Made by a program: the position numbers and the translations under genes. Source: Acetomicrobium hydrogeniformans ATCC BAA-1850 (lineage in GTDB: Bacteria; Synergistota; Synergistia; Synergistales; Acetomicrobiaceae). Taken from it: DNA of 64,000 bases. Positions 1 to 64,000 of the stretch are shown here, one piece after another (within the stretch, counting starts at the first letter, position 1; each line of letters opens with the position of its first letter). The notes below the pieces were generated by a model. The model saw only the letters and a list, made by a program, of their open reading frames with translations. It did no database searches and was not told the origin of the DNA. Location of the stretch: the NCBI RefSeq assembly GCF_000160455.2, contig NZ_ACJX03000001.1, positions 1,994,001 through 2,058,000 of the forward strand, written 5' to 3'.

Positions 1-1421
1 TTTCCCAAGGATTCGATAGTTTTCTCAATGTTTTTAACGACCTCATCTGCTTTGTCTCGCCTACCTGCCCACCATGCGGGAGCACCGCAGCACCCGAGCA
101 TTATGCCAACATGGCCGTCGAACGTCTCCTTTAGAAAGTTTGCGACTCTTTCTGTCTGATCCGGCATGGCGCCGCTCAACTGACAACCGGGAAAGAAGAT
201 GGCCTGCGTCGTCTTTGCTCCGCTTCTAAATCCGGACGACCTTGGAGAGTTGGCGTGTTCCATATCGAGGAGTGCAAACTCATGCACTGATGGCGGCATT
301 ATGTTTTGTTCCACCATTTGCTCTCGCGCGAAGCGACACAGGTCAGCCATCGAAAAATCGTTGGGGCAAAGGACCTCGCAAAGTCCGCAAAGCGAACAGG
401 AATTTATCATTTTATTGGCGCTGTGGGTGCCTTGGACTATTGCGAAATTGTTATATATTTGCCTGGCGTATACCTTCGGATAACCCTTATATTTTTCCAA
501 GAAAGCACATTCGTGCACGCAATATAGGCACTCGCACTTGATACAGCGTTTCGCTTCTTCTATAGGGTCATCTCGGGGAGAAAGGGATCGTACCCCCTCA
601 AGTGGGGTATAAAGTTTCGTAAGGACTGAGAACTCCTTTTCCCTTCCCGACAGTAGAGATGTTCCCTGCAGGTAACGGTCTATAGTGTTTGCTGCTCTCT
701 TGCCGTCAGCCGACTCCCAAACAGGCGAAGGTTTATCGCTACGAGGAAAACCGCCGGCAAACAGTCCTTTAATGGAAGTTTCATAGGTTTGGGGGTTTAT
801 TTCTTTATTGTCTACTCTATCTGACCAATCGGGGTCGTCAATGCCTATATAAACAGCATTTCCCTCTTCAATATCACTTCTTATTGGGTCTTTTTCTTGA
901 GACCGCGTTATTCCCATTTGAATTAAGGTTTTCCAAGCATTGACAAGAATTTCTTGAGGTAAAACTTCCTCCGGTAAGGATAAAAGTCTTCCGCCGAGAA
1001 TTTCACCGTTAAATACCATTTGTACAGTATAACCCTTTCTTGCAAGCTCAAAGGCGCAGGTTAACGAAGAAAGTCCACTGCCGTAAACGGTGACAGACTT
1101 TACCTTTGAAGGAAGGCGAAGTAGCATTCCCATATCCTTGGAGTTTTCAAGACAAAATCGTTCAAGTCTTCCGATAGCAATAGAACCTCCCTTTTGAGAT
1201 AGGATGCAGGCATCTTCACCGGGATGATCGCAGATTCTGCCAAGAATGTCTGGCAGGGGCATCGACCTTGAAAGTATTTTCCTCGATTCGTCGAATTGTT
1301 CCTGCCCTATAGCTGCGCAAAGGGACCTTACGTCTACTTTAAGAGGACATGCAGCCTGACAATAAGGAAGTTCCTCTTGGATACAGCGTTGTTCGAAATT
1401 GGTTAAGTCAAGGCGTTCCAT
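1..1421 (-). CDS. FAD/NAD(P)-binding Fe-S oxidoreductase with CCG domain (3' end outside window)
   Basis: The frame is open from an ATG at 1421, preceded by GGAGGAAG, to the window edge, giving 473 codons. The N-terminus carries a Cys cluster (CIQEELPYCQAACP), as in glutamate-synthase small-subunit-like flavoproteins. A Rossmann dinucleotide fold (VYGSGLSSLTCAFELA) lies near residue 120. About residues 300-370 hold two ferredoxin-like clusters (CIKCECLYC; CSLCGLCEVLCP). The end enters a CCG domain of the heterodisulfide-reductase type (GCQLSGAM...GCCGAPAW). It lies just downstream of mop on the same strand, so it is probably the electron-transfer partner that moves electrons between the molybdenum hydroxylase and pyridine nucleotide or another carrier. 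The partner role is inferred; the domains are visible. The C-terminus is missing only because of the window boundary. Confidence 0.8.
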   Translation of the reverse strand, partial: MERLDLTNFEQRCIQEELPYCQAACPLKVDVRSLCAAIGQEQFDESRKILSRSMPLPDILGRICDHPGEDACILSQKGGSIAIGRLERFCLENSKDMGMLLRLPSKVKSVTVYGSGLSSLTCAFELARKGYTVQMVFNGEILGGRLLSLPEEVLPQEILVNAWKTLIQMGITRSQEKDPIRSDIEEGNAVYIGIDDPDWSDRVDNKEINPQTYETSIKGLFAGGFPRSDKPSPVWESADGKRAANTIDRYLQGTSLLSGREKEFSVLTKLYTPLEGVRSLSPRDDPIEEAKRCIKCECLYCVHECAFLEKYKGYPKVYARQIYNNFAIVQGTHSANKMINSCSLCGLCEVLCPNDFSMADLCRFAREQMVEQNIMPPSVHEFALLDMEHANSPRSSGFRSGAKTTQAIFFPGCQLSGAMPDQTERVANFLKETFDGHVGIMLGCCGAPAWWAGRRDKADEVVKNIEKTIESLG

Positions 1422-1452
1422 AAGCTCTCTTCCTCCTCAAATGCTTGAACAT

Positions 1453-1486
1453 GCTCACCCAAGGTTTGAATAAATCTTGGGTGAGC
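1453..1486 (-). terminator. Hairpin between mop and the Fe-S oxidoreductase gene
   Basis: An 11-bp perfect stem (GCTCACCCAAG / CTTGGGTGAGC) with a 12-nt loop fills the gap between the two genes. No T-run follows on the minus strand, so it is more likely a partial terminator or an mRNA-stabilising element than a full stop. Confidence 0.45.
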
Positions 1487-1504
1487 GCTCATTAACACTT
1501 CTTC

Positions 1505-4234
1505 TTAGACATATTCGCCTTTGAGGCCGGCGAGTATCTTTTCGGGTTTGGCAGGCAGACGGTGGACCCTGACTCCGCAGGCGTTGTAAATGGCGTTTCC
1601 TATAGCGGCATGGGGGCTTGTGAGGGGTAATTCTCCTACTCCTGCAGCTCCAAAGGGGCCAAACTCCCGGGGGTAATTTTCGAAGTAGACTATCTCTATG
1701 TCATCTGGGAGATCCTTAGCGTAGGGGAACCCTCCCCCGATGAGGGAAGAATGCCTTTTAATATCCTCAAAGTCCTCCGATAGAGCAAGTCCGATTCCCT
1801 GGGCGATCCCTCCGTAAATCTGGCCATCGGTCACCAGGCGGTTATTGACTTTTCCGATATCAGCCATCAAGGTCATCTTGTCCACGGCAACCTTGCCTGT
1901 TTCGGTATTAACCGAAACCTCGGCAAGAAAGACTCCATACATATAGACGACGAAGGGCCTTCCCTGACCCTTTTCGTCGCAGGGAACGCCTGGAACTGAA
2001 TATTTACCAACGTACTTCAACGGTTTACCGGCACTGACGGCTTCGGCGTAGTTCATATATGTCCCATCGGGCTTCCGTAGGGATTTGAGCATTTCAGAAC
2101 AAGCGATCCGAATGGCGCTGCCGGTCAAGACCTGTGAGCGCGATCCGCCGGCAGGTCCCGAGTTAGGTGACTTTGACGTATCAGGCCAGGTGAAGTGTAT
2201 TCTGTCAGGCTTAATGCCCATTGGACGCAGCGCTTCATGGGCCGTTCCCACCACGCCCATATCGGCTCCTTGGCCATGATCTTCCCATGCTTGAACGATG
2301 GTGACAGTATCATCGGGATTCAGAACAGCCCAAGCCTCGGAGCTGTCGGGGCCGTCAAGGCCGCAGCCGTAGCAGGCCAGTGAAAGACCAACGCCTTTTT
2401 TGATCTTATCGGTGGATTCCTTCTTAGCCCTTTCTTTTGCCTCCTCGTACCTCGGCTTGATGGCTTCAAGCATCTCAGGATAGCTGAAGACCTCAGGTTC
2501 CTGCCCGCTCGGATTTGTGGAACCCGGACGATAGCAATTCTTGTAGCGTATCTCCCATGGGTCCATGCCGATTTTTTCGGCCAGTTCGTCAATGAGAGAT
2601 TCCGAAGAGAAAAGGGATTGCGGAGAACCGTAAGCCCTGAAGGCTGAACCCCAAGCATGGTTGGTGCAGACCGTCTGTCCTCTACCCCTGATGTTGGGGA
2701 TGTTGTAGCCTGCTCCCATGAACTGTGCGCCCCTGAGCGTGAGCAAATCCCCAAACTCCGAGTAAGGCCCGTGGTCCACTATGTAGTCCGTTTCCATGGC
2801 AAGGAGTTTGCCTTCATCGTCGGCAGCGAACTTGATATTCACAAAGAAAGGAGATCGCTTTCCAGTGTAAGTCATGTGTTGGAAGTAATTGTACCGGAGG
2901 AAACAGGGTTTGCCCGTCGCAAGGGTAGCTGCTCCAACCAGCGCTTCCATGGTCGGGCTGAACTTGTATCCAAAGGTGCCGCCCATGGGGTTCGATACGA
3001 GCGCAATTTTATCGGGCTCTAACCCGAGACCAGGAGCTATCATAAATAGATGTAGATGAGCGCCAATGGTCTTGGAGTGAATCTTTAGAACGCCGTTGTC
3101 GTCAATGTAGGCGAAACCGACGTCCGGTTCTATTGTCATGTGAGGCTGTCTTTGCACGTAGAAATCGTCTTCCGCGACATATGGGGCCTTCTCAAAGATG
3201 GGGGCCGTGGGCTCACCTTTCTCCAGGTTTTGGACGTAGTAGACGTTTGGCGTGCCTGGATGGATCTCAAGGGCGTCTTCGGCCATGGCTACCGGAGCGC
3301 TCATGTAGGCAGGAAGCACTTCTAGGTCGACCTTTACTTTTTCTGCAGCAGCACAGGCGTTTTCGTAGGTATCAGCACAGACGATCGCTATGGCATCTCC
3401 AAACTGGAAGACCTTTTCATCGCAAAGTATCGGGCGATCCCATCCGTCTCCCTTATTGGTCGGGAATGTGATGAGCCCTGTTATGCGATTTCTGCCCTTA
3501 ATATCCTTGTGTGTAACCACTTTGTAAACACCTGGCATCTTTTCGGCCTCGGAAGTATCGATGCTTTTGATATTGGCGTGGCTCACCGTTGCCTGTACAA
3601 GCGCCAGTTGCAGCGTGTTCTTTGGCATCTTAAGCCCAAGGTCAGCACCGTAATCCAGCGTACCTGTGGCTTTGGCCACAGCAGTGGGTCTTGGGTAGGT
3701 TGTGCCCCAAATTTTTCCGTCTTTAGGCATCTTGAACTCCAGCTCCGACTCGTCCATCTCTCCCCTAAGGACTTTAGCTGCATCCATGACAGCGTTGATT
3801 ATGGGGATGTATCCTGTGCAACGACATGCATTGCGGTTCTTGTGGAACCACTCCCTAACTTCTTCGCGTGTTGGAGAGGGGTTGCTGTCTAAAAGGACCT
3901 TGGCCGAGATTATGAAACCAGGATTGCAGAAACCGCACTGTGTTACCCCGTGCTTAACAAAGGCCTTCTGGATTGGATGCATCTTTTGAGGTGCGCCAAT
4001 TCCTTCGATGGTAGTTATGGAATCTCCCTCGTTGAGCTTATCGACCTTAAAGATACAGGAACGAACAAGTTTGCCATTCAGGATTACGTAACATGAACCA
4101 CATTGTCCAGTCCCGCAACCGACCTTCGTTCCCGTCAAGTCTAACTGCTCACGCAAAACCTTTGCCAATGAGTCCTTGCCATCGACTATAATGTTGCGTT
4201 CTACCCCATTGACAAAAAAATGCTTTTGGATCAT
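1505..4234 (-). CDS. mop: Molybdenum-dependent aldehyde oxidoreductase (MOP type)
   Basis: The 909-residue protein matches the Desulfovibrio gigas aldehyde oxidoreductase (907 residues, recalled sequence) along its whole length. The N-terminal [2Fe-2S] domain has Cys40/45/48/60, and the second cluster domain has Cys100/103/137/139, the same positions as in D. gigas. The large molybdopterin-cytosine-dinucleotide domain follows with no FAD domain. The C-terminal GVGELPLTSPHAA motif contains the catalytic Glu. It oxidises aldehydes to carboxylic acids in the cytoplasm and passes electrons through the Fe-S centres to ferredoxin, flavodoxin or a partner, here probably the downstream flavoprotein. 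In an amino-acid fermenter the substrates could be aldehydes from Strecker-type or 2-oxoacid metabolism (inference). The start has AAGGAGTGA upstream. A Moco-type riboswitch leader precedes the gene. Confidence 0.93.
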   Translation of the reverse strand: MIQKHFFVNGVERNIIVDGKDSLAKVLREQLDLTGTKVGCGTGQCGSCYVILNGKLVRSCIFKVDKLNEGDSITTIEGIGAPQKMHPIQKAFVKHGVTQCGFCNPGFIISAKVLLDSNPSPTREEVREWFHKNRNACRCTGYIPIINAVMDAAKVLRGEMDESELEFKMPKDGKIWGTTYPRPTAVAKATGTLDYGADLGLKMPKNTLQLALVQATVSHANIKSIDTSEAEKMPGVYKVVTHKDIKGRNRITGLITFPTNKGDGWDRPILCDEKVFQFGDAIAIVCADTYENACAAAEKVKVDLEVLPAYMSAPVAMAEDALEIHPGTPNVYYVQNLEKGEPTAPIFEKAPYVAEDDFYVQRQPHMTIEPDVGFAYIDDNGVLKIHSKTIGAHLHLFMIAPGLGLEPDKIALVSNPMGGTFGYKFSPTMEALVGAATLATGKPCFLRYNYFQHMTYTGKRSPFFVNIKFAADDEGKLLAMETDYIVDHGPYSEFGDLLTLRGAQFMGAGYNIPNIRGRGQTVCTNHAWGSAFRAYGSPQSLFSSESLIDELAEKIGMDPWEIRYKNCYRPGSTNPSGQEPEVFSYPEMLEAIKPRYEEAKERAKKESTDKIKKGVGLSLACYGCGLDGPDSSEAWAVLNPDDTVTIVQAWEDHGQGADMGVVGTAHEALRPMGIKPDRIHFTWPDTSKSPNSGPAGGSRSQVLTGSAIRIACSEMLKSLRKPDGTYMNYAEAVSAGKPLKYVGKYSVPGVPCDEKGQGRPFVVYMYGVFLAEVSVNTETGKVAVDKMTLMADIGKVNNRLVTDGQIYGGIAQGIGLALSEDFEDIKRHSSLIGGGFPYAKDLPDDIEIVYFENYPREFGPFGAAGVGELPLTSPHAAIGNAIYNACGVRVHRLPAKPEKILAGLKGEYV

Positions 4235-4522
4235 TTCATATCACTCCTTCTCTTTCATCACGCAGCATCATCCAATTTCATCTAAAACAAATAGAGTAAG
4301 GGAATTTTCGACACTTTATACACTCTTGCAGTTTTTGCACGTCCGCACTCACATGAAATCTAAGAAAAATTCTTGACGATTGACGACCCTATACAACTAC
4401 TGACTGTTAAAAGTGATTTTTTGCTATCACCTCTTTCGTGAATAAGTACTTGGGTGCCGGTGAGGTATAAAGATAGTTCAAGGAATGTTTATCTCTGACG
4501 GGATTTCGCGGATGCCTATACT

Positions 4523-4557
4523 AAAAAACTACCCCCTTCCTTCTGGGAAGGGGGTAG
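4523..4557 (-). terminator. Intrinsic terminator in the mop leader (expression platform)
   Basis: A perfect 12-bp stem (CTACCCCCTTCC with its complement, 5-nt loop) is followed on the minus strand by six T residues at 4528-4523. It sits just 3' of the riboswitch-like fold and about 290 bp before mop, where a transcriptional riboswitch would place its regulated terminator. It is too far from the upstream operon, and on the wrong side of the mop promoter, to be that operon's only terminator. Confidence 0.75.
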
Positions 4558-4568
4558 AAATATCACTT

Positions 4569-4661
4569 CCTCCTTTCCAGACGGGAGGCCTTTTCGTTTC
4601 CAAAAAGACCCTTTTGGTCAATGCTCATAGGCAATTGCCCTTAGAAACATTGACTCGGAGG
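4569..4661 (-). promoter_or_regulatory. Moco (molybdenum cofactor) riboswitch-like leader of mop
   Basis: Read on the minus strand, CCTCC (4661-4657) pairs with GGAGG (4573-4569) as P1, and GTCAATG (4654-4648) pairs with CATTGAC (4623-4617) as P2. GGTCTTTT pairs with AAAAGGCC (4610-4587) as P3, closed by a GAAA tetraloop. The 3' segment GCCTCCCGTCTGGAAAGG closely resembles the conserved 3' half of the E. coli moaA Moco RNA as I recall it. A P3 arm is said to mark Moco rather than the tungsten-cofactor variants. With a promoter upstream, a terminator downstream and a molybdoenzyme as target, cofactor-dependent control is the best reading. The covariance model was not run. Confidence 0.78.
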
Positions 4662-4695
4662 CTACATAAATACAACCTTATCATTTCTATCACAA

Positions 4696-4724
4696 ATCAT
4701 ACTAAATATAAAAATAAATGTCAA
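4696..4724 (-). promoter_or_regulatory. Sigma70-type promoter of the mop leader
   Basis: TTGACA (4724-4719) and TATGAT (4701-4696) are separated by 17 bp on the minus strand. Transcription would start near 4689, roughly 30 nt before the riboswitch P1 arm. The remaining leader, 4235-4522, shows only a weak 5-bp hairpin near 4410-4430 and no gene. Confidence 0.75.
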
Positions 4725-4855
4725 TTAAATTAGTCGTCTGACGTAAAATCAAAGTGAAACAGCACTCATGCTTCATTTGACATGTCGAAAGTTTTATAAT
4801 TTGCCCTTTTCTAATTGTTTAAAGATCTATTAATTCTTTAAATACGCAAACGGCT

Positions 4856-5302
4856 TTAAATCTCCCCGATGATCTTCAAGACCACCTGTGCGATGACGGT
4901 GGAACCAACGTATGTACCTATGAAAACGACAAAGGATACAATTAAAATTCTCCACCCCGTCTTTTTTAGTGTACCCAAATCTTTCCCAATGGAAATGCCC
5001 GCGTATGCAAGTATCGGCGTAGCTAGTGCTAAAAAATTAACTTTTTGAGCCCAGGCATTAAATATAGCCGAACCGGGAAATCCCGGAATGGTAATTATGC
5101 ATCCTATGGTGACTATGTAGGCAACAGCGGGGATTTTAACGGGAATTATCTTTGAACATATGACTCCAAGTATGCTGATAGCGATCAAAAAAACCATCCC
5201 CGGAATGGCCTCAATCATCGGAATGTTAGCTCCAACAAAATTACCTACTAAGGTGATAATACCAATAATTATAAGGACAACTAGAACTTCTCCAGTCTTC
5301 AT
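4856..5302 (-). CDS. Small integral membrane protein, partner of the DUF3100 protein
   Basis: The 148-residue protein is almost entirely hydrophobic, with about four to five membrane segments and a short cytoplasmic-type charged stretch (GKDLGTLKKTGWR) near residue 110. It begins three bases after the DUF3100 gene stops and has a good ribosome site (GGAGGG), so it is translated from the same mRNA. The pairing of a large and a small membrane protein suggests a two-subunit transporter or exporter. Its family is not recognised with certainty. Location next to an M20 amidohydrolase and glyA points to amino-acid or acylated amino-acid movement (inference). Confidence 0.7.
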   Translation of the reverse strand: MKTGEVLVVLIIIGIITLVGNFVGANIPMIEAIPGMVFLIAISILGVICSKIIPVKIPAVAYIVTIGCIITIPGFPGSAIFNAWAQKVNFLALATPILAYAGISIGKDLGTLKKTGWRILIVSFVVFIGTYVGSTVIAQVVLKIIGEI

Positions 5303-5305
5303 AGG

Positions 5306-6121
5306 CTAACCCTCCTTAACGGCAGATGTGCTTGGATAAGTGCCATATTTGATTTTATAGAATTTCTGATACATCCACTCTGTCATAGGTAAGGCCAACC
5401 ATAAAGACATATATACGCCGTCCAGACCGCTTAACATGTTGCTTGCAGCTCCCAGGGCCTGGATTTTATCGGCTATTTCCGGAAACATGGCGCTCAAGGC
5501 GCCAACGGAAGCTGTCATCATGCTTGCGCTTCCTATCCCGGAGGCCATGGCTAAGGCTAAAGGGTGAAAAATTCCAATTGCAGCAGTGAATGTCGCCATT
5601 AGTCCAAAGAAAATAGTCCCAAAGACTGTTCCGCAGATGTAAACTCCCATGACACCTCTTCCTTCAGGGGTATCCAGTCCATACACATCTCCAATTAAGG
5701 CTACATTTGGCTCCCTTGCTATCGAATGGGCAGCTCCTATAGTTTCTCTTCTTAGCCCTAAGTACACAGCTATAGGTACACCCACAAAAAGGGTACCCAG
5801 GTTTCCAAGTTCTTGTAATATTAAAGCAGGACTTGTCCTAAGTATCATCGGGATGTTTGGGCCGACTGTAGTTCCATATTTTGCCATCAACAACATTAAG
5901 GTTACTCCGACTAAACTTCCGGCATCTACCATATCCTTATGGCTGGCCAATTTTAAGAATTTGGGACCGAGAAAAATACCCATGATAAGTGCATATAACA
6001 TTGGCAATAAAACAATTTTCCCCGGTCCGATGGCAAATGAGAAAGCACCAATCCACTCGGCTATTATTACCAATATCAGTGCGAGAAAATGAATTTTCCA
6101 ATTTTTTATCGCCGCAAGCAT
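5306..6121 (-). CDS. DUF3100-type membrane protein, putative transporter
   Basis: The 271-residue protein has roughly eight hydrophobic segments and resembles the DUF3100 family. The C-terminal half contains a small-residue-rich helix pair (GIGSASMMTASVGALSAMFPE) like those of LrgB/LysO-type carriers, which supports a transport role without proving one. The start has GAGGAGG at good distance. It is third in the operon glyA, M20 amidohydrolase, DUF3100, small membrane protein, with gaps of 15, 34 and 3 bp. The context suggests that the pair imports or exports an amino-acid derivative processed by the neighbouring amidohydrolase. Substrate and direction are not known. Confidence 0.72.
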   Translation of the reverse strand: MLAAIKNWKIHFLALILVIIAEWIGAFSFAIGPGKIVLLPMLYALIMGIFLGPKFLKLASHKDMVDAGSLVGVTLMLLMAKYGTTVGPNIPMILRTSPALILQELGNLGTLFVGVPIAVYLGLRRETIGAAHSIAREPNVALIGDVYGLDTPEGRGVMGVYICGTVFGTIFFGLMATFTAAIGIFHPLALAMASGIGSASMMTASVGALSAMFPEIADKIQALGAASNMLSGLDGVYMSLWLALPMTEWMYQKFYKIKYGTYPSTSAVKEG

Positions 6122-6155
6122 GCAAGTTTCCTCCTCTTAGATGTTTTATGGATAA

Positions 6156-7355
6156 TTATTGTAGTTGATTACCCAGTTTTTCCAAAGCAATAACAACAGA
6201 CACTGCAAAAAGCGCAGCTCCTCTCCAAAGGGAATCCTCATCTGCTTTGAAATGCGGACTGTGCCATGGGTGCATAGCATCTATATCGGGATTGCCCACG
6301 CCCAACCAAAAATAACATCCAGGAACTATTTTCTGATATAGCGCAAAATCCTCACCTCCCATCGAGGGAATTGGTTCCACTATTCCGTCTTTGCCAAACA
6401 CTTCCAAGGCTGCCTTAGTAACTATTTCTGTAGCATTAGGATGATTAATGACGGGAGGGAGATCTCTGCGATAATTAAATTCGACCTCACAACCCAAGCT
6501 CGAGGCCGTATGTTCTACCGTCCTCTTCATTAAACCTTCGATCATATTGCGAAGTTTCTCGTCGAATGTCCTTACTGTGCCAGCAAGCTTTACCTCATCG
6601 GGAATGACGTTGTTTGCCATTCCGCCATTTATGCTTCCAAAGCTTATGACCGCTGCCTTTTGGGGATCTACGCTTCTACTTACAATAGTCTGCAGGTTCA
6701 TGACTATAGAAGAAGCACATACTATAGGATCAATTATCCTATGGGGATAGGCAGCGTGACCTCCCCTTCCTTTGACTGTTAGGAAAGTAGAATCTACAGC
6801 AGCCATTAGAGGCCCCTCTTTTATTCCCACCTTACCCACGGGGATTTCCGGGTTGTTATGCAAACCGAAGATCATGGATACCTTGGGATCTTCGAGTGCA
6901 CCATCGTCTATCATGGCCTTCGCACCCATATTTATTTCCTCCGCAGGCTGAAAGAGGATTTTGATATTTCCCTGAAGATTATCCTTAAAAGAAGCCAATA
7001 TCTTAGCAGCGCCCAATGCGCAGGTTACGTGCAAGTCGTGCCCGCAGGCGTGCATCACTCCGTCGTTTTTCGAAGCATAGGGAAGATCTGTCATTTCATT
7101 TACGGGAAGGGCATCCATATCAGCTCTCAACGCAACTGTAGGGCCGTTGCTCGTACATTTTAATAACGCAACAACTCCTGTTTTGCCAACGTTTTCTTTT
7201 ACTTCATATCCCAATTCCCTCATGTAATCAGCAATTTTCTTTGCCGTCTCGAATTCCTTAAAACTGAGCTCGGGATATTGATGAAAATCCCTTCGTAAAT
7301 TTTTTAGCTCTTCAGACAAATTTTTACTGAGCTTTATAATTTCATCCACATACAT
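6156..7355 (-). CDS. M20-family amidohydrolase (N-acyl amino acid / aminoacylase type)
   Basis: The 399-residue zinc-dependent hydrolase has the M20D pattern: HQYPEL near residue 27, an RADMDALP metal/catalytic segment near 80, HACGHD near 103-108 and PAEE near 138-141. Family members release amino acids from N-acyl or peptide-like amides (hippurate, IAA-amino acids, N-acetyl amino acids). No signal peptide is present, so it acts in the cytoplasm. The ATG at 7355 is preferred over the upstream TTG because AGGGAGAGG is correctly spaced from it. It sits between glyA and the DUF3100 transporter genes, suggesting hydrolysis of an imported conjugate. The exact substrate cannot be read from sequence. 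Confidence 0.88.
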   Translation of the reverse strand: MYVDEIIKLSKNLSEELKNLRRDFHQYPELSFKEFETAKKIADYMRELGYEVKENVGKTGVVALLKCTSNGPTVALRADMDALPVNEMTDLPYASKNDGVMHACGHDLHVTCALGAAKILASFKDNLQGNIKILFQPAEEINMGAKAMIDDGALEDPKVSMIFGLHNNPEIPVGKVGIKEGPLMAAVDSTFLTVKGRGGHAAYPHRIIDPIVCASSIVMNLQTIVSRSVDPQKAAVISFGSINGGMANNVIPDEVKLAGTVRTFDEKLRNMIEGLMKRTVEHTASSLGCEVEFNYRRDLPPVINHPNATEIVTKAALEVFGKDGIVEPIPSMGGEDFALYQKIVPGCYFWLGVGNPDIDAMHPWHSPHFKADEDSLWRGAALFAVSVVIALEKLGNQLQ

Positions 7356-7376
7356 ATTCAACCTCTCCCTTGTTTG

Positions 7377-8642
7377 TTATTTGTTCGCGCGTAAGGCAAG
7401 CTCTGTTTTGGTCATGTAAAGTGGATGAGCCATACAAATGTCGCGCACTTCGTGCTTAAAGACGGTGATATCAGCCTCGTCATTGCTTTCTAGTACCTTT
7501 ACGACGAGCTCTGCCACTCTGCCAGTGTTACTTTCGTCAAAGCCCCTGCTGGTGACAGCGGCAAGCCCTATGCGAATTCCGCTTGTGACCGTTGGCTTCT
7601 CGGGGTCGTAGGGTATCATGTTTTTGTTGACTGTTATGCCAACCCTTTCGAGCTTGCTCTCAGCCTGAGCGCCCGTCATTTTCTTGCTTCTTAAGTCGAC
7701 CAGCATGAGGTGGTTATCTGTACCTCCGGAGACTATGTCAAATCCGTGAGTTTTTAGCACATCTGCCATGACCTTTGCGTTTTTGACGATCTGGGCGCTG
7801 TAAGCCTTAAATTCTTCCGTCATGGCAAGCTTAAATGTCAGCGCCTTGGCAGCCATTATCTGAGGGATTGGGCCTCCCTGTATCCCCGGGAAGATGGCCT
7901 TGTCTATGCTTTGAGCGAACTCCTTTTTGCACAGTATGTTTCCCCCGCGAGCTCCTCGAAGGGTCTTGGTCGTAGTAAAGGTAACGAAATCGGCGTAAGG
8001 AACGGGAGAAGGATGGACTCCGCCGGCAACAAGCCCCGCTATATGGGCCATATCGACCATGAGGTAAGCTCCAACCTTTTTTGCGATCTCAAAGAAGCGC
8101 TTGAAATCTATTATTCTCGAGTAGGCGCTTGCCCCGGCTATTATTAACTTGGGTTTTACCTCGCAGGCAATGCGCTCTACTTCATCGTAATCAATCAATC
8201 CAGTATCTTTGTCGACGCCGTAGCTATGGGACTCGAAAAACTTACCCGAAATGCTAACGGAAGCTCCGTGAGACAGATGTCCTCCGTGGCTCAGGTTCAT
8301 GCCAAGCATCTTATCTCCAGGATTAAGCACTGCCATGAATACTGCAAGATTTGCGTTGACGCCCGAATGGGGCTGAACGTTAGCATGCTCAGCACCAAAC
8401 AACTTTTTAGCACGCTCGATCGCGAGGCTTTCTACGACGTCGATGAACTGACAACCTCCGTGATAGCGCTTGCCTGGATAGCCTTCGGCGTACTTGTTGG
8501 TCAGCAACGACCCTTGAGCTTCAAGTATAACTTCGGGAACGAAGTTCTCCGAGGCAATTAGCTCAATCGTCAGATTTTGCCGTTCCTTTTCCCCTTCTAT
8601 TGCCACAGCTAACTCCGGATCAATGAAGTGGATGAGGTCCAA
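7377..8642 (-). CDS. glyA: Serine hydroxymethyltransferase
   Basis: The protein is 421 residues from a TTG start at 8642, and the family is usually about 415-420. The open frame extends to 8672, but the strong ribosome site AGAGGAGG lies inside that extension and is spaced for the TTG, giving the usual start [12 protein letters not shown]. The PLP-lysine motif [19 protein letters not shown] and DMAHIAGL are present. It interconverts serine and glycine using tetrahydrofolate and supplies methylene-THF. With fhs and the formate channel in the same window it fits glycine/serine fermentation through one-carbon units. It is first gene of its operon and has its own promoter. Confidence 0.96.
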
Positions 8643-8713
8643 TGCAATTCTCCTCCTCTGTAATACGAACAATTTCTATTAATATGATAAAAATCTTTTT
8701 AATTATTAGTTGC

Positions 8714-8742
8714 ATGATAAGGGAAAAAACATGGCAGGTCAA
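8714..8742 (-). promoter_or_regulatory. Promoter of the glyA operon
   Basis: TTGACC (8742-8737), 17-bp spacer, TATCAT (8719-8714) on the minus strand, each hexamer one mismatch from consensus. It lies about 70 bp upstream of the chosen glyA start, in the AT-rich gap after the gntR gene. Confidence 0.65.
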
Positions 8743-8853
8743 TGATAGGAAGACATGATAATTTATAATTATTATTTTCACAAGCAAAACAAACTTTACT
8801 GTTAAATAATGTATATTGCAATTGAGGAGAAATGCGTTATTATTAATTTAAAC

Positions 8854-9531
8854 CTAAGAAATATTATCACTGTATTCTCGATTCAGAGAAAGTATATGTT
8901 TAACTAACATTTTTTTTGCTCTGTCGAGGTCTTTATGTTTTAAACTATCAATAATGTCATAATGCATAACTGCAGAAAGCTCAATGTCCTGCTCCATTAT
9001 AAGATCTTGCATCATGGCAAGCCTCAACTGGTAGTAAAGATCACGGAGGATCCTATTACTCCATTTTCGGCCTGATGTTTCCCATAGGTATTTATGAAAT
9101 GTTATATCGTATTCCGAAAATGCGCTTATTTTCTTCTCCATAGGCTCATCGGACCGCGCAGAGGCAACCATATCATCTACAATTTTTCGCAAATTGGAGA
9201 AATCCTCTTCGGTGAGCATGTCCTTTTTGATTAAAATTTCGAATACCCGCGATTCGATCATATATCTGATGTCGAGAATTTCCATCATATCGTCGTGATC
9301 GAAATTGGGTATAAAGGTGCCCTTTCTGGGTACATAGATCAATAAACCCTGGTTTTCCAGTTCCCTTAGGGCTTCGCGAACCGGTGCTCTGCTTATATTA
9401 AGCCGTTCAGCGATTTCGCTCTCCTCGACGTGCTGGCCTTTGTGATATTTGCCGGACCACAGTATTTCTTCTCTTAAAAATTCGGCAACTTTTTGACTTA
9501 GGCTCTCGTGCGTAAAGTTTCTATTCTCCAT
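8854..9531 (-). CDS. GntR/FadR-family transcriptional regulator
   Basis: The 225-residue protein has an N-terminal winged helix (IAERLNISRAPVREALRELENQGLL, about residues 38-65) followed by an all-helical FCD ligand-binding domain of the FadR type. These proteins are usually repressors released by small carboxylic acids or amino acids. It lies directly upstream of glyA on the same strand, and its own promoter contains a perfect palindrome, suggesting autoregulation. Likely targets are the glyA operon or the adjoining amino-acid catabolic operons (inference from position only). AGGGAGAG precedes the ATG. Confidence 0.9.
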   Translation of the reverse strand: MENRNFTHESLSQKVAEFLREEILWSGKYHKGQHVEESEIAERLNISRAPVREALRELENQGLLIYVPRKGTFIPNFDHDDMMEILDIRYMIESRVFEILIKKDMLTEEDFSNLRKIVDDMVASARSDEPMEKKISAFSEYDITFHKYLWETSGRKWSNRILRDLYYQLRLAMMQDLIMEQDIELSAVMHYDIIDSLKHKDLDRAKKMLVKHILSLNREYSDNIS

Positions 9532-9599
9532 CTTTAAAACTCTCCCTAATTTAAATTAAATTAATTATTGTCGATTGTCGTTTTTCCCTCCTATTGTAT

Positions 9600-9628
9600 A
9601 TAATAGCATTTAAATGCAATAACCTCAA
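9600..9628 (-). promoter_or_regulatory. gntR promoter with palindromic operator in the spacer
   Basis: TTGAGG (9628-9623) and TATTAT (9605-9600) are separated by 17 bp. The spacer contains the perfect 12-bp palindrome GCATTTAAATGC at 9606-9617. A dimeric regulator bound there would block RNA polymerase, so autoregulation by the adjacent GntR protein is plausible. The assignment is inferred from symmetry and position. Confidence 0.55.
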
Positions 9629-9693
9629 TTGGGGGGCAACATCTTAATATTTTTAAAAATACAAAAACTTTGAAGGTTAAATTTGAACCCCAC

Positions 9694-9731
9694 AAACATA
9701 CCGGGGAAGCCTCTGCTTCCCCGGTATGTTT
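9694..9731 (-). terminator. Terminator downstream of fhs
   Basis: A perfect 16-bp stem with a 6-nt loop starts 10 bp after the fhs stop codon. The stem ends in AAA/TTT rather than a long T-run on the minus strand. On the plus strand TTTATTTTG follows. Confidence 0.7.
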
Positions 9732-9740
9732 ATTTTGCAC

Positions 9741-11408
9741 TTAAAACAACCCCGTTATGTTTCCCTCTTCGTCTATGTCTATGGACTCTGCGGCAGGCTT
9801 TTTAGGAAGGCCCGGCATGGTCATTATGTTACCGCATATGGCAACGACGAAGCCGGCCCCCGCCGACAGCCTCACTTCCCTTACCGATAGCTTGTATCCT
9901 TTAGGCCTTCCAAGTTTTTGAGGGTCGTCGGATATGGATAGCTGGGTCTTCGCCATGCAGACGGGAAGGCCGCCGAAGCCCTTTTCCTCCAGGTTTTTTA
10001 TGGTCTTTAAAGCCCCAGAGGAGTATTCCACGTCGTCTGCTCCATAAACTTTGGTCGCTATGGTCCTTATCTTTTCCGTAAGGGGAAGGTCTAACTCGTA
10101 GAGGGGTTTGTAGCTTTTTTCCTCTTTCGTAGCCTCAAGCACCTTCTTTGCCAGATCTATGCCTCCCTCTCCTCCCTTCTCCCACACCTCGGAAAGGGCT
10201 ATACTGGCGCCTCTTTCCTCCGTAGCCTCCATGACCATCTCTATCTCCCCATCGGTGTCGGAGGCGAACTTGTTTAATGCCACCACTACGGGAATGCCGA
10301 AGTTGGAGAGTATGTCGAGGTGGGCTTTGAGGTTTTCAAGGCCCTGGGATAGCGCCTCAAGGTTTTCCTTGGAGAGGTCTTCCTTTTTCACCCCTCCGTG
10401 GTGCTTTAAGGCCCTGACGGTGGTGACCAACACGACTGCCGAAGGGGAGAGGCCCGCAAACCTGCAGACTATGTCGAAGAACTTCTCCGCTCCCAGGTCG
10501 GAGGCAAAGCCCGCTTCGACTACGGCGTAATCCCTTAGCTTCAAGGCCATCTTCGTGGCTATTATGGAGTTAGTGCCGTGTGCTATGTTGGCAAAAGGTC
10601 CTCCGTGGACGAAGGCGGGCACGTGTTCTATGGTCTGGACCAGGTTTGGGTTTATGGCCTCCTTAAGGAGGGCTGCCATTGCGCCGTGGGCCTTCAAGTC
10701 TCCTGCTGTTATCATATTTCCCTTTTCATCGTAGCCTACGACCACCTTGGAGAGGCGCTCCTTTAAGTCGGCAAGATCGCTTGATAGGCACAATATGGCC
10801 ATCACCTCGGAGGCCACGGTGATGTCAAATCCCGATTCCCTGGGAAATCCGTTCGCCCTCCCTCCAAGGCCTATGACCACGTTCCTCAAGGCCCTCTCGT
10901 TCATGTCCATGGCCCTCCTCCAGGTTATCTCCCTGGGGTCTATCTTAAGGGGGTTTCCCTGGTGCAGGTGGTTATCCAACAGGGCTGCAAGCAGGTTGTG
11001 GGCCGTCTCCACGGCGTGTATGTCTCCCGTGAAGTGGAGGTTTATCTCCTCCATGGGAAGTACCTGGGAGTAGCCTCCTCCCGCAGCTCCTCCCTTAACG
11101 CCAAAGCAGGGACCAAGCGAGGGTTCTCTAAGGCATAGCATGGCCTTTTTGCCTAGCTTCACCAAAGCTTGAGTAAGACCTACCGTAGTGGTAGTCTTTC
11201 CCTCCCCCGCAGGGGTGGGGGTGGTTGCGGTGACAAGTATGAGCTTGCCGTCGGGCCTTTCCTTTAAATCCTTCATGTAGTTTACGTCCACCTTGGCCTT
11301 GTAGTGGCCGTAGGGGAGCAAATACCTTTCGGGTATTCCTAAGTCTTGTGCTATCTCCCTTATGGGTTTTAGCTTTGATCGTTGGGCTATTTCGATATCG
11401 GATAACAT
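9741..11408 (-). CDS. fhs: Formate--tetrahydrofolate ligase
   Basis: The 555-residue enzyme has the ATP-binding P-loop [14 protein letters not shown] near residue 65 and the [22 protein letters not shown] region near 94-115, both characteristic of the family. It couples formate, ATP and THF to 10-formyl-THF, or runs in reverse to conserve energy as ATP when glycine or purine units are degraded. The formate/nitrite channel at 25.3 kb and glyA at 7.4 kb complete a one-carbon theme. It follows an M20 gene by 34 bp and is probably co-transcribed. Its codon use looks strongly biased (many AGG, AAG, CTT) compared with its neighbours, which fits high expression. Confidence 0.97.
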
Positions 11409-11442
11409 GGGATCTCCTCCTTGTAAAATAGTATTATGCTAT

Positions 11443-12633
11443 TTATTCTTTCCTAAGAAAGGCTATAGCCGTTCTTATGTGCATTTCAACCCCAATTGGC
11501 AGTACATCCTCGTCAATGTCAAAGAGAGGATGATGATGAGGGTAAATTATGCCTTTTTTGGGGTTTCCCGCTCCAACAAAATAAAAGCAGCTGGGAATAA
11601 TTTTGGCGAACTCGGCGAAATCCTCTCCCGCCGTTCCTATGTAACTTGTGATGTTTTCAGCGCCCACTACATCTTTAGCAACGCTTGAAACCAAATTCGC
11701 CATCTTATCATCGTTGATCAGGGTAGAATTGCTGGGGATAAACTCCAGTTCATATGTGCACTCATGCGCCTCGCATACCTTTTTTAGTATCCTTTCAAAA
11801 CGAACGAGAGGCTTTTCGGGACTTTCGGAGCCTCCCTCGTAGAGATAGCGAATTGTGCCGCCCAGATCGATGTATTCCGGTATGACGTTTGTAGCCGTCC
11901 CGGCATTTACCAATCCGAACATTATCAGGGTAGGTTTTAAAACATCTATTTCCCTGGTTTGTATCATCTGCACCGATTGAATGAAGTCTGCTGCAGTCAA
12001 TATTGGGTCGATAGCCGTATGAGGAGCCCCGGTGTGTCCTCCCCTGCCTTTTATCCTGACCTTGAACTCGTCTAAAGCGGCCATGACCGGTCCGGCAGAT
12101 ATTCCCATCTTTCCGCTTTCTATGGGAGTCCAGAGGTGAATCGCAAAGGCGCCATCAGGATGTGGGTCATCTAGGGCTCCCTCCTCGATCATTTGACGGG
12201 CACCGGCTACTTCCTCATTAGGCTGAAAGAGAAACATGACCCTTCCAGGGATTTCCTCTTTGTGGTGCGACAATATCTTCGCCGCTACCAGCAACATCGC
12301 CATATGTCCATCGTGTCCGCAGGCATGCATGATTCCTTCGTTTCGAGAGCGATAGGGTACATCGTTTTGTTCTTCAACGGGCAAAGCGTCCATATCTGAA
12401 CGAAGCATCACCGTTTTGCCTTCTTCTTTGCCTTCTAATATAGCTACAACGCCGGTGTGGGCTATATTTTCCCTCACATCAAGCCCTAATCGCTTCAAAT
12501 ATTCGGCTACCCTTTTCGAAGTCCTTTCCTCCTTAAATCCGAGCTCGGGATACATGTGAAAATCCCTTCTCAATTCGATGAGCTCATCTTTTAACTCATT
12601 AATCTCATCTTTGAGTTTATTTAGGAGATTCAT
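11443..12633 (-). CDS. M20-family amidohydrolase, second copy
   Basis: The 396-residue zinc hydrolase shows HMYPEL near 26, RSDMDALP near 78-85, HACGHD near 103-108 and the NEE pair near 139-141. In the last motif Asn replaces the Ala of the more usual PAEE, with both glutamates kept. A ribosome site (AAAGGATGG) precedes the ATG. No signal peptide is seen, so it is cytoplasmic. It is paralogous to the M20 gene at 6.2-7.4 kb and lies between fhs and the large ectoine-type operon. It could supply the deacylation step missing from that operon, such as N-acetyl-diaminobutyrate hydrolysis, but that is a hypothesis. Confidence 0.88.
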   Translation of the reverse strand: MNLLNKLKDEINELKDELIELRRDFHMYPELGFKEERTSKRVAEYLKRLGLDVRENIAHTGVVAILEGKEEGKTVMLRSDMDALPVEEQNDVPYRSRNEGIMHACGHDGHMAMLLVAAKILSHHKEEIPGRVMFLFQPNEEVAGARQMIEEGALDDPHPDGAFAIHLWTPIESGKMGISAGPVMAALDEFKVRIKGRGGHTGAPHTAIDPILTAADFIQSVQMIQTREIDVLKPTLIMFGLVNAGTATNVIPEYIDLGGTIRYLYEGGSESPEKPLVRFERILKKVCEAHECTYELEFIPSNSTLINDDKMANLVSSVAKDVVGAENITSYIGTAGEDFAEFAKIIPSCFYFVGAGNPKKGIIYPHHHPLFDIDEDVLPIGVEMHIRTAIAFLRKE

Positions 12634-12669
12634 CTTAGACCATCCTTTCTATACTATAAAATATTAAAT

Positions 12670-13198
12670 TTAGTTATTTAAAAATTCTAAAGCTGTTCTT
12701 CGGTTGAAAAATCAAACTTTATTTTCCCTTTTATTTCAGATCTATATTTAGATAAGATCTTTGCTGCGATCAAAAGAATCGCGACATGTACGTCATGCCC
12801 ACAGGCATGCATTGCTCCATCATTATTTAATAACAAAGCAATTTCTTCTGCTGCAATTAATTCTTTCCCTTGCCTTCCTAGAAATACAACTTCGTCCCCA
12901 ATTTTGGGATTGTTTATATCAGTTATATCGATCATAAACTGATCCATGCAGATATTGCCTATTATTTGACAACGCCGTCCATGTAATAACACATTACCTT
13001 TATTTGAGAGCTGTCTGGATACACCATCTACATATCCCATGGAAACTACTCCAATTACGGTAGGCCTTTTGTTCCAATTGGCACCGACTTAATGAAAATT
13101 AGTTTTTGCTTTAATTGACATCGTCGGGATTAACTCTCCTTTAGGGTTCACAGCCATTTCTGGACAAGGATATAGGCCATTATGTTTAATGTCACCAT
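12670..13198 (-). pseudogene. Composite relic: alanine racemase fused to an M20 amidohydrolase
   Basis: Reading down the minus strand, 13198-13092 encodes alanine-racemase sequence (GLYPCPEM, PTMSIKAK). An in-frame TAA lies at 13091-13089. The same frame then resumes with the Alr C-terminal domain (RPTVIGVVSMGYVDG, GNICMDQFMIDIT) to about 12835. It runs without a break into M20 sequence (GAMHACGHDVHVAILLIAAKIL), and after a large internal deletion with a frameshift it ends with the typical M20 C-terminus RTALEFLNN at 12670. Two ancestral genes have thus each lost internal sequence and been joined. The 117-codon open piece at 12687-13040 is unlikely to be functional: it has no PLP lysine domain and only one M20 metal motif. 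Confidence 0.85.
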
Positions 13199-13214
13199 AT
13201 GCCTTAGTTTATAC

Positions 13215-13256
13215 ATCTCCCAGGCAATTGTAGGTATTTATGTATGCCTGGGAGAT
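13215..13256 (-). terminator. Hairpin after the large catabolic operon
   Basis: A 12-bp perfect stem (ATCTCCCAGGCA / TGCCTGGGAGAT) with an 18-nt loop sits 34 bp beyond the last gene of the operon. No T-run follows on the minus strand, so termination efficiency is uncertain. Confidence 0.5.
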
Positions 13257-13289
13257 ATCTGATTATGTGCTTTAAACTATCAAGATGCT

Positions 13290-14465
13290 CTACTTGGTGA
13301 AAATTTTGCGCGGGAAGTTTAGGAACGTCTCGCACCCCTTTTCAGTCACCAAGAAGGGTTCGCTGCACTCAAACCCAAACTCATCAAGCCAAATACCCGG
13401 CATAAGGTGAATAGTCATTCCCGGTTTCATTATGGTCTTATCTCCAGGACGTAGGCTTACAGTGTGCTCGCCCCAGTCGGGGACGTAATTTAAACCAAAG
13501 GCGTAGCCGAGCCTCGAAGGCTTGACTACTCTGGAACCCGATATGGCTTCCCGCCACTTTGCCTCGATCTCCTCTGCTGTAACGCCCGGTTTTATGAAAT
13601 CAAGTGTTTTGGCAATGCCATCGATCACGACATCTGCTATTTCCTTGAGTTCCTTGGGCGGATCGCCTATATAGACCGTTCGTGACAATGGGCAATGATA
13701 CCTAAATCTGACACCGCAAAGTTCGAGGAGAACGATGTCACCTGGTGCGTATTTCCTATCGGGTTTCCAGCCCAGGTGAGCCGCAGACGTCCTTTCGTTG
13801 GAAGGCATGATAGGGAATATCGCAGGATGATCCCCAGTAAATTCATCAGTGCCCTTTATCATGGCATGATAGACATTTGCAGCTGCTTCGCTTTCGAGTC
13901 TGCCAACTTCTATGGAGTCAATGGCAGTTTTCATGACGTGTTCACAAACCTTGGCCGCTTCTTTTATGTACTTTATTTCCGCAGGTGATTTAATAGTTCG
14001 GATCCAGTTGACCAGGCTTGTAGCATTGTGAAATTTTGCTTGCGGTAGTTCTTCTCGCAGCACATCCAGACACTGCCCCGTAAACCAGTAGTTGTCCTTT
14101 TCAACTCCTATATGTCTTTTTTCCCAGCCCATTTCTCGCAGTATGTCTGCTACGAAGCTCATGGGATGCTTGAAGACATTTTGGACGTAGTCGTCTGCGT
14201 AAGGTCGTATGTTGTCGTGTTTCAACCAAGTGGTAAGCTTTGCACCGTTGGCGTCCATTCCCCGACCCCACCAGATCGGCTCGTCGTAATCCAAAGCGAT
14301 TACCAGCCCTTGATGGACATAGAAGGACCAACCATCGTAACCGGTCAGGTAATTCATATTCGCAGGATCGCTTACGATGAGGACCTGGATGCCCTTTCGG
14401 AGCATGCTTTCTTTGACTTTACGAAGCCGTTCCTGATATTCGGAAACTTCAAATATCAATGCCAT
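13290..14465 (-). CDS. EutD/DoeA-like M24 hydrolase (ectoine-hydrolase type), copy A
   Basis: The 391-residue protein has the creatinase/aminopeptidase-P fold. It carries the signature stretches of ectoine hydrolase EutD/DoeA as I recall them: DPANMNYLTGYDGWSFYVHQ near residue 38, GRGMDANGAK, FRYHCPLSRTV, and PDWGEHTVSLRPGD toward the C-terminus. The first metal-ligand Asp of true M24 peptidases is Glu here (LLELCG) and the second is lost (YHCPLSRT). That points to metal-free amidinohydrolase chemistry as in creatinase, not Xaa-Pro aminopeptidase. The predicted reaction is opening of a cyclic amidine such as ectoine. The ATG at 14465 is preferred because AGGAGGTG is correctly spaced. It is the last gene of the operon. 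Confidence 0.85.
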   Translation of the reverse strand: MALIFEVSEYQERLRKVKESMLRKGIQVLIVSDPANMNYLTGYDGWSFYVHQGLVIALDYDEPIWWGRGMDANGAKLTTWLKHDNIRPYADDYVQNVFKHPMSFVADILREMGWEKRHIGVEKDNYWFTGQCLDVLREELPQAKFHNATSLVNWIRTIKSPAEIKYIKEAAKVCEHVMKTAIDSIEVGRLESEAAANVYHAMIKGTDEFTGDHPAIFPIMPSNERTSAAHLGWKPDRKYAPGDIVLLELCGVRFRYHCPLSRTVYIGDPPKELKEIADVVIDGIAKTLDFIKPGVTAEEIEAKWREAISGSRVVKPSRLGYAFGLNYVPDWGEHTVSLRPGDKTIMKPGMTIHLMPGIWLDEFGFECSEPFLVTEKGCETFLNFPRKIFTK

Positions 14466-14477
14466 TTCTTTCACCTC

Positions 14478-15713
14478 CTAGCTCCATCCCCTTAAGCGCA
14501 TGGCCTCTGCTATTTTCCTCAAGGCGTAGGCCCATGCAGCTGTGCGACGCGTTACTTTCAATTCTTGTGCAATCGATGATATTTCTTTATAGGCGCCGAG
14601 GATCCTCTTTTCAAGCATCTGATAGACCTTTTCTTCTTCCCACCAGTCGTTGCTCAATCCTTGAATGCGTTCAAAATGACATACTATGGCACCCCCCGAG
14701 TTTGCCAGGACATCGGGAATGAGCCTTATACCTTTACGCGACAATATCGCATCGGCTTCCGGAGTCGTCGGCCCGTTTGCGGCTTCCACGACTAGCTTGG
14801 CTTTTATCCTGTCGGCGTTATCTTCGGTGATGACGTCCTGTACAGCTGCCGGTATGAGGACATCCACATCCAATTCAAATATCTTTCTGCTATCTATAGA
14901 CTGCGCGCCGGGAAATTCAACGACCTTACCTGTTTTTTTGACGTATTCAAGCAGATTGGTTATGTTTATGCCTTTGGGATCGTAAATTGCTCCGTATATG
15001 TCACTGACACAAAGGATCTTGAACCCCTTTTCAAAAAGCATTTTTGCCGTTACGCTTCCTACTTGACCGAAACCCTGTATGGCAACTGTCGTTTTATCGA
15101 ATTCAAACCCCAGGTCCTTGCATGCCTCGAAAGTACATAGGGCAACACCTCGTCCTGTAGCTTCATATCCACCCTTAGACCCTCCAAGGGCTACTGGCTT
15201 ATCATTGATTGCGGCGGGGCTGTGCATTCCTGTTATTTGCTCGTATTCGTCCAACATCCAAGCCATCTGTTCTTCTCCTGTGCCTATGTCGGCTCCCGGA
15301 ACATCGATCATAGCTCCCTTGGGAACCAATCTCCTAATGAATCCGCGTATCAGACGCTCATATTCTCCTTTGCTCATTGAATATGGATCGGCTTTGATGC
15401 CGCCCTTGCCTCCGCCGGCAGGAATGTCTCCTATGGCGTGCTTTATGCTCATGAACATCGATAGAGCCTTTATCTCCTCGGGTGTGAGGTCCGGTTTTAC
15501 CCTTGTTCCATCCTTGCAGGGTCCCAAGGCGTCGCAGTGGTGGGAACGATAGGCTATAAACAATTTCTTATCCCCATTGTCCATGCGAACGGGAATGGTG
15601 AATTCTACGAAGCGCATAGGGGTGCTCAACCTTTCTGTTATCTCCGGCTCGAGGTCAATAGCCTCAGCTGCCACTTTTAAGTAATATCTTGCGGTTTCCC
15701 ATACGTCTTTCAT
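14478..15713 (-). CDS. Glu/Leu/Phe/Val dehydrogenase, copy 1 (glutamate dehydrogenase type)
   Basis: The 411-residue enzyme shows the family signature IPAGGGKGGIKADP near residue 95, containing the substrate-binding Lys. VPGADIGTGEEQMAWM and the NAD(P) Rossmann motif GFGQVGS near 215 follow. It oxidatively deaminates an amino acid to its 2-oxo acid, releasing ammonia and reduced nucleotide. Glutamate is the default substrate by length, but specificity cannot be read reliably. The start at 15713 fits the site AGAGGTGG better than the upstream ATG at 15725. It lies between two EutD/DoeA-like genes, so it may process or transaminate the amino acid released by them. Confidence 0.9.
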   Translation of the reverse strand: MKDVWETARYYLKVAAEAIDLEPEITERLSTPMRFVEFTIPVRMDNGDKKLFIAYRSHHCDALGPCKDGTRVKPDLTPEEIKALSMFMSIKHAIGDIPAGGGKGGIKADPYSMSKGEYERLIRGFIRRLVPKGAMIDVPGADIGTGEEQMAWMLDEYEQITGMHSPAAINDKPVALGGSKGGYEATGRGVALCTFEACKDLGFEFDKTTVAIQGFGQVGSVTAKMLFEKGFKILCVSDIYGAIYDPKGINITNLLEYVKKTGKVVEFPGAQSIDSRKIFELDVDVLIPAAVQDVITEDNADRIKAKLVVEAANGPTTPEADAILSRKGIRLIPDVLANSGGAIVCHFERIQGLSNDWWEEEKVYQMLEKRILGAYKEISSIAQELKVTRRTAAWAYALRKIAEAMRLRGWS

Positions 15714-15759
15714 GCTACATACCACCTCTTCATTTATTATTTAGAATGAATTGTCATTA

Positions 15760-16944
15760 TCACTTCTTAATGAAAAGCTCCTCGGGAAAATTGATCAACT
15801 TTTCGCACCCCTTTTCGGTTACCAAGAAGGGCTCGCTGCATTCAAATCCGAATTCGTCTAACCATATCCCTGGCATGAAATGAATTGTCATACCGGGTCT
15901 AAGTATTGTCTTATCGCCCGGCCTTAAACTTACTGTATGTTCACCCCAATCGGGCACATAATTTAAACCGAAAGCATATCCGACTCTTGAAGGTTTTTCT
16001 ACGCCCGTTCCTTCCAGACATTTTCTCCATCTCAATTCCACCTCTTCTGCCGTAATACCCGGTTTAATAAAATCCAGAGTCGTTTGCAATCCATTTATTA
16101 CAACCTGGGCGATTTTTCTAAGTCCCTCGGGTGGCTCTCCCAAATAGAGGGTGCGTGAAAGAGGTGCATGATATCTAAACCTGCAACCGGAAAGTTCCAG
16201 CAGTACAACATCACCTTTTTGGTACTTTCTGTCTGGATCGAAGGTTAGATGAGCTGTAGACGTCCTGATGTCGGAGGGCATTATTGGAAATATCGCGGGA
16301 CTATCACCTCCGTATTCATCGACTCCAGCGATTTGAGCGGCAACGACCTTGGATGCCGCGTCCTTCTCCCATATGCCGATGTCGATTGCATCGATGGCGG
16401 TCTGCATCACATGTTCGCAAATTCTAGCGGCCTGCCGCATGTAGTTAATTTCTGCTGGAGATTTTATTGTCCTGACCCAGTTGACCAAGTTCGTGGCGTC
16501 TTTAAAGACGGCACAGGGAAGCTCTTGGCGCAGAACATTCATCGATTTGGCCGAATACCAGTAATTGTCCATTTCGACGCCTATGTTTTTGTTTTCATAT
16601 TTGAATTCCTTTATTAAATTTGCAACGTAGACCATTGTGTGAGTGTATCGGGATTGAACGTAAAAATCGGGGTATCCGTGAATATGTTCTTCATCAAGCC
16701 AGGTGGTAATGCGGGCGCCGTTGCTGTCCTGCTGGCGCCCGAACCAGTGTGGTTGATCATCTTCTAATGTGAGCAAAACGCCCTGATGAACGTAAAAAGA
16801 CCACCCATCGTAACCAGTGAGATAATTCATATTTGCGGGATCGACAAGGAAAAGAAGTTCTATCCCGTTAGCATCCATTCTTTCTTTGACTCGTCTTACC
16901 CGTTCTTTGTATTCTAAAATATCAAATCGCAAAACTTTATGCAT
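15760..16944 (-). CDS. EutD/DoeA-like M24 hydrolase, copy B
   Basis: The 394-residue protein is a close paralogue of copy A and has the same EutD/DoeA landmarks: DPANMNYLTGYDGWSFYVHQ, FRYHAPLSRTL, PDWGEHTVSLRPGD and an EFGFECSEPFLVTEKGCE tail. As in copy A, the first peptidase metal ligand is replaced (LLELSG) and the second is absent. It differs where copy A reads WWGRGMDANGAK (here WFGRQQDSNGAR), which may mean different substrates or a heteromer. GGAGG precedes the ATG. An inverted repeat lies just upstream (16967-16988). Having two copies in one operon, separated by a dehydrogenase, is unusual for ectoine catabolism. Confidence 0.85.
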   Translation of the reverse strand: MHKVLRFDILEYKERVRRVKERMDANGIELLFLVDPANMNYLTGYDGWSFYVHQGVLLTLEDDQPHWFGRQQDSNGARITTWLDEEHIHGYPDFYVQSRYTHTMVYVANLIKEFKYENKNIGVEMDNYWYSAKSMNVLRQELPCAVFKDATNLVNWVRTIKSPAEINYMRQAARICEHVMQTAIDAIDIGIWEKDAASKVVAAQIAGVDEYGGDSPAIFPIMPSDIRTSTAHLTFDPDRKYQKGDVVLLELSGCRFRYHAPLSRTLYLGEPPEGLRKIAQVVINGLQTTLDFIKPGITAEEVELRWRKCLEGTGVEKPSRVGYAFGLNYVPDWGEHTVSLRPGDKTILRPGMTIHFMPGIWLDEFGFECSEPFLVTEKGCEKLINFPEELFIKK

Positions 16945-16966
16945 TTCAATTCCTCCATTTTCATAT

Positions 16967-16988
16967 AAATATCTAAAAAGAGATATTT
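16967..16988. repeat. 8-bp inverted repeat upstream of copy B hydrolase
   Basis: AAATATCT and AGATATTT are separated by six bases in the 96-bp gap before the gene. It could be an operator or an mRNA hairpin. The gap is AT-rich and may hold an internal promoter. Confidence 0.4.
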
Positions 16989-17040
16989 AAATTTATATTA
17001 CGATAAGATTATATATTTTCTGTTTGGCAAATTTCATTAA

Positions 17041-17772
17041 TTACATATACCCTTTAAAGTTGCTTTTAATAACAGCAGAATATACGTAATCGATCATAGT
17101 TATATAATCAAAAACAGGAACGTTGACGACTTCTGATACAGCCTTCCCATAAGGAGGAAGGAGACTACATTCGAGCAAAATAGCTGACATATTTTGAGTT
17201 TCTTCATTTAATTCTCTGGTTGTTTCCACGACCTCTTTTTCTAACTTCTCGGTATCGAGGAAACCTGCCTCATCTATGACGGATTCCTTGAAATGTCTTT
17301 TATTTTCTAAACCCTTTATAATTAAACGATCTGTAAAATTTATGCCTGCTGCACCAAATATATCGGCCGTAAGGGAGGCGGAGCTTGCAGTAATTATCCC
17401 AATATTCGACCCTGCAGGGATTATTTCTTTGATAAAGTGAAGTTGTATTAGGCTCGATAAAAAAACAGGAATATTCATCTCTTCTTTTAGTTCCTCCTGA
17501 AATAAGGCCAAAAAACCGCAATCTCCCGTTATGGCTTTAACTCCTTCTTGTACGAGTTTTTTCGAAGCCTCGAACACTTTCTCTTTGACCGATCTGTCAT
17601 GATCAAAAAGATGCCTGTGGGTCACTCCCTCTATCCTCTGAAAACGCACGGGATAGCTATAAGTTGTCGCATTTGCTACATCCCCCGGAATGAAGGGAAC
17701 GTAATTTTCTATCAACAAAATTCCTATCGCTTCTCCGTAAGAAACCTGATCGCCTTTGACTTTATAGATCAT
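17041..17772 (-). CDS. Aspartate/glutamate racemase-superfamily protein
   Basis: The 243-residue protein has the paired Cys of the superfamily, in TGDCGFLA near residue 84 and LLECSLLPPYG near 203. These two residues normally take the proton from each face of the substrate. It may racemise or isomerise an amino acid, hydantoin or related acid. The ectoine cluster member EutA also belongs to this superfamily, but the sequence does not look specifically like EutA. It lies between the TRAP binding protein gene and hydrolase copy B and is read in the same direction. Substrate unknown. Confidence 0.78.
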   Translation of the reverse strand: MIYKVKGDQVSYGEAIGILLIENYVPFIPGDVANATTYSYPVRFQRIEGVTHRHLFDHDRSVKEKVFEASKKLVQEGVKAITGDCGFLALFQEELKEEMNIPVFLSSLIQLHFIKEIIPAGSNIGIITASSASLTADIFGAAGINFTDRLIIKGLENKRHFKESVIDEAGFLDTEKLEKEVVETTRELNEETQNMSAILLECSLLPPYGKAVSEVVNVPVFDYITMIDYVYSAVIKSNFKGYM

Positions 17773-17844
17773 TTTTTAGATCCCTTCTCGCTTTTTGTAG
17801 GGGATGAAACCCTTGAGATCCCATCCCCCAATATTGCATTACAT

Positions 17845-18888
17845 CTATTTACCAAACATTTCCTCAGCTTCGGCGATTTCTTTCAACAACTGGTCGAGAA
17901 TTTGCTTTCCGGTATCACCAGACATTTCGATGTACTTATCGATGACTGGTTTAGTTAGATCCTTAAAGGCTTGACGCTCCTCTTCTGTGAGCTTGATGAC
18001 CTGGATTTGAGGGCGTTCCTTCAACATCTTTTCCAGTCGCTCTTCATTTAATTTGGCCTGTACGCCCCAAATGTATTCGATACAATCCCTGGCTGTTTGC
18101 TCTATAACTTCTTGTTCTTCCTTTGGCAATGACTCAAAGAATTGTTTATTCGCAACTACTGTCGCAAAAAATGGCATTTCTTTCGCTTCGATAAAGTAGT
18201 CCTGTACTTCGTAGAAATGCATCTCCTCGTGAGCGAAATAGGGCTGAATGTTGCCTTCGATCATGCCAAGTTGTAATGAGCTGTAGATATCTGAGTAAGG
18301 CACCTGGATTGGGTTGGCTCCATAAGCTTTGTAGGTCTCCGCAAGGATCGGGTCGCCCATGATCCTTATCTTAAAGTTTTTCATATCGGCAGGCGTTCTT
18401 ATCGGTTTATTGGCTGTCCATATTTGCCATCCTTCGGTCAAGGCTGCAAGAAGTTTTAGATCATACTTCTCGTATTCAGCGGCCAGCATTTCGTAAATCG
18501 CCTTGCTGTGCTGTGCCACATATTTATTCACCTCAAGATTATCCGACCAAATAAAGGGAAGAGAGAACACTCGCGCGGCCGGGATGAACGTTCCGAGATG
18601 TCCAGGTGTAGCAAAGCAAAACTCGAGCATTCCGTTCATCGTTAATTCTGAAATGTCTTCGCTAGTGCCCAAAGCTCCATAGGGATAGATAATAATTGTC
18701 ACATCTTGAATTTGCTCTTCTACCCTCTTTTTGTATTCCTGGGCGTAGTGATCTTGAACGCTTCCCTGAATCTCCTCCAAGGCGTATTTCCATTCGCGAG
18801 CTGCGTACGACTCATTTGGAAGTGTTAAAAACATCACCGACACCAGAAAAACACCCAGTACCATCCAAATCAATGACCTTAACTTCAT
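17845..18888 (-). CDS. dctP: TRAP transporter solute-binding protein (DctP family)
   Basis: The protein is 347 residues from the ATG at 18888, which follows AGAGGAGGGG. The longer frame starts before that site. A signal peptide (MKLRSLIWMVLGVF...ESYA) is visible, followed by the DctP-type domain, including PADMKNFKIRIMGDPI and the loop IQVPYSDIYSSLQLGMIEG near 170-195. It captures a carboxylate-type solute outside the membrane for Na+-driven uptake by DctQ/DctM, encoded just upstream in the same operon. Related uehA/teaA proteins bind ectoine. Whether this one does would depend on the binding-pocket Arg and aromatic residues, which I did not verify. Confidence 0.9.
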   Translation of the reverse strand: MKLRSLIWMVLGVFLVSVMFLTLPNESYAAREWKYALEEIQGSVQDHYAQEYKKRVEEQIQDVTIIIYPYGALGTSEDISELTMNGMLEFCFATPGHLGTFIPAARVFSLPFIWSDNLEVNKYVAQHSKAIYEMLAAEYEKYDLKLLAALTEGWQIWTANKPIRTPADMKNFKIRIMGDPILAETYKAYGANPIQVPYSDIYSSLQLGMIEGNIQPYFAHEEMHFYEVQDYFIEAKEMPFFATVVANKQFFESLPKEEQEVIEQTARDCIEYIWGVQAKLNEERLEKMLKERPQIQVIKLTEEERQAFKDLTKPVIDKYIEMSGDTGKQILDQLLKEIAEAEEMFGK

Positions 18889-18972
18889 AATTTCCCCTCC
18901 TCTTTTCTTCATTAGTATTTTTACTTAATTAACATTAAAGAAATTATATTTTTTCGATCTCACCCCCCACGT

Positions 18973-20253
18973 TTACCTAAAGGCTAAGTCCCTGAGATAG
19001 AGAGCAATGTCGGGGAATAAAATGACCAGCAACGTTGCAAGGATGTAGAGTATGAGGAAAGGAGGAATTCGCCTTACTACTTCAATATAGGGCCTTTTGA
19101 AGACGGCCATTGCCGTAAAAATGTTGCATCCAAAGGGAGGAGTTACGGCTCCTATTGCCGCCTGCATCGTGACAATTACTCCTACCAATATGGGATCGAT
19201 CCCAAGCCTTGCGACCCAAGGCGCGAATATGGGCGAAAGCATCATGATGGCTACGATAGAATCGACAAACATGCATGCAACGAAATAAGATATGGTAATG
19301 ATGATTAGCAGCTTGAATGCTGTCGGATCTTCTCCAAGAAGTGGGGGCAATATTAAATCGGGGATTCTGGTAAAGGCTATCAACCATGAGAAAGCTGCCC
19401 CCATGGCGACTAAGATAAAGACCACAGCAGTGACGATTCCTGTAGACAATGCTATGCGATAATAGTCTTTGACCTTCAAATGTCTATACACGAAGGTTTC
19501 GACCAAGACAGCATATAAAACGGAAACCGCTGCTGCTTCGGTAGGACTAAATATTCCCGTATAGATTCCGCCTAGAATTATGAGGGGAAAACCGAGGGGA
19601 ATCAGTGCTTTTTTAAGCGAGTTCAGACGCTCTTTCCAGCTAACCCTTTCTCGTAGCTTGATGTTCATTTTCCGCGAAGCAAAGTAACAATGTATGGAAA
19701 ATAAAATGAACACAAGCAATCCCGGTCCAATGCCTGCAATAAAGAGTTCCCCGACGGAACTTCCCGTGACTACTCCGTAGATGATCATTGAAATACTTGG
19801 AGGTATGAGTAGGGCTATTCCTGCTGCGTTTATAATCAATGCCATGTTGAACGAATCATCATAACCATCTTCCAACATGAAGGGCCTCATAGTCTCTCCG
19901 ATAGCTACCACCGTTGCCTGACATGATCCTGAAACCGCACCAAAGAAAGTGCATGCAGCGGTCGTCGTTATCGCCAAACCGCCTCTTAAATGGCCAAGGA
20001 AGTCCATGACAAAGTCTATAAGCCGCCTCGCTACCTGCCCTGTCGTTATGATGTCTGCTGCGAATATAAACATCGGTACTGCTATAAGAGCGAGAGGTCT
20101 TATCCCTCCAAGTATCTGTTGAACCAACATACCTGGGTCAAAGGCTGGCAGGTAGAAATGAATGACGAGCAGGGGGGCAACTATTAAGGGGACCATCATC
20201 GGGAAGCCTAAAATCAGCAAAAGCAGCATGGAACCTAGCATTACCAGCAGCAT
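18973..20253 (-). CDS. dctM: TRAP transporter large permease (DctM)
   Basis: The 426-residue integral membrane protein has about twelve hydrophobic segments and typical DctM motifs: PLALIAVPMFIFAADI, FGAVSGSCQATVVAIG and AIGAVTPPFGCNIF. It is the channel-forming subunit of a tripartite Na+-coupled transporter. Its start codon overlaps the dctQ stop (TAATG), implying translational coupling. It serves with DctQ and DctP to import the substrate of this catabolic operon. Confidence 0.94.
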   Translation of the reverse strand: MLLVMLGSMLLLLILGFPMMVPLIVAPLLVIHFYLPAFDPGMLVQQILGGIRPLALIAVPMFIFAADIITTGQVARRLIDFVMDFLGHLRGGLAITTTAACTFFGAVSGSCQATVVAIGETMRPFMLEDGYDDSFNMALIINAAGIALLIPPSISMIIYGVVTGSSVGELFIAGIGPGLLVFILFSIHCYFASRKMNIKLRERVSWKERLNSLKKALIPLGFPLIILGGIYTGIFSPTEAAAVSVLYAVLVETFVYRHLKVKDYYRIALSTGIVTAVVFILVAMGAAFSWLIAFTRIPDLILPPLLGEDPTAFKLLIIITISYFVACMFVDSIVAIMMLSPIFAPWVARLGIDPILVGVIVTMQAAIGAVTPPFGCNIFTAMAVFKRPYIEVVRRIPPFLILYILATLLVILFPDIALYLRDLAFR

Positions 20254-20864
20254 TAGGCATCGCCCCTTTCTAGGTCCTGTCTTTCCCTTACAGTCAGGTT
20301 TTCTTCTGTTTTGACGCCTTCGCTTTCTTTATTTGAATTAGGAACGTCTTCATACTCGAATTTAGATTCAAAGGAAAGCCAGGTTTCTTTGACTGTGAGG
20401 TTTTTAATGAATGTCAAGGTATATTGAATACCCGTTAGGAAACACCCTATGGGAACTGCGCTCCATACAATATAAAGTGGAAACTGCAAAATTGGGCTTA
20501 CCCTGTTTAACGCAGCAACTCTAGCGACATATTTATAGCTCAAATAAGTCAAATAAAACATTAATAGGGCTGTTCCTATGGAAGTGACCAAAATAATAGC
20601 CTTTCTTCCTTTTTCGCTGGATATATCGTAAAGGAGGGACATTCTTATGTGCTGTGCCTTCCTGGCTGCATAACTAGTACCGAAAAAAGTTACAAATATT
20701 GTTAAAAATTGGCTAACTTCTTCGGTAAAATTTATGCTCGTGTTGAATAAGTTTCTTGCCAAGACATTCGATATTAATATTATTGCCATCAAAATTATGC
20801 TGTAAGCTATTATCCACTCCTCGATCTTTTTTAAACCTATGTTAAACAAGCGAAGGAGTTTCAT
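20253..20864 (-). CDS. dctQ: TRAP transporter small permease (DctQ)
   Basis: The 203-residue protein has four membrane helices and a hydrophilic, acidic C-terminal tail of about 45 residues that is longer than usual. The ATG at 20864 follows GAGAGGAG. The open frame extends to a TTG at 20894 that overlaps the preceding stop but has no ribosome site. It is the small membrane subunit that partners DctM. Confidence 0.88.
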   Translation of the reverse strand: MKLLRLFNIGLKKIEEWIIAYSIILMAIILISNVLARNLFNTSINFTEEVSQFLTIFVTFFGTSYAARKAQHIRMSLLYDISSEKGRKAIILVTSIGTALLMFYLTYLSYKYVARVAALNRVSPILQFPLYIVWSAVPIGCFLTGIQYTLTFIKNLTVKETWLSFESKFEYEDVPNSNKESEGVKTEENLTVRERQDLERGDA

Positions 20865-20890
20865 CCTTCCACTCCTCTCGGAAATAAGGA

Positions 20891-21895
20891 TCAAATTTGC
20901 AATTGTTTCAACAGAGATCGTGCTTCACAATTCGAGCCTGACAATATGATCGCTGTTTTGCCTGTTCCGCTTGCTTTATTACTAAGCAATGCAGCGATGC
21001 CGGCTACACCGGCGCCTTCCAACAACCAATGATGGTTTTCCAAGGTAAAGGAGAGAGCATTTTCGATCTCCTTCTCGCTTACCAATACGATCTCGTCCAC
21101 TAGATCGCGTACCATTTCAAATGTATATCTGTTGTCCAACCCTATTCCTCCAAGCAAGGACTCTGCAATTGAGTCAACTTCTTTCATCTCTATAGGATGA
21201 CCTGCCTTTATGCTTTCATACATTACAGGGGCGTTCTCGATGGAAACGCCGATAACTTTGATACTCGCCCTTGCGGACTTCATTGCAAGGGCGATGCCTG
21301 AGATCAAACCGCCGCCAGAAAGAGGGACAAGCACAGACGAAATCGAAGGTTCATCTTCTAGCAATTCCAGCCCTATCGTCCCCTGTCCTGCAATGACAAA
21401 AGGATCATCGAAGGGATGTATCAACGTCAGACCTCTCGTTGCAACAAGTTCTTTTGCCATTTCACCCGCTTCATCCTGTGTATCGCCGCTTACGACGACT
21501 TCAGCTCCAAGGGCTCGCATGAACTCAATGCGCTTTGGACTTAATTTAGCGACACGTTTTGAAACGCATACTACCGCAGGTGTATCGGTCTTTTTTGCTA
21601 CCCAGCATGTGCATAGTCCGTGGTTTCCAGTGGAAAAGGTGACCACACCCCTTTTTCTGTCGGTCGGGGATAGGGAAAGTATCTTGTTAGTCGCTCCTCT
21701 AACTTTAAATGCCCCAGGGTCTTGTAAAAATTCAAGCTTTAGAAAAACGTCATGATCGAAAAGAGTCGAAAGCGGATCTGATTTCACGAGCGGCGTGTGG
21801 CGAACGAGCGGTGATATGCGCTTTTTTGCCTCATATATGTGAAGTAGGTTCAAATCAATTGTATGGGAGCAAATGCTATGGCTTTCTGCCTTCAT
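20891..21895 (-). CDS. EutB-like threonine-dehydratase-family enzyme (hydroxyectoine utilisation type)
   Basis: The 334-residue fold-type II PLP enzyme has the lysine motif GAFKVRGATN near 58 and the glycine-rich phosphate loop VPLSGGGLISG near 185. The stretches FDDPFVIAGQGTIGLELLED, IKVIGVSIENAPVMYESI and LLGGIGLDNRYTFEMVRD match what I recall of EutB, the dehydratase-like protein of hydroxyectoine catabolism, better than biosynthetic IlvA, and the ACT domain of IlvA is absent. The start at 21895 overlaps the gdh stop as TGATG, with GAGGGGG upstream. EutB is thought to act on hydroxyectoine to yield ectoine; ordinary threonine/serine dehydratase activity remains an alternative. Confidence 0.82.
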   Translation of the reverse strand: MKAESHSICSHTIDLNLLHIYEAKKRISPLVRHTPLVKSDPLSTLFDHDVFLKLEFLQDPGAFKVRGATNKILSLSPTDRKRGVVTFSTGNHGLCTCWVAKKTDTPAVVCVSKRVAKLSPKRIEFMRALGAEVVVSGDTQDEAGEMAKELVATRGLTLIHPFDDPFVIAGQGTIGLELLEDEPSISSVLVPLSGGGLISGIALAMKSARASIKVIGVSIENAPVMYESIKAGHPIEMKEVDSIAESLLGGIGLDNRYTFEMVRDLVDEIVLVSEKEIENALSFTLENHHWLLEGAGVAGIAALLSNKASGTGKTAIILSGSNCEARSLLKQLQI

Positions 21896-23130
21896 CAAAG
21901 AAGCCCCCTCAGTTTCATGGCTTTTACTATCGCCTTTAAAGCATTTACCCATGCAGCAGTTCTAAAAGAGATATGTAACTCTTTTGCAGTGTTTTTCATG
22001 GAAACGTAGGATTTTATTATTTGGTTTTCCAGTTTTGCTTGGACAGTCTCCAGGTCCCAGTAATTATCGGTGGCGCATTGCGATCTTTCGAAGTGACATA
22101 CTATAGCGCTGCCCGCGTTGGCGACCACATCGGGCACGACAACAATTCCTCGAGAATACAGGACATCGTCGGCCTGAGGGGTTATGGGTCCGTTGGCCCC
22201 TTCGATTATGATCTTAGCTTTTATATCTCCTGCATTTCGAAGGGTTATTACGTCTTCAACTGCGCTAGGGGCGAGGATGTCGCAATCACAAAGCAGTATC
22301 TCTTCATTGGTGATTTGCCTGGCGTCGGGGAAAGATACTACTGAACCGGTCATTCTCGAGTATTTGAGCAAGTCCTCTATATTGATCCCATCGGGATTGA
22401 AGACTCCTCCCTTAATATCGCTTACAGCGACGACCTTAAATCCTGCACTTTGCAGGTATTTTGCGTAATGGGAACCTACGTTTCCAAAGCCCTGTATGGC
22501 TACTTTGACGTCTTCGGGAGCCCAGTCCTGCTCTTCGCATATTTTCAAAGTAAGATGATACATACCTCTTCCCGTGGCGTCTTCTCCTCCCAAAGAACCG
22601 CCCAGAATCCTGGGCTTGTCATTGACGGCGCCAGGCGAATGAATTCCCGTTATTTGTTCGTATTCATCGAGCATCCAGGCCTGTGTTTTTGCGCTAGTGT
22701 TGATATCTGCTCCCGGCACGTCCACCTTGGCACCTCTCGGGAAAAGTCCTCTGACGTAACCTCTGACTAAGCGCTCGAATTCACCTTCGGACAAAAGGGT
22801 GGGATCAGCATCGATCCCACCCTTAGCTCCTCCCGCTGGAATACCATTGGCAGCATGTTTGATACTCATGACTAGAGCCAGACCCTTAACTTCGTCGGCG
22901 GTCAGGCCGGCAACTATACGAGTACCGTCCCCGGAGACGCCCAAAGCATCGTTATGCACGACGCGATATCCGGTAAAATACCGAACCTTCCCGTCGTCCA
23001 TGCGCAGGGGTATCTGAAACTCCAGCACCCGCTTGCATTTAAGCAGCGCATCCAATATCTCTTCATCCAAATTTAGAGCTTTGCTCGCTTTTTTCATATA
23101 GCCAATGGTGTTATTCCACAGATCAGACAT
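21895..23130 (-). CDS. Glu/Leu/Phe/Val dehydrogenase, copy 2
   Basis: The 411-residue enzyme has the signature IPAGGAKGGIDADP, VPGADINTSAKTQAWM and Rossmann motif GFGNVGS. It is clearly paralogous to copy 1, equal in length and clustered in the same operon. Two dehydrogenases in one operon may act on different amino acids or different cofactors. The ATG at 23130 follows TAGGAGG; the TTG before it is not needed. It is translationally coupled to the EutB-like gene. Confidence 0.9.
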   Translation of the reverse strand: MSDLWNNTIGYMKKASKALNLDEEILDALLKCKRVLEFQIPLRMDDGKVRYFTGYRVVHNDALGVSGDGTRIVAGLTADEVKGLALVMSIKHAANGIPAGGAKGGIDADPTLLSEGEFERLVRGYVRGLFPRGAKVDVPGADINTSAKTQAWMLDEYEQITGIHSPGAVNDKPRILGGSLGGEDATGRGMYHLTLKICEEQDWAPEDVKVAIQGFGNVGSHYAKYLQSAGFKVVAVSDIKGGVFNPDGINIEDLLKYSRMTGSVVSFPDARQITNEEILLCDCDILAPSAVEDVITLRNAGDIKAKIIIEGANGPITPQADDVLYSRGIVVVPDVVANAGSAIVCHFERSQCATDNYWDLETVQAKLENQIIKSYVSMKNTAKELHISFRTAAWVNALKAIVKAMKLRGLL

Positions 23131-23151
23131 CAATTAACCTCCTAAAGCAAA

Positions 23152-24108
23152 TCAGTCGACTACAGGTATTCGTAAATCCTTTGGTGACATCTCGGACATC
23201 TTCAGTTCCGGTGCTCGCCTTTCCATGATCTCCTGTAGTATCTGGGCGATCTTAACCTTCATGCGAATGAATTCGTCGTGCCAGCTTTCAGTCATCCAGG
23301 GCTTGTAAATATCGGCCTCGGAAGTGCCTGGCTCTATCTTGAAGTAGACAGGAGATGCGACGCGCACTATTTCTGGAGCATCATAGGCTCTGTACATGCC
23401 CCCGAAGGCATCGACGATGATCATATAAACATCGAGAGGGATGTCTACAGCTTTTCTAATGCTGGAAAGTATGGGAAGAGATACATCGGATAGGGGATTC
23501 ATGGAATTGACGCCCATGCTCTCAAGCATCTTTGCCCCTGCCGGGTTGCAGTAGCCTCCGAAGACGGACCACTTAAAAGTTGTTTCCTTCGGTATAAATC
23601 CTTCTTCTCGCATTTTGGACAGGATCATAAGGGCACCTTCGTCGTAGACAAGGAAACCCCTTATTCCCGCTTCAAGGTTTCGCATAAGGTCTTCGAACCA
23701 GTAGGCCAGGTTGTCGGATCCACGAAGCCTGAAACCCTGCAATGAACCTTCCTTCGTGCTCATTTCCTTCGATCCCACATCGAAGGCCTTTCTGTGTCCC
23801 ATGGTCATGATGACTTCGATACCTTCGTCGTTTGCAATTTTCGCCATCTCTTTCAACTGATCAAAGGTAAGATAGGAAGACCCTCCCACTGTACAGATGG
23901 CCCGGTGCACTTTGACCTTTCTTTTTTTCGCTTCATCGACCATGGCTTTAAATGTCGACGGATACTCTACTCCTGCTATTTCTATTCTGTAGTTTGCGCC
24001 ATCAGGAAAGGTCTTTTCCGATGTGGGCAGCCCCCACCCATCCGACCCCGGGACATTCAATTTTTCCATAAAGGCACGTATTTCGGAAAGCTTTTTTGCT
24101 TTAAACAT
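23152..24108 (-). CDS. TIM-barrel-like protein, possibly U32-peptidase related
   Basis: The 318-residue protein has alternating strand/helix pattern with charged ends (VHRAICTVGGSSYLTF, EVIMTMGHRKAFD, GFLVYDEGAL, PVYFKIEPGTSEADIY). It resembles TIM-barrel proteins annotated as U32 peptidase-like, but the classic U32 Cys-rich motif was not found. No signal peptide. GGAGGGTG precedes the ATG. It lies between panB and gdh in the catabolic operon, so it could be an aldolase- or lyase-type enzyme for the same substrate. Function not established. Confidence 0.6.
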   Translation of the reverse strand: MFKAKKLSEIRAFMEKLNVPGSDGWGLPTSEKTFPDGANYRIEIAGVEYPSTFKAMVDEAKKRKVKVHRAICTVGGSSYLTFDQLKEMAKIANDEGIEVIMTMGHRKAFDVGSKEMSTKEGSLQGFRLRGSDNLAYWFEDLMRNLEAGIRGFLVYDEGALMILSKMREEGFIPKETTFKWSVFGGYCNPAGAKMLESMGVNSMNPLSDVSLPILSSIRKAVDIPLDVYMIIVDAFGGMYRAYDAPEIVRVASPVYFKIEPGTSEADIYKPWMTESWHDEFIRMKVKIAQILQEIMERRAPELKMSEMSPKDLRIPVVD

Positions 24109-24140
24109 TTTTCACCCTCCAGATATTTTATTAAAAGGTG

Positions 24141-24998
24141 CTATGACCTTCTTAACTCCTCAAGCATCTTCTGATATTCCTCGGCCGTCTCGGGCAGTAT
24201 GTGGTAGCAATGCTGATCCTCCGGGAATTTGCCCGTCTTAACGTCCTCTATATATGTCTTGAAGGCCTCTATCTCAATTTCCGCGACGTTTGCGTACTTC
24301 TTTACGAACTTTGGAGTGAAGGCCTGGAATAACCCGAGCATGTCTCCGCATATGAGAAGCTGTCCGTCGCAGGGCGCTCCTGCTCCTATGGAGTAAACGG
24401 GTATGGAAAGGTCTTTTGCTATGAATTCGGTCAGTTCTGGCGGCACCGCCTCAAGAAGTAGGGCGAAAGCTCCTGCTTCCTCTATAGCTCGAGCGTCCAT
24501 TATTAGGTCTTTGGCGCTTTTTGGGTCTCTGCCCTGTGCCTTAAATCCCCCAAGTACTCCTGAACTTTGAGGGGTAAGACCGATATGTCCCATGACCAAG
24601 ATCCCTGCGTCGGCAATGGCCTTTATCCTCGTTATGACCCTTCTTCCGCCTTCAAGTTTCACGGCGTCCATGTCGGCTTCCTTTAAAAACCTTCCTGCGT
24701 TATACACGGCGTCTTCGTCGGATATCTGGTATGACATGAAGGGCATATCGCCTATGCAAAAGGTATTAGGAGCACCTCTTCGCACTGCCTTACAGCAGGT
24801 GATGCATTCTTCCATCGTCACAGGTATGGTCCCCTTGTAGCCCAGCAGTACCATCCCTAAGCTGTCTCCTACGAGTATCATATCCATCCCTGCCTGTTCG
24901 GCAAAGGATGCCGTGGGAAAGTCATAAGCCGTTATCCATGCTACGGGCTCTCCTTTTTCCTTCATCTTCATGAAGTCCAGACGTGATTTCTTTGACAT
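24141..24998 (-). CDS. panB: 3-Methyl-2-oxobutanoate hydroxymethyltransferase (PanB family)
   Basis: The 285-residue protein has PanB landmarks: GDSLGMVLLG near 44, GDMPFMSYQ near 83, VKLEGG near 113, GHIGLTPQ near 136 and the VYSIGAGAPCDGQ loop near 200. PanB adds a hydroxymethyl group from methylene-THF to 2-oxoisovalerate for pantothenate synthesis. Neither panC nor panD is nearby, and the gene leads a catabolic operon. The reverse reaction, or another 2-oxo acid aldol reaction, is therefore possible (inference). First gene after a strong promoter. Confidence 0.87.
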   Translation of the reverse strand: MSKKSRLDFMKMKEKGEPVAWITAYDFPTASFAEQAGMDMILVGDSLGMVLLGYKGTIPVTMEECITCCKAVRRGAPNTFCIGDMPFMSYQISDEDAVYNAGRFLKEADMDAVKLEGGRRVITRIKAIADAGILVMGHIGLTPQSSGVLGGFKAQGRDPKSAKDLIMDARAIEEAGAFALLLEAVPPELTEFIAKDLSIPVYSIGAGAPCDGQLLICGDMLGLFQAFTPKFVKKYANVAEIEIEAFKTYIEDVKTGKFPEDQHCYHILPETAEEYQKMLEELRRS

Positions 24999-25042
24999 GT
25001 AGATCCCGCCTTTCGTGCGTTATATTTGTCTTTATCCGTCGT

Positions 25043-25066
25043 ATGTCGTGTGTCGACATTAGACAT
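25043..25066. promoter_or_regulatory. Symmetric operator candidate in the panB leader
   Basis: ATGTC-N3-TGTCGACA-N3-GACAT is a perfectly symmetric 24-bp element just downstream of the panB operon -10 box. A dimer-bound regulator there would block transcription. The 12-bp stretch TGTGTCGACATT at 25049-25060 recurs exactly at the divergent promoter (25229-25240). Confidence 0.6.
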
Positions 25067-25071
25067 TTGTT

Positions 25072-25100
25072 AATATATGGTAAATTTTTATAATTGTCAA
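25072..25100 (-). promoter_or_regulatory. Promoter of the panB-led catabolic operon
   Basis: TTGACA (25100-25095), 17-bp spacer, TATATT (25077-25072) on the minus strand. It is a near-consensus promoter positioned to drive the long operon from panB downward. Confidence 0.75.
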
Positions 25101-25228
25101 GGGATAGGCGAATGTCTGCATAAGGAAAATTCTGCAAGAAGTTTCATCACATTCGGGTATGTTTTCAGTGAAAATACAATATGCAATATAATATAACGAA
25201 AGGACGAGCTTGATTTGATTGGGGCATA

Positions 25229-25261
25229 TGTGTCGACATTCGATTGCACAAATGATATAAA
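25229..25261 (+). promoter_or_regulatory. Promoter of the formate/nitrite channel gene with TGTCGACA element
   Basis: TCGACA (25233-25238), 17-bp spacer, TATAAA (25256-25261). The -35 box lies inside the shared 12-bp element TGTGTCGACATT. The rest of the 310-bp divergent region holds nothing else recognisable. Confidence 0.6.
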
Positions 25262-25308
25262 TTATCGGTATGACCTATATAAAGACAATATTTTGAGGAG
25301 GTCTTGAA

Positions 25309-26130
25309 ATGAGCTTTAAATCGCCTGCAGATATAGCAAACAGCGCTTGTGCGACAGCGACCGGCAAATGTAGTTTGCGAATTTCTCAGATGCTTTTTCT
25401 TGGTTTTTTAGCTGGTGCCTATATAGGCTTTGGCGGGTTTCTTTATACCGTCGTGACACAGGACCTCAGCCAATATGTCGGCCTTGGCCTGTCTAAACTG
25501 GTTGGCGGCGCATCATTTACCGTCGGATTGATGTTGGTAATCATTGCCGGAGGCGAGCTTTTTACGGGGAATTGCTTGATCCCCATTGGAGCTTTGGCAG
25601 GTTGTGTAACTTTGAAAGAAATACTTAAAAACTGGGTTATCGTTTACTTTGCAAACTTGATTGGATCGCTTTTCTTGGCTTATTTGATATATCGTACAGG
25701 TTTGGCAAGTGATGCCGTAGGATCGAACGCGTTGAAGATAGCATCGGGCAAGATGTCTTTGCCCTTTGAAATTGCCTTCTTTAGTGGCATTCTGTGCAAC
25801 TGGCTTGTAGTTTTGGCCGTGTGGATGGCTATGGCCGCCGAAGATATAATCAGCAAGATATTTGCCATATTTTTCCCCATCATGGCCTTTGTGGCCTCGG
25901 GTTTCGAGCACAGCATCGCCAATATGTACTTTATGGCCCTTGGCATTCTTCTAAAAAACAACGAAGGGCTGGTCTCTCAAGCCGGTTTAAGCTCCCACTC
26001 ACTCGACGCTCTTTCTGTTGGCGGCTTTTTAAACAACATCATCCCCGTTACTTTGGGGAATATCATAGGAGGCGTTGTATTTGTAGCTCTGTTTTACTAT
26101 TTGGCCTATAAGGATAAAATTAAAGCTTGA
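25309..26130 (+). CDS. Formate/nitrite transporter family channel
   Basis: The 273-residue protein has six membrane helices and the FNT landmarks: AGGELFTGN near 83 and the pore His in GFEHSIANMYF near 205. FNT proteins conduct formate, nitrite, hydrosulfide or related small monovalent anions. Formate is most likely here because fhs and glyA lie in the same window, although the shared operator with the panB operon suggests that the anion is a product of that pathway. GAGGAGG precedes the ATG. Confidence 0.9.
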   Translation: MSFKSPADIANSACATATGKCSLRISQMLFLGFLAGAYIGFGGFLYTVVTQDLSQYVGLGLSKLVGGASFTVGLMLVIIAGGELFTGNCLIPIGALAGCVTLKEILKNWVIVYFANLIGSLFLAYLIYRTGLASDAVGSNALKIASGKMSLPFEIAFFSGILCNWLVVLAVWMAMAAEDIISKIFAIFFPIMAFVASGFEHSIANMYFMALGILLKNNEGLVSQAGLSSHSLDALSVGGFLNNIIPVTLGNIIGGVVFVALFYYLAYKDKIKA

Positions 26131-26148
26131 TTTTTTATTTTATATTTA

Positions 26149-26190
26149 CAAAAGACAGCGCCCGGCCTTTTAATCCGGCGCTGTCTTTTG
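26149..26190. terminator. Bidirectional terminator between convergent genes
   Basis: A 14-bp perfect stem (CAAAAGACAGCGCC with complement) carries A-tract and T-tract flanks on both strands. It separates the FNT gene (plus) from the C69 gene (minus). Confidence 0.85.
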
Positions 26191-26202
26191 TATTAAAAAT
26201 CT

Positions 26203-27717
26203 TTAATGTGACATGTATTTTGTTTTCAATATATGGATCATGTCTTTTGCTCGGACGAAAACTTCTGTGGATATTCCCTTCGAATAGTCCGTAAGAAATT
26301 GGATGGCCAAATCGGGGTCTGCGTTATACATCTCCAAAAGCATTTTCTCCAGATAAGGTTGTCTTTCTATGTTTTGACGCTCTGTCTTTTTCCATTCACT
26401 CCTGACCCAATCTATCTCCTCTTTGTAGTTCATGCCTACCAGATTTTCTAGCTCCGTAAAGGTATAGTAGGCAGAGGCGTCATTAAATTGGAGGACCTCA
26501 GGTGCCGGATCAAAGTGGTAATCTAGGAAAGATCGTTTAGTATTAAGTGGGGTCTCTTGAGCGACCTGCCATTGATGAGGGATTTCCAAAATTCCCAAAT
26601 ACCAGGGAACGTAAACACCGGTGCAGGGCGATCCCGTGGCTAGCCAGTATATGTTCCCTATCTCTTTGGGCATTCCACTTCTTAACTGGGCTATAAATGA
26701 GGTATTAGTTGTGGCAACGCAAATCTTTCTTACACCGACGCTGTGGGGAGTCCCCTTTTCATAGCCTGGGTTTTCATCGAGCTCTGTATTTTCGTAGTGG
26801 AATCTGAGTATATCGGCCATATCCTCCAAGCCCAGCTTGCGATTAGGCTTGACAGTGGTGGGCAATTTCCATTCGCCCTCCAAGAAGACGGGGTTTTTAC
26901 CCGTCAAAAGGTAATGAGCTCCCCACTGTCTGTATGTATTTGACTTGGCCGTTAGGCTTTCGGGGTCGGCAAAGACTTTGGCGAAGTCGAAAGGTTCCTT
27001 TTCATCGTACCACCCCTTCTCGATCGCATATTTCTTCAATCCCTTGGACGCAATGAAGTTTTTGGTATCATTGAAATCAACATCGTGTATCACGTAGACG
27101 TTGGGAATGAAATAGACTTGGTCGTCGGGCACTCGCATGGCTACATAATGTTTGCCCCTCATTGCATGTAAAACCCATCCTTCATTCGAGTCGGCAATTT
27201 GATATGAACGACCCGGATGAGCGTAGCCGAACTCATCGAGCAACTTGGCAGCGATTTCTACACCTTCTCTGGCGGTTGAAGCTCGCTGGAGAATGATGTG
27301 GCGCAACATGTATCCAATCCCGCCGTCGGTAAGTTCTGCCTCCTCAGATTGCACTCTCGAGCCAGCCCAATTGCTTCCCAGGGCCACCCCTTTTTCGTTT
27401 ATGCCTCCGTCGCTCCACTCCAACCCTACGTTTTCGGACCAAATATAGGCGTATGTCTCTGGAACCTGTGGCACTTTGCCGCCTCGCCTCAACTGGACAT
27501 ATTCGTTATCTTCGTGTTTCATGCGTGGAACATACCAGTGCAGGGTGTTGCATATTCCTCCGTTGTCCTCGTTGTGACCCAATAAAACCGAACCGTCGTT
27601 AGTGGTGTTCTTCCCGGCAATTATCGTAGTGCAGGCGAATGACGCAGCGCCAAATAGGAGTATTGTCAACATTATGAGTCCAAACCCTACCAAAAGGCTG
27701 TTAAGAGATATCTTCAC
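26203..27717 (-). CDS. Secreted C69-family dipeptidase
   Basis: The 504-residue protein starts at GTG 27717, correctly spaced from AAGGAGG; the longer TTG frame contains that site. A signal peptide ends at AASFA, and the next residue is the Cys (CTTIIAGKNTTNDG) that is the nucleophile of the Ntn-hydrolase peptidase family C69. GHNEDN follows soon after. Exposure of the catalytic Cys would thus come from signal cleavage rather than autoproteolysis. It likely releases amino acids from dipeptides outside the membrane, feeding the fermentative pathways of this region. Confidence 0.9.
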   Translation of the reverse strand: MKISLNSLLVGFGLIMLTILLFGAASFACTTIIAGKNTTNDGSVLLGHNEDNGGICNTLHWYVPRMKHEDNEYVQLRRGGKVPQVPETYAYIWSENVGLEWSDGGINEKGVALGSNWAGSRVQSEEAELTDGGIGYMLRHIILQRASTAREGVEIAAKLLDEFGYAHPGRSYQIADSNEGWVLHAMRGKHYVAMRVPDDQVYFIPNVYVIHDVDFNDTKNFIASKGLKKYAIEKGWYDEKEPFDFAKVFADPESLTAKSNTYRQWGAHYLLTGKNPVFLEGEWKLPTTVKPNRKLGLEDMADILRFHYENTELDENPGYEKGTPHSVGVRKICVATTNTSFIAQLRSGMPKEIGNIYWLATGSPCTGVYVPWYLGILEIPHQWQVAQETPLNTKRSFLDYHFDPAPEVLQFNDASAYYTFTELENLVGMNYKEEIDWVRSEWKKTERQNIERQPYLEKMLLEMYNADPDLAIQFLTDYSKGISTEVFVRAKDMIHILKTKYMSH

Positions 27718-27742
27718 TTTGCAAGCCTCCTTCAATTTGTTT

Positions 27743-27790
27743 GAAAAAATGCCTTTTACTCTCCCCGTAAAATGGGAAAGTAAAAGGCAT
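27743..27790 (-). terminator. Terminator downstream of hsp20
   Basis: On the minus strand a 12-bp stem (ATGCCTTTTACT with complement), extended through further pairs, is followed by TTTTTT at 27748-27743. It separates hsp20 from the C69 gene. Confidence 0.85.
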
Positions 27791-27837
27791 TTCGTCTTAC
27801 CTATTTATCTTTCAAATCGTTAGGGCCGGAAGAGCTT

Positions 27838-28317
27838 TTAATCTTCGGTTTCAATATTGATCCGATAGCCACCTTCCTCTTCGAGTTCCTTTTCAGGTAT
27901 GGCGATCACCAGAAGCCCGTTTTTAAATTTGGCCTTGGCCTTTTCGGGTATCACTTCGACAGGAAGCGATATTACCCTCGAAATCTTGCCGTAGTACCTT
28001 TCAGATCTTATTACATCCTCGGACTCCACTTCTCTGCTGGCACCCTTTTCGGCCCTCAAGAGTACCTTGTCTTCATATACCTTTATATCCACATCGCGTG
28101 GATCAATACCCGGCATCTCCGCCTCGACTATCACGTTTCCGTCTTTGCGATATACGTCTACCGATACCGCACCTCCACCCAACACCGGCGGCACAAATCT
28201 GCTAGCAAAATCGTCAAACACTCTGCTTATCTCCTCCTGTAGTCTATCTATTCCCGTCATCCAAGGGTTCCACCACAGTCCGCGTCCTCTTCTTTCCGGT
28301 AATTCAGGTCTTTTCAT
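27838..28317 (-). CDS. Hsp20-family small heat-shock protein
   Basis: The 159-residue protein has an alpha-crystallin domain (about residues 45-150) with VEAEMPGIDPRDVDIKVYED and the family end motif AKFKNGLLVIAIPE. It is an ATP-independent holdase that binds unfolding proteins in the cytoplasm. It is monocistronic, with GGAGGTGA before the ATG and its own promoter flanked by an inverted repeat. No CIRCE element is present. Confidence 0.95.
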   Translation of the reverse strand: MKRPELPERRGRGLWWNPWMTGIDRLQEEISRVFDDFASRFVPPVLGGGAVSVDVYRKDGNVIVEAEMPGIDPRDVDIKVYEDKVLLRAEKGASREVESEDVIRSERYYGKISRVISLPVEVIPEKAKAKFKNGLLVIAIPEKELEEEGGYRINIETED

Positions 28318-28356
28318 GGAAGATCACCTCCTGACTTTGATCTTTCTTGACCTTCG

Positions 28357-28405
28357 ATTTCATTGTACCAAAAAAACCGTTTAGTTCAAATAATTTCAAT
28401 GAAAT
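28357..28405 (-). promoter_or_regulatory. hsp20 promoter flanked by a 9-bp inverted repeat
   Basis: TTGAAC (28389-28384), 16-bp spacer, TACAAT (28367-28362). The arms ATTTCATTG (28357-28365) and CAATGAAAT (28397-28405) bracket both boxes. The arrangement suggests an operator that could be looped or bound by a dimer. Confidence 0.55.
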
Positions 28406-28530
28406 TTAGCGGCAACTAATCTAACCTGCTAATAATAATACCATATTTTATGGCGTCTTTCTCCGTATATTTCATGATTTCTCAAGTTTCGGAAGAATTT
28501 TAAGACCTGGGCTTTAGGATCCAACGCAGC

Positions 28531-29019
28531 TCACTGCTTTTTGAGGTCGCAGACTAAACCGCCTGTGAGCGCTACAAGTTCATTCGGCGATACAGGAAAG
28601 AAGGCGTGATCGTTGCCAGCGGCAGCCCATAGTGTGTCGTATTTGCGTACATCTTCATCTATCAATGCTTTCATTTTAATATTATAACCTACCGGCGGAA
28701 CGCCGCCCACTTTATATCCGAAATTTTCTTCGATATAATCGGGTCCGGCCATCTTGATCTTACGTCCTCCGAGGGCTTTTTTAACCTTTTTTATGTCGAC
28801 CTTATTTGAGCCGCTCATCAGGACCAAGACAGGTTCTTCGTCAACGAGGAATATGAGGCTTTTGAGGATGTGTTCTTCAGGCACGCCTATCGCCCTTGAT
28901 GCGTCTTCTACGGTGAATATGGTTTTGTCGCTCACCAGAATTTCACCCTCATATCCAAGTTCCTTTAATTTTTCCCATACCCTTTGGACTTCTTCCGTGT
29001 AATGCCGATCTGCGTTCAT
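28531..29019 (-). CDS. YbaK/ProX-type aminoacyl-tRNA deacylase
   Basis: The 162-residue single-domain protein shows the YbaK fold with VSDKTIFTVEDASRAIG, KSLIFLVDEEPVLVLMSG and KVGGVPPVGY, the GxxPP-type loop around the substrate site. Family members hydrolyse mischarged tRNA (Cys- or Ala-tRNAPro) to keep translation accurate. GAAAGGAAG lies upstream of the ATG. It follows the lytic transglycosylase gene by seven bases and is probably co-transcribed with it. Confidence 0.88.
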   Translation of the reverse strand: MNADRHYTEEVQRVWEKLKELGYEGEILVSDKTIFTVEDASRAIGVPEEHILKSLIFLVDEEPVLVLMSGSNKVDIKKVKKALGGRKIKMAGPDYIEENFGYKVGGVPPVGYNIKMKALIDEDVRKYDTLWAAAGNDHAFFPVSPNELVALTGGLVCDLKKQ

Positions 29020-29026
29020 GATTTCA

Positions 29027-30997
29027 CTACTTCCTTTCGTCTATAGTTCCATATAAGGCTCTGTAAACTTTATAGTTGGATAAGACTTTTCTTACGTAAG
29101 TCAAGGTTTCTTCAAAGGGTATGTCTTCGATCCATTCTATTTCGTCGAAATCGTCCTCCTGAGGTAACCATCGCAATACGTTGCCAATGCCTGCGTTGTA
29201 GGCAGCTAGCGCTAAGGGCAGTTTCTCTAGCCTTCCGATAAGCCAGGAGAAATGAGCTACGCCGAGGCGTATGTTCGTATCAGGGGAATATATATTGTAA
29301 TTTTTAATTTTCAATTTTGTAGCTTCGTCCTTTGCCGTCGCTGGCATCAGCTGCATCAACCCACTGGCTCCCACCCAGCTTGTGGCATTGGGGTTGAAGG
29401 CGCTCTCTTGGCGCATGATGGCCCACACCACATGGGGATCTACGTTGAAATCTTTGCAGGATACCTGAACTTCCTGCGCGAAAGGAGTGGGATATAGGGC
29501 TTTCAGTAAATCCCTGTAGTACAAGTTTTCGGCCTTTAAAGAATATTCGAGGGACCTTACAACGTTATAAGCGATGTCGAAATTGCCCAGCCACTCATAA
29601 ATATGAGAAGCCCTGAAACGAGCCGACGGTGTATTTTTCTGAGACAAGATCCTGCTTTCCCAAAAAAGAAACCCCCATGCTTCCATGTCGCTCGGTTTAC
29701 TTTGAAGTTCCTCTGGAAGGCCTTCTTTTATCTTGCCTTCTATATTTTCGACTAATAAGCCGTAGTATGATAGAGGGTAATTAGCCTTTATCTGGTCTTT
29801 AAGCTTCAAAGCTTCTTCAGTATTTCCCGATTCTTCAAGAGCTCTTGCTGCCCAGTAGAGGTTCCGGGAAGCCCAGAGTGCATCTCCTTTATAGGTACTT
29901 GCCCGAATGAAAAATTCGGCTGCGTTGAGATTGTCTTTTTCTTTCCAGAATTTCCATCCCATCCGCCACAGCAGTTTCATCGAGTAAAAGTCGTCTTTCC
30001 CGGAAAGAAGCCTTACTGTCAGAGCTTTTGCAGTAGCATTGTCACCGCTGTCTTCGTAGAAGGATATGAGGTGATAGAGGGCGGCCCTTGCCGTTTCGCC
30101 GTCGGGAGCAGCAAGGTTCTTTAAAATTTCTATCGCCGTGGCGTTTCCAAGCCTCGCCAAAGTGGCGAGCCTTCCAACAGAAGCAACGGAGTAATCCCCG
30201 CCCTTTTTTGCCAGTTCGCCCCAAAGAGCGGCCGCCTCTTCGTAATTTTTAAGCCTGTAAAGGGCATAGGCGCGATAGTAATAGGCCTTTTTCCAAGAAG
30301 GAGAGCTTTCATCCACTTTTTTTAGAAACTCCACGGCCTTCCTGTAGTCTCCGTTTAAAAAGGCTGCATGGCCCAAGTAGAGGCATACTCTTGAGTCTTT
30401 TTCGCAATCCTGACTTTGCAGAAAGCTCAATGCCGTCGAGTTGCGCGGCTGAAGATCCAACAGGGCAAAAGCTTCCTCAAGACCTGCCGACTTTATGGAA
30501 AACAGCGCCGTCAGTGCCTGAACCTTTTGGGGATCATCAGAGGCAGAAGACAACATGGCTCGTGCCCACTTCTCCTTTTCGTCGCCGTCTTCTACCCGAA
30601 AAAGGGCGTAAGCGACGTAAAAACGAAGCGGTTCGGGTGATTTCGGCCACAACTTATAGAGCAAAGCCTTTGCCTCACTTTCTTGACCTGTCCGTTCAAA
30701 GGCTAAAGCTGTATAAAACTTGCCGAAGGGCCTTACCGAAGGCGGGAAATCGTTCTGTATCCTGAGCAATATCTCCAGCGCCTCGTCGAATCTGCTCTGA
30801 AGCCAGAGACCGTTGGCGTAGACAGACCATTCTCTGGGAGAAAGCGAATTACCCGTCAACGCTACAAATTCGTCAAGCTGTCCCCACTGTTTTGCCAGAA
30901 AAAGGTCATCCACGCTATCAGCTAAAGCCGGCTTTCCCAAGAACGTCAAGCAAAAAAAGACCGATACCGCACCAAATAATGCAAGACACTTTCGCAA
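29027..30997 (-). CDS. slt: Soluble lytic murein transglycosylase with TPR-like superhelix
   Basis: The 656-residue protein starts at TTG 30997 after AAGGGGAA and has a signal peptide (MRKCLALFGAVSVFF...ALA). Residues about 30-480 are a helical-repeat region rich in TPR-like pairs. The C-terminal SLT domain carries the catalytic Glu in RQESAFNPNA, then GLMQLMPATAKD and ALAAYNAGIGNV. It cleaves the MurNAc-GlcNAc bond of peptidoglycan in the periplasm, forming anhydro-muropeptides. Its presence indicates a diderm envelope, consistent with Synergistota. Confidence 0.92.
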   Translation of the reverse strand: MRKCLALFGAVSVFFCLTFLGKPALADSVDDLFLAKQWGQLDEFVALTGNSLSPREWSVYANGLWLQSRFDEALEILLRIQNDFPPSVRPFGKFYTALAFERTGQESEAKALLYKLWPKSPEPLRFYVAYALFRVEDGDEKEKWARAMLSSASDDPQKVQALTALFSIKSAGLEEAFALLDLQPRNSTALSFLQSQDCEKDSRVCLYLGHAAFLNGDYRKAVEFLKKVDESSPSWKKAYYYRAYALYRLKNYEEAAALWGELAKKGGDYSVASVGRLATLARLGNATAIEILKNLAAPDGETARAALYHLISFYEDSGDNATAKALTVRLLSGKDDFYSMKLLWRMGWKFWKEKDNLNAAEFFIRASTYKGDALWASRNLYWAARALEESGNTEEALKLKDQIKANYPLSYYGLLVENIEGKIKEGLPEELQSKPSDMEAWGFLFWESRILSQKNTPSARFRASHIYEWLGNFDIAYNVVRSLEYSLKAENLYYRDLLKALYPTPFAQEVQVSCKDFNVDPHVVWAIMRQESAFNPNATSWVGASGLMQLMPATAKDEATKLKIKNYNIYSPDTNIRLGVAHFSWLIGRLEKLPLALAAYNAGIGNVLRWLPQEDDFDEIEWIEDIPFEETLTYVRKVLSNYKVYRALYGTIDERK

Positions 30998-31039
30998 AGG
31001 TAAATTCCCCTTCCCCTAATACGATATCGCTTCTAGTAT

Positions 31040-31085
31040 AATATATCCCATGATAAATTAAAAACTAAATATCATGGGATATATT
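31040..31085. repeat. 16-bp stem hairpin between dtxR-type gene and slt
   Basis: AATATATCCCATGATA and its exact complement are separated by 14 bases. It is AT-rich, has T residues after it on the plus strand only, and lies 55 bp past the regulator gene and 43 bp before slt. It may be a weak terminator or a regulator site. Confidence 0.5.
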
Positions 31086-31141
31086 TTTCGAAATCCTGTG
31101 TTATAAAAAATATTTGACCTTAAAAATGACGTCGTTGGAGT

Positions 31142-31627
31142 TTACTTCTTTTGGGTAACCTCCGAGCAACAACAGCACGAAATGCCTTCCGCGTCTTTTG
31201 AATTTAAAAACTGTCTGAAATGTTCCAGGAATTTTGGCTTTTCGTAGGGGCAGGTATGGAGAAACTCGATAAATGATACGAGGCGTTCCAGACAGCTTAA
31301 TGAGATGTAATGTTCAATGGCGCAGGCATTTTCCTTCGCCTCATCGCTTGGCAGTTCCAGTACATCTTCGAAGAAACGCCTTATTAACTGCTCTCTTTGT
31401 ATTAAAGACTTTGCCTTTTCCCTACCCGGTTGCGTAAGCTCGAGATAGCCGTAGGGCTCCTGGGCCACAAGACCGTCTTCCTTTAACAAAGATATTATGC
31501 CGACGACGGTAGGAGCCCTAACTCCCATGACTTGAGCTATATCTTTTATGCGAACCGCCCTGTTCTTTTCTGCGAGCTTGTAAATCTCCTTGATGTAGTC
31601 CTCTTTTCTTGGAGTCAGATTAGACAT
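31142..31627 (-). CDS. DtxR/MntR-family metal-dependent regulator
   Basis: The 161-residue protein starts at ATG 31627, preceded by AGGTGA. It has the N-terminal winged helix (TPRKEDYIKEIYKL, IKDIAQVMGVRAPTVVGIISLLKEDGLV) and the dimerisation/metal domain with ENACAIEHYIS. The C-terminus is unusual: a THC-type FLHTCPYEKP is followed by the tail ISCCCCSEV with four successive Cys, which could bind iron, zinc or another thiophilic metal. No SH3-like third domain. It is divergent from an XRE-MATE pair that it might regulate. A decayed paralogue lies at 37.2 kb. Confidence 0.88.
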   Translation of the reverse strand: MSNLTPRKEDYIKEIYKLAEKNRAVRIKDIAQVMGVRAPTVVGIISLLKEDGLVAQEPYGYLELTQPGREKAKSLIQREQLIRRFFEDVLELPSDEAKENACAIEHYISLSCLERLVSFIEFLHTCPYEKPKFLEHFRQFLNSKDAEGISCCCCSEVTQKK

Positions 31628-31658
31628 TAGCATCACCTATCTTTTTTAGCTTAGTATA

Positions 31659-31687
31659 ATTATGGAGGACATTTCATGTTTAGTCAA
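31659..31687 (-). promoter_or_regulatory. Promoter of the DtxR-type regulator gene
   Basis: TTGACT (31687-31682), 17-bp spacer, CATAAT (31664-31659) on the minus strand, in the intergenic region shared with the divergent XRE gene. Confidence 0.5.
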
Positions 31688-31733
31688 GATAATGCTATCA
31701 TATAACGTACACTTTAAAGGGGTGCGAGATCTT

Positions 31734-32075
31734 ATGAGTTTGGGTCTGAAGATCAAAAGGATCAGGCAGCAGCGGGGGTTGACCCAGGGCGAATTGGCCA
31801 GTATCGTTGGGGTTAGCTCCGGCTACATACAAGCTTTGGAGAGCAATAGGAGAAACGGTTCCTTGAAAATACTAAAGAAGATAGCCGAGGCGTTGGCCGT
31901 CGACACATCGGAGCTGCTTGAAGAAATGCAAGAAAAGGCGAATAAAGTACATTTAGATGCGCTGTTATCGGACAGATCTACCGAAATTTGGTATGGGGGC
32001 AAGAGGGTGGACGAAAGAAAAAAAGACATGCTTAGAAGGGTATTGGACGCCATTTTGCTGAACGAGGGAGAATAG
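31734..32075 (+). CDS. XRE-family helix-turn-helix regulator
   Basis: The 113-residue protein starts at ATG 31734 after AAAGGGGTG; the longer frame to 31662 has no ribosome site. The HTH spans about residues 5-58 (IKRIRQQRGLTQGELASIVGVSSGYIQALE). A short tail ends in a helical ERKKDMLRRVLDAIL segment. It lies two bases before the MATE transporter gene on the same strand and probably regulates it. Confidence 0.88.
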   Translation: MSLGLKIKRIRQQRGLTQGELASIVGVSSGYIQALESNRRNGSLKILKKIAEALAVDTSELLEEMQEKANKVHLDALLSDRSTEIWYGGKRVDERKKDMLRRVLDAILLNEGE

Positions 32076-32077
32076 AT

Positions 32078-33436
32078 ATGCAGATAAGAAAACCGACTAA
32101 CGTTGACATGGGAAGCGATTCGGTTTCCCGTGTATTGACGCGACTTGCCATTCCTTCGATGATTACCATGTTTGCCCACACGATTTTTCATATAGTCGAT
32201 ACCATGTTCATCGCCTGGCTTGGGACCGTGCCGCTGGCGGGCATGTCTTTGATGATGCCGGTGATATTCGTCGTCTATGCCCTCATGAGCGGCTGCACGA
32301 TAGGGGCTACCACCCTTATAAGCAAAAATTTAGGCATGGGAAGACTTTATCGAAGTCGCTATCTGGCGAACGCTGCCCTATCTTTAGTATTTTTGATATC
32401 TCTTTTTCCATGCCTGCTTTTAATTCCCTCTATAAAGGAGCATTTCTTCTCCTTTCTGGGAGCAAGCCCGGAGGCTCTTGTGCATATAAACAGATATCTT
32501 TTCTGGCAGGTTTGGTCCTTTCCCGTTGCCTCTTGGTCTCTTTTGCTAGATGCCGTTTACAGGAGCCAGGGAAACGCCACCATGCCGATGTACGCGTTAT
32601 TGATAGGGAATGCCGTAAATATAGCTTTGGATCCTCTGCTGATCTTCACCTTTGATATGGGCATCGGAGGAGCTGCTCTGGCGACCCTTGTGGGCAGAAT
32701 TTTGACCTTCGCTTACTCTTTTTTGAAGTTGAGACACTACAGTGATATATATCCCAAGCTTATCTTGACCAGAAATACGATCCCAACGTGGCGAAGTATC
32801 GTAGTCATCGGTTTGCCTCTTTCTCTTTCTCAGATCAGCTTTTCCGTCGGCGCCGCGCTGTTAAACAAGATATTTGCGCAGTATGGGGAAGCTGCCATTA
32901 GCGGTTGGGCTTTGGGCAACCGCATAGAGGATATCGCATTCTTGCTGGTGTTTGGGTTGAATGCCGCCCTTGTCCCCTTCGTCGCCTATAATTTGGGAAA
33001 AGGAGAGATAGAAAGGGTCAAAGAGGGGCTTGCCTTTGCATGCAAGTGGGCTTTCATATTGATGTGCAGCGTGGGCGTCCTTTTGTACGCATTTCCCTCG
33101 ATGTTTCTCGCTGTCTTCAAGCCCGAGGGACTGACTCTAAGTTATTCGGTTGCCTCCATAAGGGCGTCGACGACGGCCTACCCCCTCATAGCCTTGACTA
33201 TCATCATTGGCGGTCTTTTTCTTGGCGCAGGCTATACACAATATAATTTTTATGCTCAGATTATACGAAACATTTTAGTTCGATATCCCGCAGCACTGCT
33301 TTTGAACGCAATGTTTGGCATAGACGGAGTATGGTGGTGTCAGCCCGTATCTTCCGTAGTTGCCTTCTTCGTATCGCTTTATTTTTTGAAGAAACTCAAA
33401 CCGGCCATCCTAGATGTTCGGGAGCAATTTACTTAG
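32078..33436 (+). CDS. MATE-family multidrug/metabolite efflux transporter
   Basis: The 452-residue protein has twelve predicted membrane helices in two homologous halves, with FHIVDTMFIAWLGTVPLAGMS near 35 and the second-half repeat around FSVGAALLNKIFAQYGEAAISGWALGNRIE. It exports cationic drugs or metabolites in exchange for Na+ or H+. It starts just after the XRE gene and is probably in the same mRNA. A truncated relative is at 42.95 kb. Confidence 0.92.
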   Translation: MQIRKPTNVDMGSDSVSRVLTRLAIPSMITMFAHTIFHIVDTMFIAWLGTVPLAGMSLMMPVIFVVYALMSGCTIGATTLISKNLGMGRLYRSRYLANAALSLVFLISLFPCLLLIPSIKEHFFSFLGASPEALVHINRYLFWQVWSFPVASWSLLLDAVYRSQGNATMPMYALLIGNAVNIALDPLLIFTFDMGIGGAALATLVGRILTFAYSFLKLRHYSDIYPKLILTRNTIPTWRSIVVIGLPLSLSQISFSVGAALLNKIFAQYGEAAISGWALGNRIEDIAFLLVFGLNAALVPFVAYNLGKGEIERVKEGLAFACKWAFILMCSVGVLLYAFPSMFLAVFKPEGLTLSYSVASIRASTTAYPLIALTIIIGGLFLGAGYTQYNFYAQIIRNILVRYPAALLLNAMFGIDGVWWCQPVSSVVAFFVSLYFLKKLKPAILDVREQFT

Positions 33437-33448
33437 AACAGATCTGTC

Positions 33449-34615
33449 TTATTTACTGAAGTTCCCTACGGCTTTTTTTATGTACAAATTGGGGGTATTT
33501 CTCAAGTTCACTACCTTTCCATCGCGTCCATTGCCGGAGGTAACTTCTGCCCAGGAGCCCATCAGCTTAACTGTGGGTCGAAACAAATCACCCTCATTGC
33601 AGGCAATTACAACGGCTATGTTGCCGTCGGACAACTCCACAATCGTCCCCGGCGGATACAAACCTAAAGCTGATACCAGTTCCCGCGAAACTTTTGGATC
33701 GAAATGCTTACCAGTATCCTTAATGATCAAAGATATAGCATTATACAGAGACACACCACTGCGATAGACGCGATTTGTAGTAACTGCGTCGAAGACGTCT
33801 GCCACCGCAACTATTCTTGCTTCAACGGGAATGTCCTTGCCCGTTAGACCCTTGGGGTATCCCTTTCCATCCATTCTTTCGTGATGGAACAAAGTAACAT
33901 TTAGTATTGTTTCGTCGGTAATCCTCGCCTCCCTTAGAATTCCAAACCCTAGTAACGGGTGGCCCTTCATCACTGCGAACTCTTCGGCTGTTAAGGGGCA
34001 AGGTTTGTTTAAAATTTCTAGAGGAATCCTTGTCTTGCCTACATCGTGCAGCAATCCTCCGATTACGATCTTCTCGGTTACACTATCGCCCTTTAATAGC
34101 TTTCCAGCCAAAAAACCAGAAAGCAATGAAACATTGAGAGAATGTACGAAAGTATACTCATCTCTTTCCTTCACTTTATATAAGGAAAGAGTAATGGCCT
34201 CGGATTCTAATATCTCTTGAGTCAAAACCCGTGCCGTATTCAACAGTGGTTCGTACAGCTCCGATAATGCCTCTCCTTTTGCAATTCTGTTGTAAATGTC
34301 ATTAATCTGATATAGCGCCATTTCCGCTAGTGATTTGTCAATTTGCCGATAGGGAGGGACGGATTGATAATCGTTCTCATCCTGTATTGATGTAATTAAG
34401 GAGGCATCCGAATTATTGTGAAGATAGATGTTTATATATTCTACCCCTTCAGAAATGAGTTTTCCCTTTAAGATATTGATGGCCCTATCGTCTAGAAGAG
34501 CTAAATTCGAGCCACGAGGCAAAAGAAGAGCCTTATCATTGGATACAACATCTTCGGCTACAATGCCACTACAACGTTGCAATTCTTTGACAGGAACTCT
34601 GATAGCTTGCAACAT
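33449..34615 (-). CDS. HD-GYP domain cyclic-di-GMP phosphodiesterase
   Basis: The 388-residue protein has an N-terminal region of about 110 residues of the type often preceding HD-GYP domains. The HD-GYP domain follows with HDVGK near 195, the second His cluster and HHERMDGKGYPKGLTG near 247. Both the HD metal ligands and the GYP motif are intact, predicting hydrolysis of cyclic-di-GMP to pGpG/GMP. No transmembrane segment is seen. A C-terminal extension of about 60 residues follows. It is convergent with the MATE gene, with 12 bp between them. Confidence 0.9.
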   Translation of the reverse strand: MLQAIRVPVKELQRCSGIVAEDVVSNDKALLLPRGSNLALLDDRAINILKGKLISEGVEYINIYLHNNSDASLITSIQDENDYQSVPPYRQIDKSLAEMALYQINDIYNRIAKGEALSELYEPLLNTARVLTQEILESEAITLSLYKVKERDEYTFVHSLNVSLLSGFLAGKLLKGDSVTEKIVIGGLLHDVGKTRIPLEILNKPCPLTAEEFAVMKGHPLLGFGILREARITDETILNVTLFHHERMDGKGYPKGLTGKDIPVEARIVAVADVFDAVTTNRVYRSGVSLYNAISLIIKDTGKHFDPKVSRELVSALGLYPPGTIVELSDGNIAVVIACNEGDLFRPTVKLMGSWAEVTSGNGRDGKVVNLRNTPNLYIKKAVGNFSK

Positions 34616-34715
34616 TAAATTACCTCAACCGCCCTTAATTTATTTTTTCTTATACATTAATATATTTGATTATACCTCCTTTAAATTTTAAAAGCAATAA
34701 AATTTAGCTAAATAA

Positions 34716-34739
34716 TAGCGGCTCACAAGGGAGCCACTA
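34716..34739 (-). terminator. Probable terminator after the aldo/keto reductase unit
   Basis: A 9-bp stem with one mismatch (TAGTGGCTC / GAGCCGCTA on the minus strand) is followed by TTATTT. Modest strength. Confidence 0.5.
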
Positions 34740-34755
34740 TAAACTGCTACTTGCT

Positions 34756-34809
34756 TCAGTCTACCCGTTGCATAGGCCCGTATTTTTCGCTCACTTGGGT
34801 TATAGTCAT
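34756..34809 (-). pseudogene. Possible N-terminal relic of a MerR-type regulator
   Basis: Seventeen codons (MTITQVSEKYGPMQRVD) overlap the aldo/keto reductase stop as ATGA. The first eleven residues match the usual start of MerR-type regulators that often accompany such reductases, then the match breaks off. Too short to be certain. Confidence 0.4.
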
Positions 34810-35945
34810 TTTTTGACTCCTTGGGTCGTTTCTTTTTCAGCCTCAAGTTCTTTGGCGACATCCCTTAAGGCATCGATGATCTTTATGTGTTGAGGGCAAT
34901 GCTCCTCGCACTGACCACAGGCAATGCAGTCCGATGCCTTGCCATGTTCCCTGGCTAAGTTGTTGTAAAAAAATACTTGCACTGGCGTAGGCCCAAAGGT
35001 CTTGCGCTCATTGAATATGGCAAAGTACTCAGGTATTGCTATATGCTTGGGGCAGCCGTCGACGCAATATCTGCAGGCCGTGCAGGGTATCACGACCTTC
35101 TTCTTTATTATCTCTACGGACTCTTTTATGATCCTCATTTCTTCGTCGTTCAAGGGGACGAAGTTTTTCATGACGCTTACGTTATCGGCCATCTGCTCGA
35201 AGCTGCTCATGCCGCTTAGCACCATGAAGACGTTTTCAAGGGAAGCAGCAAACCGAATTGCCCAGGAGGCGATGCTCAGGTCGGGATTGTATTTTTTAAA
35301 CAGCTCAACCGCCTCGGGAGGGACGTTGGCAAGATATCCTCCCTTGACAGGTTCCATCACTATTACCGGCCTTTTGTGCTTGGTTGCCACTTCGTAACAT
35401 TTGCCCGACTGGATAAGCTGGCTATCCCAATCCAGATAGTTTATCTGAAGCTGCACGTATTCTATCTCGGGATGCTCCATTAGTATCTGGTCCAACAGAG
35501 CAGCCTTATCGTGAAAGGAGATGCCGATGTGCCTGATTTTGCCCTGTTCTTTGAGCTTTTTTACAAATTTAAATCCGCCCAGCTTTGAAGTCTCGGCGTA
35601 GCGTTTGACGTCCAAGCTGTGAAGGAGATAGTAATCAAAATACGTTACACCGCATCTTTCGAGCTGCTCCTCAAAAATGGCCTCGTAATCTTCATATTTA
35701 GTGGCAATCCAGGTGGGTAGTTTGTCGGTTAAAGTGAAGCTTTCTCTGGGATGCCTTTCGACCAATGCCTTTCTTATCGCAACTTCGCTTTTTCCCTGAT
35801 GGTAAGGATAAGCTGTATCGAAGTAGGTAAATCCCTCCTCGAGGAAATGGTCTACCATTTTGTTCAACTGTTCCTGATCTATGCTCTCAGGGTTCTCGGG
35901 ATCAATCAGGGGCAGTCTCATTAGTCCAAAGCCGAGTTTTTTCAT
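34806..35945 (-). CDS. Aldo/keto reductase with C-terminal 2x[4Fe-4S] ferredoxin domain
   Basis: The 379-residue protein has a TIM-barrel aldo/keto reductase domain (GFGLMRLP at the start, FDTAYPYHQGKSE, DYYLLHSLD). A C-terminal ferredoxin part carries CTACRYCVDGCP near 297 and CIACGQCEEHCPQ near 343. This architecture is common in anaerobes and may use ferredoxin as well as NAD(P)H to reduce aldehydes or ketones. CAGGAGGGA lies before the ATG. It is not in an operon with a known pathway. Confidence 0.9.
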   Translation of the reverse strand: MKKLGFGLMRLPLIDPENPESIDQEQLNKMVDHFLEEGFTYFDTAYPYHQGKSEVAIRKALVERHPRESFTLTDKLPTWIATKYEDYEAIFEEQLERCGVTYFDYYLLHSLDVKRYAETSKLGGFKFVKKLKEQGKIRHIGISFHDKAALLDQILMEHPEIEYVQLQINYLDWDSQLIQSGKCYEVATKHKRPVIVMEPVKGGYLANVPPEAVELFKKYNPDLSIASWAIRFAASLENVFMVLSGMSSFEQMADNVSVMKNFVPLNDEEMRIIKESVEIIKKKVVIPCTACRYCVDGCPKHIAIPEYFAIFNERKTFGPTPVQVFFYNNLAREHGKASDCIACGQCEEHCPQHIKIIDALRDVAKELEAEKETTQGVKK

Positions 35946-36152
35946 AAAGCTTTCCCTCCTGCTTTCGTAATTTTTGATACATGATATAGCATACTACCTA
36001 GAGTATGCCACAAGTCAAGTTTTTTTGATGTCAACACCTGAACGAAATGGATCACGTAAGACATATTAAGTATATTTTGATATCATACTTAAATCGGTGT
36101 AATGTCCTTTTGTCAATAATAGCTTCGTCGAGAGGTTCAGGGGGAAGGCAAA

Positions 36153-37139
36153 GTGTATCCTGATGAGGTCGCAAACGTCGTTAAATTGATCCAAAACTGC
36201 AAATATGATAAAGCTTTGCCCGAAGCTGAAAAGGCCCTGTCTAGGGCAACAAAAGAGCTTGGTGGCAACCACCCCGATTTGGTCGTGTATTTGGATCTTT
36301 TAGCAGAAATTTATGAAGCGGAAGGTCAATACAGCAGAGTAAAAAAGATTCGCAGGAAAGCGCTCAAGATTTGGATGAACGCCTTTCTCCCAAAGGATAG
36401 CTATAAGTACTTTTTTGCCGATCTTTTACCGTTTCTTTTTGAAAGAAAGCCTTTGCAGCCGCGCTTTTTTTCAAACGAGGTCATGCCCTTAGACTCTGAC
36501 CTTTTAATTCACAGCGGAAGCAAGAGGGACACCTTCGTTCATCCCAAAGATCCCCGCCTTTGCATCAAAATAGATAGGCTCTGGAAAGAAGGCTATCGCC
36601 TTTCACCAAGAAAGCGCTTGGAGAGGATTTTAATGCCATGGCTCATTGATTTTTGGTCAAACCGCGAAGAGGCAAGGGTGTACCGTTCTACGGCACTCAG
36701 AGTGGGAAAAGCTTTTTACGAGCATGCACCGAGATGCTTTGGCATAGCGATGACGAACCTGGGGCCGGGGCTGGTAGTCGAGCGCATTTGCAACGAAGAC
36801 GGTTCGTTTTCTAAACCAATTGACGTTTTCGTCAAAGAAAACCCTGACAAGGCAGGACGTGCCCTTGAACTTTTAAGGGAACTTTACGATTTCCTGGTAA
36901 GCCACAAACTGGTGATCTACGACTGGGCCAACCCGGCAAACTTTTTGGTGCGCCAAAGCAAGTCCAAGGGAGACAAGATCGTCGTCGTGGACTGGAAGAC
37001 GGAGGGCACGGCCGATAAGGATATACCGCTGCGCGATATCTTTCCCGCCTTGGCTTTAAAGAAGATGACCTACGAATACAATTGTTTATATGAGAAGATA
37101 TCGCGCCTATGCGACTTTAAGGATAATCAATCGGCTTGA
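36153..37139 (+). CDS. TPR-like N-terminus fused to a YrbL-family kinase-like domain
   Basis: The 328-residue protein starts at GTG 36153 after GGGGGAAGG. About residues 1-75 resemble a tetratricopeptide helix set (ALPEAEKALSRATKELGGNHPDLVVYLDLLAEIYEAEG). Residues about 105-315 match the YrbL (PhoP regulatory network) family, with GSKRDTFVHPKDPRLCIKID, the catalytic-loop-like VIYDWANPANFLV and VVVDWKTEG, which recall the HRD/DFG positions of small-molecule kinases. The TPR fusion is unusual. Its final 107 bp recur almost exactly at 43.65 kb in a relic. Substrate unknown. Confidence 0.8.
   Translation: MYPDEVANVVKLIQNCKYDKALPEAEKALSRATKELGGNHPDLVVYLDLLAEIYEAEGQYSRVKKIRRKALKIWMNAFLPKDSYKYFFADLLPFLFERKPLQPRFFSNEVMPLDSDLLIHSGSKRDTFVHPKDPRLCIKIDRLWKEGYRLSPRKRLERILMPWLIDFWSNREEARVYRSTALRVGKAFYEHAPRCFGIAMTNLGPGLVVERICNEDGSFSKPIDVFVKENPDKAGRALELLRELYDFLVSHKLVIYDWANPANFLVRQSKSKGDKIVVVDWKTEGTADKDIPLRDIFPALALKKMTYEYNCLYEKISRLCDFKDNQSA
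37030..37136 (+). repeat. 107-bp direct repeat, copy A (inside the YrbL-like gene 3' end)
   Basis: The segment matches 43650-43756 with three mismatches (at 37047, 37062 and 37082). It begins at the arm GCGCGATATC, which has its inverted complement GATATCGCGC at 37097-37106 inside the repeat. It ends at the last sense codon of the gene. Confidence 0.92.
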
Positions 37140-37140
37140 A

Positions 37141-37364
37141 TTACCGCCTTGGCCTTTTCCCTGCCCAAGGCGGTAAGCTCGATATATCCGTATGGCTCCT
37201 GCTCAACGTATCTGTCTTCTTATAACATGAAAACTATCCCTACAACGGTTGAAGCCCTCACCCCCATGAATTGAGAAATATCTTTTACGTGTACTGCCCT
37301 GTTTCTTTCGCTGAGATTATATGGCCTTAATGTAATCTTCTTTTCTGGGCGTTAATCCAGACAT
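37141..37364 (-). pseudogene. Relic of a DtxR/MntR-type regulator
   Basis: Minus-strand reading gives MSGLTPRKEDYIKAI, then a two-base loss, YNLSERNRAVHVKDISQFMGVRASTVVGIVFML, a TAA stop, EDRYVEQEPYGYIELTALGREKAKAVIQ. This is closely related to the intact regulator at 31142-31627. It lacks the metal-binding C-terminal half and has a frameshift and an internal stop, so it is dead. It abuts repeat copy A. Confidence 0.85.
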
Positions 37365-37455
37365 TATGCATCCTTTAGTCAAATCGGGGGTTCATTGAAA
37401 AGTGCGCAATGAAAGCCCAGAAAGAGTTCATCTTGTCCAGATTAATCGTTATTTT

Positions 37456-38625
37456 TTATTCTCCACTGATATCAGCTTTAAGCAATGCTATTCTTCTTTG
37501 TTCTTGTAAGCTCTGCCAGGCGTGAAGCGCCAAGGCAACGCCTATTACTCCGTATGTCACAAAAACCCTGAAGTACTCCCCTATCATTGCGTCTCCGACA
37601 AGGTTTTTTCCTGCAAGGGGAGACACTATAAAAAGGGTATGAAACAAAAGCGTTCCAAGCAAAGCTTGACCAACTGTGGCCTTTTTAACAGATGCACCTC
37701 CAATCAATATGGCTGCAACGGCAAAAGTGCCGACCTGGACGTGACTTCCATAAGTATTGATGTTGCCCAAGTTCTGGAGAAAAATAACCTGTCCAAGGCC
37801 GGCTAATATCGTTGAAAGGATAACAGCGATAATCCTGACTCTATCCACGTTGATGCCCGATGCCTCTGCAACATACATGTCCTGCCCCACTATTCTAAAC
37901 TCCTGGCCAAGCTTAGTTTTTACAATGTAATGCGTAAAGAGGCACAAGGCCAAAATCGCCAGAAAAGTTGCAACGGGTATTGACACCGGGAAAACGTGAC
38001 CCGGGATCTTCACTTGTATTTTTAAAAGGTTATCCAGGGCGTATTGCATGGATTTAATATCCAAAGTATTCCTCAGTCCTATACTGCCAGGAATGAGCAT
38101 CGATGGAACTTTTATGGGTATGATGTTTCCCATGAAGTAAAGACATATTAACTGGTAGATGCCGTTTGCAAAAAATCCTAATATGATTCCCGTGATCATT
38201 TCCTTTCCCTTTGCATGGTTAAAAAGAATCCCCGTTAACCAGCCAAACAAAATGGCTAAGGGTATCGATAAAAGTGCAGTCGTCGTAAAGCCAGTCAGCC
38301 CTGCCATTTGCCAATTTACCGTGGCGACATAGGCAAATTGCCCGGCCATGGCCCCTAATACGATGCCGAAGTTTAGTCCCATGCCGGCCAAAACAGGAAT
38401 TATGAGGGAGATCACTAAAAAACTGTTTCGGGCCATCCGAGTGATGATCTCATTGAGTAAAAAAGGCAGCGGTAATCCGCTGTAGTACCCACCAATGACG
38501 CACAGCACAAAGAAAAAAACGGGCACGATATTTTTGCGCAAAAACCACTTCAGCTCGAATTGTTTTTTTTGCGATTCATGCATGTTGTTTGAAGTCGAAG
38601 AGAGAACTTTTTCATCTTTAGCCAT
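37456..38625 (-). CDS. BMP-type ABC transporter permease 2
   Basis: The 389-residue integral membrane protein has about nine to ten helices and a hydrophilic N-terminus of 25 residues. It contains GMGLNFGIVLGAMAGQFAYV, RIVGQDMYVAEASGINVDRVR and AAILIGGASVKKATVGQALLGTLLF, typical of branched-chain/ribose-type permeases of nucleoside and simple-sugar importers. Its start overlaps the preceding permease stop (TAATG). With permease 1 it forms the membrane channel of the DUF3798-linked importer. Confidence 0.88.
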   Translation of the reverse strand: MAKDEKVLSSTSNNMHESQKKQFELKWFLRKNIVPVFFFVLCVIGGYYSGLPLPFLLNEIITRMARNSFLVISLIIPVLAGMGLNFGIVLGAMAGQFAYVATVNWQMAGLTGFTTTALLSIPLAILFGWLTGILFNHAKGKEMITGIILGFFANGIYQLICLYFMGNIIPIKVPSMLIPGSIGLRNTLDIKSMQYALDNLLKIQVKIPGHVFPVSIPVATFLAILALCLFTHYIVKTKLGQEFRIVGQDMYVAEASGINVDRVRIIAVILSTILAGLGQVIFLQNLGNINTYGSHVQVGTFAVAAILIGGASVKKATVGQALLGTLLFHTLFIVSPLAGKNLVGDAMIGEYFRVFVTYGVIGVALALHAWQSLQEQRRIALLKADISGE

Positions 38626-39701
38626 TAGGCGCCACCTCCAATTTCCCGGCGTGTCAATGCATAAAGAATGATGCCGTTGCTTATTATTATCCTTGCGACC
38701 TCAGCAAGATTCTCAGATATGATCAGGTTAGCAACGGGCATAGAAACAACCAGGATCGACTGGAAAAGAAAACAACCTACCGTGGCATGCCAGATGGTCG
38801 CTCGGTTCAAGGTTGCTCCTCCTATTAGTATGGATGCCACAGCAAAAAAGGCCATGAAAAGAGGGGCCATGTAAAGTTGCAAAAAACCAAATGTCTGGGC
38901 ATATACGATGATGCCCACTGCTGCCAAGGCTTGAGAAACTACGGAACCTATAGTACGATAGCGATCTATGGAAAGACCGCAGGATTCTGCAAAACGAGGA
39001 CTTTCTCCCACCGTCGAAAGAGCCACTCCGGTTTTAGAATGCATAAAAAGCCACACTATTAAACAAAAAGCTCCGTAAAAAAGTAGCAATCCCGTTGGTA
39101 TTGTGACACCAAAGACATCAAAGGCAAGAAAGTTATTTAAAATCTTGTCGAAGCGGCCTTCCAAGGCTATAGTTACACGTAGGCCACTTCCCCCGTAGGG
39201 CCAAATCATTTCAGGGCTTTTAAAGGGCGCCAAGAACCAAAAAATGCACATCAATGAAACGATTGAAAAACCAAAATATGTTCCCACCGTCATTTCCTGC
39301 CCCTTGACCTTATTGAGCAGTAAACCATACAAATAACCTGCTATGGCACCTAACGCTCCACCCAGACCAACCGCAAAGAAAAAGGCTTGAAAACCCCTTA
39401 AATCAAGTTCTATGCTGAGCACGGCCGCAATTAGTCCACAGGAAATTCCCAGTGGAAGGCCAAAATTAGGCCCTGTCCCTGATCTTATCGTTGGAATCAT
39501 GGCCAAAACCAGGATGACGTTCATTCCGAAACGACTCAGCATGCTCGAAAGTATCTGATCCATGGGAAGATCTAAGATCAGTGCAGCAATTAAGAGGATG
39601 ATCAAAAAAAGGAGTATTATGGATCTGGCTACTCCAAAACTTGCGACGCCTTCTTTTATCCTTGGCCATAAGCTATGTTCGTTGAAATCACCCGAAGTCA
39701 T
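38625..39701 (-). CDS. BMP-type ABC transporter permease 1
   Basis: The 358-residue permease is paralogous to the next gene, with PTIRSGTGPNFGLPLGISCG, STVGESPRFAESCGLSIDRYR and ASILIGGATLNRATIWHATVG. The ATG at 39701 overlaps the ATPase stop as TGATG, with AAGGAGGGGG upstream. Together with permease 2 it makes a heteromeric channel driven by the duplicated ATPase. Confidence 0.88.
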   Translation of the reverse strand: MTSGDFNEHSLWPRIKEGVASFGVARSIILLFLIILLIAALILDLPMDQILSSMLSRFGMNVILVLAMIPTIRSGTGPNFGLPLGISCGLIAAVLSIELDLRGFQAFFFAVGLGGALGAIAGYLYGLLLNKVKGQEMTVGTYFGFSIVSLMCIFWFLAPFKSPEMIWPYGGSGLRVTIALEGRFDKILNNFLAFDVFGVTIPTGLLLFYGAFCLIVWLFMHSKTGVALSTVGESPRFAESCGLSIDRYRTIGSVVSQALAAVGIIVYAQTFGFLQLYMAPLFMAFFAVASILIGGATLNRATIWHATVGCFLFQSILVVSMPVANLIISENLAEVARIIISNGIILYALTRREIGGGA

Positions 39702-41296
39702 CAAAATACCCCCTCCTTAACAGCCGAAAGTTCCCCTGCCATCATTAAGCCAAATTCTTTGTCGCTCGCGTCAACGGGAAGGATGCCCTGCAAGCGACCT
39801 CTGTAAATGATGGCAATCCGGTCACAAATGGAACGAAGTTCGGCAAGTTCGGAAGATGTCATGATAATTGTGACTCCCAGCTCTTGGTTCAGCTGCAAAA
39901 GCAGATCGAGTACGATCTTTTTAGCGCCCACATCAATCCCACGTGTCGGTTCAGAGACAAAAAGGATCGACGGTTCCAAGGTGAGTGCTTTGGCTATGCA
40001 GACCTTTTGTTGATTGCCTCCACTCAGACGCCTTACTATTTGATTTGGACCGGTGCAGCGTATATCCAGATCTTTAATCATTTTAAGTGCGTGTTTTCGG
40101 ATTGACTCTCTGTCTATCATGTTAAGTAGATATTTTTTAAGAAACTTGCCTCGGCTCAACAAGGCCTGGACAGCGATGTTAAGCTCTATCGTTTCGTCTA
40201 AAAGAAGTCCCATTCCTCGCCTATCTTCTGAGACAAAGGCCATGCCGCTGCTTAGCGCCGAAAGCGGAGAGTTAAGCTCAACTTCGCCATGGTTTGCGAC
40301 GTGAACATAACCTCTGGCAGGGTATAATCCCATGATGCCATTGGCGATTCCTATTTTCCCATGACCGGCTAAGCCGCCGATCCCCAATATCTCTCCCTCA
40401 CGAACATTTAAAGACAAGCCCGAAACTCTTTCTCCCGGCATATCGACGTGAAGGTCTTTAATCGTGAGTATCGGTTTCGCGTCTTCTTCAAAACCCCTGC
40501 GAGCTCGAGCTGATATATCGACTTTACGTCCAACCATGAGTTCTGCGAGGACATCAATGGTGGCTTCCGACGATGGAAGCTTACCGACCACTTCACCATC
40601 CCTGAGAACAGTGATATTATCGGCCACTCGCAAGACCTCATTTAACCTATGAGTTATAAAAAGGATAGAAATGCCTTCTCTGGAGAGCTTTTTCATTACC
40701 TCTATCAGCGTTTCGGCGTCTTTTTCCGTCAGTACGGCTGTAGGCTCATCCAGGATCAGCAGTCTTAGAGACTCTTTATCCAGCTCTCGGGCAATTTCAA
40801 TAAACTGCATAAATCCAACGGGCAATCCAAGGACGGGCAACATTTCATCTATATTTAACTCAACCCGATCCAATGCTTTCCTTGCATCCTTTTTCATTCT
40901 TTCAAAATCAAGGATTCCAAGTTTTTTTCCAAGCAACTTGCTAAATAAGTTATCTTTAACGATTTCACGGTTTATCTTTATGTTTTCCGTTATGGTCAGC
41001 CCGGGTAACAACATGAATTCTTGATGCACCATGCCGATCCCTAATTCCAGGGCATCATAGGGCGAGTTTACTTCTACCGGCTCTCCATCCATAAAAATCC
41101 TGCCTTCAAAACCTCCCGTATTTCTTATGACTGGCATCCCAAACAAGATATTCATTAACGTTGATTTTCCGGCTCCATTCTCACCAACTAGGCCGTGAAT
41201 CTCGCCGGGGGCAACAGAAAGATTCACTGAGCGCAAAACCTTGTTGCCGAAATATTCCTTGCTTATATCTCGCAATTCCAGACGGGGAGCTTCCAT
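39701..41296 (-). CDS. ABC transporter ATPase with two nucleotide-binding domains (RbsA/NupO type)
   Basis: The 531-residue protein has two ABC modules. The first has Walker A GENGAGKST near 38 and Walker B LLILDEPTAVL near 173. The second has a degenerate Walker A (GGLAGHGKIGI) near 295, signature LSGGNQQKV near 425 and Walker B ILFVSEPTRG near 440. Such tandem ATPases energise ribose, nucleoside or BMP-type imports. GGAGGGAGG lies upstream of the ATG. Substrate identity depends on the DUF3798 binding protein. Confidence 0.93.
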   Translation of the reverse strand: MEAPRLELRDISKEYFGNKVLRSVNLSVAPGEIHGLVGENGAGKSTLMNILFGMPVIRNTGGFEGRIFMDGEPVEVNSPYDALELGIGMVHQEFMLLPGLTITENIKINREIVKDNLFSKLLGKKLGILDFERMKKDARKALDRVELNIDEMLPVLGLPVGFMQFIEIARELDKESLRLLILDEPTAVLTEKDAETLIEVMKKLSREGISILFITHRLNEVLRVADNITVLRDGEVVGKLPSSEATIDVLAELMVGRKVDISARARRGFEEDAKPILTIKDLHVDMPGERVSGLSLNVREGEILGIGGLAGHGKIGIANGIMGLYPARGYVHVANHGEVELNSPLSALSSGMAFVSEDRRGMGLLLDETIELNIAVQALLSRGKFLKKYLLNMIDRESIRKHALKMIKDLDIRCTGPNQIVRRLSGGNQQKVCIAKALTLEPSILFVSEPTRGIDVGAKKIVLDLLLQLNQELGVTIIMTSSELAELRSICDRIAIIYRGRLQGILPVDASDKEFGLMMAGELSAVKEGVF

Positions 41297-41337
41297 TAAG
41301 AAATTCCTCCCTCCTTCAGATAAAGTAAGCTACAACG

Positions 41338-41371
41338 TAGCGGGGTCGCTCATTGGCGAGCAACCCCGCTA
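41338..41371 (-). terminator. Intra-operon hairpin between the binding protein and ATPase genes
   Basis: A 9-bp outer stem (TAGCGGGGT with complement), continued by an inner GCTC/GAGC stem, lies in the 109-bp gap. No T-run follows. Such hairpins commonly stabilise the upstream binding-protein message, giving it higher copy number than the rest. Confidence 0.55.
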
Positions 41372-41405
41372 GAGCTTTTAATGTCTTTGTTCAAACGTAT
41401 GCTCT

Positions 41406-42533
41406 CTATTTATTTGCGCCAAAGATTATTGACTCCCCAACGATGAGCAAGAAGTTATCTGCTTTTACTCCAGCTTCGACGTTTTCGTACGATCTTACCC
41501 TGGACTCTTCTCCAAAGTACTTATAAAGCAGCTTTTCCATATGAGCTCTATCGTACCCCGATACTTTGCCATCGGCGACATCAAAGGCATACTCAGTTGA
41601 AGCATAGGTAAATGCCATGTTGGCGGGAACTTTCCAAGTCGCAAATCTTCCGGCCCTGCCTGCTTCGACAACCTTTTCTTCAATGGCTTTTAAGATGAAT
41701 TCCACATCTCCAGCTTTATCTGGGGGTATCTCTATCCCGAGTGCTCCAGGGTATCCGTGATAAGGGCTGGGACAGCACTGCTCAGGGAAGATGGCTCCTG
41801 TCGTCATGACAGCCTTTATTAACGGTTCTTGCATTCCACAGTTCGTACTGAAAAAGGCAGTATCCACGCCATATTTCTCCACCTGACGGGGAATGTCTTC
41901 CAGGATGAATTGCTGTGTTCCAGCTATTCCGGCATCTCCGGTTGGATCGGGTGCGTTGATGAAAACAAACTCAATCCCTCGCTTTTCGCATTCAGCCTTC
42001 ATGATGTCCCTGCGCTCAGCAAGAAGGGGATAAGACATGTGTCGGGGGAAGGAAATATGACAGAAGGTCTTGGCGCCCATTTTTTCAGCTAGCTCAACGA
42101 TCGTGACACCACGCATGGGATTATCTGTCTCAAGGCAAATATCTGCTTTTTGGATGACTAACAAAGGATCTTCATGGGGAACTATATTGATGAAAAACAT
42201 ATCGGGACGAAATTCTTTAACCTTATCGATGGCCGCTGCCGAACCGGGAACACCTTGCACCAACACTATGGCCTTTACGTCCGGGTCGGAAGCCATGCTC
42301 ATGATTTGTTGAATAGTGGTTTCTTGCTCGTCCATGAATTTATCAGGGTAGGTTACGTGAATTACCCTGTCTTTGCCATATTTTTCGATCATCTCAAGTG
42401 CGGCTCTATACTCTTCTTCCCCTTGAGATGTGGTGCCTGTCATGATCCCCACCTTGGTGGGACCGGCAAAAGCCACGCTTGCAAAAGCTATGGCAACAAT
42501 AGCAACCACCATTACGTGAAATAACCTTCTCAT
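41406..42533 (-). CDS. DUF3798-family extracellular solute-binding protein
   Basis: The 375-residue protein has a signal peptide (MRRLFHVMVVAIVAIAFASVAFA), cleaved before GPTKVGIMTGT. The mature protein has the periplasmic-binding-protein type I pattern (VGIMTGTTSQGEEEYR, KAIVLVQGVPGSAAAIDKV, TAFFSTNCGMQEPLIKAV) and belongs to the DUF3798 family as I recall it. The operon partner proteins are BMP/nucleoside-type importer subunits. Two Cys pairs (CGM, CCPSPYHG) may line the site. The ligand is not known. The leader contains a palindrome, and two 72-bp repeats lie further upstream. Confidence 0.85.
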   Translation of the reverse strand: MRRLFHVMVVAIVAIAFASVAFAGPTKVGIMTGTTSQGEEEYRAALEMIEKYGKDRVIHVTYPDKFMDEQETTIQQIMSMASDPDVKAIVLVQGVPGSAAAIDKVKEFRPDMFFINIVPHEDPLLVIQKADICLETDNPMRGVTIVELAEKMGAKTFCHISFPRHMSYPLLAERRDIMKAECEKRGIEFVFINAPDPTGDAGIAGTQQFILEDIPRQVEKYGVDTAFFSTNCGMQEPLIKAVMTTGAIFPEQCCPSPYHGYPGALGIEIPPDKAGDVEFILKAIEEKVVEAGRAGRFATWKVPANMAFTYASTEYAFDVADGKVSGYDRAHMEKLLYKYFGEESRVRSYENVEAGVKADNFLLIVGESIIFGANK

Positions 42534-42549
42534 TTAACCACTCCTCCTT

Positions 42550-42565
42550 ATCGCGATATCGCGAT
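42550..42565. promoter_or_regulatory. 16-bp perfect palindrome in the DUF3798 leader
   Basis: ATCGCGATATCGCGAT lies 17-32 bp before the ATG, next to the ribosome site AAGGAGGAG. It could be an operator or form a hairpin near the ribosome site. Its core CGCGATATC is shared with the ends of the 107-bp repeats. Confidence 0.5.
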
Positions 42566-42694
42566 CGTGACGTAACGACGCCTTTTATAAACGCAAATCC
42601 CCCTCACAAACAACTAGCCACCCTAATTACAGCTGCTTTTTGACTTCTTCCCAGGGATAATCTTTGCTCTATTCCCCCCTTTCTTTAAGTAGAG

Positions 42695-42822
42695 GACATT
42701 GAGGTTCATTTCATTTATGTCATAAACATTATTTATATTGCAGGCATTTGCAGATGATATGTAGCAGACATTGAGGTTCATTTCATTTATGTCATAAACA
42801 TTATATTGCAGGCATTCGCAGA
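42695..42822. repeat. Two tandem 72-bp-period repeats upstream of the DUF3798 operon
   Basis: Unit 1 is 42695-42766 and unit 2 starts at 42767 with a few small gaps, ending near 42822. Each contains the 13-bp palindrome TTTATGTCATAAA (42714-42726 and 42786-42798). A partial third copy of the tail may lie at 42852-42870. The remainder of the 42534-42952 gap shows no gene. The 68-codon open frame over these repeats merely mirrors the repetition. Confidence 0.85.
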
Positions 42823-42952
42823 GGGTCAAGTTTGGAGTCTAGATAAAATTGGCGATTCGCAGATTGCAGATCCTCGTGGGTTTGTACACCCTTCGATACG
42901 TGTAAATATCTTTATGGTTGTATGATATAACTTGCAGATATGCTTTAAGTAA

Positions 42953-43458
42953 GTGAGTGAATTTTACGAATGGAAGCTTGCAGCTCCAATGATGATTGGC
43001 AGGTTGCTGCAGGATCTTTTCTCGATGGTGGACTTATATTTTGTCGGTGAATTAGGACATGTTGAAGTAGCCGCGCTTGCTATTGCCGGTACAGTTGTAG
43101 CGGTACTCGCGATGTTGGTTCAGGGCATTGCCGTAGGAACGATGGCTTTCATCGCACACTTTACCGGAGAAGGAAATCACGAGATGTCGGATATTGTTTT
43201 AGGGCAAACGCTTATTTTGGGTATTATCGGATCGGGCGTAATGTTATTAGTTGCGCTTTTTCTGGTGGATCCCATTTTAAAGCTTTTTGGAGCCACAGGT
43301 GATGTTTTTGTATATGCAGGAGAATACCTTAAGATAAACTTCGCATTTGCCATTTCCGTTTTCATTTTGGAATCATACTTTTCTTTAGCACCGGACGCTG
43401 GAGGAAGGTATATGTAAAGCATAAAAAGAAGTTGGCTCGCGAGGCTGGGTCCTTCTAA
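42953..43458 (+). pseudogene. Relic of a MATE transporter with internal deletion
   Basis: The first 145 codons from GTG 42953 read as the N-terminal third of a MATE protein (WKLAAPMMIGRLLQDLFSMVDLYFVGELG; FLVDPILKLFGATGDV). The match ends near 43390. In another frame, 43390-43458 encodes GRWRKVYVKHKKKLAREAGSF and a stop, which looks like the charged C-terminal tail of such transporters. The centre is lost and the frame shifted. Related to the intact gene at 32078-33436. Confidence 0.75.
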
Positions 43459-43557
43459 GCATCCGCGGAGTGTTCTTCATCCGGCTGTTAGCCTAAAGGA
43501 AGTTTACACAAAAGCAGGAACTTGGGCAAAGGATTTTTATTTAAGGAGGCGCCCCCT

Positions 43558-43756
43558 TTGAGCAATACCACTGAAGCCTTGAACATAAAAAAAAATTGAT
43601 TAAAGACAACAATTACGATGAAGCTCTGAGCGAGACAAAAAAGCTCTAATGCGCGATATCTTTCCCGGCTTGGCTTTAAAGTAGATGACCTACGAATACA
43701 ACTGTTTATATGAGAAGATATCGCGCCTATGCGACTTTAAGGATAATCAATCGGCT
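43558..43756 (+). pseudogene. Relic of the TPR-YrbL-type gene with internal deletion
   Basis: After AAGGAGG, a TTG start opens sequence like the N-terminus of the gene at 36153 (KKLIKDNNYDEALSETKKL, with a one-base shift). It then jumps at 43650 directly to the last 107 bp of that gene, where AAG has become TAG. Both ends remain and the middle is gone. The N-terminal part is clearly diverged while the C-terminal part is nearly identical. Confidence 0.85.
43650..43756 (+). repeat. 107-bp direct repeat, copy B
   Basis: It equals 37030-37136 except at three positions. It starts at the arm GCGCGATATC and ends four bases before the carB stop codon on the other strand. Confidence 0.92.
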
Positions 43757-43759
43757 ATA

Positions 43760-46700
43760 TTAAGTATGGTTTCTGCCCGTAAGGGATGAGCCTACGGCCT
43801 GAGCTGCTTCAAGCGTATGAAGACAAAGCACCCGGCATTCAATGGCCGCCCTTCTCATGGCATAGCCGTCCTTCAGTGTATCCGTTTGAAGGGAAGGTAT
43901 GTTTACAAAAACGTCGAACATTTTGGAACGAATGGCCGATATAAGCTCCGCCCCCTTGAGAACCTCTTTGGAGGGCAACCCCCATTTCTTTAGCGCCGCT
44001 GTCGTGCCAGGTGTAGCGTAAATTTCCCATCCCAGATTGTAAAATATAGAAGCTACAGGAGCCAGCAGAGATTTTTGGTCATCTCTGACGCTAAAAAGGA
44101 TGTTGCCCTTCTCCGGGATCTTCCATCCCGCGCCCTGCAGGGCTTCCCATAAAGCCTCGGCAAAGGTCTCCCCCACGCCTAAAGACTCTCCAGTGGACTG
44201 CATCTGCGGACCGAGCCTGCTGTCTGCTCCGGGAAGCTTTTCCGTGGAAAAGACGGGTACTTTTACTCCCATTGGCCCTTTATAATCCAAAATGCCAAGC
44301 CCGTAACCTGCGCCTTTAAGGCTTTCTCCCAAGGCGATGCCGACGGCCAGATCTATCATGGGAATTTCCGTCAACTTGCTGGCTATGGGAACGGTTCGGC
44401 TGGCCCGCGGGTTTGCCTCTATTACGTAAAGCTTGTCGTCGTGACGGACGAATTGTACGTTGAAAAGCCCCTTTACGTTTAATACTTCAGAAAGGCAAGA
44501 AACTATACGAAGCATTTCATCTTTTTCCCGTGGAGAAAGGGAAAAATCAGGAAAGAGTGCGATGGAGTCGCCGGAATGCACGCCTGCAGGATCCAGGTGC
44601 TCGAATATACCGGGGATCAGTACGTCTTTTCCGTCGCAAAGGGCATCGACTTCAAACTCCTTTCCCTGAAGAAAACGATCGATCAGGAGGGCGACACCGG
44701 GAGCATGGGAAAAGGCAAGAGAGGCAAGCTTTTTGAACTCCTCCATTTCGTAAACTACCTGCATATCGACTCCGCCTATGACGAAGCTGGGCCTTATCAT
44801 CACCGGAAAGCCCAACCTTTCGGCGATATCCACGGCCTCCTTCAAATTCCTTGCAGCCTCTCCCGGAGGATAGGGTATGTCAAGCTTGTGCAGTATATCG
44901 CAAAAACGTCCTCTATCCTCGGCCTCTACGATCGCCGATGCATTTGTGCCCAACATGCTAAAACCTTCTCCTGCCAAGGCAAGGCCCAATTTTAGCGACG
45001 TCTGCCCTCCAAAGGAGCAGAAAAACCCTTCGGCCCTTTCGCGCTTCAGAATGGCCTTAACGTCTTCGACGTGGAGGGGCTCGAAGTAAAGGGCGTCGGA
45101 AATGTCGTGATCGGTACTGACCGTCTCAGGGTTATTATTTGCCATTACGGCCCTAAAGCCCCTGTGCCTCAAGCTTTCAACGGCCTTTACGCAACAGTAA
45201 TCAAACTCAACCCCTTGGGCTATTCTTATTGGACCTGAGCCTAAAACGATGATTGATCGAGCATCATCGCAAGGAGCGACTAAAGGAGCGTCATCTTCGT
45301 AAACGCCATAGAAGTACCCGAATCGAGAGCCTTCTCCTCCTACCTTTTTGTGCTTTATCTCTATATTGTGGCTCTGACGCAAGCCCGATATCTCCTCTGC
45401 CGACATTTCGCAGATAATAGCGATATCTTCGTCGCCAAAACCCGCACGTTTGGCTTCTGTTAGCACATCTCGGGTAAGTCCGGTTTTTAACCCTTTTTCT
45501 ATCGAAACGATCTGTTGAAGTTGTGTTATAAAATAGGGATGTATGGCCGTAGCGTCCGAAATGTCATTTATGGCTTCACCGCGCCTTAAGAGCTCCAGGA
45601 TGGCTCCCATACGCCTGTGGGTTGGGAGTATGCAGTGCTGCCACAGCTCGTCTTTTGTGGCCTTTTTAAAGTATTTGTCGGTGAGGGGTGAGGATGCGTC
45701 CAACGAACGGAAGGCCTTAAGTAGTGCGTGCACAAAGGAGCTTCCTATTGCCATGACCTCGCCGGTGGACTTCATCTGCGTCCCAAGCCGAATATTGGCG
45801 GTGGGAAACTTTTCAAAGGGCCAGCGGGGGTGCTTAATTACGATATAATCAAGCTCGGGCTCCGACAAGGCGTTGCCCTTTTCCGTGATGGGGTTTGGAA
45901 GTTCCGCCAGGCCTTTGCCCAGGGCAATCTTTGTAGCTATCCTCGCTATGGGATATCCCGTGGCCTTGCTTGCCAGGGCGCTTGACCTGCTGGCGCGGGG
46001 ATTTACCTCTATGACGTAGTAGGAATTGCCCTCGGGCGAAAGGGCAAACTGCACGTTGCAGGCCCCGCGCACGTCCAAAGCCTTCGTAATTGCCAACCCG
46101 GCCGTGCGTAAAAGGTTCCACTCCTCTTTCGTAAGGGTTAGTACAGGCGAGACGACGATGCTGTCTCCCGTGTGAATCCCCATGGGGTCGACGTTTTCCA
46201 TCCCGCAGACGCACAAACAGTCGCCTCTAGCGTCCCTTATCACCTCAAGCTCTATCTCTCTCCACCCTAAAAGATAATTTTCTACCAATACCCTGTGGAC
46301 GGGAGAGGCCTGCAGGCCCTCTTTAATTCTTTCCTTTAATTCTTCCTCGTTCCAGGTTATGCCTCCGCCGGTGCCTCCTAAGGTAAAATCAGGCCTGACG
46401 ATCAGGGGAAATCTTTGGCTTTGGGAAAACTCCAGGGCTTCTTCCATCGAGGAAACGGCAACGCTTTTGGGGACGGGTTGGCCAATGCTTTTCATAAGGT
46501 TTCTGAAGGATTCCCTTCCCTCGGCAGCCTTTATGGCGGATATCGGAGTCCCAAGGATCCTGACGCCTGCTTTCTTCCATATGCCTTTTTCTTCACACTC
46601 CACACATAAATTAAGGGCGGTTTGCCCGCCCAATGTGGCTATAACACCTTTGGGGTGATGTTCTTCGACTATGGCCTCAACGGCTTCGGCCGTTAGGGGT

Positions 46701-46888
46701 TTTATGTAAACAATGTCTGCCATCGCCGTATCCGTTTGTATAGTAGCGGGATTGCTGTTGAGCAGTATCACGCGGTAACCTTCTTCGTGAAGTGCCTTGC
46801 AGGCCTGGCTTCCCGCATAGTCGAACTCCGCAGCCTGGCCTATCTTTATGGGCCCAGAACCCAGGACAAGTATGCTTTCAGAAGACAT
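43760..46888 (-). CDS. carB: Carbamoyl-phosphate synthase large subunit
   Basis: The 1042-residue protein has two homologous ATP-grasp halves, with the paired starts LVLGSGPIKIGQAAEFDYAG (residue 5) and VLGSGPIRIAQGVEFDYC (about 545). A C-terminal MGS-like allosteric domain contains FVNIPSL. It makes carbamoyl phosphate from bicarbonate, ATP and ammonia for arginine and pyrimidine synthesis; glutamine-derived ammonia needs CarA. No carA is found next to it on either side, so it is either encoded elsewhere or this enzyme uses free ammonia (inference). GAAAGGAG is near the ATG. Confidence 0.96.
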   Translation of the reverse strand: MSSESILVLGSGPIKIGQAAEFDYAGSQACKALHEEGYRVILLNSNPATIQTDTAMADIVYIKPLTAEAVEAIVEEHHPKGVIATLGGQTALNLCVECEEKGIWKKAGVRILGTPISAIKAAEGRESFRNLMKSIGQPVPKSVAVSSMEEALEFSQSQRFPLIVRPDFTLGGTGGGITWNEEELKERIKEGLQASPVHRVLVENYLLGWREIELEVIRDARGDCLCVCGMENVDPMGIHTGDSIVVSPVLTLTKEEWNLLRTAGLAITKALDVRGACNVQFALSPEGNSYYVIEVNPRASRSSALASKATGYPIARIATKIALGKGLAELPNPITEKGNALSEPELDYIVIKHPRWPFEKFPTANIRLGTQMKSTGEVMAIGSSFVHALLKAFRSLDASSPLTDKYFKKATKDELWQHCILPTHRRMGAILELLRRGEAINDISDATAIHPYFITQLQQIVSIEKGLKTGLTRDVLTEAKRAGFGDEDIAIICEMSAEEISGLRQSHNIEIKHKKVGGEGSRFGYFYGVYEDDAPLVAPCDDARSIIVLGSGPIRIAQGVEFDYCCVKAVESLRHRGFRAVMANNNPETVSTDHDISDALYFEPLHVEDVKAILKRERAEGFFCSFGGQTSLKLGLALAGEGFSMLGTNASAIVEAEDRGRFCDILHKLDIPYPPGEAARNLKEAVDIAERLGFPVMIRPSFVIGGVDMQVVYEMEEFKKLASLAFSHAPGVALLIDRFLQGKEFEVDALCDGKDVLIPGIFEHLDPAGVHSGDSIALFPDFSLSPREKDEMLRIVSCLSEVLNVKGLFNVQFVRHDDKLYVIEANPRASRTVPIASKLTEIPMIDLAVGIALGESLKGAGYGLGILDYKGPMGVKVPVFSTEKLPGADSRLGPQMQSTGESLGVGETFAEALWEALQGAGWKIPEKGNILFSVRDDQKSLLAPVASIFYNLGWEIYATPGTTAALKKWGLPSKEVLKGAELISAIRSKMFDVFVNIPSLQTDTLKDGYAMRRAAIECRVLCLHTLEAAQAVGSSLTGRNHT

Positions 46889-46967
46889 CTAGCTTTGCTC
46901 CTTTCCAAATCATCAACAGAAGTTCCGTTATATAGTATAATTTAATCTAAAGTTTAATTTTCAGATC

Positions 46968-46997
46968 ATTATAAAACCCCTCTCTTTCCTTTGTCAA
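46968..46997 (-). promoter_or_regulatory. Consensus promoter of carB
   Basis: TTGACA (46997-46992) and TATAAT (46973-46968) are separated by 18 bp on the minus strand, both perfect hexamers. The rest of the 46889-47222 gap holds no gene. No pyr attenuator hairpin was recognised. Confidence 0.8.
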
Positions 46998-47222
46998 CTT
47001 TGAGGGTCGGATCTTTAATCTTGAATTTTTCGTTTCCACCCTGATACGTCGATGTTATTTTGCGACGATATATCAGAAGCGTCAGGGTACTTTCAGAGCG
47101 GAAGTTCTGGAAATGATTCGATTATCGAATAGTTAGGGATAAATGCGAATGAATAAGGTGACCTGCCGTGAGTTTTGCGTTATATTAAATTATGTTACGA
47201 CAACAACAAGGCAGTGGATGAT

Positions 47223-47618
47223 ATGAAAGATACGATTACGGTCCATGAAGAAGAAAGGACATGGCTTGAAGCACTAGCTCAAAGCTGGGGCGTGAAACTG
47301 GTTTTTAGAGAATATCTTGGCGCCGATATGTTCGCGCGAGTCTCCATAACTTCCGACGGCGAAGCCTGGGTGGAGATGCTTCAAAGCTTCGATCCTGAAG
47401 ATTACTACAGCCGTTGGGGAAACCGCGACATCGCACCGGGCGAGCTTTTCAGGTTCCTCCTCCTTCATGAGATAGCTCATTTGAAGCTAGGACATGACAG
47501 AGAAAGTATCCCTAAGTACGTACGTACCAAGGAAGATTGGCAAAGGATCATTCGTGAGCGCGAGGCAAGAGCCGACCAGTGGGCAAAAAGACGCCTCAGA
47601 GATCCCTTGCCTAAATAA
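47223..47618 (+). CDS. Small HEXXH metalloprotease-like protein (ImmA/IrrE type)
   Basis: The 131-residue protein from ATG 47223 has LLLHEIAHLKLGH near residue 85 and the downstream EAxADxWA motif (REARADQWAKRRL), characteristic of ImmA/IrrE-like zinc peptidases. The open frame begins at TTG 47175 but no ribosome site supports it. IrrE-type proteins usually cleave a repressor, often an adjacent XRE protein. None is next to it, so its target is unknown. It is alone between carB (divergent) and the ABC operon. Confidence 0.78.
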   Translation: MKDTITVHEEERTWLEALAQSWGVKLVFREYLGADMFARVSITSDGEAWVEMLQSFDPEDYYSRWGNRDIAPGELFRFLLLHEIAHLKLGHDRESIPKYVRTKEDWQRIIREREARADQWAKRRLRDPLPK

Positions 47619-47623
47619 ATATT

Positions 47624-48652
47624 TTATAGATTAAGCACCTTAACTTCGTCCTTTGGAATGACAAGATCTACCGATGTATCGTAATTTAAACTGCAGTCCA
47701 GGCTGTTATTTAAGACGTCTACGTCTAGGATGCAATCTTTAGATCTAACCCGATAGCGCAGTATATTTCCCTTGAGAAAGACGCCGACGACCTTACCCTT
47801 AATTCGCCAGGAGCCATTATGGCCTTTTCCGTTTTCGCCATTCAAGGAAAGCTTGATCACCTCCGGCCTTATAGCTAAGCTCTTGCCGGAGAAAAGGGGT
47901 TCTCCCACGAGCCGTTCAAATTCCTCCCCCTTAATGACATTGAAGTTTCCTATGAACCTCGCCACAAACTCGCTTGCAGGCTGGCTGTATATCTCCAAAG
48001 GTTTGCCGGATTGCGCTACCCTGCCTTCGTTTATTACGAATATCCTGTCTGAAATCGTCAAAGCCTCTTCCTGGTCATGGGTGACGAAGATCATGGTCAT
48101 ACCGGACTTTTTCTGTATATTTTTAAGCTCCATCTGAAGCATCTTTCTTATCTTGGCGTCCAGTGCGTTGAAGGGCTCGTCAAGAAGCAGCACGTCAGGC
48201 TCCACGATCATTGACCTAGCGAGGGCTACCCTCTGTTGCTGGCCGCCGGAAAGCTCTCTTGGATAAGATTTTTCTTTGCCGGCCAACCCCACGAGGTTGA
48301 CCATATCCCTAACTCTTGCTGCAATATAGTTGCCTTTAAGGCCCTGCATTTTTAGCCCAAATGCTATGTTTTCGTAGACGGTCATGTTCGGAAAAAGGGC
48401 GTAGGACTGAAATACCATTCCCACTCCTCTCTTTCTTGGTGCAAGGTAGGTGATATCCCTGTCGTTTAAAAGTATGCGACCGCCATCGACCTCATTTAAC
48501 CCGGCGATGCAGCGAAGTAACGTGCTCTTTCCGCAGCCCGAAGGCCCCAGCAGTGTTACCAGCTCTCCTCTTTCGACGGCGAGGCTTATTTCATTCAATA
48601 CCACCGTACCATCGAACTTCTTTGTAACTTTATCTATAATGAGGTAACTCAT
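47624..48652 (-). CDS. ABC transporter ATPase (PotA/FbpC-like)
   Basis: The 342-residue protein has Walker A GPSGCGKST near 37, Q-loop, signature LSGGQQQRV near 133 and Walker B VLLLDEPFNALD near 154. A C-terminal TOBE-like domain spans about residues 240-342. It energises import together with the two permeases whose genes overlap it (23 bp with the previous gene). The class covers polyamine, ferric iron, 2-aminoethylphosphonate and related solutes. A relic of a close homologue is at 54.4 kb. Confidence 0.9.
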   Translation of the reverse strand: MSYLIIDKVTKKFDGTVVLNEISLAVERGELVTLLGPSGCGKSTLLRCIAGLNEVDGGRILLNDRDITYLAPRKRGVGMVFQSYALFPNMTVYENIAFGLKMQGLKGNYIAARVRDMVNLVGLAGKEKSYPRELSGGQQQRVALARSMIVEPDVLLLDEPFNALDAKIRKMLQMELKNIQKKSGMTMIFVTHDQEEALTISDRIFVINEGRVAQSGKPLEIYSQPASEFVARFIGNFNVIKGEEFERLVGEPLFSGKSLAIRPEVIKLSLNGENGKGHNGSWRIKGKVVGVFLKGNILRYRVRSKDCILDVDVLNNSLDCSLNYDTSVDLVIPKDEVKVLNL

Positions 48653-49466
48653 ATTTCTTCCCCCTTAAGTTATCAAAATTGCCGTTTTTAAAGTTTTGGC
48701 CCAGCTTTAACGCGATCCATGAAAGGCAGAAGACGAAAAGGTAGTAACTTATCACGACGGCACTGGACAAATGGCCGCTTTCTCTCATTCGCCTCATCAG
48801 GTATATCTGGACGGTTTCGTAGTATCCGCCTACCAAGAGGTTTGTCAAAACGAACTCGCCGAAAAGCACGGAGAAAGAAAGCAGGGCTGATACCATAATC
48901 CCGGGAAGTATGTTCGGCAGTACAACCTTAAAGAAGGCTTTAGGCTTGGAAGCACCCAAAAGCTCGGCCGCGCTGACGAGTTGAGGAAGGTCTACCGTCC
49001 TCATGCTGTTTCGCGTTCCTTGATATGTATAGGGAAGTATGACGACGAAGTAGGCTCCTATCAATAACCAGACTGTCCCGGAAATTGCCAAAGGTCCGGA
49101 GGAATAGACCTTGATTAGCCCTATGGCTCCAATCACTCCAGGTATGGCGTAGGGAAGCATGGCGAAAGCCTGAAGAAAACGCTCTAACTTTGGAAGATAA
49201 AGAGAGACGATGAAAAGCGATACCACCATCACGGCAATGTTTAAACCTACCGCGACGGAGCAGGCAAAAAGCGTTCGCCCCAAAGCCGCTACGAAACGTA
49301 CATCCTGGAAAAGCTTCACATACCAAGAGAGAGTCAACCCCTTGGGCAGGACAGTATCGTACCAGTCGGTGGCAATCGAATATAGGAAGGTTGCTATCAA
49401 AGGCATGAACAAATAAAGAAACATCAAGGTTATGGCGAAGCGATGAAGTGCCCTCTTTTCCTTCAC
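48630..49466 (-). CDS. ABC transporter permease (PotC-like)
   Basis: The 278-residue protein has six membrane helices and the EAA-type loop LVSAAELLGASKPKAFFKVVLPNILPG near 170-195 that docks to the ATPase. The GTG start overlaps the previous stop as GTGA. It forms the channel with the upstream permease. Confidence 0.88.
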   Translation of the reverse strand: MKEKRALHRFAITLMFLYLFMPLIATFLYSIATDWYDTVLPKGLTLSWYVKLFQDVRFVAALGRTLFACSVAVGLNIAVMVVSLFIVSLYLPKLERFLQAFAMLPYAIPGVIGAIGLIKVYSSGPLAISGTVWLLIGAYFVVILPYTYQGTRNSMRTVDLPQLVSAAELLGASKPKAFFKVVLPNILPGIMVSALLSFSVLFGEFVLTNLLVGGYYETVQIYLMRRMRESGHLSSAVVISYYLFVFCLSWIALKLGQNFKNGNFDNLRGKKYELPHYR

Positions 49467-50326
49467 TTTAAATCCCTCCTGATCCGCTTCATCATGTATT
49501 CGTTTGTAAGCATGGCCGCGATTAGGCTCAAGGCGAGAAGCATGGCCAGCGCGCTTGCAAGATGAGGGCGTGCGTACACATCTCCCGATATCAGCGCGCC
49601 AATCCTGACGGAAAGGAGGTTGTAATTGCTTCCGACCAAGGCGTAGGCCGTGGCATAGGCTCCCATGGCGTTGGCAAAGAGAATGCTAAAAGTTCCGACG
49701 AGCCCCGGCATAATGACGGGAAGGCCAACCTGAAGCCAGAACTGCATATCTGAAGCCCCAAGCAGATGTGCGGCCTCCCGCCACTGCTCTTTTATCTCAA
49801 AGTAGATCGGATAAAGCAAAAGTATGGCCAAGGGCAGCTGAAAATAAACGTAAACCAGGACCAAGCCACTCCAGCTGTAAAGGTTGAATTCTGAAAATAT
49901 ATCCAACCCCCATCTTTGGAATAAGATCGTAAAAAGACCGCTGTTGCCAAGCATGATTATGTAGGCAAAGGCAAGGGGGACACCTGCGAAATTTGCCGTG
50001 AGATTTACGTAAGTCAATACCGCCTCCTGGGATTTCGGCTTAAGGCGCGTTATGAAGTAAGCGACGAAGGCTGCCACGACTATTGCAATGAAACTTGAAA
50101 GAAGCGATATGAGCAGGCTGTTTTTGATGGCGACCAGATAGTATGGATTTTTTAAAGCGGTGATATATTGTCCCAAGGTCCAAACATTACCGTCGTCCGT
50201 CCTAAAGCTGTCAAGGAGCATCCCCATAATTGGCAGCAGCTCGAATCCGAAGATCATTACTGCCAATGGAAAAAGCGCGCCTGCAAGCCAGAGGTTTTTG
50301 CTGATATGCGCCCACTTCGCCCTCAC
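49463..50326 (-). CDS. ABC transporter permease (PotB-like)
   Basis: The 287-residue protein has six helices, with the EAA loop WREAAHLLGASDMQFWLQVGLPVIMPG near 180-205. The GTG start overlaps the AlkP-superfamily gene stop (GTGA), so translation is coupled. It is the second half of the membrane channel. Confidence 0.88.
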   Translation of the reverse strand: MRAKWAHISKNLWLAGALFPLAVMIFGFELLPIMGMLLDSFRTDDGNVWTLGQYITALKNPYYLVAIKNSLLISLLSSFIAIVVAAFVAYFITRLKPKSQEAVLTYVNLTANFAGVPLAFAYIIMLGNSGLFTILFQRWGLDIFSEFNLYSWSGLVLVYVYFQLPLAILLLYPIYFEIKEQWREAAHLLGASDMQFWLQVGLPVIMPGLVGTFSILFANAMGAYATAYALVGSNYNLLSVRIGALISGDVYARPHLASALAMLLALSLIAAMLTNEYMMKRIRRDLK

Positions 50327-51147
50327 GACAATCCCCCCGAGGATGCAGGCGATGTAATAGAGTTCATTGCCTCAGAGGGATTTATCTCAAGCAGCCTACA
50401 GATCAAGGGCGCTATCCCAAGCTGCGAAGGAGGTTCGTAGCATAGCGATGTGAATCGGTCGCCAACAAGAAACAGAGGCACGTCCCGCTCCTCGCTGCTT
50501 TCTCCTCCGTGGTTTCCGAAGTCGTCCATCCCGTGATCGGCCGTCACGATCACCTGATAGCCGTCGTCCAGCCACAGGGGGATGTACTTGCTTAAAAGCC
50601 CATCCATTTCTGACGTCTTTTTGGCATACTCTCTTGATGAACCTCCGTAGAGATGACCGAAGTAATCGAGCCCCATGGGATGTATCAGCAAAAAGTCGGG
50701 CTTATGCTTTCTTCGAAGTATTTCACCATCGACAAAGAGGTGAGAATCGGGATAGTCGTCCTCGAAGTAGAACCTCCCGAATTGAATTGGCATATCTTCC
50801 TTCTCCTGTTCGCGGTGAAGCGGCGGATCGAAGGGATAGCAGTTGTAAAGCTCGCTGATCCAGTAATAAGCAGCTGCTGCGTTGATGAGCCCTTTTTCCC
50901 TGGTCAGATGAAATAGGCTTTTTTGACTTGACCTTCCTTTAAATTCGTTAGAGGTCACGCCGCTTATATAAGGAGGAATCCCTGTAAGCAGCGTCTCGTA
51001 TAAGGGTTTGGAAAGGCTTGGCAGTTCAGCCTTTAGGGCAAATCTGGCTGCCAAGCCTTCCCTGGTCAAACGGACCATATAGCGCATTTCCTTAAAGGCC
51101 ACATCGCACCTGAGTCCGTCTATTATTACGAGAATTACCTTATTCAT
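50323..51147 (-). CDS. Alkaline-phosphatase-superfamily hydrolase (nucleotide pyrophosphatase/phosphodiesterase type)
   Basis: The 274-residue protein has the AlkP fold landmarks: IDGLRCD near residue 9 for one metal site, the nucleophile region LPSLSKPLYETLLTG near 44-58, and TADHGMDDFGNHGG near 205, which supplies Asp-His and His metal ligands. No signal peptide, so it acts in the cytoplasm. It lies inside an ABC importer operon, between the binding protein and permease genes. It could hydrolyse an imported phosphate mono- or diester or a phosphonate such as phosphonoacetate. Substrate inferred from context. Confidence 0.82.
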   Translation of the reverse strand: MNKVILVIIDGLRCDVAFKEMRYMVRLTREGLAARFALKAELPSLSKPLYETLLTGIPPYISGVTSNEFKGRSSQKSLFHLTREKGLINAAAAYYWISELYNCYPFDPPLHREQEKEDMPIQFGRFYFEDDYPDSHLFVDGEILRRKHKPDFLLIHPMGLDYFGHLYGGSSREYAKKTSEMDGLLSKYIPLWLDDGYQVIVTADHGMDDFGNHGGESSEERDVPLFLVGDRFTSLCYEPPSQLGIAPLICRLLEINPSEAMNSITSPASSGGLS

Positions 51148-51152
51148 GGCAG

Positions 51153-52238
51153 CTATCTAAGATACACCAACACTTGTTCCTGCCAGATTTGAGGCAGCAT
51201 CTTCGCCGTGTTTTCCCAAGCTTTGAAGTCCTTAATCGGCCTTGCATTTGCGTATTGTTCCATAGGAATCATCTTTTTCGCCACTTCCTCGGGAAGTTTT
51301 ACGCTGCTTCTTATCGGGCGTGCATAACCCTTTGCAAGGTTGATCTGCCCGGCATCGCTTAAGATGTATTCCCTGGTGAGCATGGCTGCATGAGGATGGG
51401 GGGCGTATTTGTTGATTATAGTTGCGTAACCGCTCACTACGCTTCCTTCTTCGGGGATGCTGACCTCAAACCGATCGGGGTCTATTTGGTCCCGATAACC
51501 CAAGGCGTTGAAATCCCACAGAAATCCCACGGGTATCTCTCCCTTTTCGAAATTGGCCGGCAATACGTCGGTTAGCAATAACCTTCCCTGTTTGGCAAGC
51601 GACGCAAAAAAGTCTATTGCAGGCTTAATGTTACTCTCGTCTCCGCCAAGAGCAATCGCTGTGGCAAGCACCGCCATCTGAGCCTGGGCGGCCTTAGTCA
51701 CATCCCCGATGGCGACTTTGTAATCTCCATTTTTAATGTCCTCGAAAGACCTGGGCAGATTTTTAACCTGGGACTTGTCTGTTATGACGGCCATAGTGCC
51801 AAGATATCCCACTATCCAGTGCCCTTCTTTGTCTTTGGCCCAATCTGGTATTTCCTCCCAGTAGGACGTCTTAAAGGGCTGTGTAACTTTCCGTTCGACT
51901 GCAACAGGCCCAAAGGCCATGCCCACGTCTCCTATGTCAGCTGTAGGGTTATTCTTTTCCGCCTCGAACTTGGCTATTTCCTCAGCGCTCGACATATCGG
52001 TGTCGATATGCTTCAGGCCGTATTTGACCTCCAGATCGCGCCATGTATCCTTCCAGTTAGCCCAAGCATCGGGCATGCCAACGCTTACGATCATGCCCTC
52101 CTGCCTTGCGCGCTCCTCTATTTCCTTCAGGCTAAGTTGCTGAGCATTTGAAGGTGTGGCAGGCATAACAAGAATGGCAAATATCATACAAACAATCATA
52201 CTTAGTAAAATCCTTCTTGCCCTAACTGCTTTTTTCAC
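51153..52238 (-). CDS. ABC transporter extracellular solute-binding protein (type II, PotD/FbpA-like)
   Basis: The 361-residue protein starts at GTG 52238, spaced from GGGGAGGTAG; the open frame extends to 52325 without support. A signal peptide of about 32 residues (VKKAVRARRILLSM...SNA) precedes QQLSLKEIEERARQEGM. The mature part shows the ferric/polyamine/AEP binding-protein pattern. The binding pocket (DMSSAEEIAKFEAEKNNPTADIGDV region) cannot assign a ligand. It is the first gene of the five-gene operon. Confidence 0.87.
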   Translation of the reverse strand: MKKAVRARRILLSMIVCMIFAILVMPATPSNAQQLSLKEIEERARQEGMIVSVGMPDAWANWKDTWRDLEVKYGLKHIDTDMSSAEEIAKFEAEKNNPTADIGDVGMAFGPVAVERKVTQPFKTSYWEEIPDWAKDKEGHWIVGYLGTMAVITDKSQVKNLPRSFEDIKNGDYKVAIGDVTKAAQAQMAVLATAIALGGDESNIKPAIDFFASLAKQGRLLLTDVLPANFEKGEIPVGFLWDFNALGYRDQIDPDRFEVSIPEEGSVVSGYATIINKYAPHPHAAMLTREYILSDAGQINLAKGYARPIRSSVKLPEEVAKKMIPMEQYANARPIKDFKAWENTAKMLPQIWQEQVLVYLR

Positions 52239-52449
52239 CGAACCTACCTCCCCTGAAACCAAATTTGTGTTGCCAAAATAAGTATAAGATGCGCATGTTA
52301 CGGTACTGTTTGTATTTGGTAACAAGGATGTAACTGTTTATCTTCGCAACGGCTGGTCTATGAATGCAAAGAATACTTTTAACATAAAGTATGGAATGCA
52401 GCTTGAAGCGATTGTTGAAAGCATGTAATACTCCTCTATGATCGCCATA

Positions 52450-52458
52450 TGCTATAAT
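52450..52458 (+). promoter_or_regulatory. Extended -10 promoter of the repeat-protein gene
   Basis: TGC followed by TATAAT (52453-52458) is an extended -10 element; no good -35 box is seen. The 5' leader would be about 45 nt. Confidence 0.55.
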
Positions 52459-52510
52459 ATTTATATATTCATATGTCAATACAATATATTAAAAAAAGGG
52501 GGGATATCAT

Positions 52511-54277
52511 ATGAAATTCGGGATGAAGGCAGCCTATTTGCTTTTTGCAGCCTTTGTTGTTGTGCTGTTTGCAAATCCTGCCTTCGCTGCCATGGGGGAA
52601 ATACAAAGCTTTACCTTTAAGGGCACCGAAACGGACCTTCTTGGGATGAAAGAGACCTTGAAACCTGACGGCAAACCAGATGCTCATTTCGTCGTTTCCC
52701 TCAAAGGTGTCGGAGCTATCACGGGCGTAGAACTTAAGGCTATAGGAACGGATAGGGCATGGGACACGATTCCCGGCAACGAAAAATGGGGAATGATCGT
52801 ACGAGATGGCAAGGGAGAGGATATAACAACTGCCTCAGGATCATTTTCGACCAAACCTTTTTTCGCCTTTCTTACCCTTCATCTTTACGTTGCCGATGAT
52901 GGCACTGCCTTTTCGGAAAAACGTGAATACGAGGTGTCTGTGTCGTTCATGGACGGCAGTGCTGTGACCGCTAAGACAACAGTTCCGGGATTGCCCGAGT
53001 CCGAAGAACTATCGGCGGTCTTGTTGGGGATTGGAGACAAAGACGTCGTGGGTAAATCGGAGAAGATCAATCGAGACGGCGTAAGGGATGCTCACTTTAA
53101 AACCCGATTCAACACCGTATCCGTAGTTGAAGAGATTTCGATACGAAATGTGGACGGCACATCTTCGGCGTGGGACACCGCCCCTGGCAACGGCATATGG
53201 GCCATAGCGGTCTATACCGACGGCAAGTTGCGAAACAGGGAGGATGGAAGCGTAAAATTCGCCGTAGAGGGCGATACGACGTTAGACCTTTGGGTCGCTG
53301 ACAACGGCTCCATTGCAGCAGGCGCTACGCGATATGAAGTGATCGTTAAGTTCAATGACGGCACGGTCTTGCGCAAGGTAGCCGAACGTCAGGAGGTTGC
53401 AAAAACGGCCGTCGACAAAGGCATCCTCTCTGCAGTTTTGATTGAGCCTACAAGAGGAGATCTCACCTCCAGAAGCGAGGCTTTGAAGGGCGACGGAAAG
53501 CCCGACTGGAAGATCGCCATTGAAATGGTAGCCGAGGGAAGGATCATCAACTTCATAGTTCGTGGAAATGACAGCGCCTCGGAATGGGATACGATACCAG
53601 GAAACGGAAAATGGCTGGTAGCGGTGACGGACTCTTCCGGAAACGTCTTAAACGAAAGCAACGGCTCAATTTCTTTGAATGTTTCCGGAAAAAAGGAATT
53701 TGATCTATGGCTAACGGATAATGGAACTATTACGGAAGGCGACGTTAAATACAAAGTCCTCGTGGTCATGAGCGACGGAAGCATCTTGGAAAAGGATGTA
53801 GTGCGTGCCGAAGAAGGAAAAGAGGTTTCAAAGGCCGGGATGCCTTCGGACAGAGCTCAAGTTTCTGACAAAATTCGCGCTACTTATCGCGGCAAGGGGC
53901 CTATGAACTACCTAAAGAAGGCAGAGGTTTCCTCTCTTCTTGCCTCGGCGGATGCGAACCCCGACGCTCACATGCTACTCAAGCTCATTAATACCAAAGG
54001 AACCATAAAAAGCATTACCGTTAAGGCAAAAGACGGCAAAAGCGGTACCTGGGACACTATTCCGGGAAACGGCGTATGGAATATAGTAGTCACCCGCGCT
54101 GCGTCTGGGGGAATACTGTCTAATACGGACGGGTCTTTCAATATGGAGGTCGAAAGAAACACGGAACTGCACCTCTGGCTGGCTGACAACGGTAATTTCG
54201 GCGTCGCACCGGAGAAATTTGAGATTTTTATAGCTTTTGAAGACGGGCGCTTGCTGAAGAATACGATAAGAAAATGA
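52511..54277 (+). CDS. Secreted protein of four repeated beta-type domains, function unknown
   Basis: The 588-residue protein has a signal peptide (MKFGMKAAYLLFAAFVV...AFA) and then four related units of about 137-155 residues. Each carries WDTxPGN at residues 84, 221, 359 and 514. A DLW(V/L)(A/T)DNG-like motif follows about 40 residues later, and a final (Y/F)EVxVxFxDGxxL strand closes the unit. Each unit opens with an acidic D-x-DGKPD-like loop (residues 52-58, 189-193, 328-332, 481-486) that resembles calcium-binding loops. No enzyme motif was found. GGGGGGATATC precedes the ATG. The context, next to importer and betaine/carnitine-type genes, does not assign a role. Confidence 0.85.
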   Translation: MKFGMKAAYLLFAAFVVVLFANPAFAAMGEIQSFTFKGTETDLLGMKETLKPDGKPDAHFVVSLKGVGAITGVELKAIGTDRAWDTIPGNEKWGMIVRDGKGEDITTASGSFSTKPFFAFLTLHLYVADDGTAFSEKREYEVSVSFMDGSAVTAKTTVPGLPESEELSAVLLGIGDKDVVGKSEKINRDGVRDAHFKTRFNTVSVVEEISIRNVDGTSSAWDTAPGNGIWAIAVYTDGKLRNREDGSVKFAVEGDTTLDLWVADNGSIAAGATRYEVIVKFNDGTVLRKVAERQEVAKTAVDKGILSAVLIEPTRGDLTSRSEALKGDGKPDWKIAIEMVAEGRIINFIVRGNDSASEWDTIPGNGKWLVAVTDSSGNVLNESNGSISLNVSGKKEFDLWLTDNGTITEGDVKYKVLVVMSDGSILEKDVVRAEEGKEVSKAGMPSDRAQVSDKIRATYRGKGPMNYLKKAEVSSLLASADANPDAHMLLKLINTKGTIKSITVKAKDGKSGTWDTIPGNGVWNIVVTRAASGGILSNTDGSFNMEVERNTELHLWLADNGNFGVAPEKFEIFIAFEDGRLLKNTIRK

Positions 54278-54337
54278 TCTTACCAACTGCTGCAATCTGA
54301 ACATTTATAATGCGACGTTATAAAAAATTGAAGTAAG

Positions 54338-54382
54338 ATGGCCTGGCAACTAATTATTGCATAAGCTGTCAGGCCATTTTTG
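54338..54382 (+). terminator. Terminator of the repeat-protein gene
   Basis: ATGGCCTG (54338-54345) pairs with CAGGCCAT (54370-54377), then TTTTT follows. It lies 60 bp past the stop codon. Confidence 0.75.
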
Positions 54383-54392
54383 TCGTAGGGGC

Positions 54393-54548
54393 CAATGATC
54401 CACCTATGTCATAATTTAGAGCACTGTCCAGCTAGAATGCAATCTTTCCATCTAACCCGATAGCACAGTATATTCCCTTTGAGAAAGGCGCCGACGACCT
54501 TGTATGAACCACCATCTGTTGTTGGCTGCCGGAAAGTACTTTCTGGGG
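54393..54548 (-). pseudogene. Relic of an ABC ATPase related to the gene at 47.6 kb
   Basis: The first part (54393-54502) aligns with 47654-47790, the C-terminal TOBE region of the ABC ATPase, with a gap. It then jumps to sequence aligning with about 48230-48260, the signature region, without the rest. Substitutions and both deletions break the frame. Compact evidence that a second copy of this importer once lay here. Confidence 0.75.
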
Positions 54549-55046
54549 ATTATTTACAGACATCGTGTTTTGGCTGAATCTTTATGTCATGTGTTATAAT
54601 ATTTAAATCAGAATCTATTACAAAACCTGTATTATAATTGCATATCTTAAAAACCAAAGCTGTTGCCTTGGCGTAAGTCAAGGATTGCAAGCTGATCGTA
54701 TAGGTTTGCTGATTTCTGTTTTAAGCAGATTTATGTTGAGAAATCTTTGCTTTGGCCGTCGAGTTTGTAGAGTCGTTCGTCGGAAAGGGCAATTAATTTT
54801 TCATTGAAGGCTCACATATATATCGCTATTATTTCATGGACATCTCTTTTAATGAATATATAGATTATCAAAAATAAGGCAAGCCATATTATATAAATTA
54901 TATTAAGTTTTATATATCCTTTTTCATTTATATATGACAGACATACAAGGAGGTGGTTGTTGCATTTACAGAAGGCCTTTGTATGCAGTTAATGGTGTGC
55001 TACAACTAGAATTTGAAATAAAAAACGTCAAGAAAGGGGTTTTAGG
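54549..55046. other. AT-rich gap with only weak coding traces
   Basis: About 500 bp separate the ATPase relic from the first binding-protein gene. A strong ribosome site (AAGGAGGT) at 54947-54954 is followed by a 10- to 11-codon frame (TTG 54957 or 54960 to TAA) that might be a leader peptide. Nothing else is recognised apart from the short trace at 54731-54811. Confidence 0.5.
54731..54811 (-). pseudogene. Possible C-terminal relic of a GGDEF-type protein
   Basis: The minus strand reads AFNEKLIALSDERLYKLDG and six more codons, then a stop. The sequence ADxRLYxAKxxG is the usual end of GGDEF domains, and this resembles it. Short and not certain. Confidence 0.25.
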
Positions 55047-56069
55047 ATGAGTTTAACGAAAAAAACATTGTATTTGATATTGGGGTTAGTTTTTGTTTTT
55101 ACTGTCGCAGCAGGAGGAGCCGAGAAATGTTTTGCTCAAAATGACAACGGCAAAATAACCTTTGCCGATTTCAGTTGGGAGAGCGTTCAAGTACACAATA
55201 GGATAGCCGGTTATCTGATTAGACATGGCTGGGGTCGTGAAGTCGAATACATGCTTGTCGAGGAAGTGCCGGGCTTTATGGGACTGGAGAGGGGCGATAT
55301 TCAGATAGCAATGGAGGCCTGGGTTGACAACGCAGCTTCCTACTGGGAAGAGGCCAAAAAACGCGGGATGATCATAAGCCTTGGAAAGAACTACCCAGAC
55401 GCGCCTCAAGGATGGTATGTTCCAACTTACATCATCGAAGGAGATGAAGAGAGGGGCATCAAGCCCATGGCTTCGGATCTCAAATCCGTCTCAGATCTGC
55501 CCAAGTATTGGGAGCTTTTCAAAGATCCCGAGCTCAAAACAAAGGGACGCTTCAACAACGGCCCTTCGGGTTGGATAATAAGCGTCATAAATGAAAAACG
55601 CCTCAAAGCCTACGGACTGGATAAAACCTATCGAAACTTCTACACCGGCTCTGCAGCAGCCCTGGCTTCGGCTATTGCCGGAGCTTATGAACGAGGAAAC
55701 CCTGTTCTGGCTTACTACTGGGAGCCTACCCCCCTTCTTGGAATGTACGACATGACGAGGCTCGAAGAACCGCCCTACGATGAAAAAGTATGGAACGATA
55801 CAGGAGCATGCGAAATGCCCAAGTGCAGGGTGTTGAAAGTTGCCAATCGCGATTTTCTCGAAGAAAATCCCGAGATAGAGGAGATGCTCAAACGCTACAG
55901 AACTTCTCTGGAACTTACCAACGAAGTGCTGGCATATATGAAGAAAAACTCAGTCACTCCCAAAGATGCTGCCGAATGGTTTTTAAAAACCCATCCGAAA
56001 CTGTGGAGATCCTGGATAGCAGATCCAAAGGTCCAAGAAAAAATCGCCAGATCTCTCGAGCAAATTTAA
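55047..56069 (+). CDS. Glycine betaine/carnitine/choline-type ABC substrate-binding protein, copy 1
   Basis: The 340-residue protein has a signal peptide (about 30 residues ending near CFA), followed by an OpuAC-type domain: ITFADFSWESVQVHNRIAGYL near 38, LERGDIQIAMEAWVDN near 82, and GNPVLAYYWEPTPLLGMYD near 215. The many Trp/Tyr residues fit the aromatic box that binds quaternary ammonium groups. GAAAGGGG lies near the ATG. No ProV/ProW genes are adjacent, so the ATPase and permease must be elsewhere. Next gene is a carnitine-acyltransferase-family protein. Confidence 0.88.
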   Translation: MSLTKKTLYLILGLVFVFTVAAGGAEKCFAQNDNGKITFADFSWESVQVHNRIAGYLIRHGWGREVEYMLVEEVPGFMGLERGDIQIAMEAWVDNAASYWEEAKKRGMIISLGKNYPDAPQGWYVPTYIIEGDEERGIKPMASDLKSVSDLPKYWELFKDPELKTKGRFNNGPSGWIISVINEKRLKAYGLDKTYRNFYTGSAAALASAIAGAYERGNPVLAYYWEPTPLLGMYDMTRLEEPPYDEKVWNDTGACEMPKCRVLKVANRDFLEENPEIEEMLKRYRTSLELTNEVLAYMKKNSVTPKDAAEWFLKTHPKLWRSWIADPKVQEKIARSLEQI

Positions 56070-56085
56070 GGGAGGATCGAGGGAA

Positions 56086-57870
56086 TTGATAACTAAACGT
56101 GAATCGGTCGTGATAGCACATTCACGGGAAATACCCATTTTATCCTTTTCCCCCCTGGAAAGAACTTGCAGTCGGCTCCTCGAATGGGCGCGCCCTATGC
56201 TTTCTGCAGATCTTTACCGCGAAAGCATGCGGGCTGTCGAGGGTTTTTTGTCGTCCAGTGGAGAGGGACATCTCCTTCAGGGCGAACTTGACAGAATTTA
56301 TCCTGAGCAAAGGGACGTTTTAAAGTGGATGCCCTACTGGGAAAATTGGTACCTCTCCAACAGACATCCCCTTCCCGCTAACTGCAATCCCTTCTATGTG
56401 CTGGAAGTCGAAGGAGAAAAGCTTAAAATCGATAATGCCGAGCTTTCAGCGATGGCGGTGGAAGCTGCCCTTAAATTTCACCTGAAAATAAAAAGGGGAG
56501 ATCTAAAACCTGACCGTTGGAATGGCCGCCTTCTTTCAATGGAACAATACGACTTAATCTTCGGCGTTACACGCATCCCCGGAAAGGATATGGATCGAAA
56601 TCTGAAAAGCGATACCGACTATATAGCCGTCCTTTGTAACGGCCATATTTTCCTTCAAAAAGTCCTAAACGGCGAAAATATTGTGCCAAGCGAAGGTCTT
56701 GCTCGCAATTTTCGAATCATTATGGAGCAATCCAGGCGGCCTGCAAGAGTGCCTCTATCAGCGCTTACCTCTCTGCCCCGATCGAAGTGGGCCGAGATCC
56801 GCGATAAACTTATACAATGCAAAGAGGTCGCAAGAGCTATCGAAGCAATAGAAAAAAGCCTTTTTGTGCTCTGTCTCGATGAACCGAGGGAAATGACGCT
56901 AGAAGAGCTGTCTTTAAGTGTCCTTCTGGGGCCCCCTGAAAGCAGGTGGTTTGACAAGTCGTTGCAGGTGGTAGTCTTGGGCAAGGGCCGAATCGGCATA
57001 AACTTCGAGCACTCTCAGAGGGACGGCACGCCCATGGGTCGTTTCGTCAAATTCTTAAATGAAGAGATTGCGACCTTAAGGCTCAAAACAGGGGCCGCTC
57101 CTTCCCCGACAGAAGTGAATATACCGGAAAGAGATTATGTCAAAGATATATTGTTGAAAGCTCAAAAAGAAGCAGAAAAAGCATTTTCTAAGTTGAAATT
57201 GAGCGTAATTAAATTCAAAGATTTCGGGAAGGAAGAAATTAAAAGGCTTAAGTTGAGTCCCGACGGCTTTGTCCAAACTGCTCTTTTTCTTTCGCAAAAA
57301 AGAGCCTGGAGGCATGTAAAAACTACTTTTGAATCGGTTATGCTCAGGCAATTCTGGAAAGGACGAACGGAGGGAATGAGGCCATTTAATTCCTGGACTG
57401 GGGCTTTCCTTAGGCTTGTCGACGATCCTGCTGCAAGCGACAGAGCGCGCAATGCAGCCATGCTAAAAGCCATAAAAGCTCACAGCTTTCGTGCCAGGCT
57501 GTGCATGGACGGCAAAGGTCTGGAGGGTCATCTGGGACTTCTTGAGGCTATAGCCGAGGGAAAGGTAGGTGAGAAAGCGTTAGTCGAAAAGCCAAAAATA
57601 TACGAATGCCCTGCCTGGAAGGTGCTGCAGGATATCGGGATAACATCATCCACTACTTCGGGCGAAGGGTTGGTTTCTGCAGGCTACGGCCCGGCCCAGG
57701 AAGACGGCATTGCCGTAAGGTACATCAAAAGGCCTGACTGTTTAGTCTTTTGCATTACGAGCCTAGATGATTTTGATGATTCTAGAAGGCGCTTCATCGA
57801 AAAACTTCCGAAGGCATTGAAGGATATGCGCCGCTGTGCTGGCCTGTCGACGGAACGTAAGTTTTTTTGA
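56086..57870 (+). CDS. Choline/carnitine O-acyltransferase-family protein
   Basis: The 594-residue protein has the length and motif order of carnitine acyltransferases: YWENWYLSNRHPLPANCNPFY near 84, catalytic-His motif INFEHSQRDGTP (His309), LSPDGFVQTALFLSQKR near 390, the GRTEGMRPFNSW substrate loop near 426 and SSTTSGEGLVSAGYGP near 521. Enzymes of the family move acyl groups between CoA and carnitine or choline. Bacterial members are uncommon. No signal peptide, so it would act in the cytoplasm. It starts at TTG 56086 after GGGAGG, 16 bp past one binding protein gene and upstream of a second. The cofactor and alcohol substrate are inferred. Confidence 0.9.
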   Translation: MITKRESVVIAHSREIPILSFSPLERTCSRLLEWARPMLSADLYRESMRAVEGFLSSSGEGHLLQGELDRIYPEQRDVLKWMPYWENWYLSNRHPLPANCNPFYVLEVEGEKLKIDNAELSAMAVEAALKFHLKIKRGDLKPDRWNGRLLSMEQYDLIFGVTRIPGKDMDRNLKSDTDYIAVLCNGHIFLQKVLNGENIVPSEGLARNFRIIMEQSRRPARVPLSALTSLPRSKWAEIRDKLIQCKEVARAIEAIEKSLFVLCLDEPREMTLEELSLSVLLGPPESRWFDKSLQVVVLGKGRIGINFEHSQRDGTPMGRFVKFLNEEIATLRLKTGAAPSPTEVNIPERDYVKDILLKAQKEAEKAFSKLKLSVIKFKDFGKEEIKRLKLSPDGFVQTALFLSQKRAWRHVKTTFESVMLRQFWKGRTEGMRPFNSWTGAFLRLVDDPAASDRARNAAMLKAIKAHSFRARLCMDGKGLEGHLGLLEAIAEGKVGEKALVEKPKIYECPAWKVLQDIGITSSTTSGEGLVSAGYGPAQEDGIAVRYIKRPDCLVFCITSLDDFDDSRRRFIEKLPKALKDMRRCAGLSTERKFF

Positions 57871-57904
57871 CAAGCACGTAAAAATTTTGGTAATATAAAA
57901 TCTA

Positions 57905-58063
57905 CTATAGTGCTTGCTTCTGTAATTTTAGCCTTTCGATTTCCCAAAGTTCATAAAATTTTCGTAGTACCCATTTCGCGATGCCCATTACGAGATCGCC
58001 GACCGATTTGCCTATATTTTCTTGCAAACCCGATGCATTAATCCGAGGCGCTAATCCGAGGCG
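57905..58063 (-). pseudogene. Short uncharacterised relic on the opposite strand
   Basis: The minus-strand frame reads RLGLAPRINASGLQENIGKS, then a helical, charged segment ending in ERLKLQKQAL and a stop. It is preceded by a stop codon and has no start or ribosome site. Its amphipathic pattern resembles genuine protein, but no family is recognised and it may be chance. Confidence 0.3.
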
Positions 58064-58064
58064 C
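58039..58064. repeat. Two perfect 13-bp tandem repeats
   Basis: TAATCCGAGGCGC occurs twice in succession about 20-40 bp upstream of the ribosome site of the second binding protein gene. Copy number may vary between strains. Confidence 0.8.
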
Positions 58065-58104
58065 TAAATAGTAAATAAAATAATACAAAGGGAGGAATGC
58101 GTAA

Positions 58105-59115
58105 ATGAGAAAACTTTTCGCACTTTTTTGCGCTGTTTCAATTGCGGTTTTTTGTATTGCAGGGTCAGCGCCGGCAAAGGATAAAACGGTTACCTTTGTA
58201 GATTTCAGCTGGAGCAGCGTACAGATGCACAACAGAATAGCGGGTTTCGTCCTGGAGCACGGATACGGCTATAAGCCTAACTACATTTTCGCCGAAACCG
58301 TGCCAGGACTGACAGGACTAGCACGCGGGGATGTCGACATAGCCATGGAGATGTGGATCGATAACGTCTTAGATTGGTACAATGAAGCTGTAGGAAAGGA
58401 TAAAAAAGTCATCGACCTTGGTCCTGTTTTTCCTGACTCGCCTCAGGGTTGGTACGTACCCACCTTCGTCATCGAAGGCGACGAAGAGAGGGGGATCGAA
58501 CCTATGGCTCCGGATTTGAGGTCGGTCTACGACCTTCCCAAATACTGGGAACTTTTCAAAGACCCGGAAAAACCGAATAAGGGGCGCTTCTACAACGCAA
58601 TCCCGGGGTGGGTGGTTCATGATATTAACTTAAAGAAACTGGAAGCTTACGGACTTACCGAAACCTTCGAGCCCTTTGGTCCGGGTTCGCAAACTTCCCT
58701 GGCTACGGCGATAGTAACGGCGTACAACAAAGGTCAACCTGTTCTCGCCTACTACTGGGAACCCGAATGGATTATGGGAATGTTAAATATGACTCGTCTT
58801 GAGGAACCGCCCTACGATCCAAAAAAGTGGAACGATGAGGCGGGCTATGCCTGCGAATTTCCTGCCGCCCGTGTTCACATCGGCATCAACGCCGATTTTC
58901 TCAAGAATAACACGGAGATACTTAGCTTTTTGGCAAATTACGAGACCACTCTGGAGCAAAACAACGCAGCTTTGGCATACATGCAGCAGAATAATGCCAA
59001 TGTCGAAACAACCGCAGTATGGTTTCTCAAAGAATACAAAGACCTATGGACGAAATGGATACCCGACGACAAAGTCAAAGAAAAAGTATTAAAGGCTCTG
59101 GAAAAAATAAAATAA
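58105..59115 (+). CDS. Glycine betaine/carnitine/choline-type ABC substrate-binding protein, copy 2
   Basis: The 336-residue protein is a close paralogue of copy 1, with a signal peptide (MRKLFALFCAVSIAVFCIAGSAPA), VTFVDFSWSSVQMHNRIAGFV, LARGDVDIAMEMWIDN and QPVLAYYWEPEWIMGMLNM. Differences in the aromatic region (EWIMG vs TPLLG) may separate their ligands. GGGAGGAATG lies before the ATG. Two binding proteins bracketing an acyltransferase, with no transporter subunits, is unusual. Confidence 0.88.
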   Translation: MRKLFALFCAVSIAVFCIAGSAPAKDKTVTFVDFSWSSVQMHNRIAGFVLEHGYGYKPNYIFAETVPGLTGLARGDVDIAMEMWIDNVLDWYNEAVGKDKKVIDLGPVFPDSPQGWYVPTFVIEGDEERGIEPMAPDLRSVYDLPKYWELFKDPEKPNKGRFYNAIPGWVVHDINLKKLEAYGLTETFEPFGPGSQTSLATAIVTAYNKGQPVLAYYWEPEWIMGMLNMTRLEEPPYDPKKWNDEAGYACEFPAARVHIGINADFLKNNTEILSFLANYETTLEQNNAALAYMQQNNANVETTAVWFLKEYKDLWTKWIPDDKVKEKVLKALEKIK

Positions 59116-59121
59116 AGATAT

Positions 59122-59163
59122 AAAAATGCCCCCGATGGGTAAAGTCCCATCGGGGGCATTTTT
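59122..59163. terminator. Bidirectional terminator between the plus- and minus-strand blocks
   Basis: AAAAATGCCCCCGATGGG pairs with CCCATCGGGGGCATTTTT over 18 bp with a 6-nt loop. It ends both convergent transcripts. Confidence 0.92.
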
Positions 59164-59167
59164 AACG

Positions 59168-60172
59168 TCAGATATTTAAATCTACAAGGCTTACCAATAA
59201 TTTTACCGCTCCTTCTACGTCGCTTAGGCTCACCGTCTCACTTGGAGAGTGGACGTATCTGGTGGGTATTGAAAGCGTCGCGGAAGGGATGCCTTCCTTC
59301 GTCCTTTGAAGTGCGGCAGCGTTAGTACCGCCGAAGGTCAAAACTTCCTTTTGGTAAGGTACGCCTGCCTTTTGTGCTGCCTGCTCCAGCAGTTCGACGA
59401 CCTTCCTGTGGCTTATGGACATCTTGTCCTTCATCTTTATGGCAGGGCCTTTGCCCAACGCCATGGCATGCCTTTTAAGACTTTTGGGATGATCGGCCGA
59501 ATCGGTGACATCAATGGCTACGCAAATGTGAGGTGAAAAACTGTATGCCGATACAAAGGCTCCGACGAGCCCAATTTCCTCCTGAACGGAAAAAGAGCCT
59601 ATAACCGTGTGCCTGTGGTGCTTTAAATTCTTGAAGACTTCGACTAAAACGGCACAGCCCACCCTGTCGTCCATGGATTTGGAAGTCAGGAAATTGCCGT
59701 TTTTGTAAAAATAGGAATCGTAGACGCCAAACGTACCGATTGAGACCAATTTTTCGGCTTCACTGCGGTCGCCGGCGCCGATGTCCACGAAGAGGTTGTC
59801 AAAGGTGAGGTTAGATAAATTTTTCTTTTGCTCCTCGGGTGTCTCACCCTCGTAGTAAACCACTCCCGTGGCTTTGGGGAACTTTATTCTTTGGCCCACG
59901 TAGGTATAGGGAGAAACTCCGCCAACGGGCTCCACCCTGAGGAACCCCTTATCGTCTATATTCGTTACCACGAGTCCTATCTCGTCTATATGGGCATCCA
60001 AGAGAACCTCTTTGTTGTCTCTTCCCCTTTTCCAGACGAGCAAATTGCCCAGGGAATCGAACTTGTGTCCATCTATGTGGCCTTCAAGGTGTTTAAGGAC
60101 GACTCTTTGGACCTCCTCTTCCCTGCCGCTTGGGCCGTAACTTTCTGTCAGTTCTTTGATTAGATCTATCAT
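59168..60172 (-). CDS. M42-family aminopeptidase, copy 3
   Basis: The 334-residue protein has LDAHIDEIGLVV near 55 (first metal His/Asp), SMDDRVGCAVLVEVF near 160, VQEEIGLVGA near 190 (catalytic and metal Glu) and FGGTNAAALQRTKEGIP near 288. It is a cytoplasmic, usually dodecameric metalloaminopeptidase that trims peptides after proteolysis. Its ATG overlaps the previous stop as ATGA. Third in a tandem of three. Confidence 0.92.
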   Translation of the reverse strand: MIDLIKELTESYGPSGREEEVQRVVLKHLEGHIDGHKFDSLGNLLVWKRGRDNKEVLLDAHIDEIGLVVTNIDDKGFLRVEPVGGVSPYTYVGQRIKFPKATGVVYYEGETPEEQKKNLSNLTFDNLFVDIGAGDRSEAEKLVSIGTFGVYDSYFYKNGNFLTSKSMDDRVGCAVLVEVFKNLKHHRHTVIGSFSVQEEIGLVGAFVSAYSFSPHICVAIDVTDSADHPKSLKRHAMALGKGPAIKMKDKMSISHRKVVELLEQAAQKAGVPYQKEVLTFGGTNAAALQRTKEGIPSATLSIPTRYVHSPSETVSLSDVEGAVKLLVSLVDLNI

Positions 60173-61206
60173 CTTGCAAAACCCTCTCCTTCTTCTAAGA
60201 TCTTTCTTACCAGTTTGACCGTGTTTTCAAAATCTCCCAGGTCGATCATGGACAAAGGGCTATGGATGTATCGGGCCGGAATTGAAATGACGCCAGCCGG
60301 CACTCCCCCGCCGGTTTTTGCCAATCGCGCAGCGTCCGTTCCGCCCGCGGTCCTCCTTTTATATTGATGCTTGATGTCGTATTTTTGGGCGACCTGCAGT
60401 ATGGATTCGTAGATCTTTTTATTTACCACGTAGCCCCTGTGCATGAAGGTAACGGCGGGGCCGTCTCCCAGGTGAGTTGCCCACTGATGTTCCGGAAGGC
60501 CGGGATCGTCTCCTGCCGTGGTCCCCTCGATCACCAAGGCCAAGTCGGGTTGAAGCTGTTCAAATAATACCGCGCTTCCCCGAAGGCCCGGCTCTTCCTG
60601 GACCAAAAAGGCAAAGTACAGGTCGTCCTCGTAACGTTGTTCCTGTTCTATTACCTCCATCAAGACGGCGCAACCTGCCCTGTCGTCGAAGGCCTTGCCC
60701 GTAGCCCTGGAATGTTCTTGCCTGAAATCCGTCGCAAATGAGATGTAGTCTCCTAATTCTATTTTACGTGAGGCTTCTTCCTTTGACCTTGCACCTATAT
60801 GTATGCGAAGGTTTTCGAATTTGGGTGATGCCAGCAGCTCGTCTTTCTTTTGAAGGTGTATGGCCTTGTAACCGATGACTCCGGGCAGCTCTCCCTTAAT
60901 CCTGACGTGTTTTCCAACGACGACCCGGGGGTCGACGCCACCTACGGGGGCAAAGGACAGCGTACCGTCATCCTCAATGTTTGTCACCATGAAGCCGACC
61001 TCATCCATGTGGGCAGCCAACAAAAACTTTCTGTTTGATTTAGTCCCTTTTTTGAAAGCAATTAAGTTGCCCAGCACATCCACCTTGACACTATCGACCT
61101 TGCTTTCTATTTTTTCTTTTATAAAATCCCTGACGCGTCCCTCGTCTCCCGAGACGCCGTCAAGTTCGGATAATTCCTTTAAGTACAACGCCTTCACCCC
61201 TTTCAT
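60169..61206 (-). CDS. M42-family aminopeptidase, copy 2
   Basis: The 345-residue paralogue has LAAHMDEVGFMVTN near 60, AFDDRAGCAVLMEV near 170 and VQEEPGLRGSAVL near 195. The TAATG overlap with copy 1 supports the ATG at 61206, although AAAGGGG is also well placed for a TTG at 61188. It has the same type of catalytic residues as its neighbours but the loops differ, so preferences for the peptide N-terminus probably differ. Confidence 0.92.
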   Translation of the reverse strand: MKGVKALYLKELSELDGVSGDEGRVRDFIKEKIESKVDSVKVDVLGNLIAFKKGTKSNRKFLLAAHMDEVGFMVTNIEDDGTLSFAPVGGVDPRVVVGKHVRIKGELPGVIGYKAIHLQKKDELLASPKFENLRIHIGARSKEEASRKIELGDYISFATDFRQEHSRATGKAFDDRAGCAVLMEVIEQEQRYEDDLYFAFLVQEEPGLRGSAVLFEQLQPDLALVIEGTTAGDDPGLPEHQWATHLGDGPAVTFMHRGYVVNKKIYESILQVAQKYDIKHQYKRRTAGGTDAARLAKTGGGVPAGVISIPARYIHSPLSMIDLGDFENTVKLVRKILEEGEGFAR

Positions 61207-62213
61207 TAAAGGTTTACGGTGCTTGCCAATGCCAGCAGGCGTGCCGTTTCTTCCACGTCGCTGGGGTCGACCAATTCTACGGGCGTGTGCATGTACATGA
61301 GCGGTATGGAGACCAGCGCCGTCTTTATGCCCGACCTCGTAAGCTGTACCTCGTCCGTGTCGGTATGAGATCTCCCGGGCGTGGGCTCGATCTGCGTCCT
61401 TACGCCGTGACGTTTTGCCACATCACATAAGGCCTTGTAAAACTCCCTGTTTATGACGGGCCCGACTGCCAATACGGGACCTTCCGAGATCTTAATCGGG
61501 GGCATCTGCGGGATACGCTCGTTGCCGTGGGTGACGTCTACCACTATGGCCTCGTCCAACCCAAGCTCGTACGCGACGGAGACCGCCCCCGGACCTGCGA
61601 TCTCCTCCTGGCTTGAAAAGATGAAATAAACGTCAGCCCTGTTTTTTATCGTCTCAAGCTCGCTAGCAGCCAAGATTAAGGCAGCACAGCTTGCCCTGTT
61701 GTCCAATGCCTTACCCGAGAACCTGTCGCCTAAAGAGGCACACCTTCCTTCGATGACGCAAATGTCTCCTACGCTTACGGTTTCGCTTAAGGGGCTGCAG
61801 GAGACGTCGACGTAAATGTCGTTGTAATCGGGGACCTTATCTTTTTGATCATCTTTTTGGAGGTGAGGAGGAAGAAAGCCTACAACTCCTGTGGCGACAC
61901 CTTGCTTGGTGAATATCTTCATCCTTTGGGAGATGACCACCTTTGGATCTATGCCGCCGATTGGCTCAACCCTCAAAAAACCTCTTTCTTCAAGCTTTGC
62001 GACGACGAACCCTATCTCGTCAGCATGGGCAAATATCCCAAGCTTTTTGCCGTTTTGTCCCTTTTTAGCGGCTATAAGTGCGTTCATCCTGTGCTTTCTT
62101 ACGGAATCGACGTAGAGTTTGATGTTTTCTTCGATGACCTTCAGGACTTCGTCCTCATAGCCCGAAGGACTGTCAGCGCTTGAAAGACATTTAAGCAAAG
62201 AAACCGTATCCAA
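61206..62213 (-). CDS. M42-family aminopeptidase, copy 1
   Basis: The 335-residue protein has FAHADEIGFVVAKL near 57, KALDNRASCAALIL near 165, SQEEIAGPGAVSVAYE near 190 and PGRSHTDTDEVQLTRSG near 282. Note GKALDNRAS in place of the usual DDR motif. The TTG at 62213 is preferred because AAAGGAG is too close to the ATG at 62219. First gene of the three-gene set. Confidence 0.9.
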   Translation of the reverse strand: MDTVSLLKCLSSADSPSGYEDEVLKVIEENIKLYVDSVRKHRMNALIAAKKGQNGKKLGIFAHADEIGFVVAKLEERGFLRVEPIGGIDPKVVISQRMKIFTKQGVATGVVGFLPPHLQKDDQKDKVPDYNDIYVDVSCSPLSETVSVGDICVIEGRCASLGDRFSGKALDNRASCAALILAASELETIKNRADVYFIFSSQEEIAGPGAVSVAYELGLDEAIVVDVTHGNERIPQMPPIKISEGPVLAVGPVINREFYKALCDVAKRHGVRTQIEPTPGRSHTDTDEVQLTRSGIKTALVSIPLMYMHTPVELVDPSDVEETARLLALASTVNL

Positions 62214-62251
62214 TGACATCACTCCTTTGGTCGTAGCTATACATAAAGCAG

Positions 62252-62383
62252 CTAGGATTTAAGCTCAGGAATCTCCCTGACAAGTTGCTTTGCAGTTTCT
62301 ATCCATTCCTTGATCACAACAAAAGCTTTTACAGCCTCATCATATGTTTCGTCATCGGCCATGCAACCCGGCAATTCCGACAC
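62252..62383 (-). pseudogene. Truncated HicB-type antitoxin relic
   Basis: Forty-three codons read SELPGCMADDETYDEAVKAF, then IKEWIETAKQLVREIPELKS, matching the second half of HicB-like antitoxins (LPGCxAxGxTxEEA...IxEWIE). The N-terminal strand is absent, with an in-frame stop just before, and no HicA toxin lies next to it. It is a leftover of a toxin-antitoxin pair. Confidence 0.65.
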
Positions 62384-62431
62384 TTATACTATAAAACAAT
62401 TATCTTCTTTATTCCAATATTTACAGGAGGG

Positions 62432-62758
62432 TTAGCACTTCCAGAAAAAGGCAAGCCACAGGCAGGGCGGAGCGGTGCTTGTCGAAAGGACGCGGTGTTT
62501 GACGTGAGCGGGGATTAAGACCCATTCTCCCCTTTCGAGCACTTTTGTGCTGCCGTCCTCCCACTGGATAACTCCCTGTCCTTCGAGGACGCACACCCAC
62601 TCATTTTCTTTTTGGTCGTACCAAAACCCCTCGGGAGATGCCTGGCCTGTCGAAATGATGCGCTCTATGCGCACCCATTCGTCGGCATAAAGAATCTCAG
62701 TGACCTCTTCGCTAAGCGATGCCACTGATGGATCGTAAAGATTCGCATTCTTTTTCAT
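62432..62758 (-). CDS. Small cupin-domain protein
   Basis: The 108-residue protein is a single-domain cupin, with NEWVCVLEGQGVIQW (partial motif 1) and GEWVLIPAHVKHRV (motif 2). The His cluster is poor in motif 1, so metal binding may be limited. Starts with ATG 62758; the upstream GTG is an alternative. No pathway partner is evident. Confidence 0.75.
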   Translation of the reverse strand: MKKNANLYDPSVASLSEEVTEILYADEWVRIERIISTGQASPEGFWYDQKENEWVCVLEGQGVIQWEDGSTKVLERGEWVLIPAHVKHRVLSTSTAPPCLWLAFFWKC

Positions 62759-62830
62759 TAATGGAAGCACTCCATTTCTAAGATCGGGCGAAAATTCAAG
62801 ATTTAGGCCAAAATATATTTTAAAACTATA

Positions 62831-63926
62831 CTAAAAAGCCGGGTTTCTATATTTATTTGTCATCTTATCTATCGCTTCCCACAAGCCCTGCAGGTAAACT
62901 GCGCCTAATGCCCTGTCATATAACCCGTAACCGGGGCGGCCTGTTTCTTTCCATATCATCCTACCGTGATCCGGCCTCATGTATCCGTCAAATTCCACAT
63001 CGTAAAAGGCCTTTACGATCTCAAACATGTCAAGGGATCCGCATTTGGAGAGGTGTGCGCTTTCATAGAAATCCCTTTCGGAGGTGAATTTAAGGTTTCT
63101 GATGTGCGCAAAATGGATCCTGCCTTCCCTACCAAACTCCCTAATGATAGCAGGGATGTCGTTTTGCCTGTTAGCGCCGAGAGAACCAGTGCAAACGGCA
63201 ATGCCGTTGTACCTGCTTTTGTTCAGGTCCAGAAATTTGCGTATGTTCTCCCTTCCCGTTATGACCCTTGGCAAGCCAAACACCGGCCAGGGCGGATCGT
63301 CGGGGTGTATGGCCATCTTTATGTCGCACTCCTCTGCGGAAGGTATTATGCTTATCGAGGAAATATTTGATATTTTTCCAGTACTTGTCCTCTGTCATCT
63401 CTTTGTATCTTTCTATAGTCCTTGAGATTTCCTTAAGCCTTTCTGGCTCCCAACCGGGAAGTTCTGAATCCTTCGACTGTTCCATGAACTGTTCGGCAAA
63501 GTTTTCAGGATTTATCTTGGATACGAAATCGTGCCTATATGCCATGGTCCTGGAGCCGTCGTCCAATCGCTGCTCTAACTCCGTCCTAAGCCAGTCGAAG
63601 GCGGGCATGAAGTTGTAGCAGATCACCTTCACGCCTATTTGGGAGAGGTTTTTCATGGTCTTTATGTAATTTTCTATGTACCTGTCCCGCGTTTCGAGCC
63701 CCAGCTTGATATCCTCATGCACATTTACGCTCTCTATCACTTCAAGCTTTAGGCCGTAGCTTTCGACTTCTTCCTTTAGGGCCTTGAGGCGTTCTATTGG
63801 CCACACCTCACCAACCGGTATGTCGAGCAAGCTGGTTACAACTACCTCCATCCCGGGAATCTGCTTGATCTGTTCAAGCGTTATATGGTCATATCCCTTT
63901 CCAAACCAACGAAAACTCATCTTCAC
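62831..63926 (-). pseudogene. uxuA: Mannonate dehydratase with a frameshift
   Basis: The first part, 63926 to about 63350, encodes the UxuA N-terminal barrel (MKMSFRWFGKGYDHITLEQI, VIESVNVHEDIKLG, CYNFMPAFDWLRT). The frame then leaves the family. The next frame, from about 63350, encodes the rest ([48 protein letters not shown]). Deleting one base near 63350 would restore a protein of about 360 residues. It is either a recent null mutation or a sequencing error. The intact enzyme dehydrates D-mannonate to 2-keto-3-deoxygluconate. GGAGGT precedes the GTG start. Confidence 0.88.
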
Positions 63927-64000
63927 GACATATCTACCTCCATGTTTATATACTTAGATGGCTGGTGCGGTCTTGTCTATCATACTACATGATAAATCAC

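Follow-up and report, generated by a model that had tools for sequence, protein, structure and literature searches.

A P3-lacking RF01055 riboswitch with a terminator ahead of a molybdenum-type aldehyde oxidoreductase gene in Acetomicrobium hydrogeniformans

The riboswitch locus and its target gene

The window analysed here is a 64,000-nucleotide stretch of the Acetomicrobium hydrogeniformans ATCC BAA-1850 genome, whose minus strand carries a promoter, a structured RNA, an intrinsic terminator and an oxidoreductase gene in succession. The sigma-70-like promoter (4696–4724) is made up of TTGACA at 4724-4719, a 17-nt spacer and TATGAT at 4701-4696, matching 11 of the 12 consensus bases, and its position would put the transcript start near 4689. 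The RNA is followed by a terminator (4523–4557) composed of a 12-pair hairpin (4557-4529; 8 pairs are G-C) and six U. Both flanking signals claimed in the first-pass annotation, a near-consensus promoter and a terminator, are thus in place. The scan with RF01055 that it had proposed as a check returned a match at 4672-4554 of 81.6 bits, far above the gathering score of 36 (E 3.1e-18 in 64 kb). This match covers the model over its full length (1-135) and is the sole Rfam match in the window. Folding of the element was more stable than that of shuffled sequences (z -5.1, 0 of 200 shuffles as good). A sub-threshold PyrR match over the terminator (24.5 versus 54 bits, E 0.4) was dismissed as a chance overlap with terminator-like sequence.

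Alignment to the family model and structure prediction located the 5' strand of P1 (CCUCC) at 4657–4661 and P2 with its inner hairpin at 4617–4654 (5' strand 4654-4645, 3' strand 4626-4617). Five unpaired bases at 4612–4616 occupy the P3 site, followed by P4 with a GAAA tetraloop at 4586–4611 and the conserved aptamer 3' strand CUGGAAAGGAGG at 4569–4580. P1, P2 and a tetraloop hairpin had all been recognised in the earlier reading, but the hairpin it labelled P3 is P4, which is where the tetraloop sits in this family (PMC2408646); the model's own P3 positions are deleted.

Between the terminator and the enzyme gene lies a 288-nt leader (4235–4522) with a ribosome-binding site, AAGGAG, near 4249-4244. 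It has no Rfam match, and stretches of it are shared with two Acetomicrobium-like relatives (L021 and L066). The gene (1505–4234) encodes a 909-residue aldehyde oxidoreductase of the xanthine oxidase family, scoring 1642 bits against the NF045668 equivalog model (cut-off 1100). Its iron-sulphur and molybdenum-site motifs are all intact. The nearest solved relative is the aldehyde oxidoreductase of D. gigas (1sij), a molybdenum enzyme (PMC3877041), and the best matches outside its own genome are in UBA5560 (85%) and Acetomicrobium sp. UBA3949 (91%, partial length). The two matches, RF01055 and NF045668, bear out the earlier proposal of a Moco riboswitch, in the sense of a Moco/Tuco family member, with a terminator ahead of a Moco-family enzyme gene. 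Control of cofactor-using enzymes by this RNA family was already described in 2008 (PMC2408646). Elsewhere in the window, at 13040-12687, an open reading frame judged by eye resembles an alanine racemase fragment fused to part of an amidohydrolase and is possibly a gene remnant.

Absence of P3 and the genes downstream of RF01055 RNAs

The family-model alignment has a deletion spanning the entire P3 hairpin, with the five bases linking P2 to P4, so the RNA has no helix of the kind that defines the Moco subtype and shows the absence that defines the Tuco subtype. We compared it with 48 P3-lacking relatives, as the first-pass annotation had recommended for the helices. Across P1, P2, P4 and P5, 19 of 29 pairs carried changes in both partners (P5 and some of P1 and P4 were nearly invariant and therefore contributed little information), and all 48 aligned RNAs share the GAAA (GNRA) tetraloop on P4. 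The RNA therefore belongs to the known RF01055 family and to its P3-lacking subtype. Regulski et al. (2008) sorted 176 RNAs by the presence or absence of P3 and proposed those without it to be sensors of a tungsten cofactor (Tuco); cofactor binding in vitro is absent from that study owing to the instability of the cofactor (PMC2408646).

The genome holds three RF01055 RNAs including that of the window, and P3 is missing from every one. One of the others precedes relatives of the tungstate transporter genes tupABC (TupA 359 bits against a cut-off of 400 and TupB 286 against 320, both below the cut-off). The other precedes a second NF045668 gene and then a small gene; in other genomes the gene downstream of the same enzyme encodes a cupin. 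All three RNAs are thus in the molybdenum- and tungsten-cofactor context typical of the family. Four AFOR_N genes add to the TupABC relatives as signs of tungsten metabolism in the organism. Alongside these are six genes of the xanthine oxidase type, a few of the DMSO reductase type and one or more modA genes, so the genome appears to be equipped for both metals. A second modA-like gene (G000:C1:1907884-1908538) seems to be split over two frames.

RF01055 was found in 71 of 151 Synergistota genomes. From these we extracted 112 RNAs, judged the presence of P3 from RNA length and, for the longer RNAs, from inspection of the sequence, and assigned downstream genes by tblastn with reference proteins; 104 RNAs lack P3 and 8 contain it. 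Tungstate transporter genes follow the RNA at 59 loci (52 tup and 7 wtp, WtpA being identified by NCBIfam at one locus and by similarity to that one at the remainder), and P3 is absent from all 59. Further P3-lacking RNAs directly precede NF045668-type genes (11), formate dehydrogenase genes (5) and AFOR genes (3), and ten precede a gene for a DcuR-like response regulator, with an NF045668-type gene further on in four cases. Two (L101 and L118) lie near ModA-type proteins, and the remainder are mixed. The P3-containing RNAs comprise three on modABC-moeA in genus g5, three on moeA in g42 (in two of these, mobB and an AFOR-type gene were observed downstream), and two before NF045668 and cupin genes in g31 (L053 and L054), the only genus in which such an RNA stands on an NF045668 gene. 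No tupA match was obtained in the g5 and g42 genomes carrying P3-containing RNAs, nor any AFOR-family gene in the three g5 genomes tested. The two g31 genomes have both forms, a P3-lacking RNA on tupA and a P3-containing RNA on the oxidoreductase. The P3 rule thus holds well in Synergistota, with two exceptions and with P3-containing RNAs drawn from few independent lineages (three genera). On this evidence the tungsten cofactor is probably the ligand of the window riboswitch.

The arrangement seen in the window recurs elsewhere. Judged by coordinates, several more genes of the same type lie behind RNAs 119-120 nt long (examples are in G084, G057, G105, G043 and G029), and an RNA of the same type lies ahead of the orthologue in UBA5560 (L035) and on a deltaproteobacterial contig (L047). 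Two Desulfovibrio contigs have no RF01055 RNA within 1.5 kb of the orthologue. The papers retrieved on Synergistetes and riboswitches dealt, to judge from title and abstract, with subjects other than the RF01055 family.

Some other loci stood out in the survey. At the ten loci with a DcuR/DpiA-like response regulator directly after a P3-lacking RNA, the riboswitch may control a regulator. Two P3-lacking RNAs with a good terminator (L105 and L072) had no molybdenum or tungsten gene found downstream, an HD-domain protein following L105. One contig (G105:C188, 5708-6089) holds two divergent RF01055 RNAs only 142 nt apart (L088 and L015), each before tungstate-transporter-like genes.

Predicted switching between terminator and antiterminator

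The conserved strand CUGGAAAGGAGG has two alternative partners. Its GGAGG would serve as the 3' strand of P1 when ligand is bound and otherwise as part of the 5' strand of an antiterminator, whose 3' strand CCCCCUUCCCAG (4543–4554) overlaps the 5' arm and loop of the terminator. The predicted antiterminator duplex, 4580-4569 with 4554-4543, has 10 pairs and an energy of -13.1 kcal/mol. While the 3' arm of the terminator is still unmade, the antiterminator fold is the minimum (-49.9 versus -44.5 kcal/mol for the fold with P1); for the complete RNA, P1 plus terminator is favoured (-63.2 versus -58.0 kcal/mol).

The same complementarity was seen across the P3-lacking RNAs. A terminator-like hairpin, defined by at least 14 kcal/mol, a T run and a start no more than 15 nt upstream or 45 nt downstream of the aptamer end, is present in 75 of the 104, and its 5' arm tends to hold the complement of the aptamer's GGAAAGG (at 4578-4572 in the window), or of GGCAAGG where that variant occurs. 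The arms of 74 RNAs paired better with their own aptamer strand than did shuffled arms (Wilcoxon p 7e-14) and also better than arms from other genomes (p 0.005), kinship being ignored in both comparisons. For the window taken alone the comparison with shuffles gave p 0.12, above the usual significance level. We also switched the single A/C position in silico and compared pairing energies with no preset patterns. The arm preferred C over A in 14 of 14 GGCAAGG RNAs, and A-type RNAs split 27 to 18 with 11 ties (Fisher p 3.7e-5, not tree-corrected).

Since the terminator arm is the complement of the conserved strand of the aptamer and the two co-vary, the window riboswitch is very probably an OFF switch. 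In the absence of ligand, nascent CUGGAAAGGAGG would pair with the 5' arm of the terminator and polymerase would read through into the oxidoreductase gene; bound cofactor would keep CUGGAAAGGAGG in P1, thereby releasing the terminator and turning the gene off. The first-pass annotation had suggested the reverse, that cofactor binding turns the gene on and makes apoenzyme production follow cofactor supply. This would be economical for an enzyme gene, and the distal part of P1 could recruit four terminator-stem bases (GUAG with CUAC), but eight terminator pairs would still stand. The antiterminator pairing predicts the opposite sign, and we rejected the ON-switch reading on this ground as very improbable; with an OFF switch, gating of apoenzyme by supply fails as a logic.

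In the two P3-containing leaders of g31, a CUCUUUCC-like segment has, as judged by eye, two possible pairing partners, the aptamer's GGAAAGGGG and the ribosome-binding site, which suggests translational OFF control.

A possible tungsten-shortage regulon

Because tupABC and a second aldehyde oxidoreductase gene stand under the same type of switch, the window gene can be placed in a putative tungsten-shortage regulon of three. A fall in tungsten cofactor would lead to more tungstate transporter being made and to molybdenum-type aldehyde oxidoreductases replacing the tungsten ones. Control of a molybdenum-type enzyme by a tungsten-cofactor switch would be logical if tungsten oxidoreductases fulfilled its function whenever tungsten was available. 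Acetomicrobium has been reported with five tungsten oxidoreductase paralogues (PMC12096430), and a tungsten oxidoreductase from Acetomicrobium mobile can oxidise many different aldehydes (PMC13328260). In the 12 genomes checked that have a P3-lacking RNA before the NF045668 family, regulator-led operons excluded, there are 3-6 AFOR-family genes, as against one each in the two g31 genomes with the P3-containing RNA; four genomes in which a P3-lacking RNA leads a response regulator and an NF045668-type enzyme have 1-3. These counts are consistent with isoenzyme replacement and do not prove it. Replacement leaves unexplained the P3-lacking RNAs before AFOR-family and formate dehydrogenase genes. 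The g31 oxidoreductase leaders add a further caution: by eye they resemble OFF switches, so an enzyme may be repressed by the cofactor that carries its own metal. We therefore regard isoenzyme replacement as a reason for the control with close to an even chance of being right, and put forward as the best explanation, though only tentatively, the whole reading, in which the tungsten cofactor acts through an OFF switch to repress a molybdenum-type aldehyde oxidoreductase that replaces the tungsten ones.

Under another explanation, P3 does not set the metal. The ligand would be Moco, or either of the two cofactors, and its binding would repress a Moco enzyme, in line with how the family was first described. 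RF01055 is a single family, tungsten-cofactor binding has been demonstrated for no P3-lacking RNA, the two RNAs near ModA-type proteins fit this account (they are also a caveat on the P3 rule and so on the preferred reading), and deletion of P3 from the E. coli RNA merely broke it (PMC2408646). It is nevertheless unlikely in view of the strong split of P3-lacking RNAs to tup/wtp and P3-containing RNAs to mod/moe, which holds even within single genomes and is matched by the same segregation in the 2008 survey. An OFF switch with a tungsten-cofactor ligand could also mean simple feedback within one system if the xanthine-oxidase-family enzyme itself used tungsten. Both oxidoreductases share the P3-lacking switch type with tupABC, and elsewhere such RNAs directly precede tungsten enzyme genes of the AFOR family. 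The families with reported tungsten enzymes are, however, those of DMSO reductase and AOR, the xanthine oxidase family not being among them (PMC6365974), and the closest enzyme of solved structure, that of D. gigas, uses molybdenum. The active-site motifs match those of orthologues that lack an RNA or carry a P3-containing one; among the 16 sequences compared, no residue tracked the P3 type, carried a tungsten signature in the active site or told molybdenum from tungsten. Such feedback is accordingly rather improbable, and we give slightly less weight still to the specific claim that both oxidoreductases under P3-lacking switches are xanthine-oxidase-family enzymes dependent on tungsten, although, if true, it would break the molybdenum-only view of that family in the cited literature. 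The RNA and its terminator might instead be real but nearly irrelevant to an enzyme gene transcribed from its own promoter, which the long and partly conserved leader could hold. The minus strand shows no sigma-70-like site from 4235 to 4520, and RF01055 precedes orthologues in several genera and on the deltaproteobacterial contig, which makes this explanation the most improbable of those considered.

The class of the window RNA is ordinary and its pairing unusual: a tungsten-type switch on a molybdenum-type aldehyde oxidoreductase. Both the ligand of the family and the role of P3 still await direct proof, and this genome is a good natural setting for both. One tungsten-type switch serves a tungsten transporter and molybdenum-type enzymes here, and the relative of the enzyme in g31 bears a molybdenum-type switch. 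The two form a natural pair of constructs that makes it testable whether P3 picks the metal and whether molybdenum and tungsten aldehyde oxidoreductases are swapped through an RNA switch. Biochemical work on tungsten enzymes already makes use of Acetomicrobium mobile.

Among known systems, the Tuco subtype of Regulski et al. (2008) resembles the window RNA in covariance model, core, absence of P3 and GAAA loop on P4; some of its copies have a terminator, and they lie before transporter, biosynthesis and enzyme genes (PMC2408646). The abstract of that paper does not include Synergistota among the phyla it lists. The P3-lacking RNAs of 2008 were mostly on MPT or tungsten genes, whereas the window target is an enzyme of the xanthine oxidase family; an exception is provided by P3-lacking RNAs on molybdenum-type sulfite oxidase genes in Syntrophomonas wolfei (PMC2408646). 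The Moco riboswitch of E. coli moaA differs in that it contains P3, represses biosynthesis genes with the ribosome-binding site inside P1, and responds to molybdenum and not to tungsten (PMC2408646); a termination signal has been seen for it in RNA-seq (PMC12121620). It belongs to the same family as the window RNA and exerts OFF control, as is predicted for the window RNA. In B12 riboswitches on metE and other genes for B12-independent isoenzymes, a cofactor represses an enzyme that does not need it. "Isozymes of B12-dependent enzymes" form a category of their own in PMC3766115. Under the isoenzyme-replacement explanation the logic of the window switch would be similar, although the B12 system employs another RNA family and another cofactor and is no relative.
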